Origin: Ralstonia sp. UNC404CL21Col
GTDB lineage: Bacteria; Pseudomonadota; Gammaproteobacteria; Burkholderiales; Burkholderiaceae
Assembly: GCF_000620465.1 (NCBI RefSeq)
Contig: NZ_JIBE01000003.1
Span: 620,001 to 684,000, forward strand
Reading direction: 5' to 3'
Length of the DNA stretch: 64,000 nt
This document shows, piece by piece, positions 1-64,000 of this stretch. The notes under the pieces are model-generated. The model was not told the DNA's origin and made no database searches. It worked only from the letters and a program-made list of their open reading frames with translations. Made by a program: the position numbers and the translations under genes. Position 1 is the stretch's first letter, and each line of letters starts with the position of its first letter.

Positions 1-1
1 C

Positions 2-1888
2 AACAACTGGACATTCAACCTGGCGGGCAGCGAGGGCGACGACAAGAAGCCGTCGGACTGGAAACTGGACCTACGCGAGATCGCATTCAGCAAGGGCTCG
101 CTCGCGCTAGACGATGACATCAAGCGCATCCACCTGACCGCGACCATCGACACCGTCGACAACCAGGCGCTGTACACCGCGGCCAACGGCACCGTCGTCA
201 AGAGCGCGGACCAGCCCGCCAGGGTGCCGGCTGCTTCGGGCGCAGCATCTTCCGACACTGCAGCGCAGACGCCAGTCGCGCCGGATCTGCAGCAGCCGTA
301 TGGCATCGCGTGGACGGTCAAGGGCACCTACAACAACGCCACCATCAACGGCACCGGCAAGGCCGGCGGCGTGCTGCGTTTGCAGGACGCCCAACGTCCT
401 TACCCGCTGCAGGCCGATGTGACAGTGGGCAAGACGCGCATCGACCTGGCTGGCACGCTCACCAATCCTGCCAGCCTGACGGCGCTCGATTTGCGTCTGC
501 ACTTATCGGGCGCAAGCATGGCGCAGTTGTATCCGCTGACCGGCGTGGTGCTGCCTGACACGCCGCCGTTTGACACGCGCGGCCGCCTGATCGGCGAACT
601 GCGCAAGCAAGGCTCGACGTGGCGCTACGAGAAATTCACGGGGCGCGTGGGCGGTTCCGATCTGGGCGGCACGCTCACTTATGCGATGCGCGAGCCGCGT
701 CCGCAACTGACCGGCGAACTGGTCTCGCATCAATTGCTGTTTGCTGACCTGGCCCCCATCATCGGTGCCGACTCCAACGCCAGCAAGGCCAAGCGTGCCG
801 ACCCGAGCGCCGACCCCGACGACAGCAAAACCGTGCGCCAGCCCGCCGACAAGGTCTTGCCGGTCGAGCCCTTCCGCACCGATCGCTGGAACGCCATCGA
901 CGCGGACGTGAAGTTCACCGGCGAGCGCATCGTCCAGACTGCCGACCTGCCGATCAACCACCTCGTTACGCACATCAAGCTGCAGGACGCGGTGCTCACG
1001 CTGGATCCGCTCAACTTCGGCATTGCGGGCGGCACGCTCACGTCCAACATCCAGCTCGACGGACACGCCACGCCGATGCAGGCGCGCGCGGCGCTGGCGG
1101 CACGACACTTCAAGATCAAGCAACTGTTTCCGAAAATCGAATCCGTGCGCGCCAGCGTTGGCGAAATCAACGGCGACGCTCGGCTCTCGGCGACGGGCAA
1201 CTCGGTGGCGGCGCTGCTCGGTTCGTCCAACGGCGAGGTGAAGATCCTGGTGGAGCAAGGCACCATCAGCAAGTTCATCCTGGAAGCCATGGGGCTGAAC
1301 GTCGGCAACGTGATCCTGACCAAGCTCTTCGGCGACAAGCAGGTCACCATCAACTGCGCGGCCGGGGACTTTGCCGTGAGCAACGGCTTGGCGCAGGCGC
1401 GCACGTTCGTGGTGGATACGCAGGATGCCGTCATCGATGTGACCGGCGCGACGAGCTTCAAGCAGGAAGCGCTGGACTTTACGATCCACCCGGATTCGAA
1501 GGGGCTGCGCGTGTTTTCGCTGCGCACGCCGCTGTATGTGAAAGGCACGTACAAGCACCCGGATGTGTCCGTCAATCCGGCCGTCGTGGCGCTGCGAGCA
1601 GGCGGTGCAGTGGCGCTGGCGCTGACGGCGCCGGTGGCGGCGGTATTGCCGGTGCTGGAACTGAAGCCGGCGCCGGAGAGCGCCTGCGGCAAGCTGCTCG
1701 CCGATGTTCGCCAGCGCCCCACCGCGCCGCCGCCCGGCCAGACGTATCACAGCAAGAAGCCGGGGCGCACGCCGGAAGGCGAGTTGAAATCGACACAACC
1801 CGACGCAGGCAAGACTGGGGCGCCCCAGCGTCCTGCACCCCGCCCCGCCGCACCCGCGTCGCGCGATCCGCTGACCACCGGCGGCTGA
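2..1888 (+). CDS. AsmA family protein, 3' part (5' end outside window)
   Basis: The frame is open from the first bases of the window and ends with TGA, so this is the C-terminal 628 residues of a longer protein. The sequence has the alternating beta-strand pattern of AsmA-type proteins, and the GTISKFILEAMGLNVGN stretch followed by a conserved domain resembles the AsmA C-terminal region. The last 80 or so residues are a Pro/Ala-rich low-complexity tail. AsmA-like proteins sit in the cell envelope and are linked to outer-membrane assembly or phospholipid transport. The gene converges on the cytochrome c gene with only 21 bp between stop codons and no clear terminator. Family is fairly sure; function is by family only. 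Confidence 0.8.
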   Translation, partial: NNWTFNLAGSEGDDKKPSDWKLDLREIAFSKGSLALDDDIKRIHLTATIDTVDNQALYTAANGTVVKSADQPARVPAASGAASSDTAAQTPVAPDLQQPYGIAWTVKGTYNNATINGTGKAGGVLRLQDAQRPYPLQADVTVGKTRIDLAGTLTNPASLTALDLRLHLSGASMAQLYPLTGVVLPDTPPFDTRGRLIGELRKQGSTWRYEKFTGRVGGSDLGGTLTYAMREPRPQLTGELVSHQLLFADLAPIIGADSNASKAKRADPSADPDDSKTVRQPADKVLPVEPFRTDRWNAIDADVKFTGERIVQTADLPINHLVTHIKLQDAVLTLDPLNFGIAGGTLTSNIQLDGHATPMQARAALAARHFKIKQLFPKIESVRASVGEINGDARLSATGNSVAALLGSSNGEVKILVEQGTISKFILEAMGLNVGNVILTKLFGDKQVTINCAAGDFAVSNGLAQARTFVVDTQDAVIDVTGATSFKQEALDFTIHPDSKGLRVFSLRTPLYVKGTYKHPDVSVNPAVVALRAGGAVALALTAPVAAVLPVLELKPAPESACGKLLADVRQRPTAPPPGQTYHSKKPGRTPEGELKSTQPDAGKTGAPQRPAPRPAAPASRDPLTTGG

Positions 1889-1909
1889 CCTGCCGCCGGC
1901 ATGGTGGCG

Positions 1910-3193
1910 CTACTTGGCTGAACGCCGCTTGGCGATGGCTTCCGCGGTCACCGCCGGTGTGGCGGGGTCGCCAAACTGGCGCGTAACGTAGTTCGTCAAC
2001 GCAGCCAGCTGTTCGTTCGATAGCTCGCGTCCAAATGCGGGCATGCCGATGTGCCGGTCGCCCGCCTTGCGGTCAATGCCGAACAGAATGACCTGCACGA
2101 GGTTGGTCGTATCCCGCGTGCCGACCGTGGAGTTGTGCAGCAGCGGCGGGTAGTAACCATCGGGCGTGCCGCGTCCATCGGCCTGGTGACATGTAGCGCA
2201 ATTGCCGAGATACAGGCGGGCGGCGTCGATGGTGGTCTCGATGGGCTTGCCGCGCAGCGTCGTCACATCGGTGGCAGGCTTGCCCCAATCCTGCCGTGCG
2301 CGTTCGAGGTTGTTGCTCACCGCAGGCACCGTCCGCAGATATTCGGCGATGGCCTGGACGTCCTGCATCGTCATCTTCGAAAAGCTGTGCTGCACCGCTT
2401 CGCCCATCGGCCCTGCGGCCTGCGCCACCCCGGGCACGCTGCCGGTGCGCAGGTATTGCACAAGCTGTTCGGGCTTCCATGCGCCAATGCCGCTCGTTGG
2501 GTCCGAGGTGATGTTGAACGCCGTCCAGCCGGCCAGCGTCGAGCCCGCCAGATAGCCGCTGCCGCGCTCGTCCAGCGCCTTCTCCTGCATGGCAAAACCG
2601 CGCGGTGTATGGCACGTGCCGCAATGCGCCAGGCCCTGCGTGAGGTACGCACCGCGATTCCACGTCGGCGACTTGTCGGCCTTCGGAACGTACGGCTCGC
2701 TCTTGAGGAAGATGAGGTTCCACAGCTTGAGCGGCCAGCGCATGTTCAGCGGCCAGCGGATCGTGCTTTGTGGCGGGTCGTTCTGCACGGCCGTCACACC
2801 GTTGCGGAAGTACGCATAAAGATCGCGCATGTCCGCATCGCTGATCTTTGCGTACGACGGATACGGCATGGCCGGATACAGGTTGTTGCCGTCGTCGTCC
2901 ACGCCTTTGCGCACGGCGCGCTCGAATTCTTCGTAGGTCCATTTGCCGATGCCGGTCTTCTCATCGGGCGTGATATTGCTGCTGTAAATGGTGCCCAGCA
3001 TCGGAATCTGCATCGGCAGGCCGCCGGCAAACGGCTTGCCGCCGGGCGCCGTATGGCAGGCCGCGCAGTCCGCCGCAATGGCGAGGTATTCGCCGCGTTT
3101 GATCTGTGCGGTGTCGGCCGGGGTGTCCTTCGCCCAGGCATTGGCCACCAGGCCGGTCAGCAACAGCAGCGAAAAAGAAGCGATCGTTTTCAT
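1910..3193 (-). CDS. tri-haem cytochrome c subunit of a periplasmic FAD dehydrogenase
   Basis: This 427-residue protein begins with a Sec signal peptide (about residues 1-21, ending NAWA) and carries three CXXCH haem-binding motifs: CAACH at 43-47, CGTCH at 191-195 and CATCH at 332-336. That arrangement is typical of the cytochrome subunit of membrane-bound gluconate, sorbitol, fructose or alcohol dehydrogenases, which passes electrons from the flavoprotein to ubiquinone. Its start lies 1 bp after the stop of the upstream GMC gene, so the two are translated together. It is the last gene of a three-gene operon read leftwards. The family is secure; the substrate cannot be read from the cytochrome. 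Confidence 0.9.
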   Translation of the reverse strand: MKTIASFSLLLLTGLVANAWAKDTPADTAQIKRGEYLAIAADCAACHTAPGGKPFAGGLPMQIPMLGTIYSSNITPDEKTGIGKWTYEEFERAVRKGVDDDGNNLYPAMPYPSYAKISDADMRDLYAYFRNGVTAVQNDPPQSTIRWPLNMRWPLKLWNLIFLKSEPYVPKADKSPTWNRGAYLTQGLAHCGTCHTPRGFAMQEKALDERGSGYLAGSTLAGWTAFNITSDPTSGIGAWKPEQLVQYLRTGSVPGVAQAAGPMGEAVQHSFSKMTMQDVQAIAEYLRTVPAVSNNLERARQDWGKPATDVTTLRGKPIETTIDAARLYLGNCATCHQADGRGTPDGYYPPLLHNSTVGTRDTTNLVQVILFGIDRKAGDRHIGMPAFGRELSNEQLAALTNYVTRQFGDPATPAVTAEAIAKRRSAK

Positions 3194-3194
3194 C

Positions 3195-4805
3195 TCACGC
3201 CTCCTTCTTCAGTTGATCGGCGATCCGCAACGCCAGCGCCGCGATGGTCAGCGTCACGTTGACGGTGCCCACCGTCGGCATGGTGGAACTGCTGCTGATG
3301 AACAGGTTCGGGTGGTCAAACGTCCGGCAATCCTTGTCGACCACGGAGTCTTTCGGATCGGCACCCATGATCGTGGCGCCGGTGATGTGATTGTTGGGCG
3401 CGAAGTCGTCGTGAAACTCGACATTGGTGCCGCCCATCACCTGCGCCGCCGTTGCGTAGACCTCGCGTGTATGCACGGCACTGCGTTTGACGTAGTCGTC
3501 GATGTGGTACGTGATCTCCGGGCGCGGAATGCCAATGGCGTCGACCTCCGTCGTGCTCGGCACGATGCGGTTTTCCGGCAGCGGCAGGATCTCGTGGAAA
3601 CTGTCGAACTGCACGTAGCGCGCGGCTTGGTCGCGGATGCGCGCATCCAGTTCGGCGGGCTTGATCAGCTTGCCTTCCTTGAAGATGCGCTGCGTCTCCT
3701 GCTCGATGCGCGAGATGTTCGACAGGTGCAGCTTCTTGCCGGCCTGCGTGGCGCGGAACGGCCCGTCACGAAAGCCGATCAGCGAGGTCATTTCCTGCGG
3801 CCCGCGGCCCGGCCACAACTTGCGGTCGGCATAGAAGCTCACGCCGGTGCCGGGGTGGTCCATCAGGTTGCGCCCCACCATGTCAGAACTGTTGCCAACG
3901 CCCTTCGGAAAATCCTGGCTGGTCGACATCAGCATCAGTTTGGGCGTTTCGATGCCGTTGGCGGCCAGCACAAACCATTTGCCTTCCACGCGGTGCTCGG
4001 CGCCTTTCGCGTCTTTGTAGCGCGCAGCGACGATGCGCTTGTTGGGGCCCACCTCGAGCTTGAAGACCACGGCGTTCTCGATCAGCCGCGCGCCGGCCTG
4101 CTCGGCTTTCTCCACGTGGACGATGCCGTTGTACATCGCACCGATCGGGCAGATCGGCATGCAGTTGTTGTTGCCGCAGCAGGTCGGGCGGCCGTCGTAC
4201 GGGCGGCTGTTGCGCGCCACGGGTTCGGTCACCACGTGGAAGCTCGCGTCGTGCGCGTTGAGTGCATCCTTGATCGTGCGTTCACTGAATGACAGCGGAA
4301 GCGGCGCCATGGGATACGGCTGGCTGCGCGGCGAGCCGAGGTCTTCGTCGTTCGGGCCCCATACGCCGAGGGCCTCCTCAGCCAGGCCGTAATAGCGCTC
4401 AAGATCCTGATACTGGATCGGCCAGTCGCGCGCGATGCCGTACACGCTGCGCAGCTTGAAGTCGTTCGGCAAAAAGCGCCACGTCGATGCGGCCCAGTGC
4501 CACGTCGTGCCGCCTACCGCGCGAATGTATTGCGAGTTGAACTGATGCTCGCCCTTGAGCACGAGGTAGTTGTTGGGCGGGCCATATTCCGGATGCGGCG
4601 CCCATGGCGTCGACGGATATGGCGCCATGAAGTCCATCTTGTCGGCCTGGTTGCGAAAGCGCTCGACGATCTCCCAGCGCGGCAGGCGCGGGCCGGCTTC
4701 GAGCATCAGAACCGACTTGCCCGCGCGGGCCAGCTCGTACGCCACCAGCGCCCCGGCCACGCCGGAGCCCACGACCACGATATCGGCTTGTTGGGTATCG
4801 GCCAT
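3195..4805 (-). CDS. GMC-family FAD dehydrogenase, catalytic subunit (gluconate/sorbitol dehydrogenase type)
   Basis: The 536-residue protein opens with an FAD-binding Rossmann motif (VVVGSGVAGALVAYELARAG, about residues 10-29) and ends with the GMC C-terminal domain containing NNHITGATIMG and HPNLFISSSS. A cysteine-rich CCGNNNCMPICPIGA segment in the middle is typical of the multi-subunit bacterial sugar and polyol dehydrogenases. There is no signal peptide of its own; related enzymes are exported by piggy-backing on the Tat-signal small subunit. I chose the ATG at 4805, which overlaps the stop codon of that upstream gene by one base (TGATG). A 49-residue upstream extension of the frame looks non-coding. 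Substrate is unproven: gluconate, sorbitol, fructose or a related sugar. Confidence 0.88.
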   Translation of the reverse strand: MADTQQADIVVVGSGVAGALVAYELARAGKSVLMLEAGPRLPRWEIVERFRNQADKMDFMAPYPSTPWAPHPEYGPPNNYLVLKGEHQFNSQYIRAVGGTTWHWAASTWRFLPNDFKLRSVYGIARDWPIQYQDLERYYGLAEEALGVWGPNDEDLGSPRSQPYPMAPLPLSFSERTIKDALNAHDASFHVVTEPVARNSRPYDGRPTCCGNNNCMPICPIGAMYNGIVHVEKAEQAGARLIENAVVFKLEVGPNKRIVAARYKDAKGAEHRVEGKWFVLAANGIETPKLMLMSTSQDFPKGVGNSSDMVGRNLMDHPGTGVSFYADRKLWPGRGPQEMTSLIGFRDGPFRATQAGKKLHLSNISRIEQETQRIFKEGKLIKPAELDARIRDQAARYVQFDSFHEILPLPENRIVPSTTEVDAIGIPRPEITYHIDDYVKRSAVHTREVYATAAQVMGGTNVEFHDDFAPNNHITGATIMGADPKDSVVDKDCRTFDHPNLFISSSSTMPTVGTVNVTLTIAALALRIADQLKKEA

Positions 4806-5290
4806 CAGGCTTGCCTCTCGACAGGAGGCTCGGCCCAGAAGCCGGGCTGGTTCGGGCAATACGTGCGGATGACGAGCGTGTCGGAGACCACGCTGTACAT
4901 CAGCGCCTGCTCGTACGTAACGACATTGCCGTCGACCACACCCAGGTACCACGCTTCCAGAATCTGCAGCGCCGTCTTCTGCTGTGCGTCGGACAGCGAG
5001 CCCGCTGCCAGTGCCTGCGCCAGCGGCCGCAATTGCGCGGCAAAGTCGGCGCTGGATTTGCCCAGCGCGGCCAGCAACCGCGTGCCCACGCCGCGATCCA
5101 GCGCGGGCCGTGCCGTCAGCGCCTGTGACAACGCCATGAATGCATCGAGCGATTCAGTCGGGGCCTGGGCGACCGCACGCAGCACCTGCGAGCCCGCCAG
5201 CCCGGCCGCAGCCAACGCGAGCGTGCCCTGCAGCCACTGGCGGCGCGTCAGGCCAGCGGCGGTGTCGGGAACATGGGAACGGGGGACCAT
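4805..5290 (-). CDS. Tat-exported small subunit of the FAD dehydrogenase (sorbitol dehydrogenase small-subunit family)
   Basis: The protein has 161 residues. Its N-terminus shows a twin-arginine signal (TRRQWLQGTLALAAAGLAG) followed by a hydrophobic stretch. The C-terminus has the VTYEQALMY ... YCPNQPGFWAEPP pattern of the FAD-sorbitol dehydrogenase small-subunit family (similar in role to gluconate 2-dehydrogenase subunit 3). Such subunits are needed to fold and export the GMC flavoprotein through the Tat system. It is the first gene of the leftward operon small subunit - GMC - cytochrome c. The ATG at 5290 places the RR motif close to the N-terminus; the longer frame to 5485 adds a basic, poorly coding extension and was not used. 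Confidence 0.85.
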   Translation of the reverse strand: MVPRSHVPDTAAGLTRRQWLQGTLALAAAGLAGSQVLRAVAQAPTESLDAFMALSQALTARPALDRGVGTRLLAALGKSSADFAAQLRPLAQALAAGSLSDAQQKTALQILEAWYLGVVDGNVVTYEQALMYSVVSDTLVIRTYCPNQPGFWAEPPVERQA

Positions 5291-5496
5291 TTCGACATCC
5301 TGTTGAAATTTTTGTGGCAGACATGGCAAGCGCCGCGGCCTGATGCCCTTGACTAGCCAATATAGGCGGCGCAGAACGGATCGCCAGCCCCCGGCGGCAA
5401 GCGCAAACCGTGCCAGCCTCCTTTGCGCGCGAGCAAATAACGGCAGGCGGTGTTTGTCTATACTCGGCCCGTTCGCATGCCGCATTCGCCACGCCC

Positions 5497-6135
5497 ATGA
5501 CCTCCATTGCCGATATCCGCACCGATTACGCCCGCGCTTCGCTCGACATCGCCGACGTCGACGCCAACCCCCTGCGCCAGTTCCGCCGCTGGTTCGACGA
5601 GGCCCTGAAGGCCGAGATCGCTGAAGTCAACGCCATGACGCTCGCCACCGTCGACCCGCATGGCCAGCCGTCGGCCCGCATCGTCCTGCTCAAGAACCTG
5701 GACGAACGGGGCTTCACCTTCTTCACGAACTACGCCAGCCACAAGGGCGAAGAACTGGCCGCCAACCCCCGCGCAGCGCTGCTGTTCCACTGGATCGGGC
5801 TGGAGCGGCAAGTGCGCATCCAGGGCATCGTCGAAAAAGTGAGCGACGCAGAGAGCGACGCCTATTACCACTCGCGCCCGCTGGGCTCCCGCCTGGGGGC
5901 GTGGGCATCGGAACAAAGCAGCGAAGTGCCCGACCGCGCCACGCTGGAGGCCCGCGAAGCCGAATATCGCCAGCGCTTTGGCGACGCTCCGCCGCGCCCG
6001 CCCCACTGGGGCGGCTACCGTCTGCTGCCCGAGCGGCTGGAATTCTGGCAAGGCCGCCCCTCGCGCCTGCACGACCGGCTGGAGTACCGGAAACAGGCTG
6101 ACGGCAGCTGGACGATCGTCCGACTCGCCCCGTAG
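5497..6135 (+). CDS. pdxH: pyridoxamine/pyridoxine 5'-phosphate oxidase
   Basis: PdxH oxidises pyridoxamine or pyridoxine 5'-phosphate to pyridoxal 5'-phosphate with FMN. The 212-residue product matches the usual length. It shows the FMN-binding split-barrel core ([20 protein letters not shown]), [13 protein letters not shown], and the C-terminal signature [17 protein letters not shown] chose the ATG at 5497 because the preceding 29 codons of open frame have no family similarity. A TATACT box at 5459-5464 could be its -10 element. It is transcribed away from the dehydrogenase operon and probably stands alone, as 190 bp separate it from cfa. Confidence 0.95.
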
Positions 6136-6327
6136 AGGGCGGATGCGCAATACGTTATTGCGCATCGCGTCATGCCGGCACGGCGCTTGCTGCCAAAGGA
6201 TCGGCCCGGCACGCGCCCCCTAAGACCCGCACAGCACAATGGGAAAGTTTGTCGTAAGCTAATGTGATCCGTTCGGGCCGCAATCCGATGGCCGTCCCGA
6301 ACTTTTACTGATCAGGGAGGCGTCGAC

Positions 6328-7548
6328 ATGTTTTTCCAACAGGCGATTGACCGCAAGCTCGAGCAGTGGATCCACGACATCCGCGAGTCTGCCAACCTTC
6401 CTGTACGCCTGCGGTTATGGAACGGTGACCAATACGAATTGGGCCGCTTCGAGCAGCCCCGCGTCACGCTCACCGTGCGCGAAGCGAGCGCCCTGCCGCT
6501 GCTGCTTTCCCCGACCCTCAACAATCTCGGCGAAGCCTACGTTCAGGAGAAGATCGACCTGGACGGCAAGTTGGCCGACATCATCAACGTGGGTTACAGC
6601 TTGGCCTCTGCGGCGGCAGTCAGCAGCGGCAATGCGCTGGCCCGCGTGGTGCGTCACTTTGCCCACACCAAAGAAGGCGACAAGGAATCGATCCAGTACC
6701 ACTACGACGTTTCCAACGATTTCTACAAGCTGTGGCTGGACCAGAACATGGTCTACTCCTGCGCCTACTTCGAGAACGGCGATGAAACGCTCGACGAGGC
6801 GCAGCTCAAGAAGATCGACCACATTCTCACGAAGATCCGCCTGGAGCCCGGGCAAACGCTGCTCGATATCGGCTGCGGCTGGGGCGCGCTGGTGCTGCGT
6901 GCCGCGCAAAAGTACGGCGCGCGCTGCCTGGGCGTGACGCTGTCGCAAAACCAGTACGACCTGGCCACCGAACGCGTGCGTGCGGCCGGCCTGCAAGACC
7001 AGATCGAAATCCGTATCCAGGACTACCGCGACCTCACCGGCCAGTTCGATCGCATCACAAGCGTCGGCATGTTCGAGCACGTCGGCCGCAAGAACTTGCC
7101 GGGGTATTTCCGCCGCATGCACGACCTGCTGGCCGACGACGGCATCGCCATGAACCACGGCATCACGTCGTCCGATCCGGCCGGCGGCGAAAGCTCGATG
7201 GGCGGCGGCGATTTCATCGACCGCTACGTCTTTCCGCAAGGCGAGCTGCCGCACATCTCGTTGGCACTGAGCGCCGCGCAGGATGGCGGCCTGGAAGCGC
7301 TTGACGTCGAAAGCCTGCGCCGCCACTATGCGCGCACGCTCGAGCACTGGGCGGAGCGCTTCGAGACCAACGGCGAAACCATCCGCGCGATGGTGGGCGA
7401 GAAGAAATACCGCATCTGGCGCGTCTACCTGGCCGGCTGCGCACACGCTTTCGACGCCGACGAAATCTCGATCTTCCAGACCGTGCTGCAGAAGGCCGGC
7501 AAGTCGGCGACGTCGATCCCGTGGTCGCGCCGCTATATCTACGCGTAA
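6328..7548 (+). CDS. cfa: cyclopropane-fatty-acyl-phospholipid synthase
   Basis: This 406-residue enzyme transfers a methylene group from S-adenosylmethionine to double bonds of membrane phospholipid acyl chains. The SAM-binding motif LLDIGCGWGALVL lies near residues 190-202. The family features YHYDVSNDFYKLWLDQNMVYSCAYF before it and GMFEHVGRKN after it are intact. The start ATG has a strong AGGGAGG Shine-Dalgarno about 9 bp upstream. A DUF72 gene follows after 4 bp and may be cotranscribed. Length and motifs are complete. Confidence 0.94.
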   Translation: MFFQQAIDRKLEQWIHDIRESANLPVRLRLWNGDQYELGRFEQPRVTLTVREASALPLLLSPTLNNLGEAYVQEKIDLDGKLADIINVGYSLASAAAVSSGNALARVVRHFAHTKEGDKESIQYHYDVSNDFYKLWLDQNMVYSCAYFENGDETLDEAQLKKIDHILTKIRLEPGQTLLDIGCGWGALVLRAAQKYGARCLGVTLSQNQYDLATERVRAAGLQDQIEIRIQDYRDLTGQFDRITSVGMFEHVGRKNLPGYFRRMHDLLADDGIAMNHGITSSDPAGGESSMGGGDFIDRYVFPQGELPHISLALSAAQDGGLEALDVESLRRHYARTLEHWAERFETNGETIRAMVGEKKYRIWRVYLAGCAHAFDADEISIFQTVLQKAGKSATSIPWSRRYIYA

Positions 7549-7552
7549 CCAT

Positions 7553-8638
7553 TTGACCGCCAGTTCCCCCATCGACGATCTGTTCGGCGCGCCGCCCGCC
7601 GCCAGCGACAACGCGACCGCCGAACCCGGCACCTCCGCTCCGAAAGCCAAACGCTCGCCCGCGCGACAGGGCGTGCAGCCTGCCGTGATGGCGCCCGATG
7701 TGGCGGCACTCGCGCAGCGGTTGCCACGCGCCCTGCGCATCGGCACTTCGTCGTGGTCGTATCCGGGATGGGACGGGCTCGTGTATGCGGGCGAGTACTC
7801 CGATTCGATGCTCGCGCGCAAAGGCCTGGCTGCGTATGCCCAGCACCCGCTGCTGCGCACGGTCAGCATCGATCGCGGGTTCTATTCGCCGATCCCGCTG
7901 GCGGACTACGTCGCCTATGCGGCCAGCGTGCCGGAAGACTTCCGCTTTGCGGTCAAGGCGACCTCCGCGGTATGCGACGCATGGATTCGGGAATCGGACG
8001 GGCGCGGCCGCATGGCCAATCCCGCCTTCCTGAATGCTGAATTTGCCATCCGCGATTTTGTCGAGCCCGCCACTCGCGGGCTGGGAACGCGGTGCGGGCC
8101 GCTGGTGTTTCAGCTCTCGCCATTGGGGGCGCTGGCCGAAGATGCGGCCGGCTTTGTGGAACGGCTCGAGGCGTTCCTGGCCGCGTTGCCGCGACTCGAT
8201 CCGCAACGCAATCCCGACGCCGTCTACACGGTGGAATTGCGCGACGCCACGCTGCTCACGCCGCGCTTCATCAAGATGCTGCGCGCAGCAGGCGTGCGTT
8301 ATTGCGTCGGGCTGCATGAGCGGATGCCGGCGGTGGACCGGCAAGCCGCCGCCGTGGCGTTGCTGGATGAAGGCGCGGGCGGCCCGCTGGTGGTGCGCTG
8401 GAACCTCAACAGCCGCTATCGCTACGCACAGGCCGAAGCGGCGTACAAACCGTTCAACAAGCTCGTCGATGAAGACCCGTTCTCGCGCGAGACGCTGGCC
8501 GACATGGCCGTCGCCGCGCTGGCGGCCGGGCGCAAGGTGACGATCCTGGTGAGCAACAAGGCGGAAGGATCGTCACCGCTGTCGTGCATCAAGCTGGCCG
8601 AGGCCATTGCCGCGCGTCTACCGGCGGACGCGGCGTAG
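7553..8638 (+). CDS. DUF72 (YecE-like) TIM-barrel protein
   Basis: The product shows the DUF72 pattern: RIGTSSWSYPGWDGLVY near residue 65, then FRFAVKATSAV, FQLSPLGAL, YTVELRDATLL and VRWNLNSRYRYAQAE. DUF72/YecE proteins have a TIM-barrel fold and no settled biochemical role. The frame enters from inside cfa, so the true start must lie after the cfa stop. I used TTG at 7553, 4 bp after that stop, giving 361 residues. ATG at 7688 or GTG at 7685 would also keep the whole domain and drop a low-complexity Ala/Pro leader. The close spacing suggests translational coupling to cfa. It converges on msrA. Confidence 0.8.
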   Translation: MTASSPIDDLFGAPPAASDNATAEPGTSAPKAKRSPARQGVQPAVMAPDVAALAQRLPRALRIGTSSWSYPGWDGLVYAGEYSDSMLARKGLAAYAQHPLLRTVSIDRGFYSPIPLADYVAYAASVPEDFRFAVKATSAVCDAWIRESDGRGRMANPAFLNAEFAIRDFVEPATRGLGTRCGPLVFQLSPLGALAEDAAGFVERLEAFLAALPRLDPQRNPDAVYTVELRDATLLTPRFIKMLRAAGVRYCVGLHERMPAVDRQAAAVALLDEGAGGPLVVRWNLNSRYRYAQAEAAYKPFNKLVDEDPFSRETLADMAVAALAAGRKVTILVSNKAEGSSPLSCIKLAEAIAARLPADAA

Positions 8639-8653
8639 CCTCGGCGCTCTTTC

Positions 8654-9214
8654 TCAGCCCTGCAAGCGGTGCGCGAACTGCTTGCGGAACTTCGCCACCT
8701 TGGGCGAGATGACGAACGCGCAATAGCCCTGGGCCGGGTGGTCGCGGAAGTAGTTCTGGTGCTCGTCCTCGGCACGCCAGAACGTCACCTTGCCGTCAGC
8801 GGCATCCACCAGCTCCGTCACAATGGGCGCTTCAAAAATGTCGCTGGCGCCCAGTTCGGCAATGGCCGTGCGCGCCGTCGCCAACTGCTCGGGCGTTTGC
8901 GCAAAGATGGCCGAGCGGTATTGCGGGCCGACATCGTTGCCCTGGCGGTCGACCGTGGTCGGATCGTGAATGGCGAAGAAGATGTCCAGAATCTCGCGAT
9001 ACGGAATCACGGCCGGGTCGAACTTCACGGCGACCACTTCAGCATGGCCGGTATTGCCGTTGCAAACGGCGCGGTAGCTCGGGCGATCGACATGGCCGCC
9101 GGCATAGCCGGACACCACGCTCTGCACGCCTTGCACCTGCTGGAACACGGCTTCCAGGCACCAGAAGCAGCCTCCGCCCAGGACGGCGGTTTCAAGGGCG
9201 CGTTGTTCAGTCAT
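8654..9214 (-). CDS. msrA: peptide-methionine (S)-S-oxide reductase MsrA
   Basis: MsrA reduces methionine-S-sulfoxide in damaged proteins. The catalytic motif GGGCFWCLE sits at residues 13-21 with the active cysteine at 16. The family stretches VVSGYAGGH, GHAEVVAVKFDP, FFAIHDPTTVDRQGNDVGPQYRS and HQNYFRDHPAQGYC follow. The product is 186 residues, a normal length for a single-domain MsrA with no MsrB fusion. I chose the ATG at 9214 with an AGGAGAAACCG Shine-Dalgarno just upstream; the open frame to 9286 is an extension. It is probably monocistronic, convergent with the DUF72 gene. Confidence 0.95.
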   Translation of the reverse strand: MTEQRALETAVLGGGCFWCLEAVFQQVQGVQSVVSGYAGGHVDRPSYRAVCNGNTGHAEVVAVKFDPAVIPYREILDIFFAIHDPTTVDRQGNDVGPQYRSAIFAQTPEQLATARTAIAELGASDIFEAPIVTELVDAADGKVTFWRAEDEHQNYFRDHPAQGYCAFVISPKVAKFRKQFAHRLQG

Positions 9215-9370
9215 TCGGTTTCTCCTGCATTGATTGGGCTGCCATTGGTCGGCCGAAGACGCCAATCCTGACACAGTCGCCATCATGTGGACGCAGCATC
9301 ACGCAAAGCCCTACGTCCGGGCGGCCTATCGGTCGTCCGTTACAATTGCGCATTACTTTCGGTAGTTTTC

Positions 9371-9973
9371 ATGGACCAACACGGAGCCATTCCCATGGAT
9401 GCGCGCGACAGGGAATCTTCCGCGCGCGAGGCGTCGTCACATCGACGCCCACATGGCCGCGCCACCCCGCCCGACTTCGATGCCGCGCATTTCCGGCATG
9501 CCCTGTCCCAGTTTGCGACTGGCGTGACGGTGGTCACCACGCGCTCCGAAGGCCGGCCAGGAACGCCGGCGTTTGTCGGTGTGACGGCCAGCTCGTTCAA
9601 TTCGGTGTCGCTGGACCCGCCGCTGGTGCTGTGGAGTCTGGGCATGCAGGCGAATTCATTCCCGCTGTTCCACGCCGGCTCGCACTACGTCATCAATATT
9701 CTGGCCGCCGAGCAGCTGGACCTGTGCAAGCGCTTCGCCACGCTCAAGGGCGACCGCTTTGCCAACATCGACTACCGCCTCAGCCCGACCGGCCTGCCGA
9801 TCCTCGCGCAATCATTGGCCTGGTTCGAATGCCATAACCGCAGCCGATACGACGAGGGCGATCACGTCATCTTCGTGGGCGAAGTCGAGCGCTGCGGCGT
9901 CGTCGACGCGGAGGGTGCGCCGCTGGTGTTTCATCGCGGCGCGTTTTCGTCGCTCACCCGCCTCGGCGACTGA
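9371..9973 (+). CDS. flavin reductase-like FMN-binding split-barrel protein
   Basis: The 200-residue product has about 40 polar N-terminal residues followed by the flavin-reductase-like domain: HALSQFATGVTVVTT, VGVTASSFNSVSLDPPLVLW and HYVINILAAEQ. Such proteins reduce FMN or FAD with NAD(P)H, often to feed a two-component monooxygenase. No monooxygenase gene is adjacent, so the partner is unknown. The start is one of two ATGs (9371 or 9395). It is transcribed alone and converges on kynR, with short tandem repeats in the gap. Confidence 0.82.
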   Translation: MDQHGAIPMDARDRESSAREASSHRRPHGRATPPDFDAAHFRHALSQFATGVTVVTTRSEGRPGTPAFVGVTASSFNSVSLDPPLVLWSLGMQANSFPLFHAGSHYVINILAAEQLDLCKRFATLKGDRFANIDYRLSPTGLPILAQSLAWFECHNRSRYDEGDHVIFVGEVERCGVVDAEGAPLVFHRGAFSSLTRLGD

Positions 9974-10032
9974 GTCGCCGTCATGCGGCGGTAACGTCCT
10001 GCCATGGCCCGCTTCAGTCGACAAGACACGGG

Positions 10033-10060
10033 CCACTATCCACTATCCACTATCCACTAT
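10033..10060. repeat. four tandem copies of CCACTAT
   Basis: A 7-bp unit CCACTAT is repeated four times without change, followed by a partial CC. It lies between the convergent stop codons of the flavin reductase gene and kynR, so it disrupts no gene. It is probably a simple-sequence tract prone to slippage. Confidence 0.85.
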
Positions 10061-10112
10061 CCGCGCATGCTTGCAGCGGGACATTGCCCCACGCCAGCAG
10101 GCGGAGCGCTAG

Positions 10113-10637
10113 TTAGCCCTTCCCGCGCTTGTCCGTCGCGCCGCCTTCCAGCGGGCGCACGCCACGCGCGTCCATCAGCAGCGCGAGACCGCCCTCGCGG
10201 TCCTTGATGGTGCGCAAGACGATATTCGAGCGGATATCCATCACGCCGGGCGTCTTGTACAGCCGCTCGATGATGAATTCGGAGTAGTGCTGAAGGTTGG
10301 GCGCCTGCACGCGCAGGATGTAGTTGCAATCCCCGGTGATGATGTAAGCGGCCACGATCTCGGGCCAACTCTGCACGGCGGCCATGAACGTCTCGTGCCA
10401 GCCCGTCACGTCCTGGCGCATCGACACCTGCACGATCGCTTCCAGTTCCAGCCCGAGCGCGGCACGGCCCAGTTGCGCCCGATAACCGGTGATGGCGCCG
10501 CCCTCTTCCAGCATCCGCACACGCCGCAGGCAAGCCGACGGTGACAGCGCGACGCGTTCCGCCAAATCCTGGTTGCTGATGCGCCCATCATCCTGCAAGA
10601 CCTGCAGAATGCGCAGATCGGTGGTATCGAGTTGCAT
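10113..10637 (-). CDS. kynR: Lrp/AsnC-family regulator, KynR type
   Basis: The 174-residue product has an N-terminal winged helix-turn-helix ([20 protein letters not shown], then [17 protein letters not shown]) and a C-terminal RAM/AsnC ligand domain ([20 protein letters not shown]). In betaproteobacteria and Pseudomonas an Lrp-type KynR, divergent from the kynurenine genes, activates them in response to kynurenine. This gene is divergent from kynB-kynU-kynA with 148 bp between starts, which supports the name. The ATG at 10637 was chosen because [11 protein letters not shown] is the usual N-terminus; the frame to 10703 is an extension. Confidence 0.85.
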
Positions 10638-10670
10638 CCTTCGCGTTTCCTTGCGCCATCTTGTCGTTGC

Positions 10671-10718
10671 TTTGCATTTTATGCGAATCCACCGAGATGG
10701 CACGCACGATTATGCAAA
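10671..10718. promoter_or_regulatory. candidate KynR operator region in the kynR-kynB divergent promoter
   Basis: A near-palindrome TTTGCAT-TTT-ATGCGAA (one mismatch) lies at 10671-10687, and a further half-site ATGCAAA at 10712-10718. The spacing and symmetry suit a Lrp-family dimer or multimer. Assignment to KynR is inference from position between the two divergent units. Confidence 0.5.
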
Positions 10719-10785
10719 CCCATTGCGCGCGGATTTCCCTATCATTTCGGCACGGATTGCCCGATTTTTCTGCCCTGGAGCCGCC

Positions 10786-11415
10786 TTGGAACGCACTTTG
10801 TGGGACATCAGCCCCGCCCTTTCCCCTGCCACACCGACGTGGCCCGGCGACACGCCGTTTTCGCACGAAATTGCGTGGAAGCTCGAAGGTGACTGCCCGG
10901 TCAACGTCGGGCGCATCACGCTCTCGCCGCACACGGGTGCCCATGCCGATGCGCCGCTGCACTACCGCGCGGACGGCGCTGCCATTGGCCAGGTGCCGCT
11001 GGGCGCCTACCTGGGCCCGTGCCGCGTTATCCACTGCATGGGCGTGGTGCGCGTCGAGCCAGAACACGTGCGTGATGCGTTGACCGACGTACCGCCGCGC
11101 GTGTTGCTGCGCACGTACGCACAGATGCCGCAGACCGCGTGGGACGACGACTTTGCCGCCGTTGCGCCCGAGACCATCGCGTTGCTGGCCGCGCACGGCG
11201 TCAAGCTCATCGGCGTCGACACCGCCTCGCTCGACCCGCAGACCTCCAAGACCATGGACGCGCACCACGCCGTGGGCAAACACGGCCTCGCCATCCTCGA
11301 AGGGCTCGTGCTCGACGACGTGCCCGCCGGCGATTACGAACTGATCGCCCTGCCACTGAAGTTCGCCACGCTCGATGCGAGCCCAGTGCGCGCCGTGCTG
11401 CGCAGCCTCCCCTGA
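10786..11415 (+). CDS. kynB: kynurenine formamidase
   Basis: KynB hydrolyses N-formylkynurenine to kynurenine and formate. The 209-residue product has the metal-binding motif [12 protein letters not shown] near residues 48-59, and [21 protein letters not shown] at the N-terminus. No ATG lies at the family start; TTG at 10786 gives MERTLWDIS, and a GGAG sequence about 7 bp upstream supports it. It is the first gene of the kynB-kynU-kynA operon, with 46 bp to kynU. The frame upstream of 10786 crosses the divergent promoter and is not coding. Confidence 0.92.
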
Positions 11416-11461
11416 TCGACACAAACGACAGAACACCCACCCTTTTTCACCCGGCATTCAC

Positions 11462-12715
11462 ATGACCATCACTCGAAACGCCTGCGTCGAACGCGACGCG
11501 GCCGACCCGATCGCCGCGCTGCGCGACGCCTTTGCGCTGCCCGAGGGCGTGATTTATCTCGACGGCAACTCGCTGGGCGCCCGCCCGAAAGCCGCGCTCG
11601 CCCGCGCGCAGGAAGTCGTCGCCAACGAATGGGGCGATGGACTGATCCGCAGCTGGAACCAGGCCGGCTGGTTTGAGCTGCCGCGCCGCCTGGGCAACAA
11701 GCTTGCCCCGCTGATTGGTGCACGCGAAGACGAAGTCGTCGTCACCGACACCACATCGATCAATCTCTTCAAGGTGCTGGCCGCCGCGATTCGCGTGCAG
11801 CGCGAAGACGCACCCGCCCGCAAGATCATCGTGTCGGAAACGCATAACTTTCCGACCGATCTGTACATCGCTGAAGGGCTGGCCGACCTGCTGCGCGACG
11901 GCTACAAACTGCGCCTGATCGACTCGCCGGAAGAACTGGAAGGCGCGCTGGGCGACGACGTCGCCGTCACGATGCTGACGCACGTGAACTACAAGAGCGG
12001 GCACATGTACGACATGGCCGCCGTCTCGGCGCTGGCGCACAAGCACGGCGCGCTGGCCATCTGGGATCTGGCGCATTCGGCCGGCGCCGTGCCCGTCGAC
12101 CTGCACGCTGGCGGCGCGGATTACGCCATCGGCTGCACCTACAAATACCTGAATGGCGGCCCTGGCTCGCCGGCCTTCGTGTGGGTGGCGCCCGCGCTGC
12201 GCGAGCGCTTCTGGCAGCCGCTGTCGGGCTGGTGGGGCCACGCGCGGCCGTTCGCGATGGAGTCGCGCTACGACGCCGACGCCGGCATCGGCCGCTTCCT
12301 GTGCGGCACGCAGCCGATCACGTCGATGGCGATGGTCGAATGCGGGCTCGACATCTTCGCGCAGACGTCGATGGCTGCGCTGCGTGCCAAGTCGCTGGCG
12401 CTCACCGACCTCTTCATCACGCTGGTGGAAACGCGCTGCGCAGGCTTTCCGCTCACGCTCGTCACGCCGCGCGACCACGCCATCCGCGGCAGCCACGTCA
12501 GCTACGAACACCCCAACGGCTATGCGGTGGTGCAGGCGCTGATTGCGCGCGGCGTGATCGGCGACTACCGCGAGCCGCGCATCATGCGCTTCGGCTTCAC
12601 GCCGCTCTACACGAGCTTTGCCGATGTGTGGGATGCCGTGGAAATTCTGCGCGATGTGCTCGAAACCGGCGCATGGCAATCGGCCCAATTCAACGAACGT
12701 ACGCTGGTGACCTGA
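11462..12715 (+). CDS. kynU: kynureninase
   Basis: KynU is a pyridoxal-phosphate enzyme that cleaves kynurenine to anthranilate and alanine. The 417-residue product is full length. [14 protein letters not shown] lies near the N-terminus, [14 protein letters not shown] marks the cofactor-binding aspartate region, and [21 protein letters not shown] carries the PLP lysine. [20 protein letters not shown] and [12 protein letters not shown] close the fold. It is the middle gene of the kyn operon; its TGA is followed after 1 bp by kynA. Confidence 0.95.
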
Positions 12716-12716
12716 G

Positions 12717-13592
12717 ATGTCGAACCCGAACCAACCCGCAGCATCGGGCTGCCCCATGCATGCCGCCCAGGGCGAAGGCTGGCACGATGCCCAGCTCGAT
12801 TTTTCGAAATCGATGAGCTATGGCGACTACCTCGCGCTCGACCAGATCCTGAACGCGCAACACCCGCGCTCGCCGGATCACAACGAGATGCTCTTCATCG
12901 TCCAGCATCAGACCACCGAGCTGTGGATGAAGCTGATGTTGCACGAGCTGCGCGCCGCGCGGGATTGTGTGCGCAATGACAACCTGCCGCCTGCGTTCAA
13001 GATGCTGGCGCGTGTGTCGCGCATCATGGATCAGCTGGTGCAGGCGTGGAACGTGCTCGCCACGATGACGCCGCCGGAATACTCCGCCATGCGTCCGCAC
13101 TTGGGGCAATCGTCGGGCTTTCAGTCGTATCAGTACCGCGAGATCGAATTCATCCTCGGTAACAAGAACGCGGCGATGCTCAAGCCGCACGCACATCGCA
13201 CCGAGCATTACGAACAGGTCAAGGCTGCGCTGGAAACGCCGTCGCTGTATGACGAGGCGGTGCGCTACATGGCGCGTCACGGCTTTGCATTCGACGCCGA
13301 TTGCATCGAGCGCGACTGGTCGCGGCCTGTGACTTACAACGCCTCGGTGGAAGCGGCGTGGCTCGAGGTCTATCGGGACCCGACGCACCACTGGGAACTG
13401 TACGAACTGGCTGAGAAGTTCGTCGATCTGGAAGACGCGTTCCGGCAATGGCGCTTCCGGCATGTGACCACGGTGGAGCGCGTGATTGGCTTCAAGCGTG
13501 GCACTGGTGGGACCGAAGGTGTCGGCTACCTGCGGAAGATGCTGGATGTAGTGTTGTTTCCGGAGCTTTGGAAGTTGCGGACTGACTTGTGA
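12717..13592 (+). CDS. kynA: tryptophan 2,3-dioxygenase
   Basis: KynA is the haem dioxygenase that opens the indole ring of tryptophan to give N-formylkynurenine. The 291-residue product shows [33 protein letters not shown] (containing the distal histidine), [17 protein letters not shown] and the C-terminal [15 protein letters not shown]. It closes the kyn operon, although it catalyses the first step. The start is 1 bp after the kynU stop, so translation is probably coupled. The pathway as present stops at anthranilate; no anthranilate dioxygenase is in the window. Confidence 0.96.
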
Positions 13593-13641
13593 CTTTTGCT
13601 ATTGGTCGATCTCTGTTTTCATCCCCTGCCGCGGCTGACTC

Positions 13642-13796
13642 ACTTTCTTTGTCTTGCCAAAGAAAGTAAGCAAAGAAAGGCGCGCCCGAGATGGCGAAGG
13701 ATTCCTTGAATTTATGTCGCAGAGAGGGAGAGGAGGCAAACTCGCTTCGCTCAAACAGCCTCCTCTCTTTTTCCTCTCTGCAACAGAAATTCAAGG
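13642..13796. repeat. palindromic repeat element downstream of kynA
   Basis: The first part is ACTTTCTTTG (13642-13651) facing CAAAGAAAGT (13658-13667), followed by another GCAAAGAAAGG. A longer dyad follows: 13694-13727 (CCTTGAATTT, then GCAGAGAGG and AGAGGAGGC) against 13758-13796 (GCCTCCTCT, CCTCTCTGC, AATTCAAGG). The loop is CTCGCTTCGCTC-like. The sequence downstream of the kynA stop to 13878 holds no convincing gene. The ACTTTCTTTG...CAAAGAAAGT core resembles dispersed repeats I recall from beta- and gammaproteobacterial genomes. It could act as an RNA hairpin at the kyn transcript end. Confidence 0.7.
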
Positions 13797-13878
13797 CGCC
13801 ATCTAGGGCATCAACGGCCAAACCCGTCTGGACGCCAGCGCTGGTGGCAAAACAGTTTCTGGGGGATCTCTGAGCGGC

Positions 13879-14706
13879 CTACGCGGCGGGCTCGACCACT
13901 TGGCCTAGCCGTGCTGCGAACTCCCGCAGCGCGGGGGCCAGTTCGTCGCGGATGCGCTCTGCATCGGCGGACGTGTATGGCGCGCTGCAACTCACGACAT
14001 ACGGCTCGCGCTGGCTTGGCGCGAAGAACGCGACTGCGCATGCGTGGATGGCGGGATGCCAGTCGCGCAGCGATACGGCGTAGCCATTGCGTACGCCGGC
14101 TTTGACTGCGTCGTCTGCGGCAGCGCCTTCCGCTGCCCACTGTGCGGGCTGCTGCGTGCGCAATGCTTCGTACAAGCGCTCACGCCGCGCTACGGGCAAC
14201 GAAGCCAGATACGCCCGTCCCATCGAACTCGACAGCAGCGACAGCCGCGAGCCCACGCCCAAGCCAGATGAACCGCTCATCGACGGGCTGTCGTGACGGA
14301 TCGTCTCCAGATAAACCATGTCCAGCCGATCGCGCTTGCCGAGTGAGATCGACACGCCAAAGCGCTGTGCAAACGCGCTCATGTGTGGCCGCGCGAGCTG
14401 GATCACATCGCTCGACGCCAGATAGGCAAATCCGAGTGCAAGCACACCGGCGTCGAGCCCGTATTTGCCGAGCGCGTCGTCATAACGCAGGTAACCGAGC
14501 GACACCAGCGTGCCAGCCAGCCGGCTCACCGTAGCTTTGGGAAAGCCCGTGCGCCGGACGAATTCCTGATTGCCGAGCAACGTGTCGCCAGGGCGGAATG
14601 CGCGCAGCAGTTCCAGCCCGCGGGCGAGTGCCGTGACGAAATTCGGATCGCTCGACTCGGCGGGCGCGGTATCGAATTCGGGATCGGGGAGACGGGTCGT
14701 GCTCAT
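13879..14706 (-). CDS. IclR-family transcriptional regulator of gcdH
   Basis: The 275-residue protein has an N-terminal helix-turn-helix (FVTALARGLELLRAF, RTGFPKATVSRLAGTLVSLGYL) and the IclR effector domain (RPHMSAFAQRFGVSISLGKRD, SRLSLLSSSMGRAYLASLP). It is divergent from glutaryl-CoA dehydrogenase, with an IclR-type palindrome between them, so it most likely controls gcdH and itself. Whether it represses or activates, and its ligand, cannot be read from the sequence. ATG at 14706 gives a normal family length. Confidence 0.88.
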   Translation of the reverse strand: MSTTRLPDPEFDTAPAESSDPNFVTALARGLELLRAFRPGDTLLGNQEFVRRTGFPKATVSRLAGTLVSLGYLRYDDALGKYGLDAGVLALGFAYLASSDVIQLARPHMSAFAQRFGVSISLGKRDRLDMVYLETIRHDSPSMSGSSGLGVGSRLSLLSSSMGRAYLASLPVARRERLYEALRTQQPAQWAAEGAAADDAVKAGVRNGYAVSLRDWHPAIHACAVAFFAPSQREPYVVSCSAPYTSADAERIRDELAPALREFAARLGQVVEPAA

Positions 14707-14767
14707 GGCAAAAAAGCCCTGGAAATCGTCGGTGGTTGCGCTATGATAGCCCTAAATTTCGAAACTG

Positions 14768-14786
14768 TGTTCCGTATATCGGAACA
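14768..14786. promoter_or_regulatory. IclR-type operator upstream of gcdH
   Basis: TGTTCCGTATATCGGAACA is a perfect palindrome of two 7-bp arms around TATAT. TTCCG-N5-CGGAA matches the usual shape of IclR-family sites. It lies 24 bp before the gcdH GTG start and 62 bp before the regulator start, so it may overlap the gcdH promoter or transcription start. Confidence 0.75.
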
Positions 14787-14809
14787 ACAAAGACTCGGAG
14801 ACTACCGCT

Positions 14810-16003
14810 GTGACTGCTCGCAACGCCTTCAATTGGGCTGACCCCCTGCTGCTCGACCAACAACTGACCGACGACGAGCGCATGGTGCGCGACGCCGCCG
14901 CGTCGTACTGCCAGGACAAGCTGATGCCCCGCGTGCTGGAGTCGTTCCGGCATGAGAAGACCGATGCGTCGATCTTTCGCGAGATGGGCGAGCTGGGCCT
15001 GCTCGGCCCGACGATTCCAGAGCAGTACGGCGGCCCGGGCCTGAACTACGTCAGCTATGGCCTGATCGCGCGGGAAGTCGAACGGGTGGATTCGGGCTAT
15101 CGCTCGATGATGAGCGTGCAGTCGTCGCTGGTGATGGTGCCGATCTACGAATTCGGCAGCGAGGCGCAAAAGCAGAAGTACCTGCCGAAGCTGGCCACGG
15201 GCGAATGGATCGGCTGCTTTGGCCTGACCGAACCGAACCACGGTTCCGACCCGGCCTCGATGATCACGCGCGCCAAGAAAGTCGACGGCGGCTACTCGCT
15301 GTCGGGCGCCAAGATGTGGATCACCAATTCGCCCATCGCCGACGTGTTTGTCGTCTGGGGCAAGCTGCCCAACGACAACGGCGAGGATGAAATCCGCGGC
15401 TTCATCCTGGAGAAAGGGTGGAAGGGACTGACGGCGCCCGCTATCCACGGCAAGGTCGGCCTGCGTACGTCGATCACCGGTGAAATCGTGCTGGACGAAG
15501 TGTTCGTGCCCGAAGAAAACCTGATGCCGGGCGTGCGCGGCCTAAAGGGTCCGTTCACGTGCCTGAACTCGGCGCGCTACGGCATCGCGTGGGGCGCGCT
15601 GGGCGCAGCCGAAGCCTGCTGGCACATCGCACGCCAGTACGTGCTGGATCGCAAGCAGTTCGGCCGCCCGCTCGCCGCCAACCAGCTGGTGCAGAAAAAG
15701 CTGGCCGACATGCAGACCGAAATCACGCTCGGCCTGCAAGGCTGCCTGCGCCTGGGCCGCATGAAAGACGAAGGCACGGCCGCAGTGGAAATCACGTCGA
15801 TCATGAAGCGCAACTCGTGCGGCAAGTCCCTCGACATCGCCCGCTTGGCGCGCGACATGCTGGGCGGCAACGGCATCTCGGATGAGTTTGGCGTGATCCG
15901 CCACGTGGTGAACCTCGAAGTGGTGAACACGTACGAAGGCACGCACGACATCCACGCGCTGATCCTCGGCCGCGCACAAACCGGCATTCAGGCTTTCTTC
16001 TGA
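14810..16003 (+). CDS. gcdH: glutaryl-CoA dehydrogenase
   Basis: GcdH oxidises and decarboxylates glutaryl-CoA to crotonyl-CoA in lysine, tryptophan and benzoate-type catabolism. The 397-residue product has [20 protein letters not shown] at its N-terminus, [19 protein letters not shown], the acyl-CoA dehydrogenase core, and [20 protein letters not shown] at the C-terminus with the catalytic glutamate in TYEGTHD. It starts with GTG. The divergent IclR gene and operator are just upstream. It appears monocistronic, since a 409-bp gap follows. Confidence 0.95.
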
Positions 16004-16412
16004 TTGCGCTTTGCTTTTCCGGCGAGTTGGGGCACACTCGTGCACCACTCGCCACACCGGTGGCCGCATCTCTCGCCCGTCCTGGGCACCGTTGTTCTCC
16101 TCCCCTCGCGATATACCAATTTGCAAATGACCGGGATACGCCGCGCCGGATGAATCGGCAGTAGCGCGCGTCTATGCTTCGGTCCAAGTGTCGGCGGATC
16201 GTTGGGCCGCACGCCCTCACACCGATAAAACGAGCGCGCAATCCACACGCAGAGTGCAGCGCCACGCGACAAAACCAATCGCGAGACAACGGTCTGGAGA
16301 ATGCCGGCGCGCGTACGCAGGCACCCGTACCGATATCAAAACCAGAACAGGGCACCTTACGCGGACGACCCAGATCGGCCGGCGCGGAGTCCTGCCAGGA
16401 GACAAACCCACC
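16004..16412. other. intergenic region between gcdH and the purine permease gene
   Basis: This gap of about 400 bp holds no gene I can support. A hairpin-forming repeat, GGCGAGT at 16021-16027 against ACTCGCC at 16047-16053, lies just after gcdH but lacks a T-run. The permease frame stays open back to 16188, but that translation is basic and does not look like protein. An AGGAG Shine-Dalgarno near 16397 precedes the chosen permease start. No purine riboswitch pattern was recognised. Confidence 0.5.
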
Positions 16413-17795
16413 ATGGCTGAACAGTCCATTCCGTCGTCGACGGAACTTGGCGCCGCCGGCATCGCCGATGCGCGTGCCATCGATCGCTATTTCCAGATTT
16501 CTGCACGCGGCAGCACGCACAAACGCGAGGTCGTGGCCGGCATCACCACCTTCATGGCGATGGTCTACGCGGTGTTCGTCGTGCCCGGCATGCTGGGCAA
16601 GGCCGGCTTTGACACCAGCGCCGTGTTCGTCGCGGTGTGTCTGACCACCGCCTTCGGCTCGCTGCTGATGGGCTTGTGGGCCAAGCTGCCGATCGCCATT
16701 GGCTGCGCAATCTCGCTGACGGCATTCATGGCTTTCGGCCTGGTGCTGGGGCAAAAGCTGACGCCGGAAATCGCGCTCGGCGCCGTGTTCCTGATGGGCG
16801 TGGTCTTCACCGCCATCTCGGCCACGGGCGTGCGCTCATGGATCCTGCGCAATCTGCCTTCGGGCGTGGCGCACGGAACGGGCATCGGCATCGGGCTGTT
16901 CCTGCTGCTGATCGCGTCCAACGATGTGGGGCTGGTCGTCAAGAACGCCGGTGCGGGCCTGCCCGTTGCACTGGGCCACGTTACCGCCTTCCCGGTGATG
17001 ATGTCGGTGCTGGGCCTGGCCGCCATCTTCGGCATGGAGCGCCGTCGCGTGCCGGGCGGCATCCTCATCGTGATCGTCGCCATCTCGGTCCTGGGACTGA
17101 TCTTTGACCCGGCCGTGAAGTTCACCGGCGTGTTCGCGCTGCCCTCGCTGGCCAGTGCTGGTCACGCCTCGCTGATTGGCGCGATGGATATTCGCGGCGC
17201 ACTCACGGCCGCCGTGCTGCCCAGCGTGCTGGCGCTGGTGATGACCGCTGTGTTTGATGCCACCGGCACGATCCGCGCGGTCGCCGGCCAGGCCGGACTG
17301 CTCAACGACAAGGGCCACATCATCAACGGTGGCCGCGCTCTGACGGCCGATTCGATCAGCTCGATCTTCTCGGCGTTCTTCGGCGGTGCCCCGGCGGCCG
17401 CCTACATCGAGTCGACGGTTGGCGTGGCAGCCGGCGGCAAGACGGGCCTGACGGCTGTCGTGGTCGGCGTGATGTTCCTGGCCGTGATGTTCTTCTCACC
17501 GCTCGCGGGTCTGGTGCCGTCCTACGCAACGGCCCCGGCGCTGATGTATGTCGGCCTGCTGATGCTCTCCAGCGTGAGCAAGCTGCACATGGACGACATG
17601 GTCGACGCACTGTCGGGCCTCGTCTGCGCCGTCTTCATCGTGCTGACCTGCAACATCGTCACCGGCATCATGCTGGGCTTCAGCACACTGGTGATCGGCC
17701 GCGTGGTGGCCGGCGAATGGCGCAAGCTGAACATCGGCACCGTGGCGATCGCGGCTGCGCTGGTGGCGTTCTACGTAGGCGGCTGGGCGATCTGA
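16413..17795 (+). CDS. AzgA-family purine (guanine/hypoxanthine/adenine) permease
   Basis: This 460-residue integral membrane protein has the AzgA-type N-terminus [20 protein letters not shown] followed by [14 protein letters not shown]. It has about 12 hydrophobic segments, [17 protein letters not shown] and [21 protein letters not shown]. These are hallmarks of proton-driven guanine/hypoxanthine or adenine importers of the NCS2-related AzgA family. The exact base is uncertain. An AGGAGACAAACCCACC leader precedes the ATG. A strong terminator follows at 17825-17863, so it is a single-gene unit. Confidence 0.9.
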
Positions 17796-17824
17796 TCGCA
17801 CACGGAACCGTCTTCACAAAAGAC

Positions 17825-17863
17825 AAACCGGCCAGACCCGAAAGGGCTGGCCGGTTTTGTTTT
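17825..17863 (+). terminator. Rho-independent terminator of the purine permease gene
   Basis: AAACCGGCCAG pairs with CTGGCCGGTTT, with an inner CCC-GAAA-GGG stem, and is followed by TTTTGTTTT. It is a strong intrinsic terminator 30 bp after the stop. Confidence 0.9.
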
Positions 17864-17917
17864 GCCTGAGAACCGGTTCAGGGCCCGCGCAGCAGGATCC
17901 TGAGCCGGTTCCAACGC

Positions 17918-17944
17918 AAAAAACGCCCGGCACAAGGCCGGGCG
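17918..17944 (-). terminator. Rho-independent terminator of the peroxiredoxin gene
   Basis: On the minus strand CGCCCGGC pairs with GCCGGGCG around a 5-nt loop and is followed by TTTTTT. It lies 24 bp after the peroxiredoxin stop. Confidence 0.85.
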
Positions 17945-17968
17945 GCAATCACACTACCAAGGAGACGG

Positions 17969-18607
17969 TTACTTATTGGGCTGCGGCGTCAGGCGCAGAT
18001 ACGGACGCAACGCCTTGTAGCCCTTCGGAAATTTCTGCTTGATGACTTCCTCATCCTTCAGAGACGGCACGATGACCACGTCATCGCCGTCCTGCCAGTT
18101 ACCCGGCGTGGCCACGCTGTGGTACTCGGTCAACTGCAGCGAGTCGATCACGCGCAGCACTTCATTGAAATTACGGCCCGTCGATGCCGGATACGTAATC
18201 GTCAGGCGAATCTTCTTGTTCGGATCGATCACGAACAACGAACGCACGGTGAACGTCTCGCTCGCATTCGGATGAATCATGTCGTACAGCTGCGAGACCT
18301 TGCGATCGGGGTCGGCAATGATCGGGAAGTTGACGCTGGTGTTCTGGGTCTCGTTGATATCGTTGATCCAGCCCTTGTGGGACTCGACCGAATCGACCGA
18401 CAGCGCAATCGCCTTGACATTGCGCTTGGCAAATTCGTCCTTCAGCTTGGCGGTCAGGCCCAGTTCGGTGGTGCAAACGGGCGTGTAGTCGGCCGGGTGC
18501 GAGAAAAGCACGCCCCAGCTGTTGCCCAGCCACTCATGAAACTTGATGCGGCCTTCGCTTGAATCCTGCTCGAAATCAGGGGCGATATCGCCCAAACGTA
18601 AAGACAT
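17969..18607 (-). CDS. 1-Cys peroxiredoxin (Prx6 type)
   Basis: The 212-residue product starts MSLRLGDIAPDFEQDS and has the peroxidatic cysteine at about residue 45 in HPADYTPVCTTELG, the PVCTTE form of the Prx6 subfamily. The C-terminal YLRLTPQP and the region RLTITYPASTGRNFNEVLRVIDSLQL are also typical. These enzymes reduce hydrogen and organic peroxides. I used ATG 18607; the frame to 18658 is an extension. It is monocistronic with its own terminator. Confidence 0.93.
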   Translation of the reverse strand: MSLRLGDIAPDFEQDSSEGRIKFHEWLGNSWGVLFSHPADYTPVCTTELGLTAKLKDEFAKRNVKAIALSVDSVESHKGWINDINETQNTSVNFPIIADPDRKVSQLYDMIHPNASETFTVRSLFVIDPNKKIRLTITYPASTGRNFNEVLRVIDSLQLTEYHSVATPGNWQDGDDVVIVPSLKDEEVIKQKFPKGYKALRPYLRLTPQPNK

Positions 18608-18886
18608 CGTGTCCTCCATACACAGATTGGGAACCACTATAGCCAGATTGCCATCCAACCAAAACGACTATAAATTCACAACAACATCACTTTTCGTCAT
18701 TAGGCGCGGCATTTGCTGACAACAGGGTGGAAGGCATGCGCACATTGCCGGACAATGACCGAGGTCTTGATCCATCGCAGCATGCGCGACGCGAGCGCTT
18801 GAAGTTTCGCGGCGCCCACACATATGCTAGCGAATAAGCACGCCGACATATTGACGATTGAACTACCCGATACCGAGGACCCGACC

Positions 18887-19213
18887 ATGACGAACACTTC
18901 CCCCAACCTGGCCGATTCCGTCAATAAGGAGAAACTGATGACCGACGTGAAGACTGTACTGTCCGACGCTGAAACCCTGCTGAAGCAAGCTGCGTCCAGC
19001 AGCGGCGAAAAGGCCGCTGAACTGCGCGAGCGCGGCATGGGCATGCTCCGCCAAGCCAAGGAAAAGGCGCAGGACCTGCAAGACGCGGTCGTCCACAAGA
19101 GCAAGGCCGCCGCCCGCGCCACTGATGACTACGTTCACGATCACCCGTGGCAAGCCGTGGGCGTGGCAGCCGGCGTGGGGCTGCTGATCGGCCTGCTGCT
19201 CAACCGCAAGTAA
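18887..19213 (+). CDS. DUF883 (ElaB/YqjD-like) membrane-anchored protein
   Basis: The 108-residue product has a helical, Ala/Lys/Glu-rich body with the family stretch VNKEKLMTDVKTVLSDAETLLKQAA and a C-terminal anchor (DHPWQAVGVAAGVGLLIGLL, then LNRK). DUF883 proteins (ElaB, YqjD, YgaM) attach to the inner membrane; YqjD binds ribosomes in stationary phase. The start at 18887 keeps the conserved KEKLM segment. A stronger Shine-Dalgarno, AAGGAG, precedes an internal ATG at 18938, so a shorter form is possible. It leads a probable three-gene group with yqjE- and yqjK-like genes. Confidence 0.82.
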   Translation: MTNTSPNLADSVNKEKLMTDVKTVLSDAETLLKQAASSSGEKAAELRERGMGMLRQAKEKAQDLQDAVVHKSKAAARATDDYVHDHPWQAVGVAAGVGLLIGLLLNRK

Positions 19214-19351
19214 CCCGCCGCACCCTTTCTGGCCGATGGCGCGCCCTTTGGATCGCGCCATCGGCCAGTTGCATTTTGGCGGCTCCGTTCCGGGCATGGC
19301 GCGTGCTGTGTCTGGGACGACGTCCATCGCCTTGCACCCTCTCCTCACCTC

Positions 19352-19729
19352 ATGACCGACGACACCAGCCCAAAGCTGTTCGCTTCCTTGAAGAAACTGG
19401 CCGGCACGGTCGTCTCGATGCTGCAGACGCGGCTCGAACTGGCGAGCGTCGAACTGGCTGAAGAAAAAGAACGGCTGCTTGGCACGGCCTTCCTGGGCAT
19501 GCTGGCGGTGAGCCTGATCGCCCTGTCCATCATGACGCTGACGGCGCTGGTGGTGATCCTGTGCTGGGATACGTACCGCTGGCAGTCTTTGGCCGTGATG
19601 GCGGCGCTTTACGCGCTCGGCGCGGCAGCCTGCCTGTGGAAGGTGCGCTCGCTGCTCCGCAATGCACCGCCGCTGTTCGAGGCCACCCTGGCCGAACTCG
19701 ACAAAGACCGGGAGATCCTGCGCCGATGA
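19352..19729 (+). CDS. YqjE/phage-holin-superfamily-like inner membrane protein
   Basis: The product has 125 residues with a short charged N-terminus, SLKKLAGTVVSMLQTRLELASVELAEEKERL, then two hydrophobic segments (about residues 50-72 and 80-98). This is the YqjE family (holin-like superfamily III by fold class, but not a phage gene here). It follows the DUF883 gene, as yqjE follows yqjD in enterobacteria. Its stop overlaps the start of the next gene by 4 bp (ATGA). Confidence 0.82.
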   Translation: MTDDTSPKLFASLKKLAGTVVSMLQTRLELASVELAEEKERLLGTAFLGMLAVSLIALSIMTLTALVVILCWDTYRWQSLAVMAALYALGAAACLWKVRSLLRNAPPLFEATLAELDKDREILRR

Positions 19730-20262
19730 CTGATCCAACCGAACACGCGCCGTCGCCCGGCACCTTCGGCACTTCCATGAACGAACCCGCATCGAGCGCG
19801 CGTCATCACGTACGGCCGTCACGCCGAAGCGCAGAAACACGCCTCCCGCTGAGCGTTCGCAAGGAATTGCTGCTGACCCGCGCCGCCCTGGAGCGCTACG
19901 ACTACGCCCAGGCCCGCAACGATGTGCATCGCGCCACCAACCGCACCTTCAGCCTGGGGGGCTTCGGGGCGTTGCTGCCAAGCCTGCTTCGGCCTTTGGC
20001 CCGTCCGAACAGCCTGATGCGGACGCTGGGCATTGCACGCGAATATCCGCTGGTGGGCACCGCGTTGTCTTTGGCGTATGCGGGGTTGCGCCGCACCGTC
20101 ATCGGTCGGATCACGCGCAAGCTCGGCAAGGTGGGAATCGTGGCCGGAGCGGCCTGGTGGGGCTACAAGAAATGGCAGGAGGCCCAAGGGCATGACGCCA
20201 GCGCGCCCGCGCCGGTGCCTGGGGTCGACGCGGAAGAGATCATCCCGGGAAGCACCTCCTGA
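19726..20262 (+). CDS. hypothetical protein in the yqjK position
   Basis: The 178-residue product is basic, with a 40-residue polar leader, RKELLLTRAALERYDYAQARND in the middle, and a hydrophobic C-terminal part (REYPLVGTALSLAYAGL, GIVAGAAWWGYKKWQE). I do not recognise a named domain. The position after DUF883 and YqjE genes and the membrane-associated helix suggest a YqjK-like role in the same stress module. It overlaps the previous gene by 4 bp and is followed by a terminator, so the trio is likely one operon. Confidence 0.7.
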   Translation: MTDPTEHAPSPGTFGTSMNEPASSARHHVRPSRRSAETRLPLSVRKELLLTRAALERYDYAQARNDVHRATNRTFSLGGFGALLPSLLRPLARPNSLMRTLGIAREYPLVGTALSLAYAGLRRTVIGRITRKLGKVGIVAGAAWWGYKKWQEAQGHDASAPAPVPGVDAEEIIPGSTS

Positions 20263-20279
20263 AGGCGAGCGCCCAGCAA

Positions 20280-20310
20280 AAAGGCCGGAGCAATCCGGCC
20301 TTTCTTGTTT
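20280..20310 (+). terminator. Rho-independent terminator of the DUF883-yqjE-yqjK group
   Basis: AAAGGCCGGA pairs with TCCGGCCTTT around GCAA, followed by CTTGTTT. It ends the three-gene unit and may also serve the convergent small membrane gene. Confidence 0.88.
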
Positions 20311-20324
20311 GCGGCACCGCACGA

Positions 20325-20690
20325 TCAGTGCAACGGAATCGGATGACGCATCCGCTCCCAGCGCCGGGCCATGCTCTGGCGCAATGCCGTCAACCCGTGC
20401 GGCGGAGAAGCATTGCCGGTGTCGGCCTGCGCTGCCTGCGTTGTCACATCAGCGTCACGCGCGACGCGGCGCCGGCCGTGCCACATCAGCACCCCGCTCG
20501 CCGTCCAGCCGATCACGAACAGCGTATCGCCGACATGGCTGAGCGAATCGGGCGACGTGCCCGCGTGGAAGATCGCGCCAAGCATATCGGGAGGCAGTTC
20601 CGCGCAAATCCACAAAAAGATCGCCGGGGCAGAAGCAAAGACTCCCGGCTGCCACCAAGGGTGGGCAACTTGTACTTTGTCGGTCTCCAT
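20325..20690 (-). CDS. small hypothetical membrane protein
   Basis: The 121-residue product has hydrophobic segments at about residues 13-30 (VFASAPAIFLWICAEL) and 50-66 (LFVIGWTASGVLMW), then a basic, polar C-terminus. I do not recognise a family. The ATG at 20690 follows a GGAGGGCGCC Shine-Dalgarno at ideal spacing, preferred over the ATG 12 bp upstream. It is convergent with the yqjK-like gene. Coding status is supported by the ribosome site and the membrane pattern but not by known relatives. Confidence 0.6.
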   Translation of the reverse strand: METDKVQVAHPWWQPGVFASAPAIFLWICAELPPDMLGAIFHAGTSPDSLSHVGDTLFVIGWTASGVLMWHGRRRVARDADVTTQAAQADTGNASPPHGLTALRQSMARRWERMRHPIPLH

Positions 20691-21011
20691 GGCGCCCTCC
20701 ATCGCTTTTTTCTAGTGATCTTCTAGTGACGCTTTGATCCTATGCTTCGTCTGCGCAAATGGCGACCCGCCCGCCGCTGAATGGCATGTCGGATTCGTCC
20801 GACATCGGCCACCAGCAAACGTATTCGGCTGATCCATTCGGGCTAGGGACCACTCCCCATGGCATGCGGATGGCGTAACGACGCGGCGACAGCATGGCGC
20901 CTGAGCCCGCGTGTAGACGATTACGGTGGAGGCGCCCCACGCAGGCTCATATGCATAATGCATAAATCCGGCGCATTGATGCCGTACCGTTCGCAACACA
21001 CTCGTCCCGAC
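20691..21011. other. intergenic region upstream of fetA-like gene
   Basis: About 320 bp without a supported gene. It holds a direct repeat TCTAGTGA at 20711-20718 and 20722-20729, 11 bp apart, and two copies of ATGCAT at 20951-20956 and 20958-20963. The first may bind a regulator of the small membrane gene. In-frame ATGs at 20958 and 20979 are alternative starts for the ABC ATPase. Confidence 0.45.
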
Positions 21012-21686
21012 ATGCTGGCCGCCACCGACCTTCAACGCCGCGATGCACGCTCCGGTGTCACGCTGCTGCAACCTGCCACGCTTGCGGTAGGGCCAGGCGA
21101 TCGCATTGCGCTGACCGGACCCTCCGGTGCGGGCAAGAGCGTGCTGCTACGCGCGCTGGCGCTGCTCGATCCCGTCGACGGCGGGCAGGTGACGTGGCAA
21201 GGCCAGGCGATCCGCCTGAACGCGGTGCCGGCGTATCGCTGTCACGTCGCATACGTGCGTCAGCGCGCGGCGCTGCTGCCCGGCACGGTGCAAGACAATC
21301 TGCAAATGCCGTATTACCTGCATGCACGGCGCCACCGCGCCGGATTTGATCGCGACGCTGCCATCGCCCTGCTCGCAGGTGCGCAGCGCGACGCTAGCTT
21401 TCTCGACAAGAACGCCGCCGATCTTTCCGGCGGTGAAGCGCAGATCGCCGCGCTGGTCCGCACGCTGCAGACCAGGCCGACTGTGTTGCTGCTCGATGAG
21501 CCGACGGCGGCGCTCGACCCTGCGTCTGCGCGCGCGGTTGAGTCGCTCTTGCAGCATTGGTTTGCGCAGGCGCCCGATCGGCATGCCTGGATATGGGTGA
21601 CCCACGATCCGGCGCAGGCAGAACGCATCGGCCATCGGCAGTGGCGCATGGCGGCTGGGCATCTCGATACGGAGCCAGCGCGATGA
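21012..21686 (+). CDS. fetA: ABC transporter ATP-binding protein, FetA/YbbL type
   Basis: The product has Walker A GPSGAGKS, signature DLSGGEAQ, and Walker B TVLLLDEPTAAL, and is about 224 residues. Together with the next gene it matches the FetAB (YbbLM) exporter, which in E. coli raises resistance to iron-mediated oxidative stress. Start is uncertain: ATG 21012 keeps the full nucleotide-binding domain, while ATGs at 20979 or 20958 would add 11 or 18 residues. None has a clear Shine-Dalgarno. It overlaps fetB by 4 bp. Confidence 0.82.
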   Translation: MLAATDLQRRDARSGVTLLQPATLAVGPGDRIALTGPSGAGKSVLLRALALLDPVDGGQVTWQGQAIRLNAVPAYRCHVAYVRQRAALLPGTVQDNLQMPYYLHARRHRAGFDRDAAIALLAGAQRDASFLDKNAADLSGGEAQIAALVRTLQTRPTVLLLDEPTAALDPASARAVESLLQHWFAQAPDRHAWIWVTHDPAQAERIGHRQWRMAAGHLDTEPAR

Positions 21687-22492
21687 ATGGGCAAGACCTC
21701 TCGCTTTCGGCCTGGCAGGTCGGCATTGCGGCCGCTCTGATCCTCGTGAACGGCGCGCTATCGATCGGGCTGGGCCTGGGGCTCGAGCGACGCCTGGCGT
21801 GGGCGGCCGTGCGCACCGTCGTGCAATTGTTGGCTGTGGGCTTCGTGCTCGAATGGGTCTTCGCTCATGCGCATTGGGCGGTGGTACTGGGCATCGTGGC
21901 CGTCATGACACTGATTGCCGGACATGCCACTGGCAGCCGCGGCGCGCGCGGCTATGCGGGCTTGCGGCTGGACGGCACGTTGTCGGTCTTCGGGAGCACG
22001 TGGCTGATCGGCGCAATCGGGCTGGTGATCGTGCTGCATGCGCGCCCGTGGTACGAGCCGCAATACGCCATCCCGATCATGGGGATGATTCTGGGGAACA
22101 CGCTCACGGGCGTGGGCCTGGCGCTGGAGCGCATGACCGGCGAGCTGACTGCCACGCGCGACCAGGTGGAGACGGTTCTCGCGCTCGGCGGTACGCGCTG
22201 GGAAGCCGCGCGCAATGCAGCACGCACGGCCGTACGCGCCGGCATGACACCGATCATCAACCAGATGACCGTCGTGGGCGTGGTGAGCTTGCCCGGCATG
22301 ATGACGGGCCAGGTCCTGGGAGGGCAGTCTCCGCTGGAGGCCGTGCGCTACCAGATCGTCATCATGTTCCTGCTGGCGGCGTCTTCTGGGCTGGGGACGG
22401 TTGCGGCGGTGCTGCTGGCCTATCGCAGGCTGTTCAGTCCAAATCATCAACTGCTCAGTGCACGCATCACGCAACGCGGCGGAGCGAAATAG
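21683..22492 (+). CDS. fetB: ABC transporter permease, FetB/YbbM type
   Basis: The 269-residue protein has about seven hydrophobic segments and the family stretches RTVVQLLAVGFVL, PIMGMILGNTLTGVGLALER, LALGGTRWEAARNAARTAVRAGMTPIINQM and VSLPGMMTGQVLGGQSPLEA. This is the UPF0014/FetB family. It starts within the fetA stop (ATGA) and is followed after 1 bp by a NUDIX gene, so the three are one operon. Confidence 0.9.
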   Translation: MNGQDLSLSAWQVGIAAALILVNGALSIGLGLGLERRLAWAAVRTVVQLLAVGFVLEWVFAHAHWAVVLGIVAVMTLIAGHATGSRGARGYAGLRLDGTLSVFGSTWLIGAIGLVIVLHARPWYEPQYAIPIMGMILGNTLTGVGLALERMTGELTATRDQVETVLALGGTRWEAARNAARTAVRAGMTPIINQMTVVGVVSLPGMMTGQVLGGQSPLEAVRYQIVIMFLLAASSGLGTVAAVLLAYRRLFSPNHQLLSARITQRGGAK

Positions 22493-22493
22493 C

Positions 22494-22955
22494 ATGCCCA
22501 TCGCCCTATCCTGCGGCCTCGTGCTGCTCAATGAAGATGGCGACGTGCTCCTCGCGCACGCCACCGAGACACGCCACTGGGACATCCCCAAAGGTGCACC
22601 GGACCCCGGCGAGGACCACCGCGACACCGCCCTGCGCGAGACGCGCGAGGAGACCGGCCTCGTGCTCGACAGCCACGCCCTGATCGAACTCGGCCGGTTT
22701 CCGTATCGCCGCGACAAGGAGCTGCACCTGTTCGCCTCACGCCTGCGACGCGCCGAAGTCGCACTCGACACGCTGACCTGCACGTCGATGTTCAACAGCT
22801 ACCACACCGGCCGGCTCATCCCCGAGATGGACGCATACCGCTGGGCTACGGCGGACGAGGTACCGAAGTATGCGAGCCAATCGCTCGCGCGGCTGTTTGC
22901 ACAGACGTTGACGCTGGCGAGCATCGATGCCCGCCTCGCCGAGGCCGGGCTGTAG
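22494..22955 (+). CDS. NUDIX hydrolase
   Basis: The 153-residue product has a complete NUDIX box at about residues 37-59, GAPDPGEDHRDTALRETREE then TGLVL, preceded by GLVLLNEDGDVLLAHATETRHWDIPKG-like sequence. Its form suggests a diadenosine-polyphosphate or nucleotide-sugar hydrolase, but the substrate is unknown. The ATG at 22494 follows the fetB TAG by one base, and the shared operon hints at a stress-related role. It converges on the TauD-family gene with 11 bp between stops. Confidence 0.88.
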   Translation: MPIALSCGLVLLNEDGDVLLAHATETRHWDIPKGAPDPGEDHRDTALRETREETGLVLDSHALIELGRFPYRRDKELHLFASRLRRAEVALDTLTCTSMFNSYHTGRLIPEMDAYRWATADEVPKYASQSLARLFAQTLTLASIDARLAEAGL

Positions 22956-22966
22956 ACGAAGCGCGC

Positions 22967-23878
22967 CTAAACCGGCACGTCGCCTTCGATGGTCGTGCGA
23001 TGCAGCGTGCGCCGATACTTGTCTGGGCAGCCCGGCGCGAAGTGGATGGTGGAGCGGTTGTCCCAGAACAGCATGTCGCCGGGGCGCCACTGGTGCGTGT
23101 AGACGTTGTCGGCGCGGACGCTGTGGGCGAAGAGTTGCTCCAGCACGCTGGTGCTCTCGTCTTCCGGCAAACCCAGGATGTGCGACGTGAAGCCTTCGTT
23201 GACGAAGAGCGCACGCTTGCCCGTCTCCGGATGCGTGCGCACAACGGGGTGATCGACCAGCGGCACGGCGTCGCGCTGCGCTTGCGTGAGCGGCGGACGC
23301 CAGGTCGACAGCGCGCGCAGTCGCTCATAGCGGTACACATACGAATGCACGGCACGGCGGCCTTCGATGACGCGCTTGAGATCAGCTGGCAGGGTTTCGT
23401 AGGCGCGCACCATGTTGGCGAATAGCGTGTCGCCGCCCTCTTCCGGCAACTCGCGCGTGAGCAGCATCGAACCGAGGCTCGGCAGCGGCTTGTACGACAG
23501 GTCTGAATGCCAATCCCGCCCTGCATCGCCCAGGCCGATCGGCTTGCCGTTCTCGACCACGTTGGAGACAACCAGGATTTCCGGATAGCCGCTCAGATGG
23601 AACTGATTCAGCACATGCACCTGCTGCGGGCCGAAGCGGCGGCTGAAGGCCACTTGCGCCTGCGGCGTGAATTCGACGTCACGGAAAACGAGCAGGCCGT
23701 CATGCGCGAGCCAGGCGTGGCGGATGGCGGCGATGTCTGCGTCGGACAAATCGGCTGCATCGCCCAGGCCCAGAACCTCTGCGCCCAGCGGCGCGTCGGG
23801 CAGGCGGCGAATGTGGAATCGGGCCGTGTGAACGGCAGGAGCATCCGTGGCAACGGCGGCAACAACGGCGTCGGACAT
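22967..23878 (-). CDS. TauD/TfdA-family Fe(II)/2-oxoglutarate dioxygenase
   Basis: The 303-residue product has the iron-binding HxD in GRDWHSDLSYKPLPSLGSML and the distal histidine in RTLHRTTIEGD. TLFANMVRAYETLP and DMLFWDNRSTIHFAPG are further TauD/TfdA features. Members hydroxylate taurine, other sulfonates, alkyl sulfates or aryloxyacetates. It lies downstream of an acyl-CoA-dehydrogenase-like flavoenzyme gene read the same way, which suggests organosulfur scavenging, but the substrate is unknown. ATG 23878 was preferred to 23896. Confidence 0.85.
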   Translation of the reverse strand: MSDAVVAAVATDAPAVHTARFHIRRLPDAPLGAEVLGLGDAADLSDADIAAIRHAWLAHDGLLVFRDVEFTPQAQVAFSRRFGPQQVHVLNQFHLSGYPEILVVSNVVENGKPIGLGDAGRDWHSDLSYKPLPSLGSMLLTRELPEEGGDTLFANMVRAYETLPADLKRVIEGRRAVHSYVYRYERLRALSTWRPPLTQAQRDAVPLVDHPVVRTHPETGKRALFVNEGFTSHILGLPEDESTSVLEQLFAHSVRADNVYTHQWRPGDMLFWDNRSTIHFAPGCPDKYRRTLHRTTIEGDVPV

Positions 23879-23967
23879 GATGTAAGCGCGCGGCAATAGA
23901 CGAATTTCACATTACACCGCTCGCCCCCTCCGCGTGCCAACGAAGGAATGTGCAGATCGATAGGCGC

Positions 23968-25140
23968 TTAGCCGTAGATGGTGGCGTCGGGCAGGATGCC
24001 TTCCAGCGCGTAGCGGCCGATGGCGCGCAGCTTGTAGTCGAGCGGGTCGTGCAGCGTATGCGTGCGCGCGTTGCGCCAGAAGCGGTCCAGCGCGAGCGCG
24101 GCCTTGGTCGAGCGTGCGCCCGTCGCCTCGAACAATTCCTGGGCGACGAACAATGCGGCGCGATGTGCCAATACCTTGGCTTCGGCCGTAGCGAGCGACA
24201 CTTCGGCACGCTCCTCAGCGCTGAGCGCGGCGCCTTTGCGCCATGCGCGGTCCAACCGCTGGATGGCGCGATCGGCCAGCGCTTCCGCAGCCAGCCATTG
24301 CACGCGCATCTCGCCAAAGCGGTGAATTTGGTACGGATCGTCCGCAGCGCGCTCCACCCCTGATGTGATCCACGGCCGTGACGACTGCAGCGTGTGCTTG
24401 CGCGCCTCGTCCAGCGCGCCTGCCGCAATGCCGGTGTAGAGATTGACCAGTACGTTCTGCGCGATGCAGGAACGCAAGGTTTGATATGGCGTGAGGACGA
24501 CCTCGGGGCGCACCAGCACTTCGTCTTCGCTGACCTGCACATGCCGGAATTGCACTGAGGCGCTGTCGGTCTGGCGCTGCCCGATCGGATGCCAGTCATC
24601 CCGCACCGTGATGCCGTAGCGCGCTGTCGGCACGACCGCCACAACGGGGTTGCCGCTGGCCGCGTCGTGGGCAGACACGACCATCACGTCGGAGCCGAGC
24701 GTGCCGGAACAGAAACCCTTTTCGCCATCGAGCAGCCAGCCGCTGCCCGAGCGCTGCGCACGCAGGCGATGGTCGAGCGGATTGACGGCGTTGCCCCACC
24801 ACCACCCCAGCTCGGCGGTCGGACGCAGGAAGCGTTCGCGCTGCGCGTCGGAGCCGTACAGATACACGGTCGCGGTCTGCAGATACTGGAAAGCCAGCAA
24901 GTGCCCAAGGGAGCTGTCAACTGCGGCGATGGCGCGCACTGCGGCAAAGGCATCGGCCCAACTGACGCCGCTTCCGCCGTATTGCGAGGGGATCACCAGG
25001 GGCAGCAGGCCCGCTCGCGCAATCGCGGCTTTCTCGTGCGCGGCATGGCCGCCGTGCTGGTCACGCTGCGCAGCCGTTGCCGCCAACTCAGCCAGCAGAT
25101 GCGTAAGGTCGGGAAGTTGATGCAGATCGTCGAGCTTCAT
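23968..25140 (-). CDS. acyl-CoA-dehydrogenase-fold flavoprotein (SfnB/DszC-like)
   Basis: The 390-residue protein has the acyl-CoA dehydrogenase fold: LLPLVIPSQYGGSGVSWADA, VDSSLGHLLAFQYLQ, SGSGWLLDGEKGFCSGTLGSD and a helical C-terminus. A clear catalytic glutamate of true acyl-CoA dehydrogenases is not evident. The pattern is closer to the SfnB/DszC-type flavin monooxygenases used in sulfur acquisition. Adjacency to a TauD-family gene fits that. Start ATG 25140 has a GAGG upstream. The two genes may form an operon across 89 bp. Confidence 0.75.
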   Translation of the reverse strand: MKLDDLHQLPDLTHLLAELAATAAQRDQHGGHAAHEKAAIARAGLLPLVIPSQYGGSGVSWADAFAAVRAIAAVDSSLGHLLAFQYLQTATVYLYGSDAQRERFLRPTAELGWWWGNAVNPLDHRLRAQRSGSGWLLDGEKGFCSGTLGSDVMVVSAHDAASGNPVVAVVPTARYGITVRDDWHPIGQRQTDSASVQFRHVQVSEDEVLVRPEVVLTPYQTLRSCIAQNVLVNLYTGIAAGALDEARKHTLQSSRPWITSGVERAADDPYQIHRFGEMRVQWLAAEALADRAIQRLDRAWRKGAALSAEERAEVSLATAEAKVLAHRAALFVAQELFEATGARSTKAALALDRFWRNARTHTLHDPLDYKLRAIGRYALEGILPDATIYG

Positions 25141-25241
25141 GCGTTTGCCTCGCGTCGGAGACGCCATCCGGTGCAGGCACTATACGGACGGCGCCTACCG
25201 CCTTGAAGGAAGCAATCCGCATACGCATATCCAGCGCGCGA

Positions 25242-25727
25242 CTATGCGTAGTGCACGCGCATGCGCTCCAGACACGCGCGCACATCGCCCGCGACGAGGT
25301 GACAACTGCACGCGATCATGAGGTTGCGCGGCAGGCCGAAATCTTCCACGGCCCAGCCGTCGGCATCGTTGCCGTTTGTATTCGGCACCTGCGCCAGGAG
25401 CGGCGCGGCGGGCACGTGATAGCACCACACGTCTTTGCCGCGGGCGATGGCGTAGCCGATTTCGAAGCACGTGCCGGAATCGGGCTCGTGGCCACGGAAG
25501 TCAACTACGTTGGCGAGCACGGCGTCAGCCGAATCGATCAGCGCGATGTTCTGGCGATAGATCTCCGCAGCGGTCGCAGGGCCGTCGGCCTGCGGGGCGA
25601 TCGCGTTATCGAGCGGATACAGACCGATGAAGCCGAACTGCGCGCACAGCGTTTTAAGGGCTTCGCCGTGCACGACCGGCTCGGGACGGAAAACATCCGG
25701 CCCGGCCAGGTAGAGACGCAACGTCAT
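25242..25727 (-). CDS. nucleoside 2-deoxyribosyltransferase family protein
   Basis: The 161-residue product has LRLYLAGPDVF at the start, GLYPLD, IYRQNIALIDSADAVLANVVDFRG and EPDSGTCFEIGYAIARGK. This is the family pattern with the catalytic glutamate and the DSGT nucleotide-binding turn. Such enzymes exchange or hydrolyse bases on deoxynucleosides or nucleotides. Its ATG overlaps the ptxS stop by 4 bp (ATGA), so it is translationally coupled to a sugar-acid regulator, an unexpected pairing. Confidence 0.85.
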   Translation of the reverse strand: MTLRLYLAGPDVFRPEPVVHGEALKTLCAQFGFIGLYPLDNAIAPQADGPATAAEIYRQNIALIDSADAVLANVVDFRGHEPDSGTCFEIGYAIARGKDVWCYHVPAAPLLAQVPNTNGNDADGWAVEDFGLPRNLMIACSCHLVAGDVRACLERMRVHYA

Positions 25728-26788
25728 GACGCAGCCTCGACAACATGCACCGTCGAAGCACGCTCGACGAGCGTACCGGGCAGCAACACGACACGGGCAT
25801 CGCCGGTCACGCCCTCGATGCGTTCATGCACAAATTCGACGGCCTTGTAACCGATGTCGTACGTCGGTTGCCGGATCGTCGTGATGCCGATCAATTCCGC
25901 CCATTCCGGATCGTCGATCGACAACAGCGCCGCACGCTCCTGCCACGCCGCGCCGAACTGCGTGCGCAGATGCCGCGCCACGATGAGCGCCACCGGCGCA
26001 TTGGCAACAAACAGCGCCAGTCGCTTTCCGCCCCGGCGGTGCACTGCATCAATGCGTGCAGCGATCTCGGCCAGCGCACGTTCAGCCGAGGCGGCGTCAT
26101 TCGGGTCAAGCACAACGGCTGGCTCCGCTGGCCGCCCTCGCGCTGCCATCGCCTCTCGGAACGCACGTTCACGCTCGCGCCGCGAGCTGACTTGCTGAAA
26201 CGGCTGCACGATGAACTGGATGGCATCGAAACCTTGATCGAGCAAATGCTGCACGCCCAAGCTGACGGCGTCGCCGTTATCGAGCCCCACGAGGTCGGCG
26301 TCGAACCCTTCTACCGTGCGATCCACCAGCACAGCGGGAATGCCGCCGCCCCGCAGCGGCCGCAACACGGCCTCTTCCGCGCCGAGCGCATTGACGATCA
26401 GGCCTTCGACCCGATACGTCGTCAGCAACTGCACGAACCGGCGCTCCATCTCGATCTCGTTTGCGGCGTGGCAGATGAGCGGCATGTAGCCCAACGCGTG
26501 GCAGGCTGCTTCAACGCCCTGCAGGACTTCGATCGTGTAAGGATTGGTCAGGTCGGCCACCAGCATGCCGAGCAGCCGATTGCGGCCGCGCTTGAGACCA
26601 CGCGCCATCTGGTTGGGCCGGTAGTTCAACCGCTGGATGGCGGCTTCGATGCGCTGTCGCAAATCTTCGGAAAGGACCTGCATCTCGCCGTTCAGGTAGC
26701 GCGACACGCTGGTCTTGCCGGTTCCCGCTTCGCGGGCCACGTCGGTGATGGTCGCAGGGCGCGAGGAAGAGGATGGGAAATCAGTCAC
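25724..26788 (-). CDS. ptxS: LacI-family repressor, PtxS type
   Basis: The 354-residue product has an N-terminal LacI helix-turn-helix (ATITDVAREAGTGKTSVSRYL, N next) and the hinge LNYRPNQMARGLKRGRNRLLGMLVADLTNPY. A periplasmic-binding-protein-like core follows. It lies directly downstream of kguD in the kgu operon. A palindrome very close to the published Pseudomonas PtxS site is in front of kguE, so it should repress the operon and respond to 2-ketogluconate. In Pseudomonas ptxS is upstream of kguE; here it is at the 3' end. Confidence 0.87.
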   Translation of the reverse strand: MTDFPSSSSRPATITDVAREAGTGKTSVSRYLNGEMQVLSEDLRQRIEAAIQRLNYRPNQMARGLKRGRNRLLGMLVADLTNPYTIEVLQGVEAACHALGYMPLICHAANEIEMERRFVQLLTTYRVEGLIVNALGAEEAVLRPLRGGGIPAVLVDRTVEGFDADLVGLDNGDAVSLGVQHLLDQGFDAIQFIVQPFQQVSSRRERERAFREAMAARGRPAEPAVVLDPNDAASAERALAEIAARIDAVHRRGGKRLALFVANAPVALIVARHLRTQFGAAWQERAALLSIDDPEWAELIGITTIRQPTYDIGYKAVEFVHERIEGVTGDARVVLLPGTLVERASTVHVVEAAS

Positions 26789-26867
26789 GATGCGCTTCAG
26801 AACGGGCCGTCGGCGCGGGGGGCCGGCGCCAGGGTGCGAGGATCATAGCGCAATCCCGGCACGCGGC

Positions 26868-27842
26868 TCACGAGGTGCGCGCGTGCTTCAACACCTGTGG
26901 ATTGACCAGGTTCTCACGCAACGTACCGCCCAGTGCCCTGATCAGGTTGTCGGCCGCGCAGCGGGCCATGGCGTGCCGCGTCTCGTGCGTTGCGGAGCCG
27001 ATATGGGGCAAGGCCACCACGTTCTTCATTGCCAGCAGCGGCGAGTCGGCCGGCAGCGGCTCGTGCTCGAACACATCGAGCCCCGCGCCGCGGATCGTAC
27101 CGTCGCGCAATGCATGGATGAGCGCCGCTTCGTCGACGACGGGGCCACGCGATGCGTTGATCAGGATCGCGCTGCGCTTCATCTTTGCCAGTTCCGTCGC
27201 GCCGATGAGGTGGTGCGTTTCGGGCGTCAGCGGCACCTGCAAGCACACAAAATCCGATTCGGCCAGCAATGTGTCGAGCGTCACGCGGCGCGCGCCGTAC
27301 TGCGCTTCAGCCTCGGGATGCGGATGCCGGTTCGTGTAGAGCACACGCATCCGGAACCCCAGCGCCGCACGGCGGGCCAACGCCGCGCCGATCCGACCCA
27401 GCCCGACGATGCCGATCGTCTTGCCCTGGACATCCGTGCCGTAAAGCTCCGGCCCGATGCTGCGCTGCCAGTTGCCGGCCCTGACCCACTCGGCCAACTC
27501 CACCACGCGACGCGCCGAGGTGAGGATCAGCGAAAACACGGTATCGGCGGTCGACTCGGTCAACACATCCGGCGTGTGCGCAAGCGCAATGCCGCGACGC
27601 GTGAGATCGGGCACGTCGAAATTGTCATAGCCGACAGAGATCGTGGACCATGCCCTGAGCCTGGGCGCGCTGTCGAGCATCCGAGGCGTGATCTTCAGGC
27701 TCGCACCGATCGCGCCTTCGGCGTTGGCAAGCGCCTCGGTCAACGCCTCGGCACCGTCAACCTGCACGAGTTCGACATGCTCGCGCAACTGGGCCACGAC
27801 ATCGTCCGGCAGCGGCTTGTAGGCAACAACAAGCGGTTTCAT
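26868..27842 (-). CDS. kguD: 2-ketogluconate reductase (D-2-hydroxyacid dehydrogenase family)
   Basis: The 324-residue product has the NAD(P)-binding [15 protein letters not shown], the catalytic arginine region [14 protein letters not shown], glutamate in DVFEHEPLP and histidine in [12 protein letters not shown]. In the kgu pathway it reduces 2-keto-6-phosphogluconate to 6-phosphogluconate. It follows kguT by only 4 bp. I used ATG 27842; the frame to 27887 overlaps kguT and adds no family sequence. Alternative names for close relatives are GhrB and TkrA. Confidence 0.9.
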
Positions 27843-27846
27843 CGGT

Positions 27847-29127
27847 TCATTTTCCAGGGACAGGATTGGCAAGCGGATAAGCGTCACGCGGTTGCGGCTT
27901 GACGCAGAGCGTGAGCACCACGGCGGCCAACAGCGCCGCGCTCATGAATGCGTACGACGCCAGCGGAGAGCCCGTGGCACCGTTCAAGTAGCCAACGAAG
28001 TACGAGCCGACAAACGAACCGAGAGCACCCATGCTGTTGATTAACGCCATCGCGCCACCGGCCACGTTCTTCGGCAGCAACTCCGGCACGATCGCGAAGA
28101 ACGGACCATACGGCGCATACATCGCCGCACCGGCAATCACGAGCAGCACATACGACATCCAGAAATGCGTTGAGCCGAGGGCAAACGATGCGGCAAACGC
28201 TGCGGCCCCCACCAGCAGGAACGGCCAGACGAAACCGCGCCGCGACCCCACCTTGTCGGATGCCCACGACGCCGCGAGCATCGCGATAGTGGCCGCCAGA
28301 TACGGCAGTGCCGACAGCCAGCCCGTCTCGACCATGCCGAGCGACGAGCCGTTCTTGACGATGGACGGCAGCCACAGCACGAAGCCATAGACCCCGATGC
28401 TCCAGCAGAAGTACTGCGCACACAGCTTGATGACGGCGGGCGAGCGGAAGGCCTCGCCATAGTTGCGCATCGGCTTGATGGTCGCCTGCTCCGCCGCCAA
28501 CGCTTGTTCGAGATCGCGTTTTTCCTGGGGGCTCAGCCAGGGTGCCTGCGCGGGCTTGTCCTGCACCAGACACCACCAGCACACGGCCCAGATGATGGCG
28601 GGCACGCCCTCCGCGATGAACATATGGCGCCAGCCAAACTCGCGCACGAGGTAGCCCGATACCACCGACATCCACAGCACCGTCACGGGATTGCCGAGAA
28701 TCAGAAACGTATTCGCGCGCGAGCGTTCTTGCTTGGTAAACCAGTTGCTGATGTAGATCAGCATGGCCGGCATGACGGCCGCCTCGACCACGCCCAGCAC
28801 AAACCGGATCGCCAGCAGCGACGGAATGTCACTCACGACACCCGTCAGCGCGGCGCACAAGCCCCACAACACGAGGCTGATGAACACGAGCTTCTTCACG
28901 CTCCGGCGCTCGGCATAGATGGCGCCCGGAATCTGGAAGAAGAAATAGCCGAGGAAGAACAGCGCACCGATCAACGACGACAGCCCCTGGCTGATCCCCA
29001 GATCGTGATTGATGCCGGCCGCCGCCGCGAAGCCATAGTTCGCGCGGTCGAGGTAGGCGAGGCTGTAGGTGATAAAGACGATCGGCATGATCATCCACCA
29101 GCGCCGCGCAGCAAGTTGCGTTGCCAT
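27847..29127 (-). CDS. kguT: 2-ketogluconate MFS transporter
   Basis: The 426-residue protein has 12 predicted membrane segments and the anion:cation symporter pattern: [52 protein letters not shown] and [20 protein letters not shown]. With kguE, kguK and kguD beside it, import of 2-ketogluconate is the likely job. A strong AAAGGAG Shine-Dalgarno precedes ATG 29127. The longer frame to 29238 reaches into kguK and was not used. Confidence 0.9.
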
Positions 29128-29185
29128 GTTCGTGTCTCCTTTGATAGTGTGCGTTGCCCGCGAGGGCTGCAGTCGAAGCGCTGCG

Positions 29186-30175
29186 TTAGACGCTGGGAAT
29201 GGATTCCGGCTCGCACCCCGGGCGGGCCGTTTGTTCAAGGACCTCGAGCGCGGCGCGGGTCGGCAGGCCCTCGGAATCGCCGATCACCTGGATCGCCAGC
29301 GCGCCAATCCGGTTGCCGCGCGCAACGGCCTGCTCGGCAGACAGCCCTTCAAGCAGCGCGCTGACTACGCCCACCGCAAAGCCGTCGCCCGCGCCGACTG
29401 TGTCGACAACGCGCTCCACGCGCACGCCGTCGGCAACGCCTTCCGCGCCATCTGCGGTCTGGTAGTAGGCGCCGGCAGCGCCCAGCTTGATGGCAACGCC
29501 GCGCGCGCCTCGGTCCAGATAGAAACGCGCGATGTCAGCCGGAGTGTCATAGCCGGTCAGTTGCTGCCCCTCGGCCAAGCCGGGCAGCACCCAATCGGAA
29601 AGCGACGCCAGCGCGTTGAGCGTGCTCACCATCTCCGTTGCGGAAGGCCACAGCGTTGGGCGCAGGTTCGGGTCAAAGGAAATCGAGCGACCGGCCGCAC
29701 GCATCTCCCTCGCGAGGTGGAACGCAAGTTCACACGACGACGCAGAAATGGCAGGGGCCACGCCGGTCAGATGCAGATGGCGCGCGCTGAGCACATAGTC
29801 GGCGACATAGTCGGCGCGGGAGAGGCGGCTGGCGGCCGAGCCTTTACGGAAGTATTCGACACGCGGGTCGCTGCCATCGTCGGCGCGCGACTTCAGCTGG
29901 AAGCCCGTCGGATACTGCGGGTCCACCGCTACACACGAGGCGTCGATCCGTTCGCGTGCCAGCGTCTCCAGCACATATTCGCCGAACGAATCCTGCCCCA
30001 CCCGGCTCACATAGCCGACGCGAAAACCGAGGCGGCTCAAGCCGACAGCGACGTTCAGATCGGCACCGGCGATGCGCTTGGTGAACTGCGTGGCCTGCGC
30101 GAGCGGCCCGGGCGCCGTCGCCACGAACATCGCCATGGCTTCGCCATAGGTGATGACATCCAACGTATGCGACAT
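29186..30175 (-). CDS. kguK: 2-ketogluconate kinase (PfkB family)
   Basis: The 329-residue protein shows DVITYGEAMAMF at the start, GGXD-type sugar-binding (IAGADLNVAVGLSRLG) and the PfkB signature DTVGAGDGFAVGV carrying the catalytic aspartate. FDPNLRPTLWP is also typical of 2-keto-3-deoxygluconate/2-ketogluconate kinases. It would phosphorylate imported 2-ketogluconate. ATG 30175 has a GGAGC upstream. It lies between kguE and kguT, the same order as in Pseudomonas. Confidence 0.9.
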   Translation of the reverse strand: MSHTLDVITYGEAMAMFVATAPGPLAQATQFTKRIAGADLNVAVGLSRLGFRVGYVSRVGQDSFGEYVLETLARERIDASCVAVDPQYPTGFQLKSRADDGSDPRVEYFRKGSAASRLSRADYVADYVLSARHLHLTGVAPAISASSCELAFHLAREMRAAGRSISFDPNLRPTLWPSATEMVSTLNALASLSDWVLPGLAEGQQLTGYDTPADIARFYLDRGARGVAIKLGAAGAYYQTADGAEGVADGVRVERVVDTVGAGDGFAVGVVSALLEGLSAEQAVARGNRIGALAIQVIGDSEGLPTRAALEVLEQTARPGCEPESIPSV

Positions 30176-30204
30176 GCGTAAGCTCCTTCGATGTCGAGTC
30201 ACCG

Positions 30205-30975
30205 TCAGGCGGCCTTGAGCCACATGACATGTTGATGGGCGTCCGCGGCGGGATCGACCGCGTTAAACGGAAATTCGATGCCGCGCGGTACATCGCCGGG
30301 CAGCGCGGCCAGCACAGCGGCGAATCGCGCATCGTTGCCCGCAGGCGCGACGGCAAAGCGACGCGCGCCCTCGCCCGCGACGCTCTTGCAATGGATGTAT
30401 TCGACGTACGGGGCCAGCGCCTGCGCGCATGCAAGCGGCGTTTCGCCAGCCCACTCCCAGTTGCCAACGTCGAACGTCATGCCGAGCATGTCGGCCGCGC
30501 CCGCGGCTTCCAATGCGCCGAACAAGCCTTGGAACTGCGACAGCGACCCGCCCACCGCCTGCTGACCGTTCTCAACGAGCACCCGTGCGCGCCACCCTTG
30601 CAACAGTTGGGCCAGCGCCTCCGGCGACGCATCGCCGGCAAACCCGCCGAGCTGGAACTTCACGATGCGCGCGCCCAAGGTCTGCGCTTCCACCAGCGCA
30701 CCGCGAATGGCGACCGTGTCCAACGTGCCGTCGTGGGAGTACAGCGTGGCAGGCGTCGAGTAGACCGCCCACAAGCCGTATGCGGCCATCAGGCGACCCA
30801 GCGCCGCCAGGACATCTGCCGATACCGTGCCGTCCAGCCCAGCGGGCAACAATTCGCGCCGCACCTCGAAGCCGGCAGCGCCGACCGACGCGGCGAGGGG
30901 AACATAGGCGTGATGCCCCTGCTCAAGCACCTGCGCGGCGCCGAACGCGCTCGCCACGATCACGATATCTGCCAT
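30205..30975 (-). CDS. kguE: KguE-like sugar-phosphate isomerase/epimerase
   Basis: The 256-residue TIM-barrel protein has FEVRRELLP, KFQLGGFAG, VLVENGQQ, LGMTFDVGNWEW, YIHCKSVAGEGA and GIEFPFNA. These carry the metal-binding Glu, Asp and His residues of the xylose-isomerase-like barrel. KguE is required or associated with 2-ketogluconate use in Pseudomonas, though its exact reaction is not settled. It is the first gene of the operon, downstream of the PtxS-type operator. Confidence 0.88.
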   Translation of the reverse strand: MADIVIVASAFGAAQVLEQGHHAYVPLAASVGAAGFEVRRELLPAGLDGTVSADVLAALGRLMAAYGLWAVYSTPATLYSHDGTLDTVAIRGALVEAQTLGARIVKFQLGGFAGDASPEALAQLLQGWRARVLVENGQQAVGGSLSQFQGLFGALEAAGAADMLGMTFDVGNWEWAGETPLACAQALAPYVEYIHCKSVAGEGARRFAVAPAGNDARFAAVLAALPGDVPRGIEFPFNAVDPAADAHQHVMWLKAA

Positions 30976-30993
30976 TTGTGCGCTTTTCTCCGT

Positions 30994-31009
30994 ATGGAAC
31001 CGGTTCCAT
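30994..31009. promoter_or_regulatory. PtxS-type operator in front of the kgu operon
   Basis: ATGGAACCGGTTCCAT is a perfect 16-bp palindrome. The published Pseudomonas PtxS site is TGAAACCGGTTTCA; this one differs at one symmetric position in each arm. It lies 19 bp upstream of the kguE start, so bound repressor would block transcription or early elongation. Confidence 0.88.
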
Positions 31010-31211
31010 TAGGGGATATGGTCGCGGCTGGAGATCGGCGACGCTATAGAGGAAATCCCTAGCGGCGGCGGCAAAATGCGACGCGCCGCGCATGTGTTCG
31101 GCGAATCGGGGATAGGGCTATCGGCAAGGAGGGAGTGCCCGCGCTTTCGATGTGGAAGCAAGGCCACGCGCAGAGCAGAGAAGCGCCAGGCGTGCAAAAA
31201 AACAGCCAAAC

Positions 31212-31242
31212 AAAAAGGGCCGACAGTCGCCTGTCAGCCCTT
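31212..31242 (-). terminator. Rho-independent terminator downstream of tRNA-Lys
   Basis: On the minus strand AAGGGCTGACAG pairs with CTGTCGGCCCTT around GCGA, then TTTTTG. It starts 8 bp after the tRNA 3' end. The rest of the kguE-tRNA gap, 31010-31211, holds nothing I can support. Confidence 0.85.
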
Positions 31243-31249
31243 CGAATTT

Positions 31250-31325
31250 TGGTGGGTCCTGCGGGATTCGAACCCGCGACCAATAGATTAAAAGTCTACT
31301 GCTCTACCGACTGAGCTAAAGACCC
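31250..31325 (-). tRNA. tRNA-Lys (anticodon TTT)
   Basis: The minus strand gives GGGTCTTTAGCTCAGTCGG at the 5' end, an anticodon loop CTTTTAA with TTT, the T-loop GGTTCGAATCC, and an acceptor stem GGGTCTT paired with AGGACCC, followed by A and an encoded CCA. The cloverleaf is complete at 76 nt. It would read AAA and AAG. Confidence 0.97.
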
Positions 31326-31378
31326 CAAAGACCGCGATTATAGGGAGATACCCGCGATTCTGTCAACGGTCCGCCCCA

Positions 31379-32494
31379 TCAAACGAGACGTTCCATTCGC
31401 CACATCTGGTAGCGGAACGCCAGCACCGCACCAATCACGATGCCCGCCAGCGCGATGAACGAACCGATCGCCAACGTCGATACGCCGGACAGCCCTTGCC
31501 CGATCGTGCAACCCAGCGCCGTGACGCCGCCGATGCCCATGAGGATGCCACCGATGATGTGGTTGCCCGTGTCCTCCGCATTGGCAAAGCCTTCCCAGCG
31601 GAACGTACGCGTGACCAGCGCCACCGCCGCCGAGCCGGCAATCACACCGAGCACGCTGACGATACCGACCGTCAGCACCTTCGATGTATCACTGAAGAAC
31701 ATCAGCCACTCCAGCGTGTACGACACCGGCGCCACGAAACTCAGCGCTTCCATGCGGCCGCTGTTGGTCGCCACGAACGCTTCCTGCAGCGTGTTCGGAT
31801 CTTCCTGCACATAGCCGAGATGCCCCGAGACGTACCACATGCCGACGATGATGAGGCCAACGCCGATGCCGCCCAGCAGGTTGTCACCCGTGCGGAAATC
31901 GCGCCCCAGCAGCGCCCACAGCGACAGCGCCCCGCCGATCATCAGCGCCAGCGCCAGACGCAGCACGCGCGCATCGGCGGGAAACGCGTGCCCCAGCACA
32001 CTCGGCAAATCCTGCGACGTCGGCAGCGCAATGGCAACGCTGTCCACCGTTGCCACACGCACCACGCCAAACACGCCCTTGAGCGTCATGTACGCCGCCA
32101 GCCCCAGGAACACGAACACCACCACCGACTTGAGGTTGCCGCCGCCGATACGCACGAGTGTCTTGCTGCCGCATCCCGAGCCCAGCACCATGCCAAATCC
32201 GAACAGCAGCCCGCCCACCAGCGACGACAGCCACAGCAGCTTGCTGGCCGTGTAGATCGTTTTGCTTGTATCGATCAGGCCAAGCCAGCTCAGGCACCCC
32301 GTGCCGATCATGGCCACGCCGATGGCCAGCGCCCACATGCGCAGCCGGTTCCAGTCGCCGATGTTGACGACGTCGGACACCGCGCCCATCGTGCAGAAGT
32401 GCGTGCGCTGAAGGATGGCGCCAAACACGAACGTCAGCGCAAACGTGCCCCACAGCACCGTGTGGGACAACGCGTTGAGGTCGATTTCGGGCAT
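31379..32494 (-). CDS. YeeE/YedE-family sulfur transporter
   Basis: The 371-residue membrane protein has about ten hydrophobic segments and the conserved cysteine motifs GSGCGSKTLVRIGGGNLKS and GCTIGQGLSG. These mark the YeeE/YedE (TsuA) family, which imports thiosulfate or related sulfur compounds by cysteine relay. The protein is N-terminally complete. It starts 6 bp after the queC stop, suggesting coexpression, and is followed by tRNA-Lys on the same strand. Confidence 0.88.
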   Translation of the reverse strand: MPEIDLNALSHTVLWGTFALTFVFGAILQRTHFCTMGAVSDVVNIGDWNRLRMWALAIGVAMIGTGCLSWLGLIDTSKTIYTASKLLWLSSLVGGLLFGFGMVLGSGCGSKTLVRIGGGNLKSVVVFVFLGLAAYMTLKGVFGVVRVATVDSVAIALPTSQDLPSVLGHAFPADARVLRLALALMIGGALSLWALLGRDFRTGDNLLGGIGVGLIIVGMWYVSGHLGYVQEDPNTLQEAFVATNSGRMEALSFVAPVSYTLEWLMFFSDTSKVLTVGIVSVLGVIAGSAAVALVTRTFRWEGFANAEDTGNHIIGGILMGIGGVTALGCTIGQGLSGVSTLAIGSFIALAGIVIGAVLAFRYQMWRMERLV

Positions 32495-32500
32495 GGCGCC

Positions 32501-33175
32501 TCAGACGTAGCGGGTGGGGTCGGGCACGCCTGCGGCTTCGAAGCCGGCCTTGCGGATGCGGCACGAATCGCACACGCCGCAAGCGCGGCCGGCGTCGTCG
32601 GCCTTGTAGCACGACACGGTCAGGCCGTAGTCCACGCCCAGCCGCACGCCGGCCTGGATGATCTCCGCCTTGGTCATGTCGATGATGGGCGCGTTCACAC
32701 GGATGCGCTCGCCTTCCACGCCGGCCTTCGTCGCCAGGTTGGCGAGCGTTTCGTAAGCGGCCACGTATTCGGGACGGCAATCCGGATAGCCGGAGTAGTC
32801 CACGGCATTCGCGCCAAAGAACAGGTCACGTGCGCCAACCGCCTCGGCCCAGCCGAGCGCCAGCGACAGCATGATCGTGTTGCGCGCCGGCACATACGTG
32901 ATCGGAATGCCCGATTGCGCGCCGTCGGTCGGCACGTCGAGCGTGTCGTCGGTCAACGCGGAGCCACCGAACTTGCGCAGGTCCAGATCGACGATTTCAT
33001 GGCGCACTGCGCCGAGCGCCGCCGCCACTTTCTTGGCCGCCTCCAATTCGGACGAGTGCCGCTGGCCGTAGCGCATCGACAGCGCGTAGGTCTCAAAGCC
33101 ATCGGCATTGGCCATGGCGAGCACGGTGGCAGAGTCCAACCCGCCGGAAAGCAGGACGATGGCGCGTTTTTTCAT
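32501..33175 (-). CDS. queC: 7-cyano-7-deazaguanine synthase
   Basis: QueC converts 7-carboxy-7-deazaguanine to preQ0, an intermediate of queuosine tRNA modification. The 224-residue product has the ATP-binding [11 protein letters not shown] motif at residues 10-20, [11 protein letters not shown], and a zinc site formed by [20 protein letters not shown]. Other que genes are not in the window. The next gene downstream is the sulfur transporter. Confidence 0.96.
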
Positions 33176-33275
33176 GGGCGAAGCCTTGCAAAGCGATTCG
33201 GGAAGGCCCGCATTTTAGCGTGCCACCGCCCGGCGCGCCCCCGCTGCCCCATATGTCCGCCATTTGGCGCCCCAT

Positions 33276-33311
33276 GAAAAACGCCCGCCGGTGCAGCCAC
33301 GGGCGGGCGTT
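33276..33311 (-). terminator. Rho-independent terminator of the tol-pal operon
   Basis: On the minus strand AACGCCCGCC pairs with GGCGGGCGTT, followed by TTTC. It is about 26 bp after the cpoB stop and separates the tol-pal operon from queC. Confidence 0.85.
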
Positions 33312-33337
33312 GGTCCACATGCTGTGCGGTTTGCCGA

Positions 33338-34123
33338 TCAGCGCATCGTCTTCAGACGGCTTTGGGCGGTCTTGGCCTGCTCGGTACCGGGATACTGCGA
33401 GGCCACGGTTTCGAGCGTCTTGCGTGCAGCCGCCTTCTGGCCTGACTCGCCCTGGTTGGTCGCCACCTGCAGCAGCGCATCGGGCGCCTTCGGATGCTGC
33501 GGATTAGTGCGCGCCATGTTCTCCAGCACGTAGCTTGAGCCCTTGTAGTCGCGCTGCGCATAGAGCGCGTTGCCCAGCCAGAACTGCGCCAGCGGCAGAT
33601 ACGGGCTTTGCGGATACTTCTTCACGAACGCCGAGAACTGATTGCCCGCGCCCTTGAAGTCGCCGCCCTGGAACGCCTTGAGCGCAGCATCGTATTCCGG
33701 CTTCTCGTTCGGCTGGACCATGCCCTCGCGGCCGTCCACCGTCGCTTGCTGCGGCTCGAACTTCTTCAGGCGCGCATCGAGGTCGGCGTAGTAATCCTTC
33801 TGCTGCTTGGTCAGCGTATCGACGCTGTTCTGCAGGACTTCGTTCTGCCCGCGCAGGCGCGCCACTTCGGATTTGAGTGTCTCGATCTGGTTTTGCGCGT
33901 CGATCAGGTTCTTGCTGTTCTGATCGATGCGTTGTGCCGCCGTCGACTGGAAGTTGTTGAACTTGTCGCGCATGTCGATGATGGCGCGGCGCGCCTCATC
34001 GTCGTCAAACACCCCCGCTGCCGCCGGGCCGGCCATGGTGAGGGCGCCACCCGCGACGAGCGTCGCCATCAGGATGGCCTGACGCATGGCCCCATAAGCG
34101 CGCTGTTTCATCATCGTATTCAT
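33338..34123 (-). CDS. cpoB: Tol-Pal system protein CpoB (YbgF)
   Basis: The 261-residue product has a signal peptide (about residues 1-36, ending PAAAG), a coiled-coil region rich in heptads (ISSLR-like LIDAQNQIETLKSEVARLRG) and a C-terminal TPR domain (YDAALKAFQGGDFKGAGNQF; LAQFWLGNALYAQRDY). CpoB couples Tol-Pal to peptidoglycan synthesis at division. It is the last gene of the operon. Start is ATG 34123 or 34114. Confidence 0.93.
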   Translation of the reverse strand: MNTMMKQRAYGAMRQAILMATLVAGGALTMAGPAAAGVFDDDEARRAIIDMRDKFNNFQSTAAQRIDQNSKNLIDAQNQIETLKSEVARLRGQNEVLQNSVDTLTKQQKDYYADLDARLKKFEPQQATVDGREGMVQPNEKPEYDAALKAFQGGDFKGAGNQFSAFVKKYPQSPYLPLAQFWLGNALYAQRDYKGSSYVLENMARTNPQHPKAPDALLQVATNQGESGQKAAARKTLETVASQYPGTEQAKTAQSRLKTMR

Positions 34124-34191
34124 GTGATTGCCAACGTAAGAACGCCGGCCGCAACCTCGCAGCCGGCGCGTTCCACTTCAAACCGTACCGA

Positions 34192-34713
34192 TCAGTAGAC
34201 GATGTCGGCGCGGCGGTTCTGTGCCCACGAGTCTTCGTCGTGGCCGGTCGCTTGCGGCTTTTCCTTGCCCAGGCTCACGGCTTCCATCTGGCTGTCGGGC
34301 ACGCCCATCGACGACAGGGCGCGACGCACGGCCTCGGCACGCTTCTGGCCCAGTGCGAGGTTGTACTCGCTGGTGCCGCGCTCGTCGGTGTTGCCCTGGA
34401 TCAGGACCTTGCGCTGGTTGTGCGATTGCAGGTAGCGCGAGTGCTGGCCCAGCAGGCCTTGGTACTCCGACTTGACCGAGTAGCTGTCGAAATCGAAGTA
34501 GATGCTGCGCTTGGCCAGCGGGCTGTTCGGGTCGGTCAGTTCGTCACGGCCCACGTCCACCGGCGTCACCGTGCGGGCATCAGCGCCCGTGCCATCGGCA
34601 GCACCCGTACCGTTCTTGGCCGTATCGTCGAGCTTCACGCCCGAGCTGCAAGCGCCCAGGGCCAGCAGCGCGGCAATGGCTGCGAGTTTGATCATGGTTT
34701 GGGACTTCGACAT
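34192..34713 (-). CDS. pal: peptidoglycan-associated lipoprotein
   Basis: The 173-residue product has a lipoprotein signal with lipobox LGAC (cysteine at about residue 22). Its OmpA-like domain contains IYFDFDSYSVKSEYQ and GNTDERGTSEYNLALGQKRA. Pal anchors the outer membrane to peptidoglycan and binds TolB. It lies between tolB and cpoB in the standard order. Confidence 0.96.
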   Translation of the reverse strand: MSKSQTMIKLAAIAALLALGACSSGVKLDDTAKNGTGAADGTGADARTVTPVDVGRDELTDPNSPLAKRSIYFDFDSYSVKSEYQGLLGQHSRYLQSHNQRKVLIQGNTDERGTSEYNLALGQKRAEAVRRALSSMGVPDSQMEAVSLGKEKPQATGHDEDSWAQNRRADIVY

Positions 34714-34742
34714 GTCCGATTTCTCCTAGTGGAACAGCTTCG

Positions 34743-36041
34743 TTATTGCATGAAAGGACCCCACGCCGGCTCACGAACTTCGCCGGCCTGGAGGGAAAGA
34801 ACCTGACGCGTACGGCCATCGGTCGACACCGCGGCCAACACCGATTTGCCGCCAACGCGCGTGGCATACAGGATGAACTTGCCGTTGGCCGCAAAGCTCG
34901 GCGATTCGTCGTTCGAGGTGTCCGTCAGCGCGTTCACATCGCCGTTGGACAAGTCCTGCGTATACAGGCGGAAGGCGCCGCCCACGCGCGAGATGTACGC
35001 CAGCAGCTTGCCGTCCGGCGACACACGCGGGCTGGTGTTGTAGCTGCCCTTGAACGTCACGCGTTGCGCACCGCCCGACTCTTCTCCGTCAACCGACATG
35101 CGATAGATCTGCGGAGCACCACCACGGTCGCTCGTAAAGTAGATATAACGGCCATCCGGCGAGAACGACGGCTCGGTATCGATCGCGCTGCTGCGGCTCA
35201 GGCGGCGCAGGCCCGAGCCATCGGCGTTGACCAGGTAGACCTGCGTATTGCCATCGCGCGAGAGCGACACCGCCACGTGACGACCATCCGGCGACCAGGC
35301 CGGCGCCGAGTTGTTGCCCTTCTGGTTCGAAATGACCGTGCGGCGGCCTGCCACCAGGTCATGCACATACACCACCGGCTTCTTGCTCTCGAACGACACA
35401 TACGCGACCTTGGTGCCGTCCGGCGACCACGACGGCGAAATGATCGGCTCATTGCTCGTCAACGCGATCTGCGGATTGGCGCCGTCCGAGTCGGAAACCT
35501 GCAGCTGGAACCGGCGGCCGACCTTGGACACGTACGAGAGGCGCGTCGCAAAAACGCCGCGCTCGCCGATCAGCTTCTGGTAGATGTAATCGGCAATTTC
35601 GTGTGCGGCCAAGCGCAATTGGCCGGGGCCGCGCGTGAGCGACAGGCCGCCCAGGCTTTCGCCCTTGGCGGTGTCGTACAAACGGAAGCGGATTTCATAG
35701 CGGTCGCCGTTGCGGGTCACGGTGCCGCCCACGAAGGCTGCTGCGCCCTTGGACTTCCAGGCGCCCAGGTCAGGCGCCGGGCTTTCCGGCACGACCGCCC
35801 CGGCCACATCGACGTTTGAGAAGCGGCCGCTGCGCACCAGGTCTGCCCGGACGATCGCCGAGAGGTTTTGCGGAGCCTGTGCCTCGCCCTGGAAATTGGC
35901 GATCGCGATCGGGTACTGGCTGGCGCCGACCCCCGAGATCTCCACGTTGAGCTGGGCATGGGCCACGCCGACGCTTGCCGCAGTCAGCAGCAGCGCCTGC
36001 GCCGCGCGTCGAAACATCGGGATCCACATCGTTCGCATCAT
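34743..36041 (-). CDS. tolB: Tol-Pal system protein TolB
   Basis: The product, about 432 residues, has a signal peptide ending AHAQ, the TolB N-terminal domain, and a six-bladed beta-propeller with repeats such as [52 protein letters not shown] and [18 protein letters not shown]. TolB is periplasmic and contacts Pal and TolA. Several ATGs lie at 36062, 36047, 36041 and 36038; 36041 has AGGGAAG at good spacing. Confidence 0.94.
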
Positions 36042-36113
36042 GTTCATCTTCCCTACTATCAAATCCGGAATCTGAGTACGCTGGCCGGCGCAACTTTGAG
36101 GAGCGCCAGCCCG

Positions 36114-37142
36114 TTATTCCTTCGGCCGGAACGTCAGGATGACGCTCGACGGCGCTTTGCCGTTGGTATCGCGCGGCAGCGGATCCGAGCGTTCGACCGC
36201 GCGCATCACGGCTTCGTCATAGGCGCCGTTGCCGCTCGATTTCGTCAGGCGCTTCGACAGGATCGAACCATCCGGCGCCATCTGCACCGACACGACCGCC
36301 GACGGGTTGCCATTGACCGCCGAAGGATCGAACAGGATGTTCGGCTTGACCTTGGCCCGCACACGCTCGGCATACCCCGCCGACGCCGTGCCGCCCGTGC
36401 CCTGGGCATTGCCGACACCGCCGCCGGAGCCCGCCACCGTGCCCGTCGCGCCCGCACCGGCCATCGCGCGCAGCCGATCCAGCTGCGCCTGGCGTTGTGC
36501 ATTGGCACGCGATTCACTCGCCTTACGCTCGGCGTCAGCCTTGGCTTTGGCCTCTGCGGCGGCCTTGGCCTTCAATTCCTTCTGCTTCGCATCAGCTTCC
36601 GCCTTGGCCTTCGCTTCGGCCTGGGCTTGCAGCTGCGCATTCTTGCGGGCCTGCGCTGCGTCCGCGGCAGCCTTCTCAGCGGCCTTTTCCTTGGCCTGCT
36701 GTTCGGCCAAGGCCTTGCGTTGGAGTTCCGCCTGACGCGCCTGTTGCTCTTCCTTCAGACGGGCTTGTCGCTGGGCTTCCGCGCGCGCTTCGGCGGCGCG
36801 GCGCGCGAGTTCGGCCTCACGGGCGGCAGCAGCCTCCTGTTCGCGCTTGCGCTTCTGCTGCTCCAGCGCGATGTCCGCTTCTTCTTCCACCTTGGCCGGC
36901 GGCGCCTTGATCACCGGTTCCGGCTTGACGTCCGGCACCGGCGCGGCCTGCTGCACGGCCTGCTGAACCGCCGCCTCGTCCCACAGCTCGGCTTCTTCGC
37001 CACGCGGGGTGCTGCTCTGCCACTGCACGCCAAAGTACAGAAAGATCAACAGCAGAATGTGTGTCAGGACCGCCAACCCGAACGCGCGCAGCGTGCCGCG
37101 CTCGCGAACAGGCTCGTAACGGTGCAACGACGTCGTAGCCAT
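36114..37142 (-). CDS. tolA: Tol-Pal system protein TolA
   Basis: The 342-residue product has one N-terminal membrane segment (FGLAVLTHILLLIFLYFGV), a long Ala/Lys/Glu/Gln-rich helical domain (about residues 75-215), a Gly-rich linker, and a C-terminal TolA/TonB-like domain (YAERVRAKVKPNILFDPSAV, MAPDGSILSKRLTKSSGN). It spans the periplasm and is energised by TolQR. Order tolQ-tolR-tolA-tolB is canonical. Confidence 0.95.
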   Translation of the reverse strand: MATTSLHRYEPVRERGTLRAFGLAVLTHILLLIFLYFGVQWQSSTPRGEEAELWDEAAVQQAVQQAAPVPDVKPEPVIKAPPAKVEEEADIALEQQKRKREQEAAAAREAELARRAAEARAEAQRQARLKEEQQARQAELQRKALAEQQAKEKAAEKAAADAAQARKNAQLQAQAEAKAKAEADAKQKELKAKAAAEAKAKADAERKASESRANAQRQAQLDRLRAMAGAGATGTVAGSGGGVGNAQGTGGTASAGYAERVRAKVKPNILFDPSAVNGNPSAVVSVQMAPDGSILSKRLTKSSGNGAYDEAVMRAVERSDPLPRDTNGKAPSSVILTFRPKE

Positions 37143-37179
37143 GACGTTCAGGTTGCCTCGCCCGGATTCTTCAACGTGC

Positions 37180-37614
37180 TCATGACGATTTCACCATCAG
37201 GCCGACGCGCTTCACGCCATCGCCCTTGAGCACGCTCATCACGGTCAGCACGCGGTCGTACTGCACCGACTTGTCGGCGGCAATCACGACGGGCTGATCG
37301 GGGTTTTCGTCCGTGCGCTGCTTCACAAATGCGCGCAGCTCGTTGTTGTTGGCGAGCTTCTGCTCGGTGGCGCCGGAACCCGTCTTGATGCGAGCAAGGA
37401 TCGTGCCGTCGCCCTTGATCGTCACGACGATAGGCGGCTGGGTCTGCTGCGGCGTGGCGTTGGCCACCGAGGGCAGATTGACCACGCCCGGGTTCACCAC
37501 GGGTGCCGCCACCATGAAGATGACCAGCAGCACCAGCATCACGTCGATGTACGGAACGACGTTGATGTCAGCCTTGGCCCGTCGGGCGCGGCGCGTTCGC
37601 TGGATGGTAGCCAT
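37180..37614 (-). CDS. tolR: Tol-Pal system protein TolR
   Basis: The 144-residue product is of the ExbD/TolR family with a single membrane helix, VPYIDVMLVLLVIFMVAAPV, in which the aspartate is the conserved proton-pathway residue. A periplasmic domain follows with GDGTILARIK and VVIAADKSVQYDRVLTVM. It is 12 bp downstream of tolQ. Confidence 0.95.
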   Translation of the reverse strand: MATIQRTRRARRAKADINVVPYIDVMLVLLVIFMVAAPVVNPGVVNLPSVANATPQQTQPPIVVTIKGDGTILARIKTGSGATEQKLANNNELRAFVKQRTDENPDQPVVIAADKSVQYDRVLTVMSVLKGDGVKRVGLMVKSS

Positions 37615-37626
37615 GAGCGCGGCTCC

Positions 37627-38319
37627 TTAGCGCGTCTGGCGCTGGAGGATGTTCGAGAACTCTTCCATGAAGCTCTCGAAACGGTTGGCCAGGCGGTCCA
37701 TCTCCGTGGCGTAGCGGTTGTAGGCGATCACCGCCGGAATGGCCGCAAACAAACCGATGGCCGTGGCGACCAGCGCTTCGGCAATGCCAGGAGCCACCGC
37801 CGACAGCGTCGCCTGTTGCACGTTGGACAGGCCGCGGAAGGCGTTCATGATCCCCCACACCGTGCCGAACAGGCCGATGTACGGGCTGACCGAGCCGACC
37901 GATGCCAGGAATGGCAGGTGCGATTCGAGCGAATCCATCTCGCGCTGGTAAGCCGCACGCATAGCACGGCGGGAGGCATCGAGAATGGCGCTCGGATCGC
38001 CGCCGCCGCGCTGCAGCTCGCGCGCCTTGAGGTATTCGCGCATGCCGGCTTCAAAGATGCGTTCCAGCGCGCCGGTGGTGTGGCGGTTGTTGGCAGCGCT
38101 CTGGTACAGCGCCTGCAGGTCGCCACCGGCCCAGAAATCGCGCTCGAACGATTCGGTCTGGCTGCGCGCGGCGCGCAGCGCAAACGCTTTGCGGAAGATG
38201 TACGTCCAGGAGAACAGCGACATCACCAGCAGCAGGCCCATGACAAATTGGACCAGGAGGCTGGCGTGCAGCACCAGCGAGACGATCGACAGATCTTGTG
38301 TGACCTCGACGGGATTCAT
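37627..38319 (-). CDS. tolQ: Tol-Pal system protein TolQ
   Basis: The 230-residue membrane protein has three hydrophobic segments. The first is LLVQFVMGLLLVMSLFSWTY; the last two lie around VGSVSPYIGLFGTVWGIMNAF and ALVATAIGLFAAIPAVIAYN. These are TolQ/ExbB hallmarks of the proton-motive-force motor. ATG 38319 overlaps the ybgC stop by 4 bp. The frame to 38613 is an unrelated extension inside ybgC. Confidence 0.95.
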   Translation of the reverse strand: MNPVEVTQDLSIVSLVLHASLLVQFVMGLLLVMSLFSWTYIFRKAFALRAARSQTESFERDFWAGGDLQALYQSAANNRHTTGALERIFEAGMREYLKARELQRGGGDPSAILDASRRAMRAAYQREMDSLESHLPFLASVGSVSPYIGLFGTVWGIMNAFRGLSNVQQATLSAVAPGIAEALVATAIGLFAAIPAVIAYNRYATEMDRLANRFESFMEEFSNILQRQTR

Positions 38320-38720
38320 GCGGCGGCTTTGATGGTTGCGAGTACGGGAGCGGGAATCGGGGTCGGCCGGAAAGTGAGCCGGTCGACACATCCAACACGA
38401 ATCGTGCCTGATGCGAGCAAAACGTCGCCGCGCCAGCCTTCCTGGGCGAATTGGACTGACGCGGGGCCGACCCGTTCCATACGCGAACGGATCTGCAGCA
38501 GGTCGTCCAAGCGGGCCGGCGCGCGGTAATCCACGGCGGTGCTGCGGACCACGAAAATGGCCCCGGTCGTGTCGGCCAGCGCCTGCTGATCGACCCCGAG
38601 GGCGCGCAGCCACTCGGTGCGGGCGCGCTCAAAAAATTTCAAATAGTTGGCGTAAAACACCACGCCGCCTGCGTCGGTATCTTCCCAATACACGCGCAGG
38701 TTCCAGTCAAAAGAAGCCAT
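38316..38720 (-). CDS. ybgC: acyl-CoA thioesterase YbgC
   Basis: The 134-residue hotdog-fold enzyme has YWEDTDAGGVVFYANYLKFF with the catalytic aspartate, and ERARTEWLRALGVDQQ. YbgC-type thioesterases head the tol-pal operon in many proteobacteria and act on short-chain or malonyl-type thioesters. It overlaps tolQ by 4 bp and lies 69 bp downstream of a short-chain dehydrogenase gene. Confidence 0.94.
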   Translation of the reverse strand: MASFDWNLRVYWEDTDAGGVVFYANYLKFFERARTEWLRALGVDQQALADTTGAIFVVRSTAVDYRAPARLDDLLQIRSRMERVGPASVQFAQEGWRGDVLLASGTIRVGCVDRLTFRPTPIPAPVLATIKAAA

Positions 38721-38789
38721 CGGGTAATTTTACCAAGACGCAAGTGACGGCCAGCCATCCACCGACCGGCCGAGGGCTTGCGCTCGAAT

Positions 38790-39542
38790 TCAGGCCATGC
38801 CTCGCGTCACGCTGGTGGCCGAGAATGACTGGCAAACGGGCATCAGTTCCATCGCGTTGACATTGAAGTGCGCCGGGAGCGCCGCCATCCAGTAGACGGC
38901 CTCGGCGATATCGTCGGCGGTGAGCGCCTCGGTGCCTTCGTAGACCTTCTCCACACGGGCATCGTCGCCCTTGAAACGCACGTTGGAAAACTCCGTGCCG
39001 GAGCAAAGGCCTGGCTCGACGTTCGATACGCGTACGCGCGTGCCGGTCAGGTCCGCCCGCAAGTTCAACGAAAACTGGCGGACAAACGCCTTGGTGGCGC
39101 CATACACGTTGCCGCCCGGATACGGGTACGTCCCGGCAATCGAGCCAATATTGATGATGTGACCACGATTGCGCTCGACCATGGCCGGAAGTAACGCACG
39201 CGTCATATGCACCAGTCCCGAGCAGTTGGTGCCGATCATGCGGTCCCAATCGGTCAGGTCAGCACGCTGCGCGGGTTCGAGGCCCAGCGCCAGACCGGCG
39301 TTGTTGACCAGCACGTCGACTTCGCGCCAGCCCTCGGGCAGCGTACCCGGCAGCGCAGCAACGGCATCGACGTCCAGCACGTCCAGCACGAATGGCAGCA
39401 CGGCGTCACCCAATTCAGCCTTGAGCGCATCAAGGCGGTCCTGGCGGCGGCCTGCCGCAATCACACGATGGCCTTCTCGCACGAAACGCCGCGCGATGGC
39501 CGCGCCGAACCCGGCCGTTGCGCCGGTCACGAATACGATCAT
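38790..39542 (-). CDS. short-chain dehydrogenase/reductase, YdfG-like
   Basis: The 250-residue product has the NADP-binding TGATAGFGAAIARRFVREG, NNAGLALGL, the catalytic serine in INIGSIAGTYPYPGGNVYG and YGATKAFVRQFSLNLR. It resembles NADP-dependent 3-hydroxy-acid (serine/malonic semialdehyde) dehydrogenases such as YdfG. Its ATG is divergent from glyA. It may be read together with the ybgC-tol operon downstream. Confidence 0.88.
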   Translation of the reverse strand: MIVFVTGATAGFGAAIARRFVREGHRVIAAGRRQDRLDALKAELGDAVLPFVLDVLDVDAVAALPGTLPEGWREVDVLVNNAGLALGLEPAQRADLTDWDRMIGTNCSGLVHMTRALLPAMVERNRGHIINIGSIAGTYPYPGGNVYGATKAFVRQFSLNLRADLTGTRVRVSNVEPGLCSGTEFSNVRFKGDDARVEKVYEGTEALTADDIAEAVYWMAALPAHFNVNAMELMPVCQSFSATSVTRGMA

Positions 39543-39944
39543 GGAAGTGTCTCCGGGCCTGAAAAAACGAAAGGTCAGAGTTTACCTGAAGCGTTGCGCG
39601 GTATTGCACCGCAATGTGCGCGTCTGCACGCCCGCTTCTTGCAGCGGCCATGGGGCTGTCGTACACTCGCGGGCAACCATTCCACCTTGCGCGACTGGCG
39701 AATCCTGAAGCTGCTTTGAGCGGCTTCGACATGTGGGCAGCGACCACGAGGAAGCGCAAGGTTTCTGGCGTCATGCACAACGGCGCCTGCCGCTCGCCTG
39801 GGCAGCGAATGGGAAGCACAGGGTGACTTGGACACCCGCTGCAATCGGCCAACCCCGAGCGCAGTCGTTCAAGCCGCGCGCATGTTTCCCCACGCCTCGC
39901 CCGATCTCCGCCATTTCCGTTTCGTTTCAGACCAGACACTCGCC
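39543..39944. other. divergent SDR-glyA intergenic region with long glyA leader
   Basis: The gap is 402 bp with no convincing gene. A good sigma-70 promoter pointing to glyA sits at 39639-39667, leaving a leader of about 270 nt. The leader contains short inverted sequences (for example GGGTG and CACCC around 39820). I did not recognise a glycine or tetrahydrofolate riboswitch consensus. Confidence 0.5.
39639..39667 (+). promoter_or_regulatory. sigma-70 promoter for glyA
   Basis: TTGCAG and TACACT are separated by exactly 17 bp, close to the TTGACA/TATAAT consensus. Transcription would start near 39675. Confidence 0.6.
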
Positions 39945-41192
39945 ATGTTCGAACGCAGCCGCTATACGATCGACCAGATCGATCCCGAAATCTTTGCCGC
40001 CATCCAGAAGGAAAATCAGCGTCAGGAAGACCACATCGAGCTGATTGCCTCCGAGAACTACACGTCCCCCGCCGTGATGGCCGCGCAGGGCTCCCAACTG
40101 ACCAACAAGTACGCCGAGGGTTATCCCGGCAAGCGTTACTACGGCGGTTGCGAATACGTGGACGTGGTGGAACAGCTCGCCATCGACCGCGTGAAGCAGC
40201 TCTTCGGCGCCGAAGCCGCCAACGTGCAGCCGAACTCGGGCTCGCAAGCCAACCAGGGCGTGTTCTTCGCCGTGCTCAAGCCGGGCGACACGATCATGGG
40301 CATGAGCCTGGCCGAAGGCGGCCACCTGACGCACGGTATGGCGCTCAACATGAGCGGCAAGTGGTTCAACGTGGTCAGCTACGGCCTGAACGCGCAGGAA
40401 GACATCGATTACGACGCGCTCGAAGCCCTGGCGCAAGAGAAGAAGCCGAAGCTGATCATCGCCGGCGCATCGGCATTTGCGCTGCGCATCGATTTCGAGC
40501 GCATCGGCAAGATCGCCAAGTCGATCGGCGCGTATTTCATGGTGGACATGGCGCACTACGCCGGCCTGATCGCCGCTGGCGTGTACCCGAATCCGGTGCC
40601 GCACGCCGACTTCGTCACGACGACCACGCACAAGAGCCTGCGCGGCCCGCGCGGTGGCGTGATCCTGATGAAGGCCGAACACGAAAAGGCCATCAACTCC
40701 GCGATCTTCCCGGGTATCCAGGGCGGCCCGCTGATGCACGTGATCGCCGGCAAGGCAGTGGCGTTCAAGGAAGCGCTGTCGCCGGAATTCAAGGCGTACC
40801 AGCAACAGGTCGTGAAAAACGCGGCAGCCATGGCCGAAACGCTGATGGCCCGTGGCCTGCGCATCGTGTCGGGCCGCACTGAAAGCCACGTGATGCTGGT
40901 CGACCTGCGCGCCAAGAAGATCACCGGCAAGGAAGCGGAGAAGGTGCTGGGTGACGCACACATCACTGTCAACAAGAACGCCATTCCGAATGACCCGGAA
41001 AAGCCGTTCGTGACGTCGGGCGTGCGCCTGGGTTCGCCGGCCATGACCACGCGTGGCTTCAAGGAAGCGGAGGCCGTTAAGGTCGCACACCTGATCGCCG
41101 ATGTGCTGGACAATCCGCACGACGAAGCGAACATCGCCGCCGTGCGCGCCAAGGTGGCCGAGCTGACCAAGCAGTTCCCGGTCTACGCCTGA
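39945..41192 (+). CDS. glyA: serine hydroxymethyltransferase
   Basis: GlyA interconverts serine and glycine with tetrahydrofolate. The 415-residue product has [19 protein letters not shown], the PLP lysine in [17 protein letters not shown], and [23 protein letters not shown] 39945 gives the usual [10 protein letters not shown] start; the frame upstream is an extension of the leader. A strong terminator follows, separating it from nrdR. Confidence 0.97.
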
Positions 41193-41234
41193 GGCATCCG
41201 CCGATGGCCGGATCTTCCGGCCACGTAGTACCCT

Positions 41235-41285
41235 GCCGCGATGTGCCCCGAATTGAATGAGGGGCCATCGCGGCGTTGTTCTTTT
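41235..41285 (+). terminator. Rho-independent terminator of glyA
   Basis: GCCGCGATG (41235-41243) pairs with CATCGCGGC (41266-41274), with an inner CCCC/GGGG stem, and is followed by GTTGTTCTTTT. A second, shorter hairpin TGGCCGGA-TCT-TCCGGCCA lies at 41205-41223. Confidence 0.85.
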
Positions 41286-41326
41286 AGCGCAGTGCGTTCT
41301 TTGAGGTTGCCGAGGAGACCACCGGC

Positions 41327-41776
41327 ATGAAATGCCCCTTTTGCGGCCACGCGGCCACCCAGGTGATTGATACCCGCATGTCGGAAGAAGGCGACACTGT
41401 GCGCCGCCGCCGTCGCTGCGAATCCTGCGACCGCCGATTCACGACCTACGAACGCATCGAGCTGTTCTTTCCGGCCGTCGTCAAAAAGAACGGCAGCCGC
41501 GTCGACTACGACCGCAACAAGGTCAAGGATTCCATGCGGCTGGCGCTGCGCAAGCGCCCCGTATCCGCCGAGGCCATCGACGAGGCCATCGCCCGCATCG
41601 AAGAAAAACTCCTCAGCCACGGCGAAAAGGAAATCGGCAGCGACCGCGTCGGCGAACTGGTGATGCGCGAACTCAAGCGGCTGGACAAGATCGGGTACAT
41701 CCGCTTTGCGTCGGTGTATCGGAGTTTTGAGGATGTGTCGGAATTTCGCGACATGCTCGACGAATTCCGCCAATAG
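41327..41776 (+). CDS. nrdR: transcriptional repressor NrdR
   Basis: NrdR represses ribonucleotide reductase genes by binding NrdR boxes, with ATP/dATP sensing. The 149-residue product has a zinc ribbon ([15 protein letters not shown] and [13 protein letters not shown]) and an ATP-cone domain ([20 protein letters not shown]). A GAGGAG sequence precedes the ATG. glyA-nrdR is a common neighbour pair. Confidence 0.97.
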
Positions 41777-41806
41777 ACGCCGTTCTCCCCCACTGCTCCA
41801 GCTAGC

Positions 41807-41929
41807 GTTCCGACCAAAATTTCGGTTAAATCCGCTGTCAAAGCAAAGAAGTAGCACTTTGTCACAATCTTGGCGTACCATGCCCGGATAAGTGACGAAA
41901 GAAGCATTAAAAAAATAGTTGGTCGGAAC
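41807..41929. repeat. 11-bp inverted repeat bracketing the first pil promoter region
   Basis: GTTCCGACCAA at 41807-41817 is the exact reverse complement of TTGGTCGGAAC at 41919-41929. The 101 bp between them are AT-richer than the surroundings and must hold the promoter of the first minor-pilin operon. The right arm ends 17 bp before the pilV start. The arms may be paired operator sites or one long stem. Confidence 0.75.
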
Positions 41930-41946
41930 AATCTGCGGGAGTCACC

Positions 41947-42582
41947 ATGCGCCACGCTTTGCCGGGGAAAGCGCTTGGCTTCACCATGCTCGAAGCATTG
42001 ATCGCCGTGCTGATTTTGGCCGTCGGCGTGCTGAGTGTCGCCAATCTTTTAATCAAGTCGTATCGGTTCACGCAGCAGGGAGCGTATGACACGCTGGCCC
42101 TGCAATTGGCGTCGAATATGGCGGATCGGATGCGGGCCAATTCGAGCACGCTCGGCACCGCCAGCTCGCCTTACTTCATCGATACCCAGAGCGCCAGCGG
42201 AACGTCTGCCATCAATTTTTATGCGCAGAGTTGCGTGACCGGCGCAACCAACTGTGGATGCACGTCGGGGAGCGCCGTATGCGCCGCTGCCGCCGCCCAG
42301 TTCGACATCATCGAATGGGCAAGCGCCGTTCAGGGCGCTCTGCCGGGCGGCCGCGCAGTCGTTTGCCGTGACACCGTAACCTACTCGACTACCGGGGGTT
42401 TCAGCGGATGGAACTGCGATAAAGCGGCCACGTCGCCGGTCGTGATCAAGATGGGCTGGGTCTCACGCTTCTCCAACAAGGACTTGTCAGCCAGCGCCGC
42501 AGCGGCGAACGCAGCAGATGCAGCCAGTTCGGTGGCGCCAAATCCGCAGATGGTCGTCGTCGTGGATACGGGAGGCCAGTGA
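41947..42582 (+). CDS. pilV: type IV minor pilin PilV, first copy
   Basis: The 211-residue product has a short basic leader and a class III prepilin-peptidase site GFTMLEALIAVLILAVGVLS, with glycine at -1 and glutamate at +5. PilV is part of the tip/priming complex of the type IV pilus. It is the first gene of the six-gene operon pilV-pilW-pilX-pilY1-pilE-fimT. A GGGAG Shine-Dalgarno precedes the start. Its stop overlaps the pilW start by one base (TGATG). Confidence 0.92.
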   Translation: MRHALPGKALGFTMLEALIAVLILAVGVLSVANLLIKSYRFTQQGAYDTLALQLASNMADRMRANSSTLGTASSPYFIDTQSASGTSAINFYAQSCVTGATNCGCTSGSAVCAAAAAQFDIIEWASAVQGALPGGRAVVCRDTVTYSTTGGFSGWNCDKAATSPVVIKMGWVSRFSNKDLSASAAAANAADAASSVAPNPQMVVVVDTGGQ

Positions 42583-43538
42583 TGCGTCGCCCTCTCGTTC
42601 GCTCGATCGCTCATGCACGCGGCTTCTCGCTCATCGAGCTGATGGTCGCCCTGGTGATCTCGCTGCTGGTGCTGGTGGCGACCGTGTCGTTCTATCTGAT
42701 GACGCGCTCGACCTACACGACCATCGACGACAGCTCGAACCTGGAGGAGCGCGGACAATTCGCCCTCGGCGTCATCACACGAGCCCTTCGGCAAACGGCG
42801 TTTTCGCCGCCGAATACGTCCGGCGGTGGAATGATCCAGCTTGCTCAAAGCGACCCGCCCATGATCAGCGGGGTGGACGGTTGCGATAACCCAGGCGATG
42901 TGGAATCGCTTTCGCAAACGGTAACGGCATCGTGCAAGAACACCATGGTGGACAAGAACAACGATGCCCTGGAGGTCCGCTTTTTCGGCTCCGGCACCGC
43001 TGCGAATCCAACCGTGCCGGACAATTCGATGGTCGACTGCTCCGGCCAAGGCGTCGCCTCCCCCACCAGCATTGACCTGGCAGCGAGCCAGCGTGGCCTG
43101 TCGATGTTCTTCGTTCAGACCGACAGCACTGGTCCATACCTCGCCTGCAAGTTCCGACAGCGCGACAGCACAGGCGCCGCTACGGCAACGTTCGCCACCC
43201 AGCAACTGGTGCCGGGCGTGGAGTCGCTGCAGTTTCTGTATGGCGTATCGGTAGACGGCGACGCGGTGCCGGACGTGTTCAAACGCGCCACCGACATGTC
43301 GACGACCGACTGGCAGAACGTCTACGCCGTCAAGGTGGCGCTGGTAGTACGTGCCGACAACGCCAGTGCAGACGTTGGCAGCGGCGCACAGAAGTTCACC
43401 TTGTTCGGTAAGCAATACACCTACGGCGACGGCACCTACCAAGCCACGGCAAACACGCAGATGGCGCGGCGGCTCTTTACCGCCACGGTTCAAACGCGCA
43501 ACTACATGACCTGCTTCTCGGGGGATCCGTCATGCTGA
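42582..43538 (+). CDS. pilW: type IV minor pilin PilW, first copy
   Basis: The 318-residue product begins with a 14-15 residue leader and the prepilin site RGFSLIELMVALVISLLVL (Glu+5 present). The rest is a large beta-rich pilin head with several cysteines. GGAGG at 42571-42575 is well placed for ATG 42582. PilW belongs with PilV, PilX and PilY1 in the pilus tip complex. It overlaps pilX by 7 bp. Confidence 0.92.
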   Translation: MRRPLVRSIAHARGFSLIELMVALVISLLVLVATVSFYLMTRSTYTTIDDSSNLEERGQFALGVITRALRQTAFSPPNTSGGGMIQLAQSDPPMISGVDGCDNPGDVESLSQTVTASCKNTMVDKNNDALEVRFFGSGTAANPTVPDNSMVDCSGQGVASPTSIDLAASQRGLSMFFVQTDSTGPYLACKFRQRDSTGAATATFATQQLVPGVESLQFLYGVSVDGDAVPDVFKRATDMSTTDWQNVYAVKVALVVRADNASADVGSGAQKFTLFGKQYTYGDGTYQATANTQMARRLFTATVQTRNYMTCFSGDPSC

Positions 43539-44176
43539 TGATCTCCACTCGCACTCGAGGGCGTTCGACGGGCTTCGCGTTGATCACTGCACTGGTGATG
43601 CTGCTCGTCATCACCCTTTTGGCAATCGGCGGCGCGCGGCTGGCCATCGACTCCAAGCGGATGAGTCGAAACCAGCGCGACACGGACATCGCTTTCCAGG
43701 CGGCCGAGGCGGCCTTGCGCGACGCTGAATACGACATCCAGAACGCATCGGCCGGCAACGGTACGGCCACCAACACGCGATCGGCAATCTTCGACCCGAC
43801 CAAAGCCACTGGCTTTCCTGGCAGCGGTTGCAACACCGGCGGCCCCGGCACAGCAACGCCCTATCAGGGACTATGCCAACCGGCCCCTGATGGCGCCACC
43901 GGTGTCTGGAATACGGTGAGCTGGAGTGCATCAGGCACGCCGCAGACCGTGGGTTTCGGCGACTTTACCGGCCGGACCTTCCCCACGGGCACGGGCCTGC
44001 TGCCCGCACAGAAACCGCGCTACATCATTGAGATCCTGCCGGACAGAACAATCGGCGGGAATGTGCAGGGGCCTGCCACTTTCCTCTATCGCATCACAGC
44101 AGTCGGTTGGGGGCCCAATCTAGGGGCACAGGTCATGCTGCAGTCGGTCTATCGCAAGACCGATGCACCGGGCTGA
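43532..44176 (+). CDS. pilX: type IV minor pilin PilX, first copy
   Basis: The 214-residue product has a leader ending in Gly and the hydrophobic segment FALITALVMLLVITLLAIGG. The +5 residue is threonine, not glutamate, which is normal for PilX/GspK-type tip pilins. RNQRDTDIAFQAAEAALRDAE and the C-terminal YRITAVGWGPNLGAQVMLQS are typical. It is followed by pilY1 after 24 bp. Confidence 0.9.
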   Translation: MLMISTRTRGRSTGFALITALVMLLVITLLAIGGARLAIDSKRMSRNQRDTDIAFQAAEAALRDAEYDIQNASAGNGTATNTRSAIFDPTKATGFPGSGCNTGGPGTATPYQGLCQPAPDGATGVWNTVSWSASGTPQTVGFGDFTGRTFPTGTGLLPAQKPRYIIEILPDRTIGGNVQGPATFLYRITAVGWGPNLGAQVMLQSVYRKTDAPG

Positions 44177-44200
44177 CCAGCATAGGGCGACACGACAAAC

Positions 44201-47200
44201 ATGGCAAAAAAACAAAGCCTTTTCGGGGGGCTGAACACCATGAAAATCATTCGCGGCTTGCTGGCCGTTTTTGCAATGGGCTGGGTCTCGGTCATGGGCG
44301 CGGCCAACAGCGTGCCGACCGTGGCGATCTCCACTGTCCCGCTGTACGGGCGCAGCCAGAACGTGCACCCGAACCTGATGCTCTCGCTGTCGGTGGAATT
44401 TCCGACGACGGGCGCAGCGTATCGTGGCGCCTACGACAAGACCCAGACATACCTGGGTTATTTCAACGCTACGAAGTGCTACAACTACGATGCCACGAAC
44501 GGCTACTTCGTGATCTCCGGTGCGGCCAACTCGTCATTCGAGTGTTCGGGAAATTTCTCGGGCAATTTCATGAACTGGGCCGCCTCTTCGGCCATCGACG
44601 AGTTCCGCATGGCGCTGACGGGCGGCGATCGCGTCATCGATACATCGACTCAGACCGTGCTACAGCGTGCCGTGCTGCGCTCGGACTTCTTCCGCAGCGG
44701 CTCGTACTTTCCGGTCAAGAGCATCAACGGCTCGGGCAACGTGAGTGCGCCGAACAAGGTCACGCCATTCAGCTATTCGACGCTGTACATCGTCTCGTGC
44801 GGCAACCACATTTTCTTTGCGGATCAGGACTACAGCAGCACGAGTTGCAGCAACCCCGGAGGGTACGGCGACCAGTACGACCGCAAGGGCAACCTGATAG
44901 AGCGCCGCTCATTCCGGGCTCAAGTACAAGTCTGCGATAGCAACGAAGGCTCAACACGCACCGATCTCTGTCTCAATTACAACGGCAACTACAAGCCGGT
45001 CGGCCAGATGCAGCTCAATGCCGATCGCATGCGCTTTGCTGCCTTTGGATATCTGAACGACAGCACGAACGATACAACGTTGGATCAGGACGAACGCTAC
45101 GGCGGTGTGTTGCGCGCGCCAATGAAGTACGTCGGGTCAACCGCTGTCGACACCAGCCTGAATGCGATTACCAACCCTGCGCCGGAGTTCGACCCAGTAA
45201 CGGGCATCTTCGCTGCCAACCCCCTCAATGCGGCCGAAGGCACCAGCGGTGTCATCAATTACCTGAACAAGTTCGGCCGCACCAGCGCCCAGCTCTCCGG
45301 TCAGCCGATGGGCTATCTGGGTGGCCCGACCGACAACCCCACCGGCAACTACAAGACGTTTGACCCGGTGAGCGAAATGTTCTACGAGAGCATCCGTTAC
45401 TTGCAATTCAAGCAAGGCCCCACGCCGGAAGCGGTCGCAGGCTTGCCCAACTCGACGTATTCGGACAACTTCCCGGTCTACAGCACCTGGGACACCGATC
45501 CGATGTTGAGCGGTTGCCAACGCAACTACGCGTTCCTGATCGGAGATATCAATACCCACGAGGATCACTACATCCCCGGCAACCAGGTCACCGGCCAGGG
45601 CGACCCCGCTCGTACGGTCAGTTCCTACGACAACTTTGACGTTCGCGCCTGGACCAACAAGGTTGGCGCACTGGAGACCAATACACCGGCCGCCGGCAAC
45701 AGCAACCCGCTCAGCTCGTCGTTTACCAACCTCGGCGACATCAATCACGCGACGTCGCATTGGGCTTCGTATTACCTCGCGGGCGTCGCGTACTGGGCGC
45801 ACACCTATGGCTTCCGCCCCGACATGCCGACAGCCCGCGTCACGACGTTCGTGATCGACGTGAACGAAAACGGCAACGGTACGGTGGGAGCAACGCAACG
45901 CCAGAGCCAGTTCTTTCTCGCCGCTAAGTACGGCGGTTTCCAGGACAACAACAACGACGGCAATCCGTTCAAGACGTTTGGTCCGGACGGCATCACGGTG
46001 GTCAACAACAACACCGAATGGGAAGCGGCTCCGACTGGCTCGAACATTCCGTACAACTGGTTCTTGGGTGGCCAACCTGCCACGATGATCGCCGCTATCA
46101 AGAACATCTTCGCGCAGATCGTCTCGTACGCCGGCACGCTGTCGGGCGTTGCCCTGTCGAGTGCGCGCATCACCGGCGGCTCCGGAAACAATACCTATGT
46201 GTACGCCCCTGGCTTTGACCAAAAGTGGAACGGCCGCCTTGCGGCTTATCAGCTCACGCTGAACGGCACCAACGTGCAGGTCAGTTCACAGGCCGCGTGG
46301 GAAGCTGGCGCGTTGCTGACCACGGCATACGGCGGTACGTCGGGTACCAAATACACCGGCCGCTCAGTGTTCACCACGAACTCGGACACCGGAAAGGGCG
46401 TGACCTTCGCCTGGGCGAACATCTCGCAAAGTCAGCAAACGTTGCTCAACACGAGTCCTAGCAGCGGCACCAACGATGGCAACGGGCAAAATCGACTCAA
46501 CTACTTGCTGGGCGACCAAAGCAAGGAAAACAGCTCGGTCAACTCGAGCGGTATCTTCCGCGCGCGCAACAGCATCCTGGGCGACATCATCGGCTCTGCG
46601 CCGACCTATGTGAGCGACCCATCTGGCGCGATCACGGATACGGGATACACGACGTTCACCGGCACGTACAACGGCCGTACGCCCATGATCTACGTGGGCG
46701 CCAACGATGGCATGGTGCACGGCTTCAACGCGAACACCGGCGCGGAAGTCTTTGGCTACGTACCGAACGCAGTCTTCTCGGGCCTGAACCAGCTGACATC
46801 CACCGCTTACGCCCACCGGCTTTTCGTGGATGCCACACCCGTCGCTGCGGAAGCGCAAGTCAACGGCAACTGGCGAACAGTTCTGACGGGCGGTTTCGGC
46901 GGCGGGGCTCAAGGCGTGTACGCACTCGACGTGACCGACCCGACAGGCTCGAAGGGAGGTTCTTTCACCGCCTCCAACGTGCTGTGGGAGTTCACCGACA
47001 AGGACGACGCCGACATGGGCAACGTGATGGGCACTCCGCTCATCGTCAAACTGCAGACTGGTACGGACACGTCGAAGACTCCGAATGTGCCGATCTACAA
47101 GTGGTTCGTGATGGTCGGCAACGGCCTGAACTCCAACGCGGTCGATGGCAGCTACAACGCCAACGCGCCGGCGGCTCTGTTTCTGCTGTCGCTGGACAAA

Positions 47201-48205
47201 CCCGCAGGGACGCCCTGGCAGCGCAACACCAACTACTTCAAGATCGTCACCCCGATTCCGGGTGGTACGCCGCCATACACGACAGCCAATGGTCTTTCCA
47301 CGCCAGCCATCGTGCCGGCCGTCAATGGTCGTGCCATGGCCGCCTACGCAGGCGACCTGCAGGGCAACCTGTGGAAGTTCGTACTCTCGGGCGACAGCAC
47401 GACCTGGAACGAGACCTCCACCGCCCTGCCCGCCTACGGAGGCGGCACGACAAAGAAACCGCTGTTTGCCGCAACCGACAACTACAGCACGCCCGGCCGG
47501 AACCAGCCGATCACCATGGCACCCCAGATCGTCTATGCGCCTGGCGGTTACATGATCCTGTTTGGCACCGGCAAGTACTACGAAACATCCGATACCGGAA
47601 CACCGACGCAATACAACAGCTTCTACGGCATCTATGACGACGGTGGTAGCACCAACTACATCACGGACCGCAGCAAACTTAACAAGCTGACGGCGACGGC
47701 CTCGTCCGATGGCAAGTCATACAGCATTGCCTACGCGACAGGTGCCGCTGCGGTTGGCTACGCCAGCCCCCGTAAGCCTGGCTGGGTGCTTGATTTCCCT
47801 GACAGCACGGAAAAGCAGGTGACGGCAGCGGTGGCGTCCGACGGAGTGGTCTACTTCAACTCGCTCACCGGCGGCGACGCGTGCGGTAATAACGGCAGCA
47901 GCCGCAGCTATGCGCTGAACGTGCTGACCGGCATGCCGCTGGGCGGCACGACCACGGGGTACCAATCGTCGACAGGGCTGCTCGGCGCACCTTCGCTGAT
48001 TGTCATCTCCATCGCCAACGGTTCGCGTGACTCGGTGGGTGGCACGGTGGAAACCAAGACGAAGATCGTGCTGTCGCCGGGCACTCAAGGCCTGACGGTG
48101 GGCAACTCGAATGGCTCAGGTGGATCGGGCGGTTCAGTCTCGCAGATTACCCAGCGACGCGGCCGTGCCGGCTGGCGCGAAGTCCGCAACTTCACGCTGA
48201 ACTGA
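44201..48205 (+). CDS. pilY1: PilY1 pilus-tip adhesin, first copy, full length
   Basis: The 1334-residue product has a signal peptide (about residues 14-36), an N-terminal vWA-like domain, GNFMNWAASSAIDEFRMALT, an Asp/Asn calcium-type loop DNNNDGNP near residue 582, and the C-terminal beta-propeller with IYVGANDGMVHGF near residue 831. PilY1 primes pilus assembly at the tip and acts in adhesion and surface sensing. The residues expected to form the MIDAS motif (DxSxS) read LSLSVEFPTT at about 61-70, so metal binding there is doubtful. ATG 44240 has a better ribosome site (GGGGGG) than 44201. Confidence 0.92.
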   Translation: MAKKQSLFGGLNTMKIIRGLLAVFAMGWVSVMGAANSVPTVAISTVPLYGRSQNVHPNLMLSLSVEFPTTGAAYRGAYDKTQTYLGYFNATKCYNYDATNGYFVISGAANSSFECSGNFSGNFMNWAASSAIDEFRMALTGGDRVIDTSTQTVLQRAVLRSDFFRSGSYFPVKSINGSGNVSAPNKVTPFSYSTLYIVSCGNHIFFADQDYSSTSCSNPGGYGDQYDRKGNLIERRSFRAQVQVCDSNEGSTRTDLCLNYNGNYKPVGQMQLNADRMRFAAFGYLNDSTNDTTLDQDERYGGVLRAPMKYVGSTAVDTSLNAITNPAPEFDPVTGIFAANPLNAAEGTSGVINYLNKFGRTSAQLSGQPMGYLGGPTDNPTGNYKTFDPVSEMFYESIRYLQFKQGPTPEAVAGLPNSTYSDNFPVYSTWDTDPMLSGCQRNYAFLIGDINTHEDHYIPGNQVTGQGDPARTVSSYDNFDVRAWTNKVGALETNTPAAGNSNPLSSSFTNLGDINHATSHWASYYLAGVAYWAHTYGFRPDMPTARVTTFVIDVNENGNGTVGATQRQSQFFLAAKYGGFQDNNNDGNPFKTFGPDGITVVNNNTEWEAAPTGSNIPYNWFLGGQPATMIAAIKNIFAQIVSYAGTLSGVALSSARITGGSGNNTYVYAPGFDQKWNGRLAAYQLTLNGTNVQVSSQAAWEAGALLTTAYGGTSGTKYTGRSVFTTNSDTGKGVTFAWANISQSQQTLLNTSPSSGTNDGNGQNRLNYLLGDQSKENSSVNSSGIFRARNSILGDIIGSAPTYVSDPSGAITDTGYTTFTGTYNGRTPMIYVGANDGMVHGFNANTGAEVFGYVPNAVFSGLNQLTSTAYAHRLFVDATPVAAEAQVNGNWRTVLTGGFGGGAQGVYALDVTDPTGSKGGSFTASNVLWEFTDKDDADMGNVMGTPLIVKLQTGTDTSKTPNVPIYKWFVMVGNGLNSNAVDGSYNANAPAALFLLSLDKPAGTPWQRNTNYFKIVTPIPGGTPPYTTANGLSTPAIVPAVNGRAMAAYAGDLQGNLWKFVLSGDSTTWNETSTALPAYGGGTTKKPLFAATDNYSTPGRNQPITMAPQIVYAPGGYMILFGTGKYYETSDTGTPTQYNSFYGIYDDGGSTNYITDRSKLNKLTATASSDGKSYSIAYATGAAAVGYASPRKPGWVLDFPDSTEKQVTAAVASDGVVYFNSLTGGDACGNNGSSRSYALNVLTGMPLGGTTTGYQSSTGLLGAPSLIVISIANGSRDSVGGTVETKTKIVLSPGTQGLTVGNSNGSGGSGGSVSQITQRRGRAGWREVRNFTLN

Positions 48206-48219
48206 TGGAAGGCGCCAAC

Positions 48220-48705
48220 ATGCAACTCCAACGCTCCTCCGTTTTCCGCCAGCGTGGCTTCACGCTGGTAGAACTGATGATCGTGGTCGCGATCGTCGCC
48301 ATCCTGGCCATCATCGGCTACCCCAGCTATACCCAATTCGTTCAGAAAGGGCGACGGGCGGAGGCAAAGGCGGCGCTCCTGTCAACCATGCAACTGTTCG
48401 AGCGTCACTTCGCGCAGGTCAACAGCTATGCATCGGCGCCGGGCGGCACATCAGCATGGACGGGGTTCAACACTTATTCTGGCGACTCGCCGAGCAGCTC
48501 AAACTACACCATCGGTGCAGCGCTCTGCGCGGGCAGCCCGGTCGGCGCCCAAGCAGACCAGTGCGTTGAGCTGACCGCCACGCCTGTGACAGGCAAGGCC
48601 GACACGACGTGCGGATCGCTGGTCTATCGGAGCACTGGCGAAAAGGGCAATTTGCTCCCCGGCGGCTCGTCTCCCACCATTCCCCCCACGACCGGGTGCT
48701 GGTGA
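48220..48705 (+). CDS. pilE: type IV minor pilin PilE, first copy
   Basis: The 161-residue product has the prepilin site RGFTLVELMIVVAIVAILAI with Glu+5, then YPSYTQFVQKGRRAEAKAALL. A GGAAGG sequence sits 7 bp before ATG 48220; the ATG at 48205 overlaps the pilY1 stop and lacks a site. PilE-type minor pilins connect the tip complex to the major-pilin fibre. Confidence 0.9.
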   Translation: MQLQRSSVFRQRGFTLVELMIVVAIVAILAIIGYPSYTQFVQKGRRAEAKAALLSTMQLFERHFAQVNSYASAPGGTSAWTGFNTYSGDSPSSSNYTIGAALCAGSPVGAQADQCVELTATPVTGKADTTCGSLVYRSTGEKGNLLPGGSSPTIPPTTGCW

Positions 48706-48709
48706 AACT

Positions 48710-49312
48710 ATGCGTGGCGTTCTCATACATCGCTCGAACGGCCGGGGCTCTCGTGGCTTCACGCTACTGGAGCTGATGGCCACCATCACGGTGGCAGCTG
48801 TCATCCTGATGCTGGCCGGTCCCAGCCTGAATGACTTCATGCGCAAGCAGCGCGTCATTACCGCCGTCGATTCGATCACTTCTGCGATCGGTCAGGCGCG
48901 CTCCATCGCGATCGCGACGAACAGCTACGTCACCATCGCGCCTGTAGATGGCACCAGCTGGAATAGCGGCGTGCGCGTCTTCTCAGAAGGCCAGAGCCCA
49001 AATGGCACATATAGCGCCACCGCAGACAAATTGCTTGGCCAGTACGACGCAATGCCCACCGGCATGACTGTGGCGTTCAAGAGCACCGCCAACATCGCGA
49101 GTTCGACCTCCAGCCAGACCTCACTGACTTACTCACCGGTCGGCTACACCGTGACCACGCCAGGCAAAGTCGCCCAGGTCAACGCTACGTTTATAGTGAA
49201 GTTTGTCGACGGCAAACCGCCTTCACGCGGCGTCATCATCAATGCACTGGGTCGCGCCCGAACCTGTGACCCCGCGGTTGATAGCACCTGCGTGCCCACG
49301 GCAACACAGTAG
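48710..49312 (+). CDS. fimT: FimT/GspH-type minor pilin, first copy
   Basis: The 200-residue product has the prepilin site RGFTLLELMATITVAAVILM and the GspH/FimT domain (SAIGQARSIAIATNSYVTI, INALGRARTCDP). FimT-like pilins have been linked to DNA binding for uptake in some naturally competent bacteria; here it is only an assignment by family. It ends the first operon, 60 bp before the second begins, with no clear terminator between. Confidence 0.88.
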   Translation: MRGVLIHRSNGRGSRGFTLLELMATITVAAVILMLAGPSLNDFMRKQRVITAVDSITSAIGQARSIAIATNSYVTIAPVDGTSWNSGVRVFSEGQSPNGTYSATADKLLGQYDAMPTGMTVAFKSTANIASSTSSQTSLTYSPVGYTVTTPGKVAQVNATFIVKFVDGKPPSRGVIINALGRARTCDPAVDSTCVPTATQ

Positions 49313-49372
49313 CGATTGCCACCAAACGTAACAGTCAAACCCCCGCATATCTCCTAAGGTAGGTCGGTTCTT

Positions 49373-49606
49373 GTGGCGCCCAATGCGCCTTTGCCGACCA
49401 TGCCTAAGTACCACCATCAAGTCCCCCGCACCGCGCGGCGCCAGCACGGCGCCATCCTGATCGAATCGCTCATCGCCCTGGCCATTCTCTCGCTGGGCGC
49501 GGCGGCCATGTTCCGTGCATTCGATAACCTGCGAGCCATCAGCCATGCCGCCAACCAACTTGGCGTAGACACACGCGCTCAACTCGGCCGAACGGAAGTC
49601 CGCTGA
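49373..49606 (+). CDS. short PilV-like minor pilin, second copy
   Basis: The frame gives 77 residues from GTG 49373, or 68 from ATG 49400. It has a basic leader and the prepilin site HGAILIESLIALAILSLGAA with Gly-1 and Glu+5, then a helix of about 30 residues and a stop. Thus the N-terminal pilin helix is intact but the globular head of PilV is missing. Its position before pilW2 marks it as the pilV of the second operon. It may be a shortened but functional pilin or a decayed gene. Confidence 0.7.
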   Translation: MAPNAPLPTMPKYHHQVPRTARRQHGAILIESLIALAILSLGAAAMFRAFDNLRAISHAANQLGVDTRAQLGRTEVR

Positions 49607-49607
49607 G

Positions 49608-50522
49608 ATGCCTTCCCCGCTCGCCCCGCCTGCGCGCGGCGTGTCGCTGGTCGAACTGCTGGTTGGCATGGTCATCGCATTGATCGTGTTGGGTATCGCG
49701 CTGCAACTGATCCTGGTCGCACGAGCCCACTACTGGCGGATGGCCGACGATGCGCTGATCCAGGATCGCGGCATGGAGGCCATCGAGTTCGTTGGCAAGG
49801 TGATACGCCAGGCAGGCTGGATCACCGATACGCCAGTCGTGTCGTCTGTCCGACGCTGGCCGGGCGCGAATGCCCCTTCATCGTTGCTCGGCCAAGACAA
49901 CTGCGGCAGACCGCACATGACTCCCACCTTCAACTGCGACCGCCGTGGTGAAGCCGCAAGTGACGCCCTACTCGTGCGCTTTTCTGGCCGAGGTGCAAAA
50001 AATGGCGACGGCGCTATGCGGGACTGCCTCGGGTACGGCGTGCCGGAGCGTCAAGCAACCCATGGCGACCCACGGTTGGGTGGTCTTATGCTCTATGTCA
50101 CCCACAGCGGCACCGCCAATGTGCCGCAACTCGTGTGTCGTGCGTTCCAACGAAATGTCGACGCTCCGGCCGACGGATCATCCGATGCCGTCATCCGCGG
50201 TGTGGAGACTCTCCAGTTGCTTTACACCGTTGGTTCGGACACGACGTCACCCGCCACTATTAAGTCGGCGCGCTCGATGCAAGACGAAGACTGGTTTCGC
50301 GTACGGCTCGTTCACGTAGGGATCGTTGTGCAGGGCGATCACCTCGCCGTCCAGGCGCCAACCGCGGACACGATCTCCCTATTCCCAGATCTGGCCGCAG
50401 TGCCAAACGCGCTCGCCGAAGACCTCCAATTCCGACCGGCGGATCCGCGCCGCAACCGTGCCCATTTCGCAGCGACCTTTGCTGTGCGCAACCCGCTGCG
50501 CTGCGGGGCCGATGCATGCTAG
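49608..50522 (+). CDS. pilW2: type IV minor pilin PilW, second copy
   Basis: The 304-residue product has the prepilin site RGVSLVELLVGMVIALIVLG (Glu+5), the stretch DRGMEAIEFVGKVIRQAGW and a C-terminal head (FAATFAVRNPLRCG). It starts 1 bp after the short pilV stop and overlaps pilX2 by 7 bp, the same overlap as in the first operon. Similarity to the first PilW is mainly in the N-terminal helix. Confidence 0.85.
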   Translation: MPSPLAPPARGVSLVELLVGMVIALIVLGIALQLILVARAHYWRMADDALIQDRGMEAIEFVGKVIRQAGWITDTPVVSSVRRWPGANAPSSLLGQDNCGRPHMTPTFNCDRRGEAASDALLVRFSGRGAKNGDGAMRDCLGYGVPERQATHGDPRLGGLMLYVTHSGTANVPQLVCRAFQRNVDAPADGSSDAVIRGVETLQLLYTVGSDTTSPATIKSARSMQDEDWFRVRLVHVGIVVQGDHLAVQAPTADTISLFPDLAAVPNALAEDLQFRPADPRRNRAHFAATFAVRNPLRCGADAC

Positions 50523-51136
50523 ACCGCCGTGAACGGACCAGCGGCTTCTCAATGATTGCCGTCACCAGCGCATTGATCGTCATTGGGTTACTTATGGTCG
50601 GCGCGTTGCATCTGGTTCTGGACCACAATCGTCGCGCCGCCCTGTCCGCCGACCATGCGCTCGCGATGCATGAAGCGGAAAGGGCATTGACCGCCGCCGA
50701 ATGCGAGCTTGGCATCGCCACAGGCACGCCCGGTATTGATGACTGCCACGCCGAGATAGGCACCGCGCGTATTGCAGCCCTCGATCCTCTCACTTTGGCT
50801 GGCTTCGTTCCACAGCAATGCGGGCAGAATTCTGCGCGCCGCGGCCTGTGCTGGCCAGAGGAAGGCGATTCCGTCGAGACGCTTTCCGGGCTGCTGCTCG
50901 ACGAGCGCAATGCGATACCGCTTCCTCCTCCCGCCGATGACAATTGGCGTCAGCCAGCACATCGGGCGCGCTATGTCATAGAGCCGATCCGCGATGCTCT
51001 ACCTGGTCAATGGATTCACGCAAACGCGTCCCGGGCCCCTGTACTCTTCCGCATCACGGCAGTAGGTTTCGGCACCGACGAAGCCGTCCACGTGAAGCTG
51101 CAAACGGTCTATCGACCTCGAGGTACCGAGCAGTGA
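50516..51136 (+). CDS. pilX2: type IV minor pilin PilX, second copy
   Basis: The 206-residue product has the leader TSG, then FSMIAVTSALIVIGLLMVGA without Glu+5, as expected for PilX. ALAMHEAERALTAAECELG and VLFRITAVGFGTDEAVHVKL match the first PilX (RITAVGWG...). It overlaps pilW2 by 7 bp and the GTG start of pilY1-2 by 4 bp. Confidence 0.85.
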   Translation: MLDRRERTSGFSMIAVTSALIVIGLLMVGALHLVLDHNRRAALSADHALAMHEAERALTAAECELGIATGTPGIDDCHAEIGTARIAALDPLTLAGFVPQQCGQNSARRGLCWPEEGDSVETLSGLLLDERNAIPLPPPADDNWRQPAHRARYVIEPIRDALPGQWIHANASRAPVLFRITAVGFGTDEAVHVKLQTVYRPRGTEQ

Positions 51137-52965
51137 AGTCGAGGCTCGTCACCATCTTGCTGATGGCCACCCTGAAGGCCTCTATGGCTGTAGCAGCGAG
51201 CGACCACCCCGCTGGACGTCTACCGACACACGTCATTGTTGCGCGTGGCGACGATGCGTGGGCCGGCCGACTGCGTGCGCTCCGCTTTCTGCCTACGCTG
51301 GGACCCCTTGATGCGCCTGCGCCGATTGATCTCTGGGAAGCCGGCGCGATTCTCAACGCAATGCCAGTGGATGCGCGGCATCTCTGGACGTTCCGCGACA
51401 GTGATTCCACACAGCACGCCCCAGCTCCCCTCCTGTGGGAAGCCCTGTCGCCCATGCAGCAAGCGGCGATCCATGCGACAGACGAATTCGGCGCGGAGCG
51501 CGTCAACTATCTTCGCGGCATCCGGCGACATGAACAAGGCAAACCGGCCTTGCGGCCGCGGACCGGACTGCTTGGTGCCATGCGCGGCGCGCGCGTGCAA
51601 CTGCTTGGCCCTCCCGGCTTTGTACTCGACCCGCGTCATATCCGTTTCCGCGAGCAACATGCGCGACGGCCTTGGATGGTCTACATCGGCGCCAACGACG
51701 GCATGCTTCACGGATTTGACGCTCTCACTGGGGCGGAACGTTTCGCCGTAATGCCTGACGCCGTTCTTGCAACGGCGGCCAAGAATGCTTCACCAGGGCA
51801 GCCTGTGCCACGGCCCGTCTGCCCACGCCCATTCGCTGCCGATGCATGGACTGGTATGGAATGGCGTTCGATACTTGCATGCACCAACGGATCGATGGCG
51901 CCCGGCCTCTTCCTCGTCGACGTCACCGAGTCGGTATCTTCTTCCTCTCCGCCGCCCATGCTGGCTTACGACGGCAGCGACGATCACGATGTTGGTGAGA
52001 TGGAAGGCCCTGCCCCCGTGGTGGCCGTGCCCGACGGCGGCGATTCCACACCACGCTGGTTTGCCATCAGCGGCAATGGCCGCGGCAAAGCGGGCGCGCC
52101 GAGCAAGCTCTTGTTGCTGTCAGTCGAACAGCAGCGATCGGCCTCCTGGCTTCCGGACCGCACAGCCTATGCGGTCACGATACCGACGGACGCCAGTCGT
52201 GGCGGCCTGGGGCCGGCCGCCGTAGCCCTCGGGCTAAAAGGCACTGCCACTGTGGCCTACGCCGGCGACGCTCAAGGCCAAATCTGGCGCTTTGATCTGA
52301 CAGGCGCCCCGCCGTGGTCGAACGCGCTGGGCAACAACGAGGCCGATCGCCGTCTTCCATTTTTTACGGCCACATCGCGTTCCGGATCGATTCAGCGAAT
52401 TCTCGCGCCGATTCTGCTTGCCGCAACGGCCGGTGGTCCGCTACTGGTCTTCACCGCCGTTGATGATGAGGGCAATGCCACGCTCTATGGGGTGGCAGAC
52501 GGTGGTTCACGCCGCCTTTCGCGCGACAGTTTGACGGGCCTGGGCGCTACGGACGTGGCTGATGGTGTCGTCATCGAACCCAATGCGCACAGCTCGCAAA
52601 ACGGCTGGCGCATCGACTTGCCCGGCGGGCAGTTGCCGGACGACCTCAGCGCGGCCGGCTCGCATAGCCTCCTGCTCACCACACGGGATATTGCAGGGCG
52701 TGACCGAGCTTACTTGCTAGACACACTGACCGGACTGCCACCGCGCAAGGACGGCCACACCGGTCACATACTCGCCAGCGCGCCGCTCATCACCGTGCAA
52801 ACGGACGCATTGGGCGCAACCGCTGGCGGGCAACCCACGCAAGCCGTCAATACAACGCTGTGGCATGTTGAAGGCGGGCGCATTCGTCAACTCGAAACGC
52901 GTCGCTACACCCGTCAACTCGGCCGGCTGAGCTGGCGAGAGATGACTGAGACGAGTACACGCTAA
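51133..52965 (+). CDS. pilY1-2: short PilY1-like protein, second copy
   Basis: The 610-residue product starts at GTG 51133 inside the pilX2 stop, with a signal peptide (MKSRLVTILLMATLKASMAV). The propeller motif YIGANDGMLHGFDALTG is already at residue 184, against 831 in the first copy. So about 650 N-terminal residues (the vWA-like region) are absent. ISGNGRGKAG, AYAGDAQGQIWRFDLTG and the C-terminal RQLGRLSWREM match the first copy in order. It is an intact frame, not a fragment. Confidence 0.85.
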   Translation: MKSRLVTILLMATLKASMAVAASDHPAGRLPTHVIVARGDDAWAGRLRALRFLPTLGPLDAPAPIDLWEAGAILNAMPVDARHLWTFRDSDSTQHAPAPLLWEALSPMQQAAIHATDEFGAERVNYLRGIRRHEQGKPALRPRTGLLGAMRGARVQLLGPPGFVLDPRHIRFREQHARRPWMVYIGANDGMLHGFDALTGAERFAVMPDAVLATAAKNASPGQPVPRPVCPRPFAADAWTGMEWRSILACTNGSMAPGLFLVDVTESVSSSSPPPMLAYDGSDDHDVGEMEGPAPVVAVPDGGDSTPRWFAISGNGRGKAGAPSKLLLLSVEQQRSASWLPDRTAYAVTIPTDASRGGLGPAAVALGLKGTATVAYAGDAQGQIWRFDLTGAPPWSNALGNNEADRRLPFFTATSRSGSIQRILAPILLAATAGGPLLVFTAVDDEGNATLYGVADGGSRRLSRDSLTGLGATDVADGVVIEPNAHSSQNGWRIDLPGGQLPDDLSAAGSHSLLLTTRDIAGRDRAYLLDTLTGLPPRKDGHTGHILASAPLITVQTDALGATAGGQPTQAVNTTLWHVEGGRIRQLETRRYTRQLGRLSWREMTETSTR

Positions 52966-53360
52966 TGCGGCCGCGACATGGATTCACGCTCGTCGAGTTG
53001 ATGGTCGTGCTAGTCGTTGGCGGCGTGCTGGCGTTTGCTGCGCAGTCGGCATGGATGACGTACTGGGAGCGAACGCGACGTGCCGCAGGCGCCGCCGCGC
53101 TGGTCGCCGCTTTAGTACAGCTGGAAGTACGCCATGCGCGCACAGGAAGGTATGACGACGGCGTGCCCCGCCCGAAGCTATATGTCGATGGGTACAGTAT
53201 CCGCAGCCAGCCTTGCTCCGGCGTGGAGGGCACGGAGCTGCCACCAGCCCAATGCATCCAAGTCATTGCAATCCCAGAGCGTGAAGACCCTGCGTGCGGC
53301 ATGTTGGTCCTCCGCAGCACGGGCGAGCGCTGGCCCGAAGATTCCGCATGTTGGCCATAA
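52965..53360 (+). CDS. pilE2: type IV minor pilin PilE, second copy
   Basis: The 131-residue product has the leader MRPRHG and the site GFTLVELMVVLVVGGVLAFA (Glu+5), followed by WERTRRAAGAAALVAALVQLEVRHARTG-like helix. The ATG overlaps the pilY1-2 stop by one base (TAATG). It ends CGMLVLRSTGERW, aligning with CGSLVYRSTGEKG in the first copy. Confidence 0.85.
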   Translation: MRPRHGFTLVELMVVLVVGGVLAFAAQSAWMTYWERTRRAAGAAALVAALVQLEVRHARTGRYDDGVPRPKLYVDGYSIRSQPCSGVEGTELPPAQCIQVIAIPEREDPACGMLVLRSTGERWPEDSACWP

Positions 53361-53875
53361 ACAAATCGAAACGACGGCCGCAGCAAGCCGGCGTGACGCT
53401 CATCGAATTGATCATCGTGACGGCGATCGTAGGGATACTTGCGACAGCGGCAGTCCCGCCAGTTATCGATTATTGGCAGAGAGAGACGGTCATCCTGCTA
53501 GCCGATCGCCTGGCCAGTGCGCTGTCCTTGGCCCAGAAGACCGCACAGCATCGGCGGGTCCGGACACTGCTCACCCCGCGCGACGCTTCCCGTGGCTGGG
53601 GCAGCGGCTGGCAATTGCTGGAGTTCGCGCCGGATGCTGGCACGGGCCCTGTGTCGGGAGCGAGAACGCTATTGTCAGAGCCTTTGCCCACGGCGCCTAT
53701 GGTGCAGCTGTATTCGAATCAACCGGCCGACGCGCTTTCCTACGAGCCTATGGGATACTCACGGATAGCCGGCGCCACGATGACCATTTCCAGCGGCCGG
53801 CATAGACGTAACGTAGTGATCAGCGCTGCTGGCCGGGCACGCGTCTGCAAGCCAAATCTGAACGGCGACTGCTAG
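53348..53875 (+). CDS. fimT2: FimT/GspH-type minor pilin, second copy
   Basis: The 175-residue product has the site AGVTLIELIIVTAIVGILAT (Glu+5) and the GspH/FimT domain (LADRLASALSLAQKTAQHRR, ISAAGRARVCKP). It overlaps pilE2 by 13 bp, tighter than in the first operon. ISAAGRARVC parallels INALGRARTC of the first FimT. ribD follows after 43 bp. Confidence 0.85.
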   Translation: MLAINKSKRRPQQAGVTLIELIIVTAIVGILATAAVPPVIDYWQRETVILLADRLASALSLAQKTAQHRRVRTLLTPRDASRGWGSGWQLLEFAPDAGTGPVSGARTLLSEPLPTAPMVQLYSNQPADALSYEPMGYSRIAGATMTISSGRHRRNVVISAAGRARVCKPNLNGDC

Positions 53876-53918
53876 TTAGAACCATCAACTCCCCTCAAAT
53901 CATTCTGGCTTTACACCC

Positions 53919-55031
53919 ATGTTCTCCGACTTCGACCACGCCATGATGCAGCGCGCCCTGGCGCTGGCCGAGAAGGGCTTGTTTACCACCACGCCGAACC
54001 CGCGCGTGGGCTGCGTGATCGTGCGTGACGACACCGTCATCGGCGAGGGCTACACACAACCCGCCGGCCAAGACCATGCTGAAATCCAGGCCATCAAGGA
54101 TGCGCAGTCTCGCGGCCACGATGTGCGCGGCGCCACTGCCTATGTGACGCTGGAGCCCTGCAGCCACTTTGGCCGCACGCCACCCTGCGCTGATCGCCTG
54201 GTTGAAGCTGGTATTGCGCGCGTGGTGGCGGCCATGGAAGATCCGAACCCCGCCGTTTCCGGACGTGGCTTGCAGAAGCTGCGAGACGCCGGCGTCGACG
54301 TGCGCTGCGGCCTCCTGGAACGCGAGGCGCGGGAGCTGAACATCGGTTTCGTCTCGCGCATGATGCGCGGCACACCCTGGGTGCGCGTGAAGGTCGGCGC
54401 ATCGCTGGATGGCCGCACCGCGCTGGACAACGGCATCAGCCAGTGGATCACCGAAACCGAAGCCCGCAACGACGGCCACCGCTGGCGCGCGCGTGCCTGC
54501 GCCATCCTCACCGGCATCGGCACGGTGCGCGAAGACAACCCGCGACTGACCGTGCGCGCCGTCAACACACCGCGCCAGCCGCGGCGTGTGCTGATCGACT
54601 CGGCGCTGGACGTGCCGCTCGATGCGCACATCCTGACTGCAGATGGCCACCACGAGCCGACGCTGATTTTTGCCGCTCACCCCGAAGCCGGCCGCATGCG
54701 TGCGTTGAGCGAGCGCGGCGCAGAGGTCATCCTGCTGCCCAACGCAGCCGGAAAGGTCGATCTGGCCGCGGTCCTGCGCGAACTGGGCCGCCGCGAGATC
54801 AACGAGCTGCATGTTGAGGCCGGTTTCAAGCTCAACGGCTCGCTGCTGCGCGAAGGGCTCGTTGACGAGGTCCTCGTTTATCTAGCGCCCAAGGTGCTCG
54901 GCTCGGGTCAGGGCATGTTCAATATGGGGCCGCTGCAGACGCTGGAAGGCGCGGCCGAATTCTTCTTTCACGATATCTCGCGCATTGGGGGCGACCTCCG
55001 CATCCTGGCGCGCCGCAACCCGACGGATTGA
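53919..55031 (+). CDS. ribD: bifunctional riboflavin deaminase/reductase
   Basis: The 370-residue product has the zinc deaminase motif HAE (residues 53-55) with LEPCSHFGRTPPC (cysteines 81 and 90), and a C-terminal reductase domain (RVKVGASLDGRTALDNG, NELHVEAGFKLNGSLL). It carries out the second and third steps of riboflavin synthesis. It heads ribD-ribE-ribBX-ribH. No FMN riboswitch is in front. Confidence 0.96.
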   Translation: MFSDFDHAMMQRALALAEKGLFTTTPNPRVGCVIVRDDTVIGEGYTQPAGQDHAEIQAIKDAQSRGHDVRGATAYVTLEPCSHFGRTPPCADRLVEAGIARVVAAMEDPNPAVSGRGLQKLRDAGVDVRCGLLEREARELNIGFVSRMMRGTPWVRVKVGASLDGRTALDNGISQWITETEARNDGHRWRARACAILTGIGTVREDNPRLTVRAVNTPRQPRRVLIDSALDVPLDAHILTADGHHEPTLIFAAHPEAGRMRALSERGAEVILLPNAAGKVDLAAVLRELGRREINELHVEAGFKLNGSLLREGLVDEVLVYLAPKVLGSGQGMFNMGPLQTLEGAAEFFFHDISRIGGDLRILARRNPTD

Positions 55032-55037
55032 TTGCTT

Positions 55038-55691
55038 ATGTTTACCGGAATCGTCGCCGCAGTTGGCCGTATTGAAACCGTCTCGCCGCTGGGCGACAAC
55101 GCCGATGCCGGCGTGCGCCTGTCCATCGATTCCGGCGGCCTGCCGCTCGCGGACGTGGCTTTGGGCGATTCGATCGCCATCCAGGGCGCCTGCATGACGG
55201 TCGTCGCCAAGACCGACACCCGTTTCGAGGTCGATGTGTCACGCGAATCGCTCTCCAAGACGGTCGGGCTGGAACACCCGGGCGAGGTGAATCTGGAGAA
55301 GGCGCTGCGCCTGGCCGACCACATCGGGGGGCACCTCGTGTCGGGCCACGTGGACGGCCTGGGCACCGTCACGCATTTCGCGCCGGTCAACGAATCGCAC
55401 GAACTGCGGGTGCGGGCGCCGGCAGAGTTGGGCAAATATCTGGCCTACAAGGGCTCCGTGGTGGTCAACGGCGTGTCGCTGACGGTCAATACCGTCCGTG
55501 ACGATGCCGACGGCTGCGAGTTCTCGATCAACCTGATCCCGCACACGGTGGCGGTCACCACGCTGAAGCACTTGAAGGCTGGCAGCCAGGTCAACCTGGA
55601 GATCGACCTGATCGCCCGCTACGTGGAACGCATGCTGACCCACGCCGCCATTGGCCTGCCCGTGGGCACCCAGTCGCTGGCAGCCGTTTGA
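55038..55691 (+). CDS. ribE: riboflavin synthase alpha chain
   Basis: The 217-residue product starts MFTGIVAAVGRIE and has two lumazine-binding repeats (FEVDVSRESLSKT; CEFSINLIPHTVAVTTLKHL) and GHLVSGHVDGLGTV. It makes riboflavin from two molecules of lumazine. It lies 6 bp after ribD; ATG 55038 is the family start. Confidence 0.96.
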   Translation: MFTGIVAAVGRIETVSPLGDNADAGVRLSIDSGGLPLADVALGDSIAIQGACMTVVAKTDTRFEVDVSRESLSKTVGLEHPGEVNLEKALRLADHIGGHLVSGHVDGLGTVTHFAPVNESHELRVRAPAELGKYLAYKGSVVVNGVSLTVNTVRDDADGCEFSINLIPHTVAVTTLKHLKAGSQVNLEIDLIARYVERMLTHAAIGLPVGTQSLAAV

Positions 55692-55818
55692 ACCTCTGGC
55701 CCCACTGGCTTGGGGCCGCCTTGGCGTACAATAGCGGGCTTCTCATTTACGCAGTCGCACGGCCCCCGAAATCATCGATTTACGGGAGTGGGCCGGCGGC
55801 GCGCACCCCTGCTACGCC

Positions 55819-56958
55819 ATGTCGATCGCCACAGTCGAAGAAATCATTGCCGAAATCCGCGCCGGCCGGATGGTCATCCTGGTCGACGAGGAAGACCGTG
55901 AGAACGAAGGCGACCTGATCCTGGCGAGCGATTTCGTCACGCCAGAAGCCATCAACTTCATGGTCACGCACGCGCGTGGCCTGGTGTGCCTGACGCTCAC
56001 CGAAGAGCATTGCGACCAGCTCGACCTTCCCATGATGGCGAGCCGCAACGGCACGCAGTTCGGCACCAATTTCACCGTATCGATCGAAGCGGCGGAAGGC
56101 GTGACCACCGGTATTTCCGCGGCCGACCGCGCACGCACCATCCAGGTGGCGGCGGCCAAGAACGCCAAACCGTCTGACCTGGTGAATCCGGGCCACATCT
56201 TCCCGCTGCGGGCCCAGAAGGGTGGCGTGCTCATGCGCGCTGGCCACACCGAAGCCGGTTGCGACCTGACCGCAATGGCTGGCTTGACGCCCGCCGCCGT
56301 GATCTGCGAGATCCTGAAGGACGACGGCACCATGGCACGCTTGCCGGACCTGGTGGAATTCGCAAAGAAACATGGCTTGAAGATCGGCACGATTGCCGAC
56401 TTGATCCAATACCGCAGCCGCACCGAGAGCATCGTCGAGCGGGTCGGCGAGCGCACGATGGAGACGCAGTTCGGCACGTTCCATGCCGTCGCCTTCCGCG
56501 ACCGCGCGGCCGGGCGCGCCCATCTGGCGCTGGTCAAGGGCACGCCAACGCCGGACACCGAAACGCTGGTGCGCGTGCACGAGCCCCTGTCGGTGCTTGA
56601 CCTGCTGGAGTGCCAGCGCACGACGCATTCGTGGAGCGTACCCGCCGCCCTGCGCGCTGTGCAGGCCGCCCCGACCGGCGTGGTCGTTCTCCTCAATTGC
56701 GGCGATTCGGCGGACCGCCTCTTCACTCAGTTCACCGCACTGGACGCGCCGCACGAACGCCCGCGCACGAAACCCGATCCGCGCATTTACGGCATCGGCG
56801 CGCAGATTCTCAAGGACGTGGGCGTCGGCAAGATGCGTGTGCTGGCGTCGCCGCTCAAGCTGCCCAGCATGGTCGGCTACGATCTGGAAGTGACGGCGTA
56901 TCAGTCGATGGCAGATGCGCCTGACGTCACTTCGGCTTCGTCCGCCACCACACATTGA
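55819..56958 (+). CDS. ribBX: RibBX: 3,4-dihydroxy-2-butanone 4-phosphate synthase fused to a degenerate RibA-like domain
   Basis: The 379-residue product has a full RibB domain: VDEEDRENEGDLILASDF, THARGLVCLTL and GHTEAGCDLTAMAGL. The C-terminal GTP cyclohydrolase II-like half retains QFGTFHAVAFRD and RIYGIGAQILKDVGV. Where the zinc motif C-x10-C-x-C should be it reads VRVHEPLSVLDLLECQRTTH, so two or more zinc cysteines are lost and GTP cyclohydrolase activity is unlikely. Such RibBX proteins are known in proteobacteria. A separate ribA would then be needed elsewhere. Confidence 0.9.
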   Translation: MSIATVEEIIAEIRAGRMVILVDEEDRENEGDLILASDFVTPEAINFMVTHARGLVCLTLTEEHCDQLDLPMMASRNGTQFGTNFTVSIEAAEGVTTGISAADRARTIQVAAAKNAKPSDLVNPGHIFPLRAQKGGVLMRAGHTEAGCDLTAMAGLTPAAVICEILKDDGTMARLPDLVEFAKKHGLKIGTIADLIQYRSRTESIVERVGERTMETQFGTFHAVAFRDRAAGRAHLALVKGTPTPDTETLVRVHEPLSVLDLLECQRTTHSWSVPAALRAVQAAPTGVVVLLNCGDSADRLFTQFTALDAPHERPRTKPDPRIYGIGAQILKDVGVGKMRVLASPLKLPSMVGYDLEVTAYQSMADAPDVTSASSATTH

Positions 56959-57048
56959 ATTTCGCGCGATAGCTAAACTGCCGCGCCGGCTTTCTTTTTC
57001 TGACGTTGCCAGATAGACAACCTCAGGCAACCCCAACCGGAATACACC

Positions 57049-57549
57049 ATGGACCACGGCTTCTACCCGACCAATCTCAACGGCGAAGGCCTGCGCATCG
57101 GCATCGTCCAGGCGCGTTTCAACGAGCCCGTGTGCGAAGCGCTGCGCGAAGCGTGCGTCGCTGAACTCGAACAACTCGGCGTGGCCGGCGAAGACGTGCT
57201 GCTGGTGACCGTGCCGGGCGCGCTGGAAGTCCCGCTGGCCCTGCAGAAGATGGCCGAATCGGGCCAGTTCGACGCGCTGATCGCCTTGGGCGCAGTCATC
57301 CGCGGCGAGACTTACCACTTCGAGCTGGTGTCCAACGAATCGGGCGCCGGCATCACGCGCGTGGGCCTGGACTTCAACATCGCCATCGCCAACGGCATCC
57401 TGACCACCGACACCGACGCACAGGCCCACGCCCGCACCCGCGAAAAGGGTCGCGACTGCGCCCGCACCGCTGTCGAAATGGCCAACCTGACCAACGACCT
57501 CGACGGTCTGCAGGATCACGGCCAGGACGACGACGGCGAGAATGAATAA
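57049..57549 (+). CDS. ribH: 6,7-dimethyl-8-ribityllumazine synthase
   Basis: The 166-residue product has [32 protein letters not shown] and [19 protein letters not shown] with the catalytic histidine. The C-terminus is acidic and longer than the core. It condenses the products of RibD and RibB. It lies 90 bp after ribBX and 27 bp before nusB, a common arrangement. Confidence 0.96.
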
Positions 57550-57576
57550 GCGCTTCCTCGCGCAAAGGCTTTTCCC

Positions 57577-58044
57577 ATGACGCAAGACAATTCCCAAGCC
57601 AAGACCAAGGCCCCCGCCAAGAGCGCGCGCCGCCGTGCGCGCGAACTGGCGCTGCAGGGTCTGTATCAATGGCTGCTCAATCGCAACGACCCGGGCGTGG
57701 TCGAGGCGCATCTGCAGGACGCGCAAGGCTTCAACAAGGCCGACCGCGCGCACTTCGACGCGCTGCTGCACGGTGCGATCCGCGAAGAAACCACGCTGAC
57801 CGAGGCGTTCACGCCGTATCTGGATCGCCCGGTTGCCGAGCTGTCGCCCGTCGAGCGTGCCGCCCTGCTGGTCGGCGCGTACGAGTTGGTGCACTGCGTG
57901 GACATCCCGTACAAGGTCGTGATCAACGAGGCGGTTGAACTGACCAAGACCTTTGGCGGCGTCGAAGGCTACAAGTACGTCAACGGCGTGCTGGACAAGC
58001 TGGCTGCGCAAGTGCGCGCTGTCGAGGTCGCTGCCCGCCGGTAA
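57577..58044 (+). CDS. nusB: transcription antitermination factor NusB
   Basis: The 155-residue product starts with a basic, disordered leader ([19 protein letters not shown]), then [30 protein letters not shown] and [22 protein letters not shown]-like sequence. NusB binds boxA RNA with NusE for rRNA antitermination. ribH-nusB adjacency is widespread. Confidence 0.96.
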
Positions 58045-58087
58045 TTCGGCGTCTGTGGTTCGCTTTACCTTTTTGCTTCGCTCCAAG

Positions 58088-59272
58088 ATGGACGCCCACC
58101 GCCTGCAGACAGCCGCCCGGCTCGCCAATATCCGCGCCTTTCACGTGATGGAGCTGGCCAAGCAGGCCCGCGAACTGGAACTGGCGGGACGCAGCATCAT
58201 CCACATGGGCATCGGCGAGCCGGACTTCACCGCCGCCGAGCCCGTCGTGCAAGCCGCGGCCGACGCCATGCGGCGCGGCGTCACGCAGTACACCGGGGCC
58301 TTGGGCATTCGCCCGCTGCGCCAGGCAATCGCCCGCTACTACCACACCGTTTACGGCCTCGACATCGCTCCCGAGCGCATCATCGTGACGGCGGGCGCGT
58401 CGGCAGCATTGCTGCTGGCGTGTGCGGTTCTGGTGGAGATCGGCGGCGAAGTCCTGATGCCCGATCCGAGCTATCCGTGCAACCGCCACTTCGTGGCCGC
58501 CTTCAATGGCGAGGCGAAGCTGGTGCCGTCGGGGCCGGAAGAACGCTTTCAGTTGACGGCCGCGCAGGTTGAAGCCCACTGGAGCGAACGCACGCAGGGT
58601 GTGCTGCTGGCCTCCCCTTCCAACCCGACGGGCACGTCGATCCTGCCGGATGAGCTGCAGCGTATTGTGCAGACGGTACGCACGCGAGGCGGATTCTCGA
58701 TCGTCGACGAAATCTACCAAGGCTTGTCATACGATCAGGCCCCGGTCTCCGCACTGTCGTTCGGCGACGATGTCGTCACGATCAACAGCTTTTCGAAGTA
58801 CTTCAACATGACCGGCTGGCGACTTGGCTGGCTGGTGGCGCCCGCCGAACTGGTGCCGGAGTTCGAGAAGGTTGCGCAGAACCTGTTCATCTGCGCGTCG
58901 GCGGTGGCGCAATACGCGGCGCTTGCCTGCTTTGAGCCGGAAGCGTTGGCGATCTACGAACAACGCAAGGCCGAATTCCGCCGCCGCCGTGATTTCATCG
59001 TGCCGGCGCTGGAGTCGCTTGGCTTCAAGGTACCCGTCAAGCCGGACGGCGCGTTCTATGTCTACGCCGATTGCCGTGGCGTGAACCATCCGCATGCCGG
59101 CAACGCAGATGCCCTCACCCAGTCGATGCTGCATGACGCGGGGGTGGTCCTCGTGCCGGGCCTGGATTTTGGTCCGCACACGGCGCAGCACTACATCCGG
59201 CTGTCGTACGCCACATCGATGGCGCATCTGGAAGAAGCGGTCGCACGGCTTGGCAAGCTCTTCAGCCGGTAA
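58088..59272 (+). CDS. class I PLP-dependent aminotransferase
   Basis: The 394-residue product has IIHMGIGEPDFTAAEP, LLASPSNPTGTSILPDELQ, IVDEIYQGLSYD, and the PLP lysine in NSFSKYFNMTGWRLGWLVAP. It resembles aspartate/aromatic-type transaminases; the substrate cannot be read. ATG 58088 lies 43 bp after nusB; the longer frame from 57953 overlaps nusB. A strong terminator follows. Confidence 0.9.
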   Translation: MDAHRLQTAARLANIRAFHVMELAKQARELELAGRSIIHMGIGEPDFTAAEPVVQAAADAMRRGVTQYTGALGIRPLRQAIARYYHTVYGLDIAPERIIVTAGASAALLLACAVLVEIGGEVLMPDPSYPCNRHFVAAFNGEAKLVPSGPEERFQLTAAQVEAHWSERTQGVLLASPSNPTGTSILPDELQRIVQTVRTRGGFSIVDEIYQGLSYDQAPVSALSFGDDVVTINSFSKYFNMTGWRLGWLVAPAELVPEFEKVAQNLFICASAVAQYAALACFEPEALAIYEQRKAEFRRRRDFIVPALESLGFKVPVKPDGAFYVYADCRGVNHPHAGNADALTQSMLHDAGVVLVPGLDFGPHTAQHYIRLSYATSMAHLEEAVARLGKLFSR

Positions 59273-59295
59273 AACACTACCGTGGCCCAAACAGA

Positions 59296-59325
59296 AAAGG
59301 CCGTCCGGGGGACGGCCTTTCTTAT
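59296..59325 (+). terminator. Rho-independent terminator of the rib-nusB-aminotransferase group
   Basis: AAAGGCCGTC pairs with GACGGCCTTT around a C/G-rich 5-nt loop, then CTTAT. It lies 24 bp after the aminotransferase stop and may also serve the convergent transglycosylase gene. Confidence 0.85.
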
Positions 59326-59347
59326 ATAGCGCAGCGAATCAGGTCGA

Positions 59348-60538
59348 TCAGGCTTGGCCCTGCGACTTATTGTCCAGACGTGCCTCTTCCTGTTGACCTG
59401 CCGCAGCGGGTTGCTTGTCGGCCGGCTTGGCGGCTTGCGTCTTCACGTCGGCTTGCGTCACGGGGGTTGCCGTTGCAACCGGCTTCACCGGTTCGCGTTC
59501 GGACGCCGCCGTCATCGGCGAACGATGACCCGTCGCCACCATGCGCAGACGCGAGCGTTCCTGCAGCACCTTGCCGCCGTAGCCGCCATCGCCCTGGGTC
59601 ACCGCCCCGACATACAGCTTCAGGCCGCCTTCGATCGAACCTGCACGCGCGATGCAATCCTTCAGCACCAGCGCACCGACCTTGATGTTGGCGTACGGGT
59701 TGAGCGCGGCACCGACGCCACCCATCACTTCGTACTTGTCCTGGTGGACCTTGGTCATGACCTGCATCAGGCCCTGCGCACCCATGCCGCTTTCAGCGAA
59801 CGGGTTGAAGCTGGACTCGATCGCCATCACGCCCAGGATCAGCAACGGATCGAGACCGACTTCCTTGCCGGTTTGATACGCAGCCTTCACCAACTGACCG
59901 GTAGCTGTGGCCGCCACGCGGTACTTGCGGGCAATGTATTCCGCCACGGCAGCCTGCTCTCGCGGGGTACCGGCGGTTGCCGACTCACGCGCGTCGCGGA
60001 CGACTTGCGTGTTCGGAATCTGCGCAGCCAACTCGGCCACGGACGGCACCTTCGAAAGCGTGTCCCAACCTGCGGCCGCGACCGTGCCACCTTGCGCCGC
60101 AGCAGGCGCTACAGCTTGAGCGGCACCCGTACCGGCAGACGGCGCTGTCGGTGCAAAAGCCACCGGCTGCACGCCAGCCGCAATCGCGGGCGACGGATTG
60201 GCCGAGGCGACACTGGTGTCGACGCCGGGCGTGAAATGCAGCACGCGTTGAGCGACCGTGGCACGCCACTCGCTGTTGAGCGAGAGTGCAACTGCGGCGG
60301 CCACCGCCAGCAAGCCGATGCTATTGAGCACGACATGCCCGCTGCGGAACACCAGCAGTACGCCAGGATGCAACTCATTGCGGGACGCGGCGGCGCCCCC
60401 TGCGTTCAACTCCATGCGCAGCTTACGAGGCAGCGCGACTTGGCCTGCACGCGCGAGGCGGCGGCCAACCGGGGCGACGAGCCGGCGTTGCAGCGCCGAT
60501 CCGATCCCGGAAGAATGAAGGGTTTTCCAACCGTTCAT
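59348..60538 (-). CDS. membrane-anchored lytic transglycosylase (SLT domain)
   Basis: The 396-residue product has a basic N-terminus, one membrane segment (VVLNSIGLLAVAAAVALSL, about residues 71-89), a Pro/Ala linker, and a Slt70-type catalytic domain (about 210-320). The catalytic glutamate lies in MAIESSFNPFAESGMGAQGLM. The C-terminus is Gln/Ala/Lys-rich. It would cleave peptidoglycan in the periplasm. The start at 60538 leaves a normal inner-membrane anchor. Confidence 0.88.
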   Translation of the reverse strand: MNGWKTLHSSGIGSALQRRLVAPVGRRLARAGQVALPRKLRMELNAGGAAASRNELHPGVLLVFRSGHVVLNSIGLLAVAAAVALSLNSEWRATVAQRVLHFTPGVDTSVASANPSPAIAAGVQPVAFAPTAPSAGTGAAQAVAPAAAQGGTVAAAGWDTLSKVPSVAELAAQIPNTQVVRDARESATAGTPREQAAVAEYIARKYRVAATATGQLVKAAYQTGKEVGLDPLLILGVMAIESSFNPFAESGMGAQGLMQVMTKVHQDKYEVMGGVGAALNPYANIKVGALVLKDCIARAGSIEGGLKLYVGAVTQGDGGYGGKVLQERSRLRMVATGHRSPMTAASEREPVKPVATATPVTQADVKTQAAKPADKQPAAAGQQEEARLDNKSQGQA

Positions 60539-61075
60539 ACTTACCTCCGTCCGCTGCGCAGATCCGGTAGACGCCTTTCTTTTGCCTGGCGCCGTGCGTT
60601 TCGAATCGCAACGGTTTTTAGTAAGGATGCCGCGCTGTTGCAGTCAGCCGGCATCTGTTGGGGGCACTCCCCTAGTGCCCAGAGAAATGCGGGGCGTGTC
60701 CTTGGGGAGGTCACGTCCCGCAGCGATGCTGATGTGCTCTGGTGTCGCCCCTCATATGTTTGAGAGCGGGCGAAGGCATTAGCCGAAAACATGTTGCGTT
60801 GCAACAATTACCAGATCGGATTGGATTGTAGGAAGCGCGTTATGCCAAGTCAATCATAAAGAAGTAAGTTTTCATATCAAAAAGTTATGATAAGGCGTCC
60901 GTTGTTGGGACTAGCTGACCTGCGATGCGTTCTGTCATCAGGGGGCCATGGGGTTTTGGCCGTACAATCGCGGCCACCCTGCCTACACCAAAAAAATGTC
61001 GCCCCGACGACCATTCGGCGGGCCAGACCCTCGGCGTGATAGGCGATCCACCTTACCTTTGGTTACAAAATCTCC
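60539..61075. other. 537-bp divergent intergenic region between the transglycosylase gene and ubiD
   Basis: No gene is supported. TGTTGC-GTT-GCAACA at 60792-60806 is a clear 6-bp inverted repeat. 60830-60900 is AT-rich, unlike its surroundings. A TACAAT box near 60962 may be the -10 of the ubiD promoter. Between 60655 and 60690, GGGGCACTCCCCTAGTGCCC forms a partial dyad. It may hold promoters for both genes. Confidence 0.5.
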
Positions 61076-62587
61076 ATGCAATACAGGGACTTACGTGACT
61101 TTCTCGCCCAGCTCGAGCGCACGGGCGAACTGCGCCGCGTGCGCCAGCCGGTGTCGCCGCGCCTGGAAATGACCGAAGTCTGTGACCGCCTGCTGCGCTC
61201 CGAAGGCCCGGCGGTCGTCTTTGAGCAACCAGTGGACGGCGCGCAGAAGTACGACATGCCGGTGCTGGCTAACCTGTTTGGCACCACCCGTCGCGTGGCG
61301 CTTGGCATGGGCGCGGAGTCGCTCGATGAACTGCGGGACGTCGGTCGCCTGCTCTCGGCGTTGAAGGAGCCCGAACCGCCGCGCGGGCTGCGTGAAGCCG
61401 GCAAGTTGTGGACGATGGCCAAGGCCGTGTGGGATATGGCACCGCGCAAGGTGTCGTCGCCGGCGTGCCAGGAGATCGTGTGGGAAGGGAATGACGTTGA
61501 TCTCTCGCGCATTCCCGTACAGACGTGCTGGCCCGGCGATGCGGCGCCGCTCGTCACATGGGGGCTGGTCATCACGCGCGGGCCGCACAAGAAGCGGCAG
61601 AACCTGGGTATCTACCGGCAGCAGGTCATCAGTCGCAACCAGGTCATCATGCGTTGGCTGGCGCACCGGGGCGGCGCGCTGGATTTCCGCGAGCACGCCA
61701 TCGCGAATCCGGGCCAGCCGTTTCCGATTGCGGTGGCGCTGGGCGCCGACCCGGCTACTATTCTCGGCGCGGTGACCCCGGTGCCGGATACGCTATCTGA
61801 GTACCAGTTTGCGGGGCTGCTGCGCGGCAGCCGGACCGAGCTTGCGACCTGTCTGACGCCTTCGCTGGCGCAGGCACAACTGCAGGTGCCGGCCGGCGCT
61901 GAGATCATCCTCGAAGGCCACATCCAGCCGGATCCAACGCACCCGAGCGGCTACCAGCACGCGCTCGAAGGCCCCTTCGGCGATCACACCGGCTATTACA
62001 ACGAGCAGGACTGGTTCCCCGTGTTCACGGTCGAGCGCATCACGATGCGCCGCGACCCGATCTATCACTCGACGTATACAGGCAAGCCGCCCGATGAGCC
62101 GGCCGTGCTGGGCGTGGCGCTCAATGAAGTGTTCGTGCCGCTGCTGCAGAAGCAGTTTCCGGAGATTGCCGATTTCTACCTGCCACCCGAAGGCTGCAGC
62201 TATCGCATGGCGCTGGTCAGCATGAAGAAGCAATACGCCGGCCACGCCAAGCGCGTGATGTTTGGCGTGTGGAGCTTCCTGCGGCAGTTCATGTATACGA
62301 AGTTCATCGTGGTGGTGGACGACGACGTGAACCTGCGCGACTGGAAGGAAGTGATCTGGGCAATCACCACGCGCGTGGATCCGGCGCGCGACACGGTCAT
62401 GGTCGAGAACACGCCGATCGACTACCTCGATTTCGCGTCCCCGGTGTCAGGCCTGGGCTCCAAGATGGGCATCGACGCCACCAACAAATGGCCCGGCGAA
62501 ACCACGCGCGAATGGGGCCAGCCCATCGTCATGGATACCGCTGTCAAAGCCCGCGTCGACGCCATGTGGGACACGCTCTTCCAATAA
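61076..62587 (+). CDS. ubiD: 4-hydroxy-3-polyprenylbenzoate decarboxylase UbiD
   Basis: UbiD is a prenylated-FMN decarboxylase for ubiquinone synthesis. The 503-residue product has the usual [20 protein letters not shown] start, [40 protein letters not shown] and [20 protein letters not shown]-type sequence. The family E-x-D active-site residues appear in place. No ubiX is in the window. Confidence 0.95.
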
Positions 62588-62616
62588 CCACAAGGCTTGG
62601 CGGCCTGGCCTGCGAG

Positions 62617-62630
62617 CGAACGATCGTTCG
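62617..62630. promoter_or_regulatory. 14-bp palindrome upstream of gabD
   Basis: CGAACGATCGTTCG is a perfect palindrome about 90 bp before the gabD start and 30 bp after ubiD. Its form resembles many TetR-family operators. No regulator gene is adjacent. Confidence 0.55.
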
Positions 62631-62666
62631 GTTATTCTTAGCGAGTTAAGCGACTGCTGCATCTAA

Positions 62667-62700
62667 AAGGCGGGCCCTCTTTGTCTACTGGGCCCGCCTT
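62667..62700 (+). terminator. hairpin between ubiD and gabD, possible terminator
   Basis: AAGGCGGGCCC (62667-62677) pairs perfectly with GGGCCCGCCTT (62690-62700). Only a weak T-run (TTCCTT) follows and gabD begins 16 bp later. It is either a ubiD terminator or a structure in the gabD leader. Confidence 0.6.
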
Positions 62701-62716
62701 CCTTATGGAGAACGCC

Positions 62717-64000
62717 ATGGCCGAAGCACTCGACGCATCCCGCACCGCCGCCAACGCGCTGGAGCGCATCACAGACCGCACTCTCGTCAAAACGCAGTCC
62801 TATGTCGACGGGGCCTGGGTGGGCGCGGCAGACGGCGCGACCTTCCCCGTCTACGACCCTGCCACCAACGCACACCTGACCGATGTTGCCAATCTCGGCC
62901 ACGCAGAAACGCTGCGCGCCATCGACGCGGCCAATGCGGCGTGGCCCGCATGGCGGGAGCTGACCGGCAAAGAGCGCGCTGGCCTGATGCGCCGCTGGTT
63001 CGACCTGCTGATCGCCAACGCCGACGACCTCGCCGCGCTGATGACCGCTGAACAAGGCAAGCCGCTGGCCGAAGCCAAGGGCGAAATTGTCTACGGCGCG
63101 TCGTTCATCGAATGGTTTGCCGAAGAGGCCAAGCGGGTCTCCGGCGACGTGATGGCCAGCACCTGGCGCGACAAGCGCATGGTCGTGTTGAAGCAGCCGG
63201 TGGGCGTGTGCGCGTCCATCACGCCGTGGAACTTCCCGCTGGCGATGATCACCCGCAAGGTCGCACCGGCCATGGCGGCAGGCTGCACCATCGTCATCAA
63301 GCCGGCCGAGCAAACGCCGCTGTCCGCGCTCGCGATGGCCGAACTGGCGCACCGCGCGGGCATTCCGAAGGGCGTCGTCAACGTCGTGACGGGTGACGCG
63401 GATCGCTCGATCGCCATCGGCAAGGCCTTGTGCGAATCGCCGATCGTGCGGCATCTGTCGTTCACGGGCTCGACGCCGGTGGGCCGCATCCTGATGCAGC
63501 AGTGCTCGCCGACGGTGAAGAAGGTGGCGCTGGAGCTGGGCGGCCATGCGCCGTTCATCGTGTTCGACGACGCCGATATCGATGCCGCCGTGGAGGGCGC
63601 GGTGCAGTCGAAGTACCGCAACGCCGGCCAGACGTGCGTGTGTACGAACCGCTTCTACGTGCATGCCTCGGTGTACGACACGTTTGTCGAGAAGCTCTCG
63701 GCCAAGGTGCGCGGCATCAAGGTCGGCAACGGCTTCGAGTCGGGCGTGGTGCAAGGCCCGCTGATCGACGATCAGGCCGTGGAGAAAGTGCAGCGCCACA
63801 TTGACGACGCGACGCAGAAAGGCGCACGCCTGACCGCCGGCGGCAAGCTGATGCAGGGCTTCGGTTCGCAGCGTTTTGTCGAGCCCACGGTGCTGGCGGA
63901 CGCCACGCCCGACATGCTGATCGCGCGCGAAGAAACCTTCGGCCCAGTCTCCGCGATCTTCAAGTTCCAGGACGAAGCGGAAGTCGTGCGCCTGGCCAAC
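62717..64000 (+). CDS. gabD: NAD(P)-dependent succinate-semialdehyde dehydrogenase, 5' part
   Basis: The frame is open from ATG 62717 to the window edge, giving 428 residues of about 485 expected. It has ITPWNFPLAMITRKVAPAMA, the glutamate in VALELGGHAPFIVFDDAD and the catalytic cysteine in NAGQTCVCTNRFYVH, and EETFGPV near the end. These fit succinate-semialdehyde dehydrogenase, completing GABA breakdown to succinate. A glutarate-semialdehyde role is also possible, which would fit the gcdH pathway, but the two loci are far apart. A GGAG precedes the start. Confidence 0.9.
   Translation, partial: MAEALDASRTAANALERITDRTLVKTQSYVDGAWVGAADGATFPVYDPATNAHLTDVANLGHAETLRAIDAANAAWPAWRELTGKERAGLMRRWFDLLIANADDLAALMTAEQGKPLAEAKGEIVYGASFIEWFAEEAKRVSGDVMASTWRDKRMVVLKQPVGVCASITPWNFPLAMITRKVAPAMAAGCTIVIKPAEQTPLSALAMAELAHRAGIPKGVVNVVTGDADRSIAIGKALCESPIVRHLSFTGSTPVGRILMQQCSPTVKKVALELGGHAPFIVFDDADIDAAVEGAVQSKYRNAGQTCVCTNRFYVHASVYDTFVEKLSAKVRGIKVGNGFESGVVQGPLIDDQAVEKVQRHIDDATQKGARLTAGGKLMQGFGSQRFVEPTVLADATPDMLIAREETFGPVSAIFKFQDEAEVVRLAN

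Follow-up and report, generated by a model that had tools for sequence, protein, structure and literature searches.

Organization of the Locus

The window, the whole stretch of 64,000 nucleotides analyzed here, comes from Ralstonia sp. UNC404CL21Col. Between nrdR and ribD it contains two sets of minor-pilin genes. The first set, on the side of nrdR, is referred to as set A and its place as slot A; the second, on the side of ribD, is set B. The following genes were identified:

41327..41776, + strand: nrdR, anchoring the exchange interval on its upstream side
41947..42582, + strand: pilV1, 211 aa, slot A type A1; NCBIfam TIGR02523, 130.8 bits (cut-off 52.2)
42582..43538, + strand: pilW1, 318 aa; Pfam PilW, 9.7e-26; alternative GTG start at 42579
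43532..44176 (or from 43538), + strand: pilX1, 214 aa; Pfam PilX, 1.4e-17, and PilX_N, 7.3e-15
44201..48205, + strand: pilY1_1, long PilY1, 1334 aa; Pfam T4P_PilY1, 1.3e-38; C-terminal end GRAGWREVRNFTLN
48220..48705 (ATG at 48205 also possible), + strand: pilE1, 161 aa; Pfam N_methyl, 1.2e-9, and ComP_DUS, 3.4e-16
48710..49312, + strand: fimT1, 200 aa, C-terminal GRAR; Pfam GspH, 6.6e-9; GRxR
49400..49606, + strand: pilV2, mini-prepilin, 68 aa (mature 51 aa); Pfam N_methyl only
49608..50522, + strand: pilW2, set B, 304 aa; Pfam PilW, 4.3e-12
50516..51136, + strand: pilX2, set B, 206 aa, without a tail in this genome; Pfam PilX, 1.2e-9, and alignment
51133..52965, + strand: pilY1_2, short PilY1, 610 aa, propeller domain; C-terminal end GRLSWREMTETSTR
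52965..53360, + strand: pilE2, 131 aa; Pfam N_methyl, 3.3e-9
53348..53875, + strand: fimT2, 175 aa, C-terminal GRAR, putative DNA receptor of set B; Pfam GspH, 9.2e-12; GRxR
53919..55031, + strand: ribD, anchoring the exchange interval on its downstream side

A preliminary description of this DNA reported the order pilV-pilW-pilX-pilY1-pilE-fimT twice on one strand, which was confirmed on the + strand. The prepilin sites are intact as described, with Gly-1 in all 10 pilins and Glu+5 in 8/10, missing only in both PilX proteins. The reported 7-bp pilW/pilX overlap is found in both sets provided that pilX1 starts at 43532 and not at 43538. The spacing of about 60 bp between the sets holds with a GTG start at 49373; counted from the ATG, it is 87 bp. 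Both sets had been called complete. Each does have six genes, but pilV2 encodes only 68 aa and pilY1_2 610 aa, versus 1334 aa for pilY1_1. The start codon of pilY1_2 is GTG and overlaps the stop of pilX2. The families PilW, PilX, PilY1, and GspH/FimT were matched in both sets (Pfam), and PilV in the first set only (NCBIfam). By these matches and the prepilin sites, both sets belong with type IVa minor-pilin/PilY1 operons. Scans of 41600-54100 gave one promoter-like site (mean of 3.0 in shuffles) and eight terminator-like sites (mean of 9.1). The preliminary description did not mention the mini-PilV, the shortness of the second PilY1, or the exchange of one slot.

Exchange of Slot A and Origin of the Two Sets

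Ralstonia species exchange slot A and keep set B. A B-type set adjoins ribD in all 16 Ralstonia genomes, with a second set next to it each time, so an assembly artifact can be rejected, in agreement with the preliminary description. On the far side, nrdR is visible in 14/16 genomes (in G001 and G013 the contig stops short of it), and its protein is 95-99% identical across the loci that show it. Four types of slot A were found (A1 in one genome, A2a in four, A2b in six, and A3 in five), and these do not follow the species relationship. On a tree of the rpoB region, slot A requires 10 changes and B requires 6, with no phylogenetic signal. Compared to the sister genome G011, the DNA breakpoints are sharp: homology stops at about 41734, in nrdR, and resumes at about 53916, at ribD. 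Set B itself diverges fast. PilY1_2 is 34% identical to its counterpart in genome G017, whereas PilY1_1 reaches 66% between these two genomes.

Paired proteins of the two sets are 28-43% identical, and thus they are not recent copies. A recent duplication was rejected on these grounds, in keeping with the old duplication first suggested. The PilY1 tree joins A1 and B (99*; the truncated slot-A PilY1 of G013 was left out), as does the PilW tree (100*), and the tandem arrangement is also present in genera g3 and g5. These trees point clearly to descent of both sets of this genome from one old tandem duplication common to other genera. As to the suggestion of an acquired second set, it is the place of the first set that relatives exchange, and the second is constant.

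Set A of this genome could instead have come from a relative outside Ralstonia and not have been retained since the duplication. It is the sole A1 set among the 16 Ralstonia genomes, its nearest kin is in genus g3, and slot A is frequently exchanged. However, the 66% identity of PilY1_1 to G017 is about the same as that of ribD (71%), as under vertical descent, and the G+C content of set A (61.1%) is close to that of glyA-nrdR (62.1%). Such an arrival is a real possibility, at somewhat less than even chances.

Reduced PilV and PilY1 Proteins of Set B

The mini-PilV was found in set B of 16/16 Ralstonia genomes, with a mature length of 51-54 residues. Family matches of PilV2 are limited to the N-terminal methylation motif, and the mature part is a bare helix. 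No NCBIfam match was found at 1e-10, and PilV2, unlike PilV1, is not a canonical PilV with a globular domain (TIGR02523). A pseudogene was considered and rejected, given the same short length in 16/16 Ralstonia genomes and a dN/dS of 0.17-0.44 in nine pairs. Geobacter PilA-N and Tad/Flp pilins are likewise little more than an N-terminal helix; these are major pilins, however, whereas the operon position of PilV2 marks it as a minor pilin. It may be that PilV is required only for its helix.

PilY1_2 aligns with 3hx6, the C-terminal domain of P. aeruginosa PilY1 (profile E 1.8e-44), which Foldseek also returned (E 1.4e-21). PilY1_1 has a long N-terminal part; PilY1_2 has no N-terminal half and is thus not a full-length PilY1 adhesin. 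The calcium loop of P. aeruginosa-type PilY1, Dx(D/N)xDGxxD, is absent from both. The PilY1_2 propeller is kept in set B of 9/16 Ralstonia genomes. In the other 7/16, set B is without a PilY1 body, and PilX bears the PilY1 C-terminal tail (RLxWRE) in frame.

A Tailed PilX Where PilY1 Is Absent

The tail motif was found in 0/65 PilX proteins from sets with PilY1 and in 10/11 from sets without it (11/11 by homology), with the G001 slot-A pilX dropped because its contig ends before pilY1, the truncated G013 slot-A PilY1 excluded, the 21 order-level and C5 rows scored as having PilY1 whenever any PilY1 frame lay within the same 20 kb locus, and 16/30 order-level PilX readable. PilX1 has no PilY1-type tail. 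In the tailed PilX of G008, P replaces R in the motif. The motif is present in 30/32 PilY1 gene models, but in 13/22 order-level PilY1 rows, this genome's own third set being among the misses. In 7/8 untailed Ralstonia genomes sampled, a profile of tailed PilX gives a separate match to the end of PilY1_2 (E 2.7e-8 to 4e-6). From this it appears well established at the sequence level that, where PilY1 is absent from a set, PilX bears a C-terminal tail homologous to the PilY1 end.

Tailed PilX proteins were also read from the sequences, not from profile searches, of two other genera, g3 and g11. PF05567 (PilY1) had no match in 4/4 genomes of these two lineages. The tree requires three separate changes to a tailed PilX, forced by starred branches. 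When the tailed-PilX profile was searched against 399 genomes, none of the matches listed extended beyond profile position 226; the profiles include a long Ralstonia linker, so other tailed PilX proteins may escape these searches. Some results weigh against the reading favored below. The AlphaFold2 model of a tailed PilX is poor in the tail (pLDDT <50 at residues 204-263), the dN/dS of the tail is above that of the PilX body in 2/5 pairs (0.64 vs 0.42 and 0.56 vs 0.36), and the motif of G008 is altered. Foldseek returned nothing for the model at E 0.001.

Set B could be a remnant of the tandem duplication in the course of decay, with the head of PilV lost, PilY1 deprived of its N-terminal half and then of its body, and the PilX tail a chance leftover of deletion. 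The loss of parts is real, and the fast divergence of set B would fit. Against this, the set-B frames are intact in all 16 Ralstonia genomes. Whole set-B genes have a dN/dS of 0.12-0.50 in nine pairs (the G015 row is partly empty, and its pilX2 start model is too short). In addition, the tailed PilX arose in three lineages, and by homology none of the 11 sets without PilY1 has an untailed PilX. Decay is therefore an unlikely account of set B.

FimT and a Possible Role in DNA Uptake

GRxR is the DNA-binding motif of FimT, according to the available part of the source (PMC8897410). It is present near the C-terminus of both FimT1 and FimT2, as GRAR in each. FimT2 carries it in 16/16 Ralstonia genomes and in 12/12 B sets of other genera, and it was found in 0/21 slot-A FimT-like pilins of types A2-A4. 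In a further search for FimT, the matches inspected were those of at least 83.9 bits. ComEC is present in 16/16 Ralstonia genomes. FimT2 is a putative DNA receptor, and it is this one motif that links set B to DNA uptake. The early proposal that one of the sets serves DNA uptake gains from the motif and its distribution. It is weakened in that both FimTs of this genome carry GRxR; set A here also has such a FimT, so the division of labor between the sets is not clean in this window.

Two Proposed Tips on One Machine

Above curated cut-offs, the searches gave a single PilB and a single PilQ for both sets, which makes it plausible, from gene content, that the sets are two alternative pilus tips on one machine. 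The interval is probably best described, jointly with the explanation that follows, as a type IVa pilus-tip locus with two cassette slots. Set B would be a tip of the DNA-uptake type that is losing its adhesin, slot A would hold exchangeable tips, and one PilB/PilQ machine would serve both; this reading is favored, with moderate confidence. The set-B tip would be specialized for DNA uptake, with FimT binding DNA. Such a tip would have no need of the N-terminal, adhesive half of PilY1, which would have been lost, in some lineages together with the whole body. The last β-strand would be indispensable, completing the PilX β-sheet and licensing pilus initiation, and upon deletion of the body it would be retained in cis on PilX. 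Attachment and twitching would be the work of the slot-A tip, which bears the adhesin, and it would compete with the set-B tip for the single machine.

That set B is instead a second adhesive tip, its short PilY1 itself an adhesin and the two tips differing in binding specificity as initially imagined, is improbable: the propeller is kept in nine genomes and several minor-pilin/PilY1 clusters share one machine in Myxococcus (PMC7541494, as far as available), but PilY1_2 is without the variable N-terminal region that published models place at the extreme tip, and in seven genomes the PilY1 body is missing from set B altogether.

Comparison to Known Systems

The locus can be compared to systems described in the available parts of the cited sources. 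In Myxococcus xanthus, clusters 1-3 are full tip sets, with four minor pilins plus PilY1, that share one major pilin and one machine (PMC7541494, PMC13190605, PMC11046646), and the C-terminal PilY1 strand is predicted there to pair with PilX. However, those clusters are separate, each with a large PilY1, and no tailed PilX or helix-only PilV was found in these parts. Xylella fastidiosa possesses two paralogous pilEVWX/fimT/pilY1 sets that have diverged functionally, with one of three FimTs as the DNA receptor (PMC9956873). Its sets lie in two genome regions, and no adhesin loss or PilX tail was found in the text available. In Acinetobacter, a T4aP cassette including the PilY1 homologue (ComC/PilY1 variants) is replaced en bloc between strains (PMC10374093), but this is one slot, whereas Ralstonia has a swapped slot beside a constant second set. 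For the competence operon of Vibrio cholerae, fimT-pilW-pilX-pilV, the text available (PMC13249403) describes a DNA-uptake tip made of four minor pilins and names no PilY1 gene among those of the operon; the gene order is unlike that of the Ralstonia sets.

According to AlphaFold models (PMC11046646; PMC13190605, in the parts available), eight residues at the C-terminus of PilY1 form a strand that extends the PilX sheet. The distribution of tailed PilX proteins fits such pairing. PilX strand complementation is a recent proposal, based, in the sources available, on structure models and a preprint. No description of a tailed PilX or a helix-only PilV was found in the accessible literature, although a preprint known by its title alone (Ellison et al., 2026) may cover it.

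Chances are about even that, in pilus initiation, PilY1 can be pared down to a terminal strand some eight residues long. Repeated deletion of the adhesin would have left the strand in cis on PilX, and the resulting DNA-uptake tip, self-licensed and free of adhesin, would lie beside a slot whose adhesive tips pass from species to species in the manner of serotype cassettes. These lineages bear on the question of why a pilus requires an adhesin, PilY1, to start. Loss of the PilY1 body with retention of the tail is an independent natural test of the strand-completion model, in three lineages, and the tailed PilX proteins are compact and suited to bench testing of complementation. A PilV with 51-54 mature residues also raises the question of what minor-pilin heads are for. 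For the genus, the locus illustrates how pilus tips can be swapped while what appears to be a DNA-uptake set stays constant.

Two minor-pilin sets between nrdR and ribD

The window's genome (G000, 5.09 Mb in 11 contigs) is among the 16 Ralstonia genomes that make up the genus sample. Between nrdR and ribD, 12 genes on a single strand form two sets, and the suffixes 1 and 2 mark the copy of each gene.

41947-49312, set 1 (slot A, nrdR side), same strand as set 2: a full complement of type IVa minor pilins, PilY1 1334 aa long
49400-53875, set 2 (set B, ribD side), same strand as set 1: gene order as in set 1, with a PilV of 68 aa and a PilY1 of 610 aa

PilY1_2 corresponds to the C-terminal domain of P. 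aeruginosa PilY1, for which there is a solved structure, 3hx6 (profile E 1.8e-44). The predicted model of PilY1_2 (pLDDT 71) matches 3hx6 with a Foldseek E of 1.4e-21 and TM of 0.49/0.60. A motif search of PilY1_1 and PilY1_2 found a calcium motif in neither. Mature PilV2 has 51 residues in the window and 51-54 across all 16 Ralstonia genomes. For nine B-set PilV measured outside the genus, the mature part is 83-132 residues long, and the shortening of PilV in set B is therefore graded. An average of 51 residues is stated for the major-pilin N-terminal helix (PMC11046646).

Origin of the tandem and exchange of slot A

A B-type set adjoins ribD in all 16 Ralstonia genomes and in 12 of the 12 loci read in other genera. 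Slot A holds type A1 in the window's genome only, A2a in four genomes, A2b in six, and A3 in five. A1 lies on the same strand as set B; A2a, A2b, and A3 lie on the opposite strand. A1 and B were grouped in the PilY1 tree (54 rows, support 99), with A2a, A2b, and A3 placed elsewhere, and the PilW tree (23 rows) was concordant (A1 and B grouped, support 100). The same-strand A1-B tandem was also found in two other genera, g5 (G019) and g3 (G017, G138, and G175). The simplest history that these sequences suggest is that the tandem duplication predates the split of Ralstonia, g3, and g5 and that slot A was replaced afterwards. The alternatives in slot A of g3 are a further type whose PilY1 is ~1600 aa long (three loci), an A2 set, or an empty slot (two loci). 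At the g3 loci L162, L164, and L165, a slot-A set with a ~1600-aa PilY1 includes a FimT-like pilin without GRxR.

On the rpoB-region tree (16 tips), the slot-A type changes 10 times and the B type six times. The combined label requires 12 changes vs 11.2 in shuffles, with 191 of 200 shuffles as low, and thus there is no sign of set types descending with species. Sister genomes with differing types are G007/G010 (98.9% identical), G004/G015 (98.6%; node support 93/94), and G000/G011 (98.2%). The genus shows seven different pairings of a slot-A type with a B type. Between G000 and G011, DNA homology (98.1%) ends at ~41734, inside nrdR, and restarts at ~53916, at ribD. In slot A of G005 and G008 (L054 and L067), DNA identity is 97.8% for pilY1, 96.1% for pilE, and 82-86% for fimT, pilV, pilW, and pilX. 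PilY1 may move on its own here, by single-gene exchange.

Loss of PilY1 and the tailed PilX

The PilY1 body is absent from set B in seven of the 16 Ralstonia genomes, and in these the pilX2 frame is extended by ~60 codons with an end like that of PilY1_2. A profile of this tailed PilX matches two separate genes in seven of the eight untailed Ralstonia genomes drawn, namely pilX2 (roughly positions 1-205) and the final stretch of pilY1_2 (206-263; E 2.7e-8 to 4e-6). The split match was not found in G000. The seven tailed sets form a single clade (100/100), and its sister, G006, retains PilY1_2.

Sets without PilY1 are also present in g3 (G129 and G161) and in a further genus, g11 (G101 and G123), where PilX ends in RIGWREL, RLGWREL, or RLSWREI. 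PF05567 has zero matches genome-wide in these four genomes, which are listed as 100% complete. Minor-pilin operons are present in them (L168 and L169 in G129 and G161; L170 and L171 in G123 and G101). The PilX at L168:9202-10026 has a long alanine/threonine-rich insert.

Across the whole collection of PilX sequences, 0/65 from sets with PilY1 and 10/11 from sets without it carry the tail motif; in the eleventh, from G008, the tail is the same bar one change. The motif was found in none of 150 other pilins. Fisher's test gives p 1e-11 for tail against PilY1 absence, with genomes that are related and not independent, and the fair count is three origins. The tail state changes three times on the PilW+PilX+PilE+FimT tree, which was built by a quick method and places G019 on a long branch, and its supported branches force three. 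No tail was found among a further 16 readable PilX at order level (30 loci). In 15 of these a PilY1-like frame follows; for the remaining one, G230, PilY1 is encoded at another site in the genome.

In published AlphaFold models PilX sits beside PilY1, and an eight-residue C-terminal stretch of PilY1 is predicted to extend the PilX sheet by one strand (PMC11046646; PMC13190605). The tail retained on PilX includes this C-terminal end of PilY1. We infer that the last strand of PilY1, rather than the adhesin, would be the requirement for pilus initiation. In a model of one tailed PilX, strands are predicted in the tail, at a confidence (pLDDT <50) too low to speak for or against its docking. Purifying selection acts on the set-B genes (whole-gene dN/dS 0.12-0.50, nine pairs). 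For the last 41 residues of the PilX tail, dN/dS is 0.21-0.64 (five pairs), with looser constraint in some pairs.

FimT and putative DNA uptake

FimT is reported to bind DNA through a GRxR motif (PMC8897410). FimT2 possesses a C-terminal GRxR in all 16 Ralstonia genomes, as does the FimT of 12/12 B sets outside the genus, and FimT1 of A1 sets has GRxR in five of five. The C-terminal motif was found in none of 21 FimT-like pilins of A2 (12 + 1 loci), A3 (five), and the further g3 type (three), nor was GRxR found in the five FimU-like pilins of A3. A FimT profile search of the genus gave 17 strong matches (at least 188.7 bits), the 16 FimT2 and FimT1 of the window; the next match was at 83.9 bits. 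ComEC is present in 16/16 genomes. Set B probably serves DNA uptake.

Pilus machinery in the window's genome

Curated cut-offs identify a single PilB and a single PilQ among the strong matches to ATPases and secretins in G000; the remaining ones are PilT/PilU, T2SS, T3SS-type, and Tad-like. Therefore, the slot-A set, set B, and a third set on contig C5 would share one machine. This third minor-pilin/PilY1 set (C5:63098-69661, L071) lies immediately 3' of pilT and pilU. Nine of the 16 Ralstonia genomes contain a near full-length match to its PilY1, and the G011 copy is broken by a TGA. A cluster of three PilA-like pilin genes (C3:859682-863051; GRxR in 0/3) was found as well. Two Tad-like ATPase and secretin pairs (C3:753667-757422 and C4:247267-250340) are under curated cut-offs, and two secretins (C4:316805 and C4:577016) are above the T3SS cut-off.

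The component parts of the locus are of known kinds. The locus itself is a new variation on them: two tip sets stand in an old tandem, one slot being swapped while the other, which probably serves DNA uptake, loses its adhesin down to a single strand. Its point of greatest interest is the tailed PilX.
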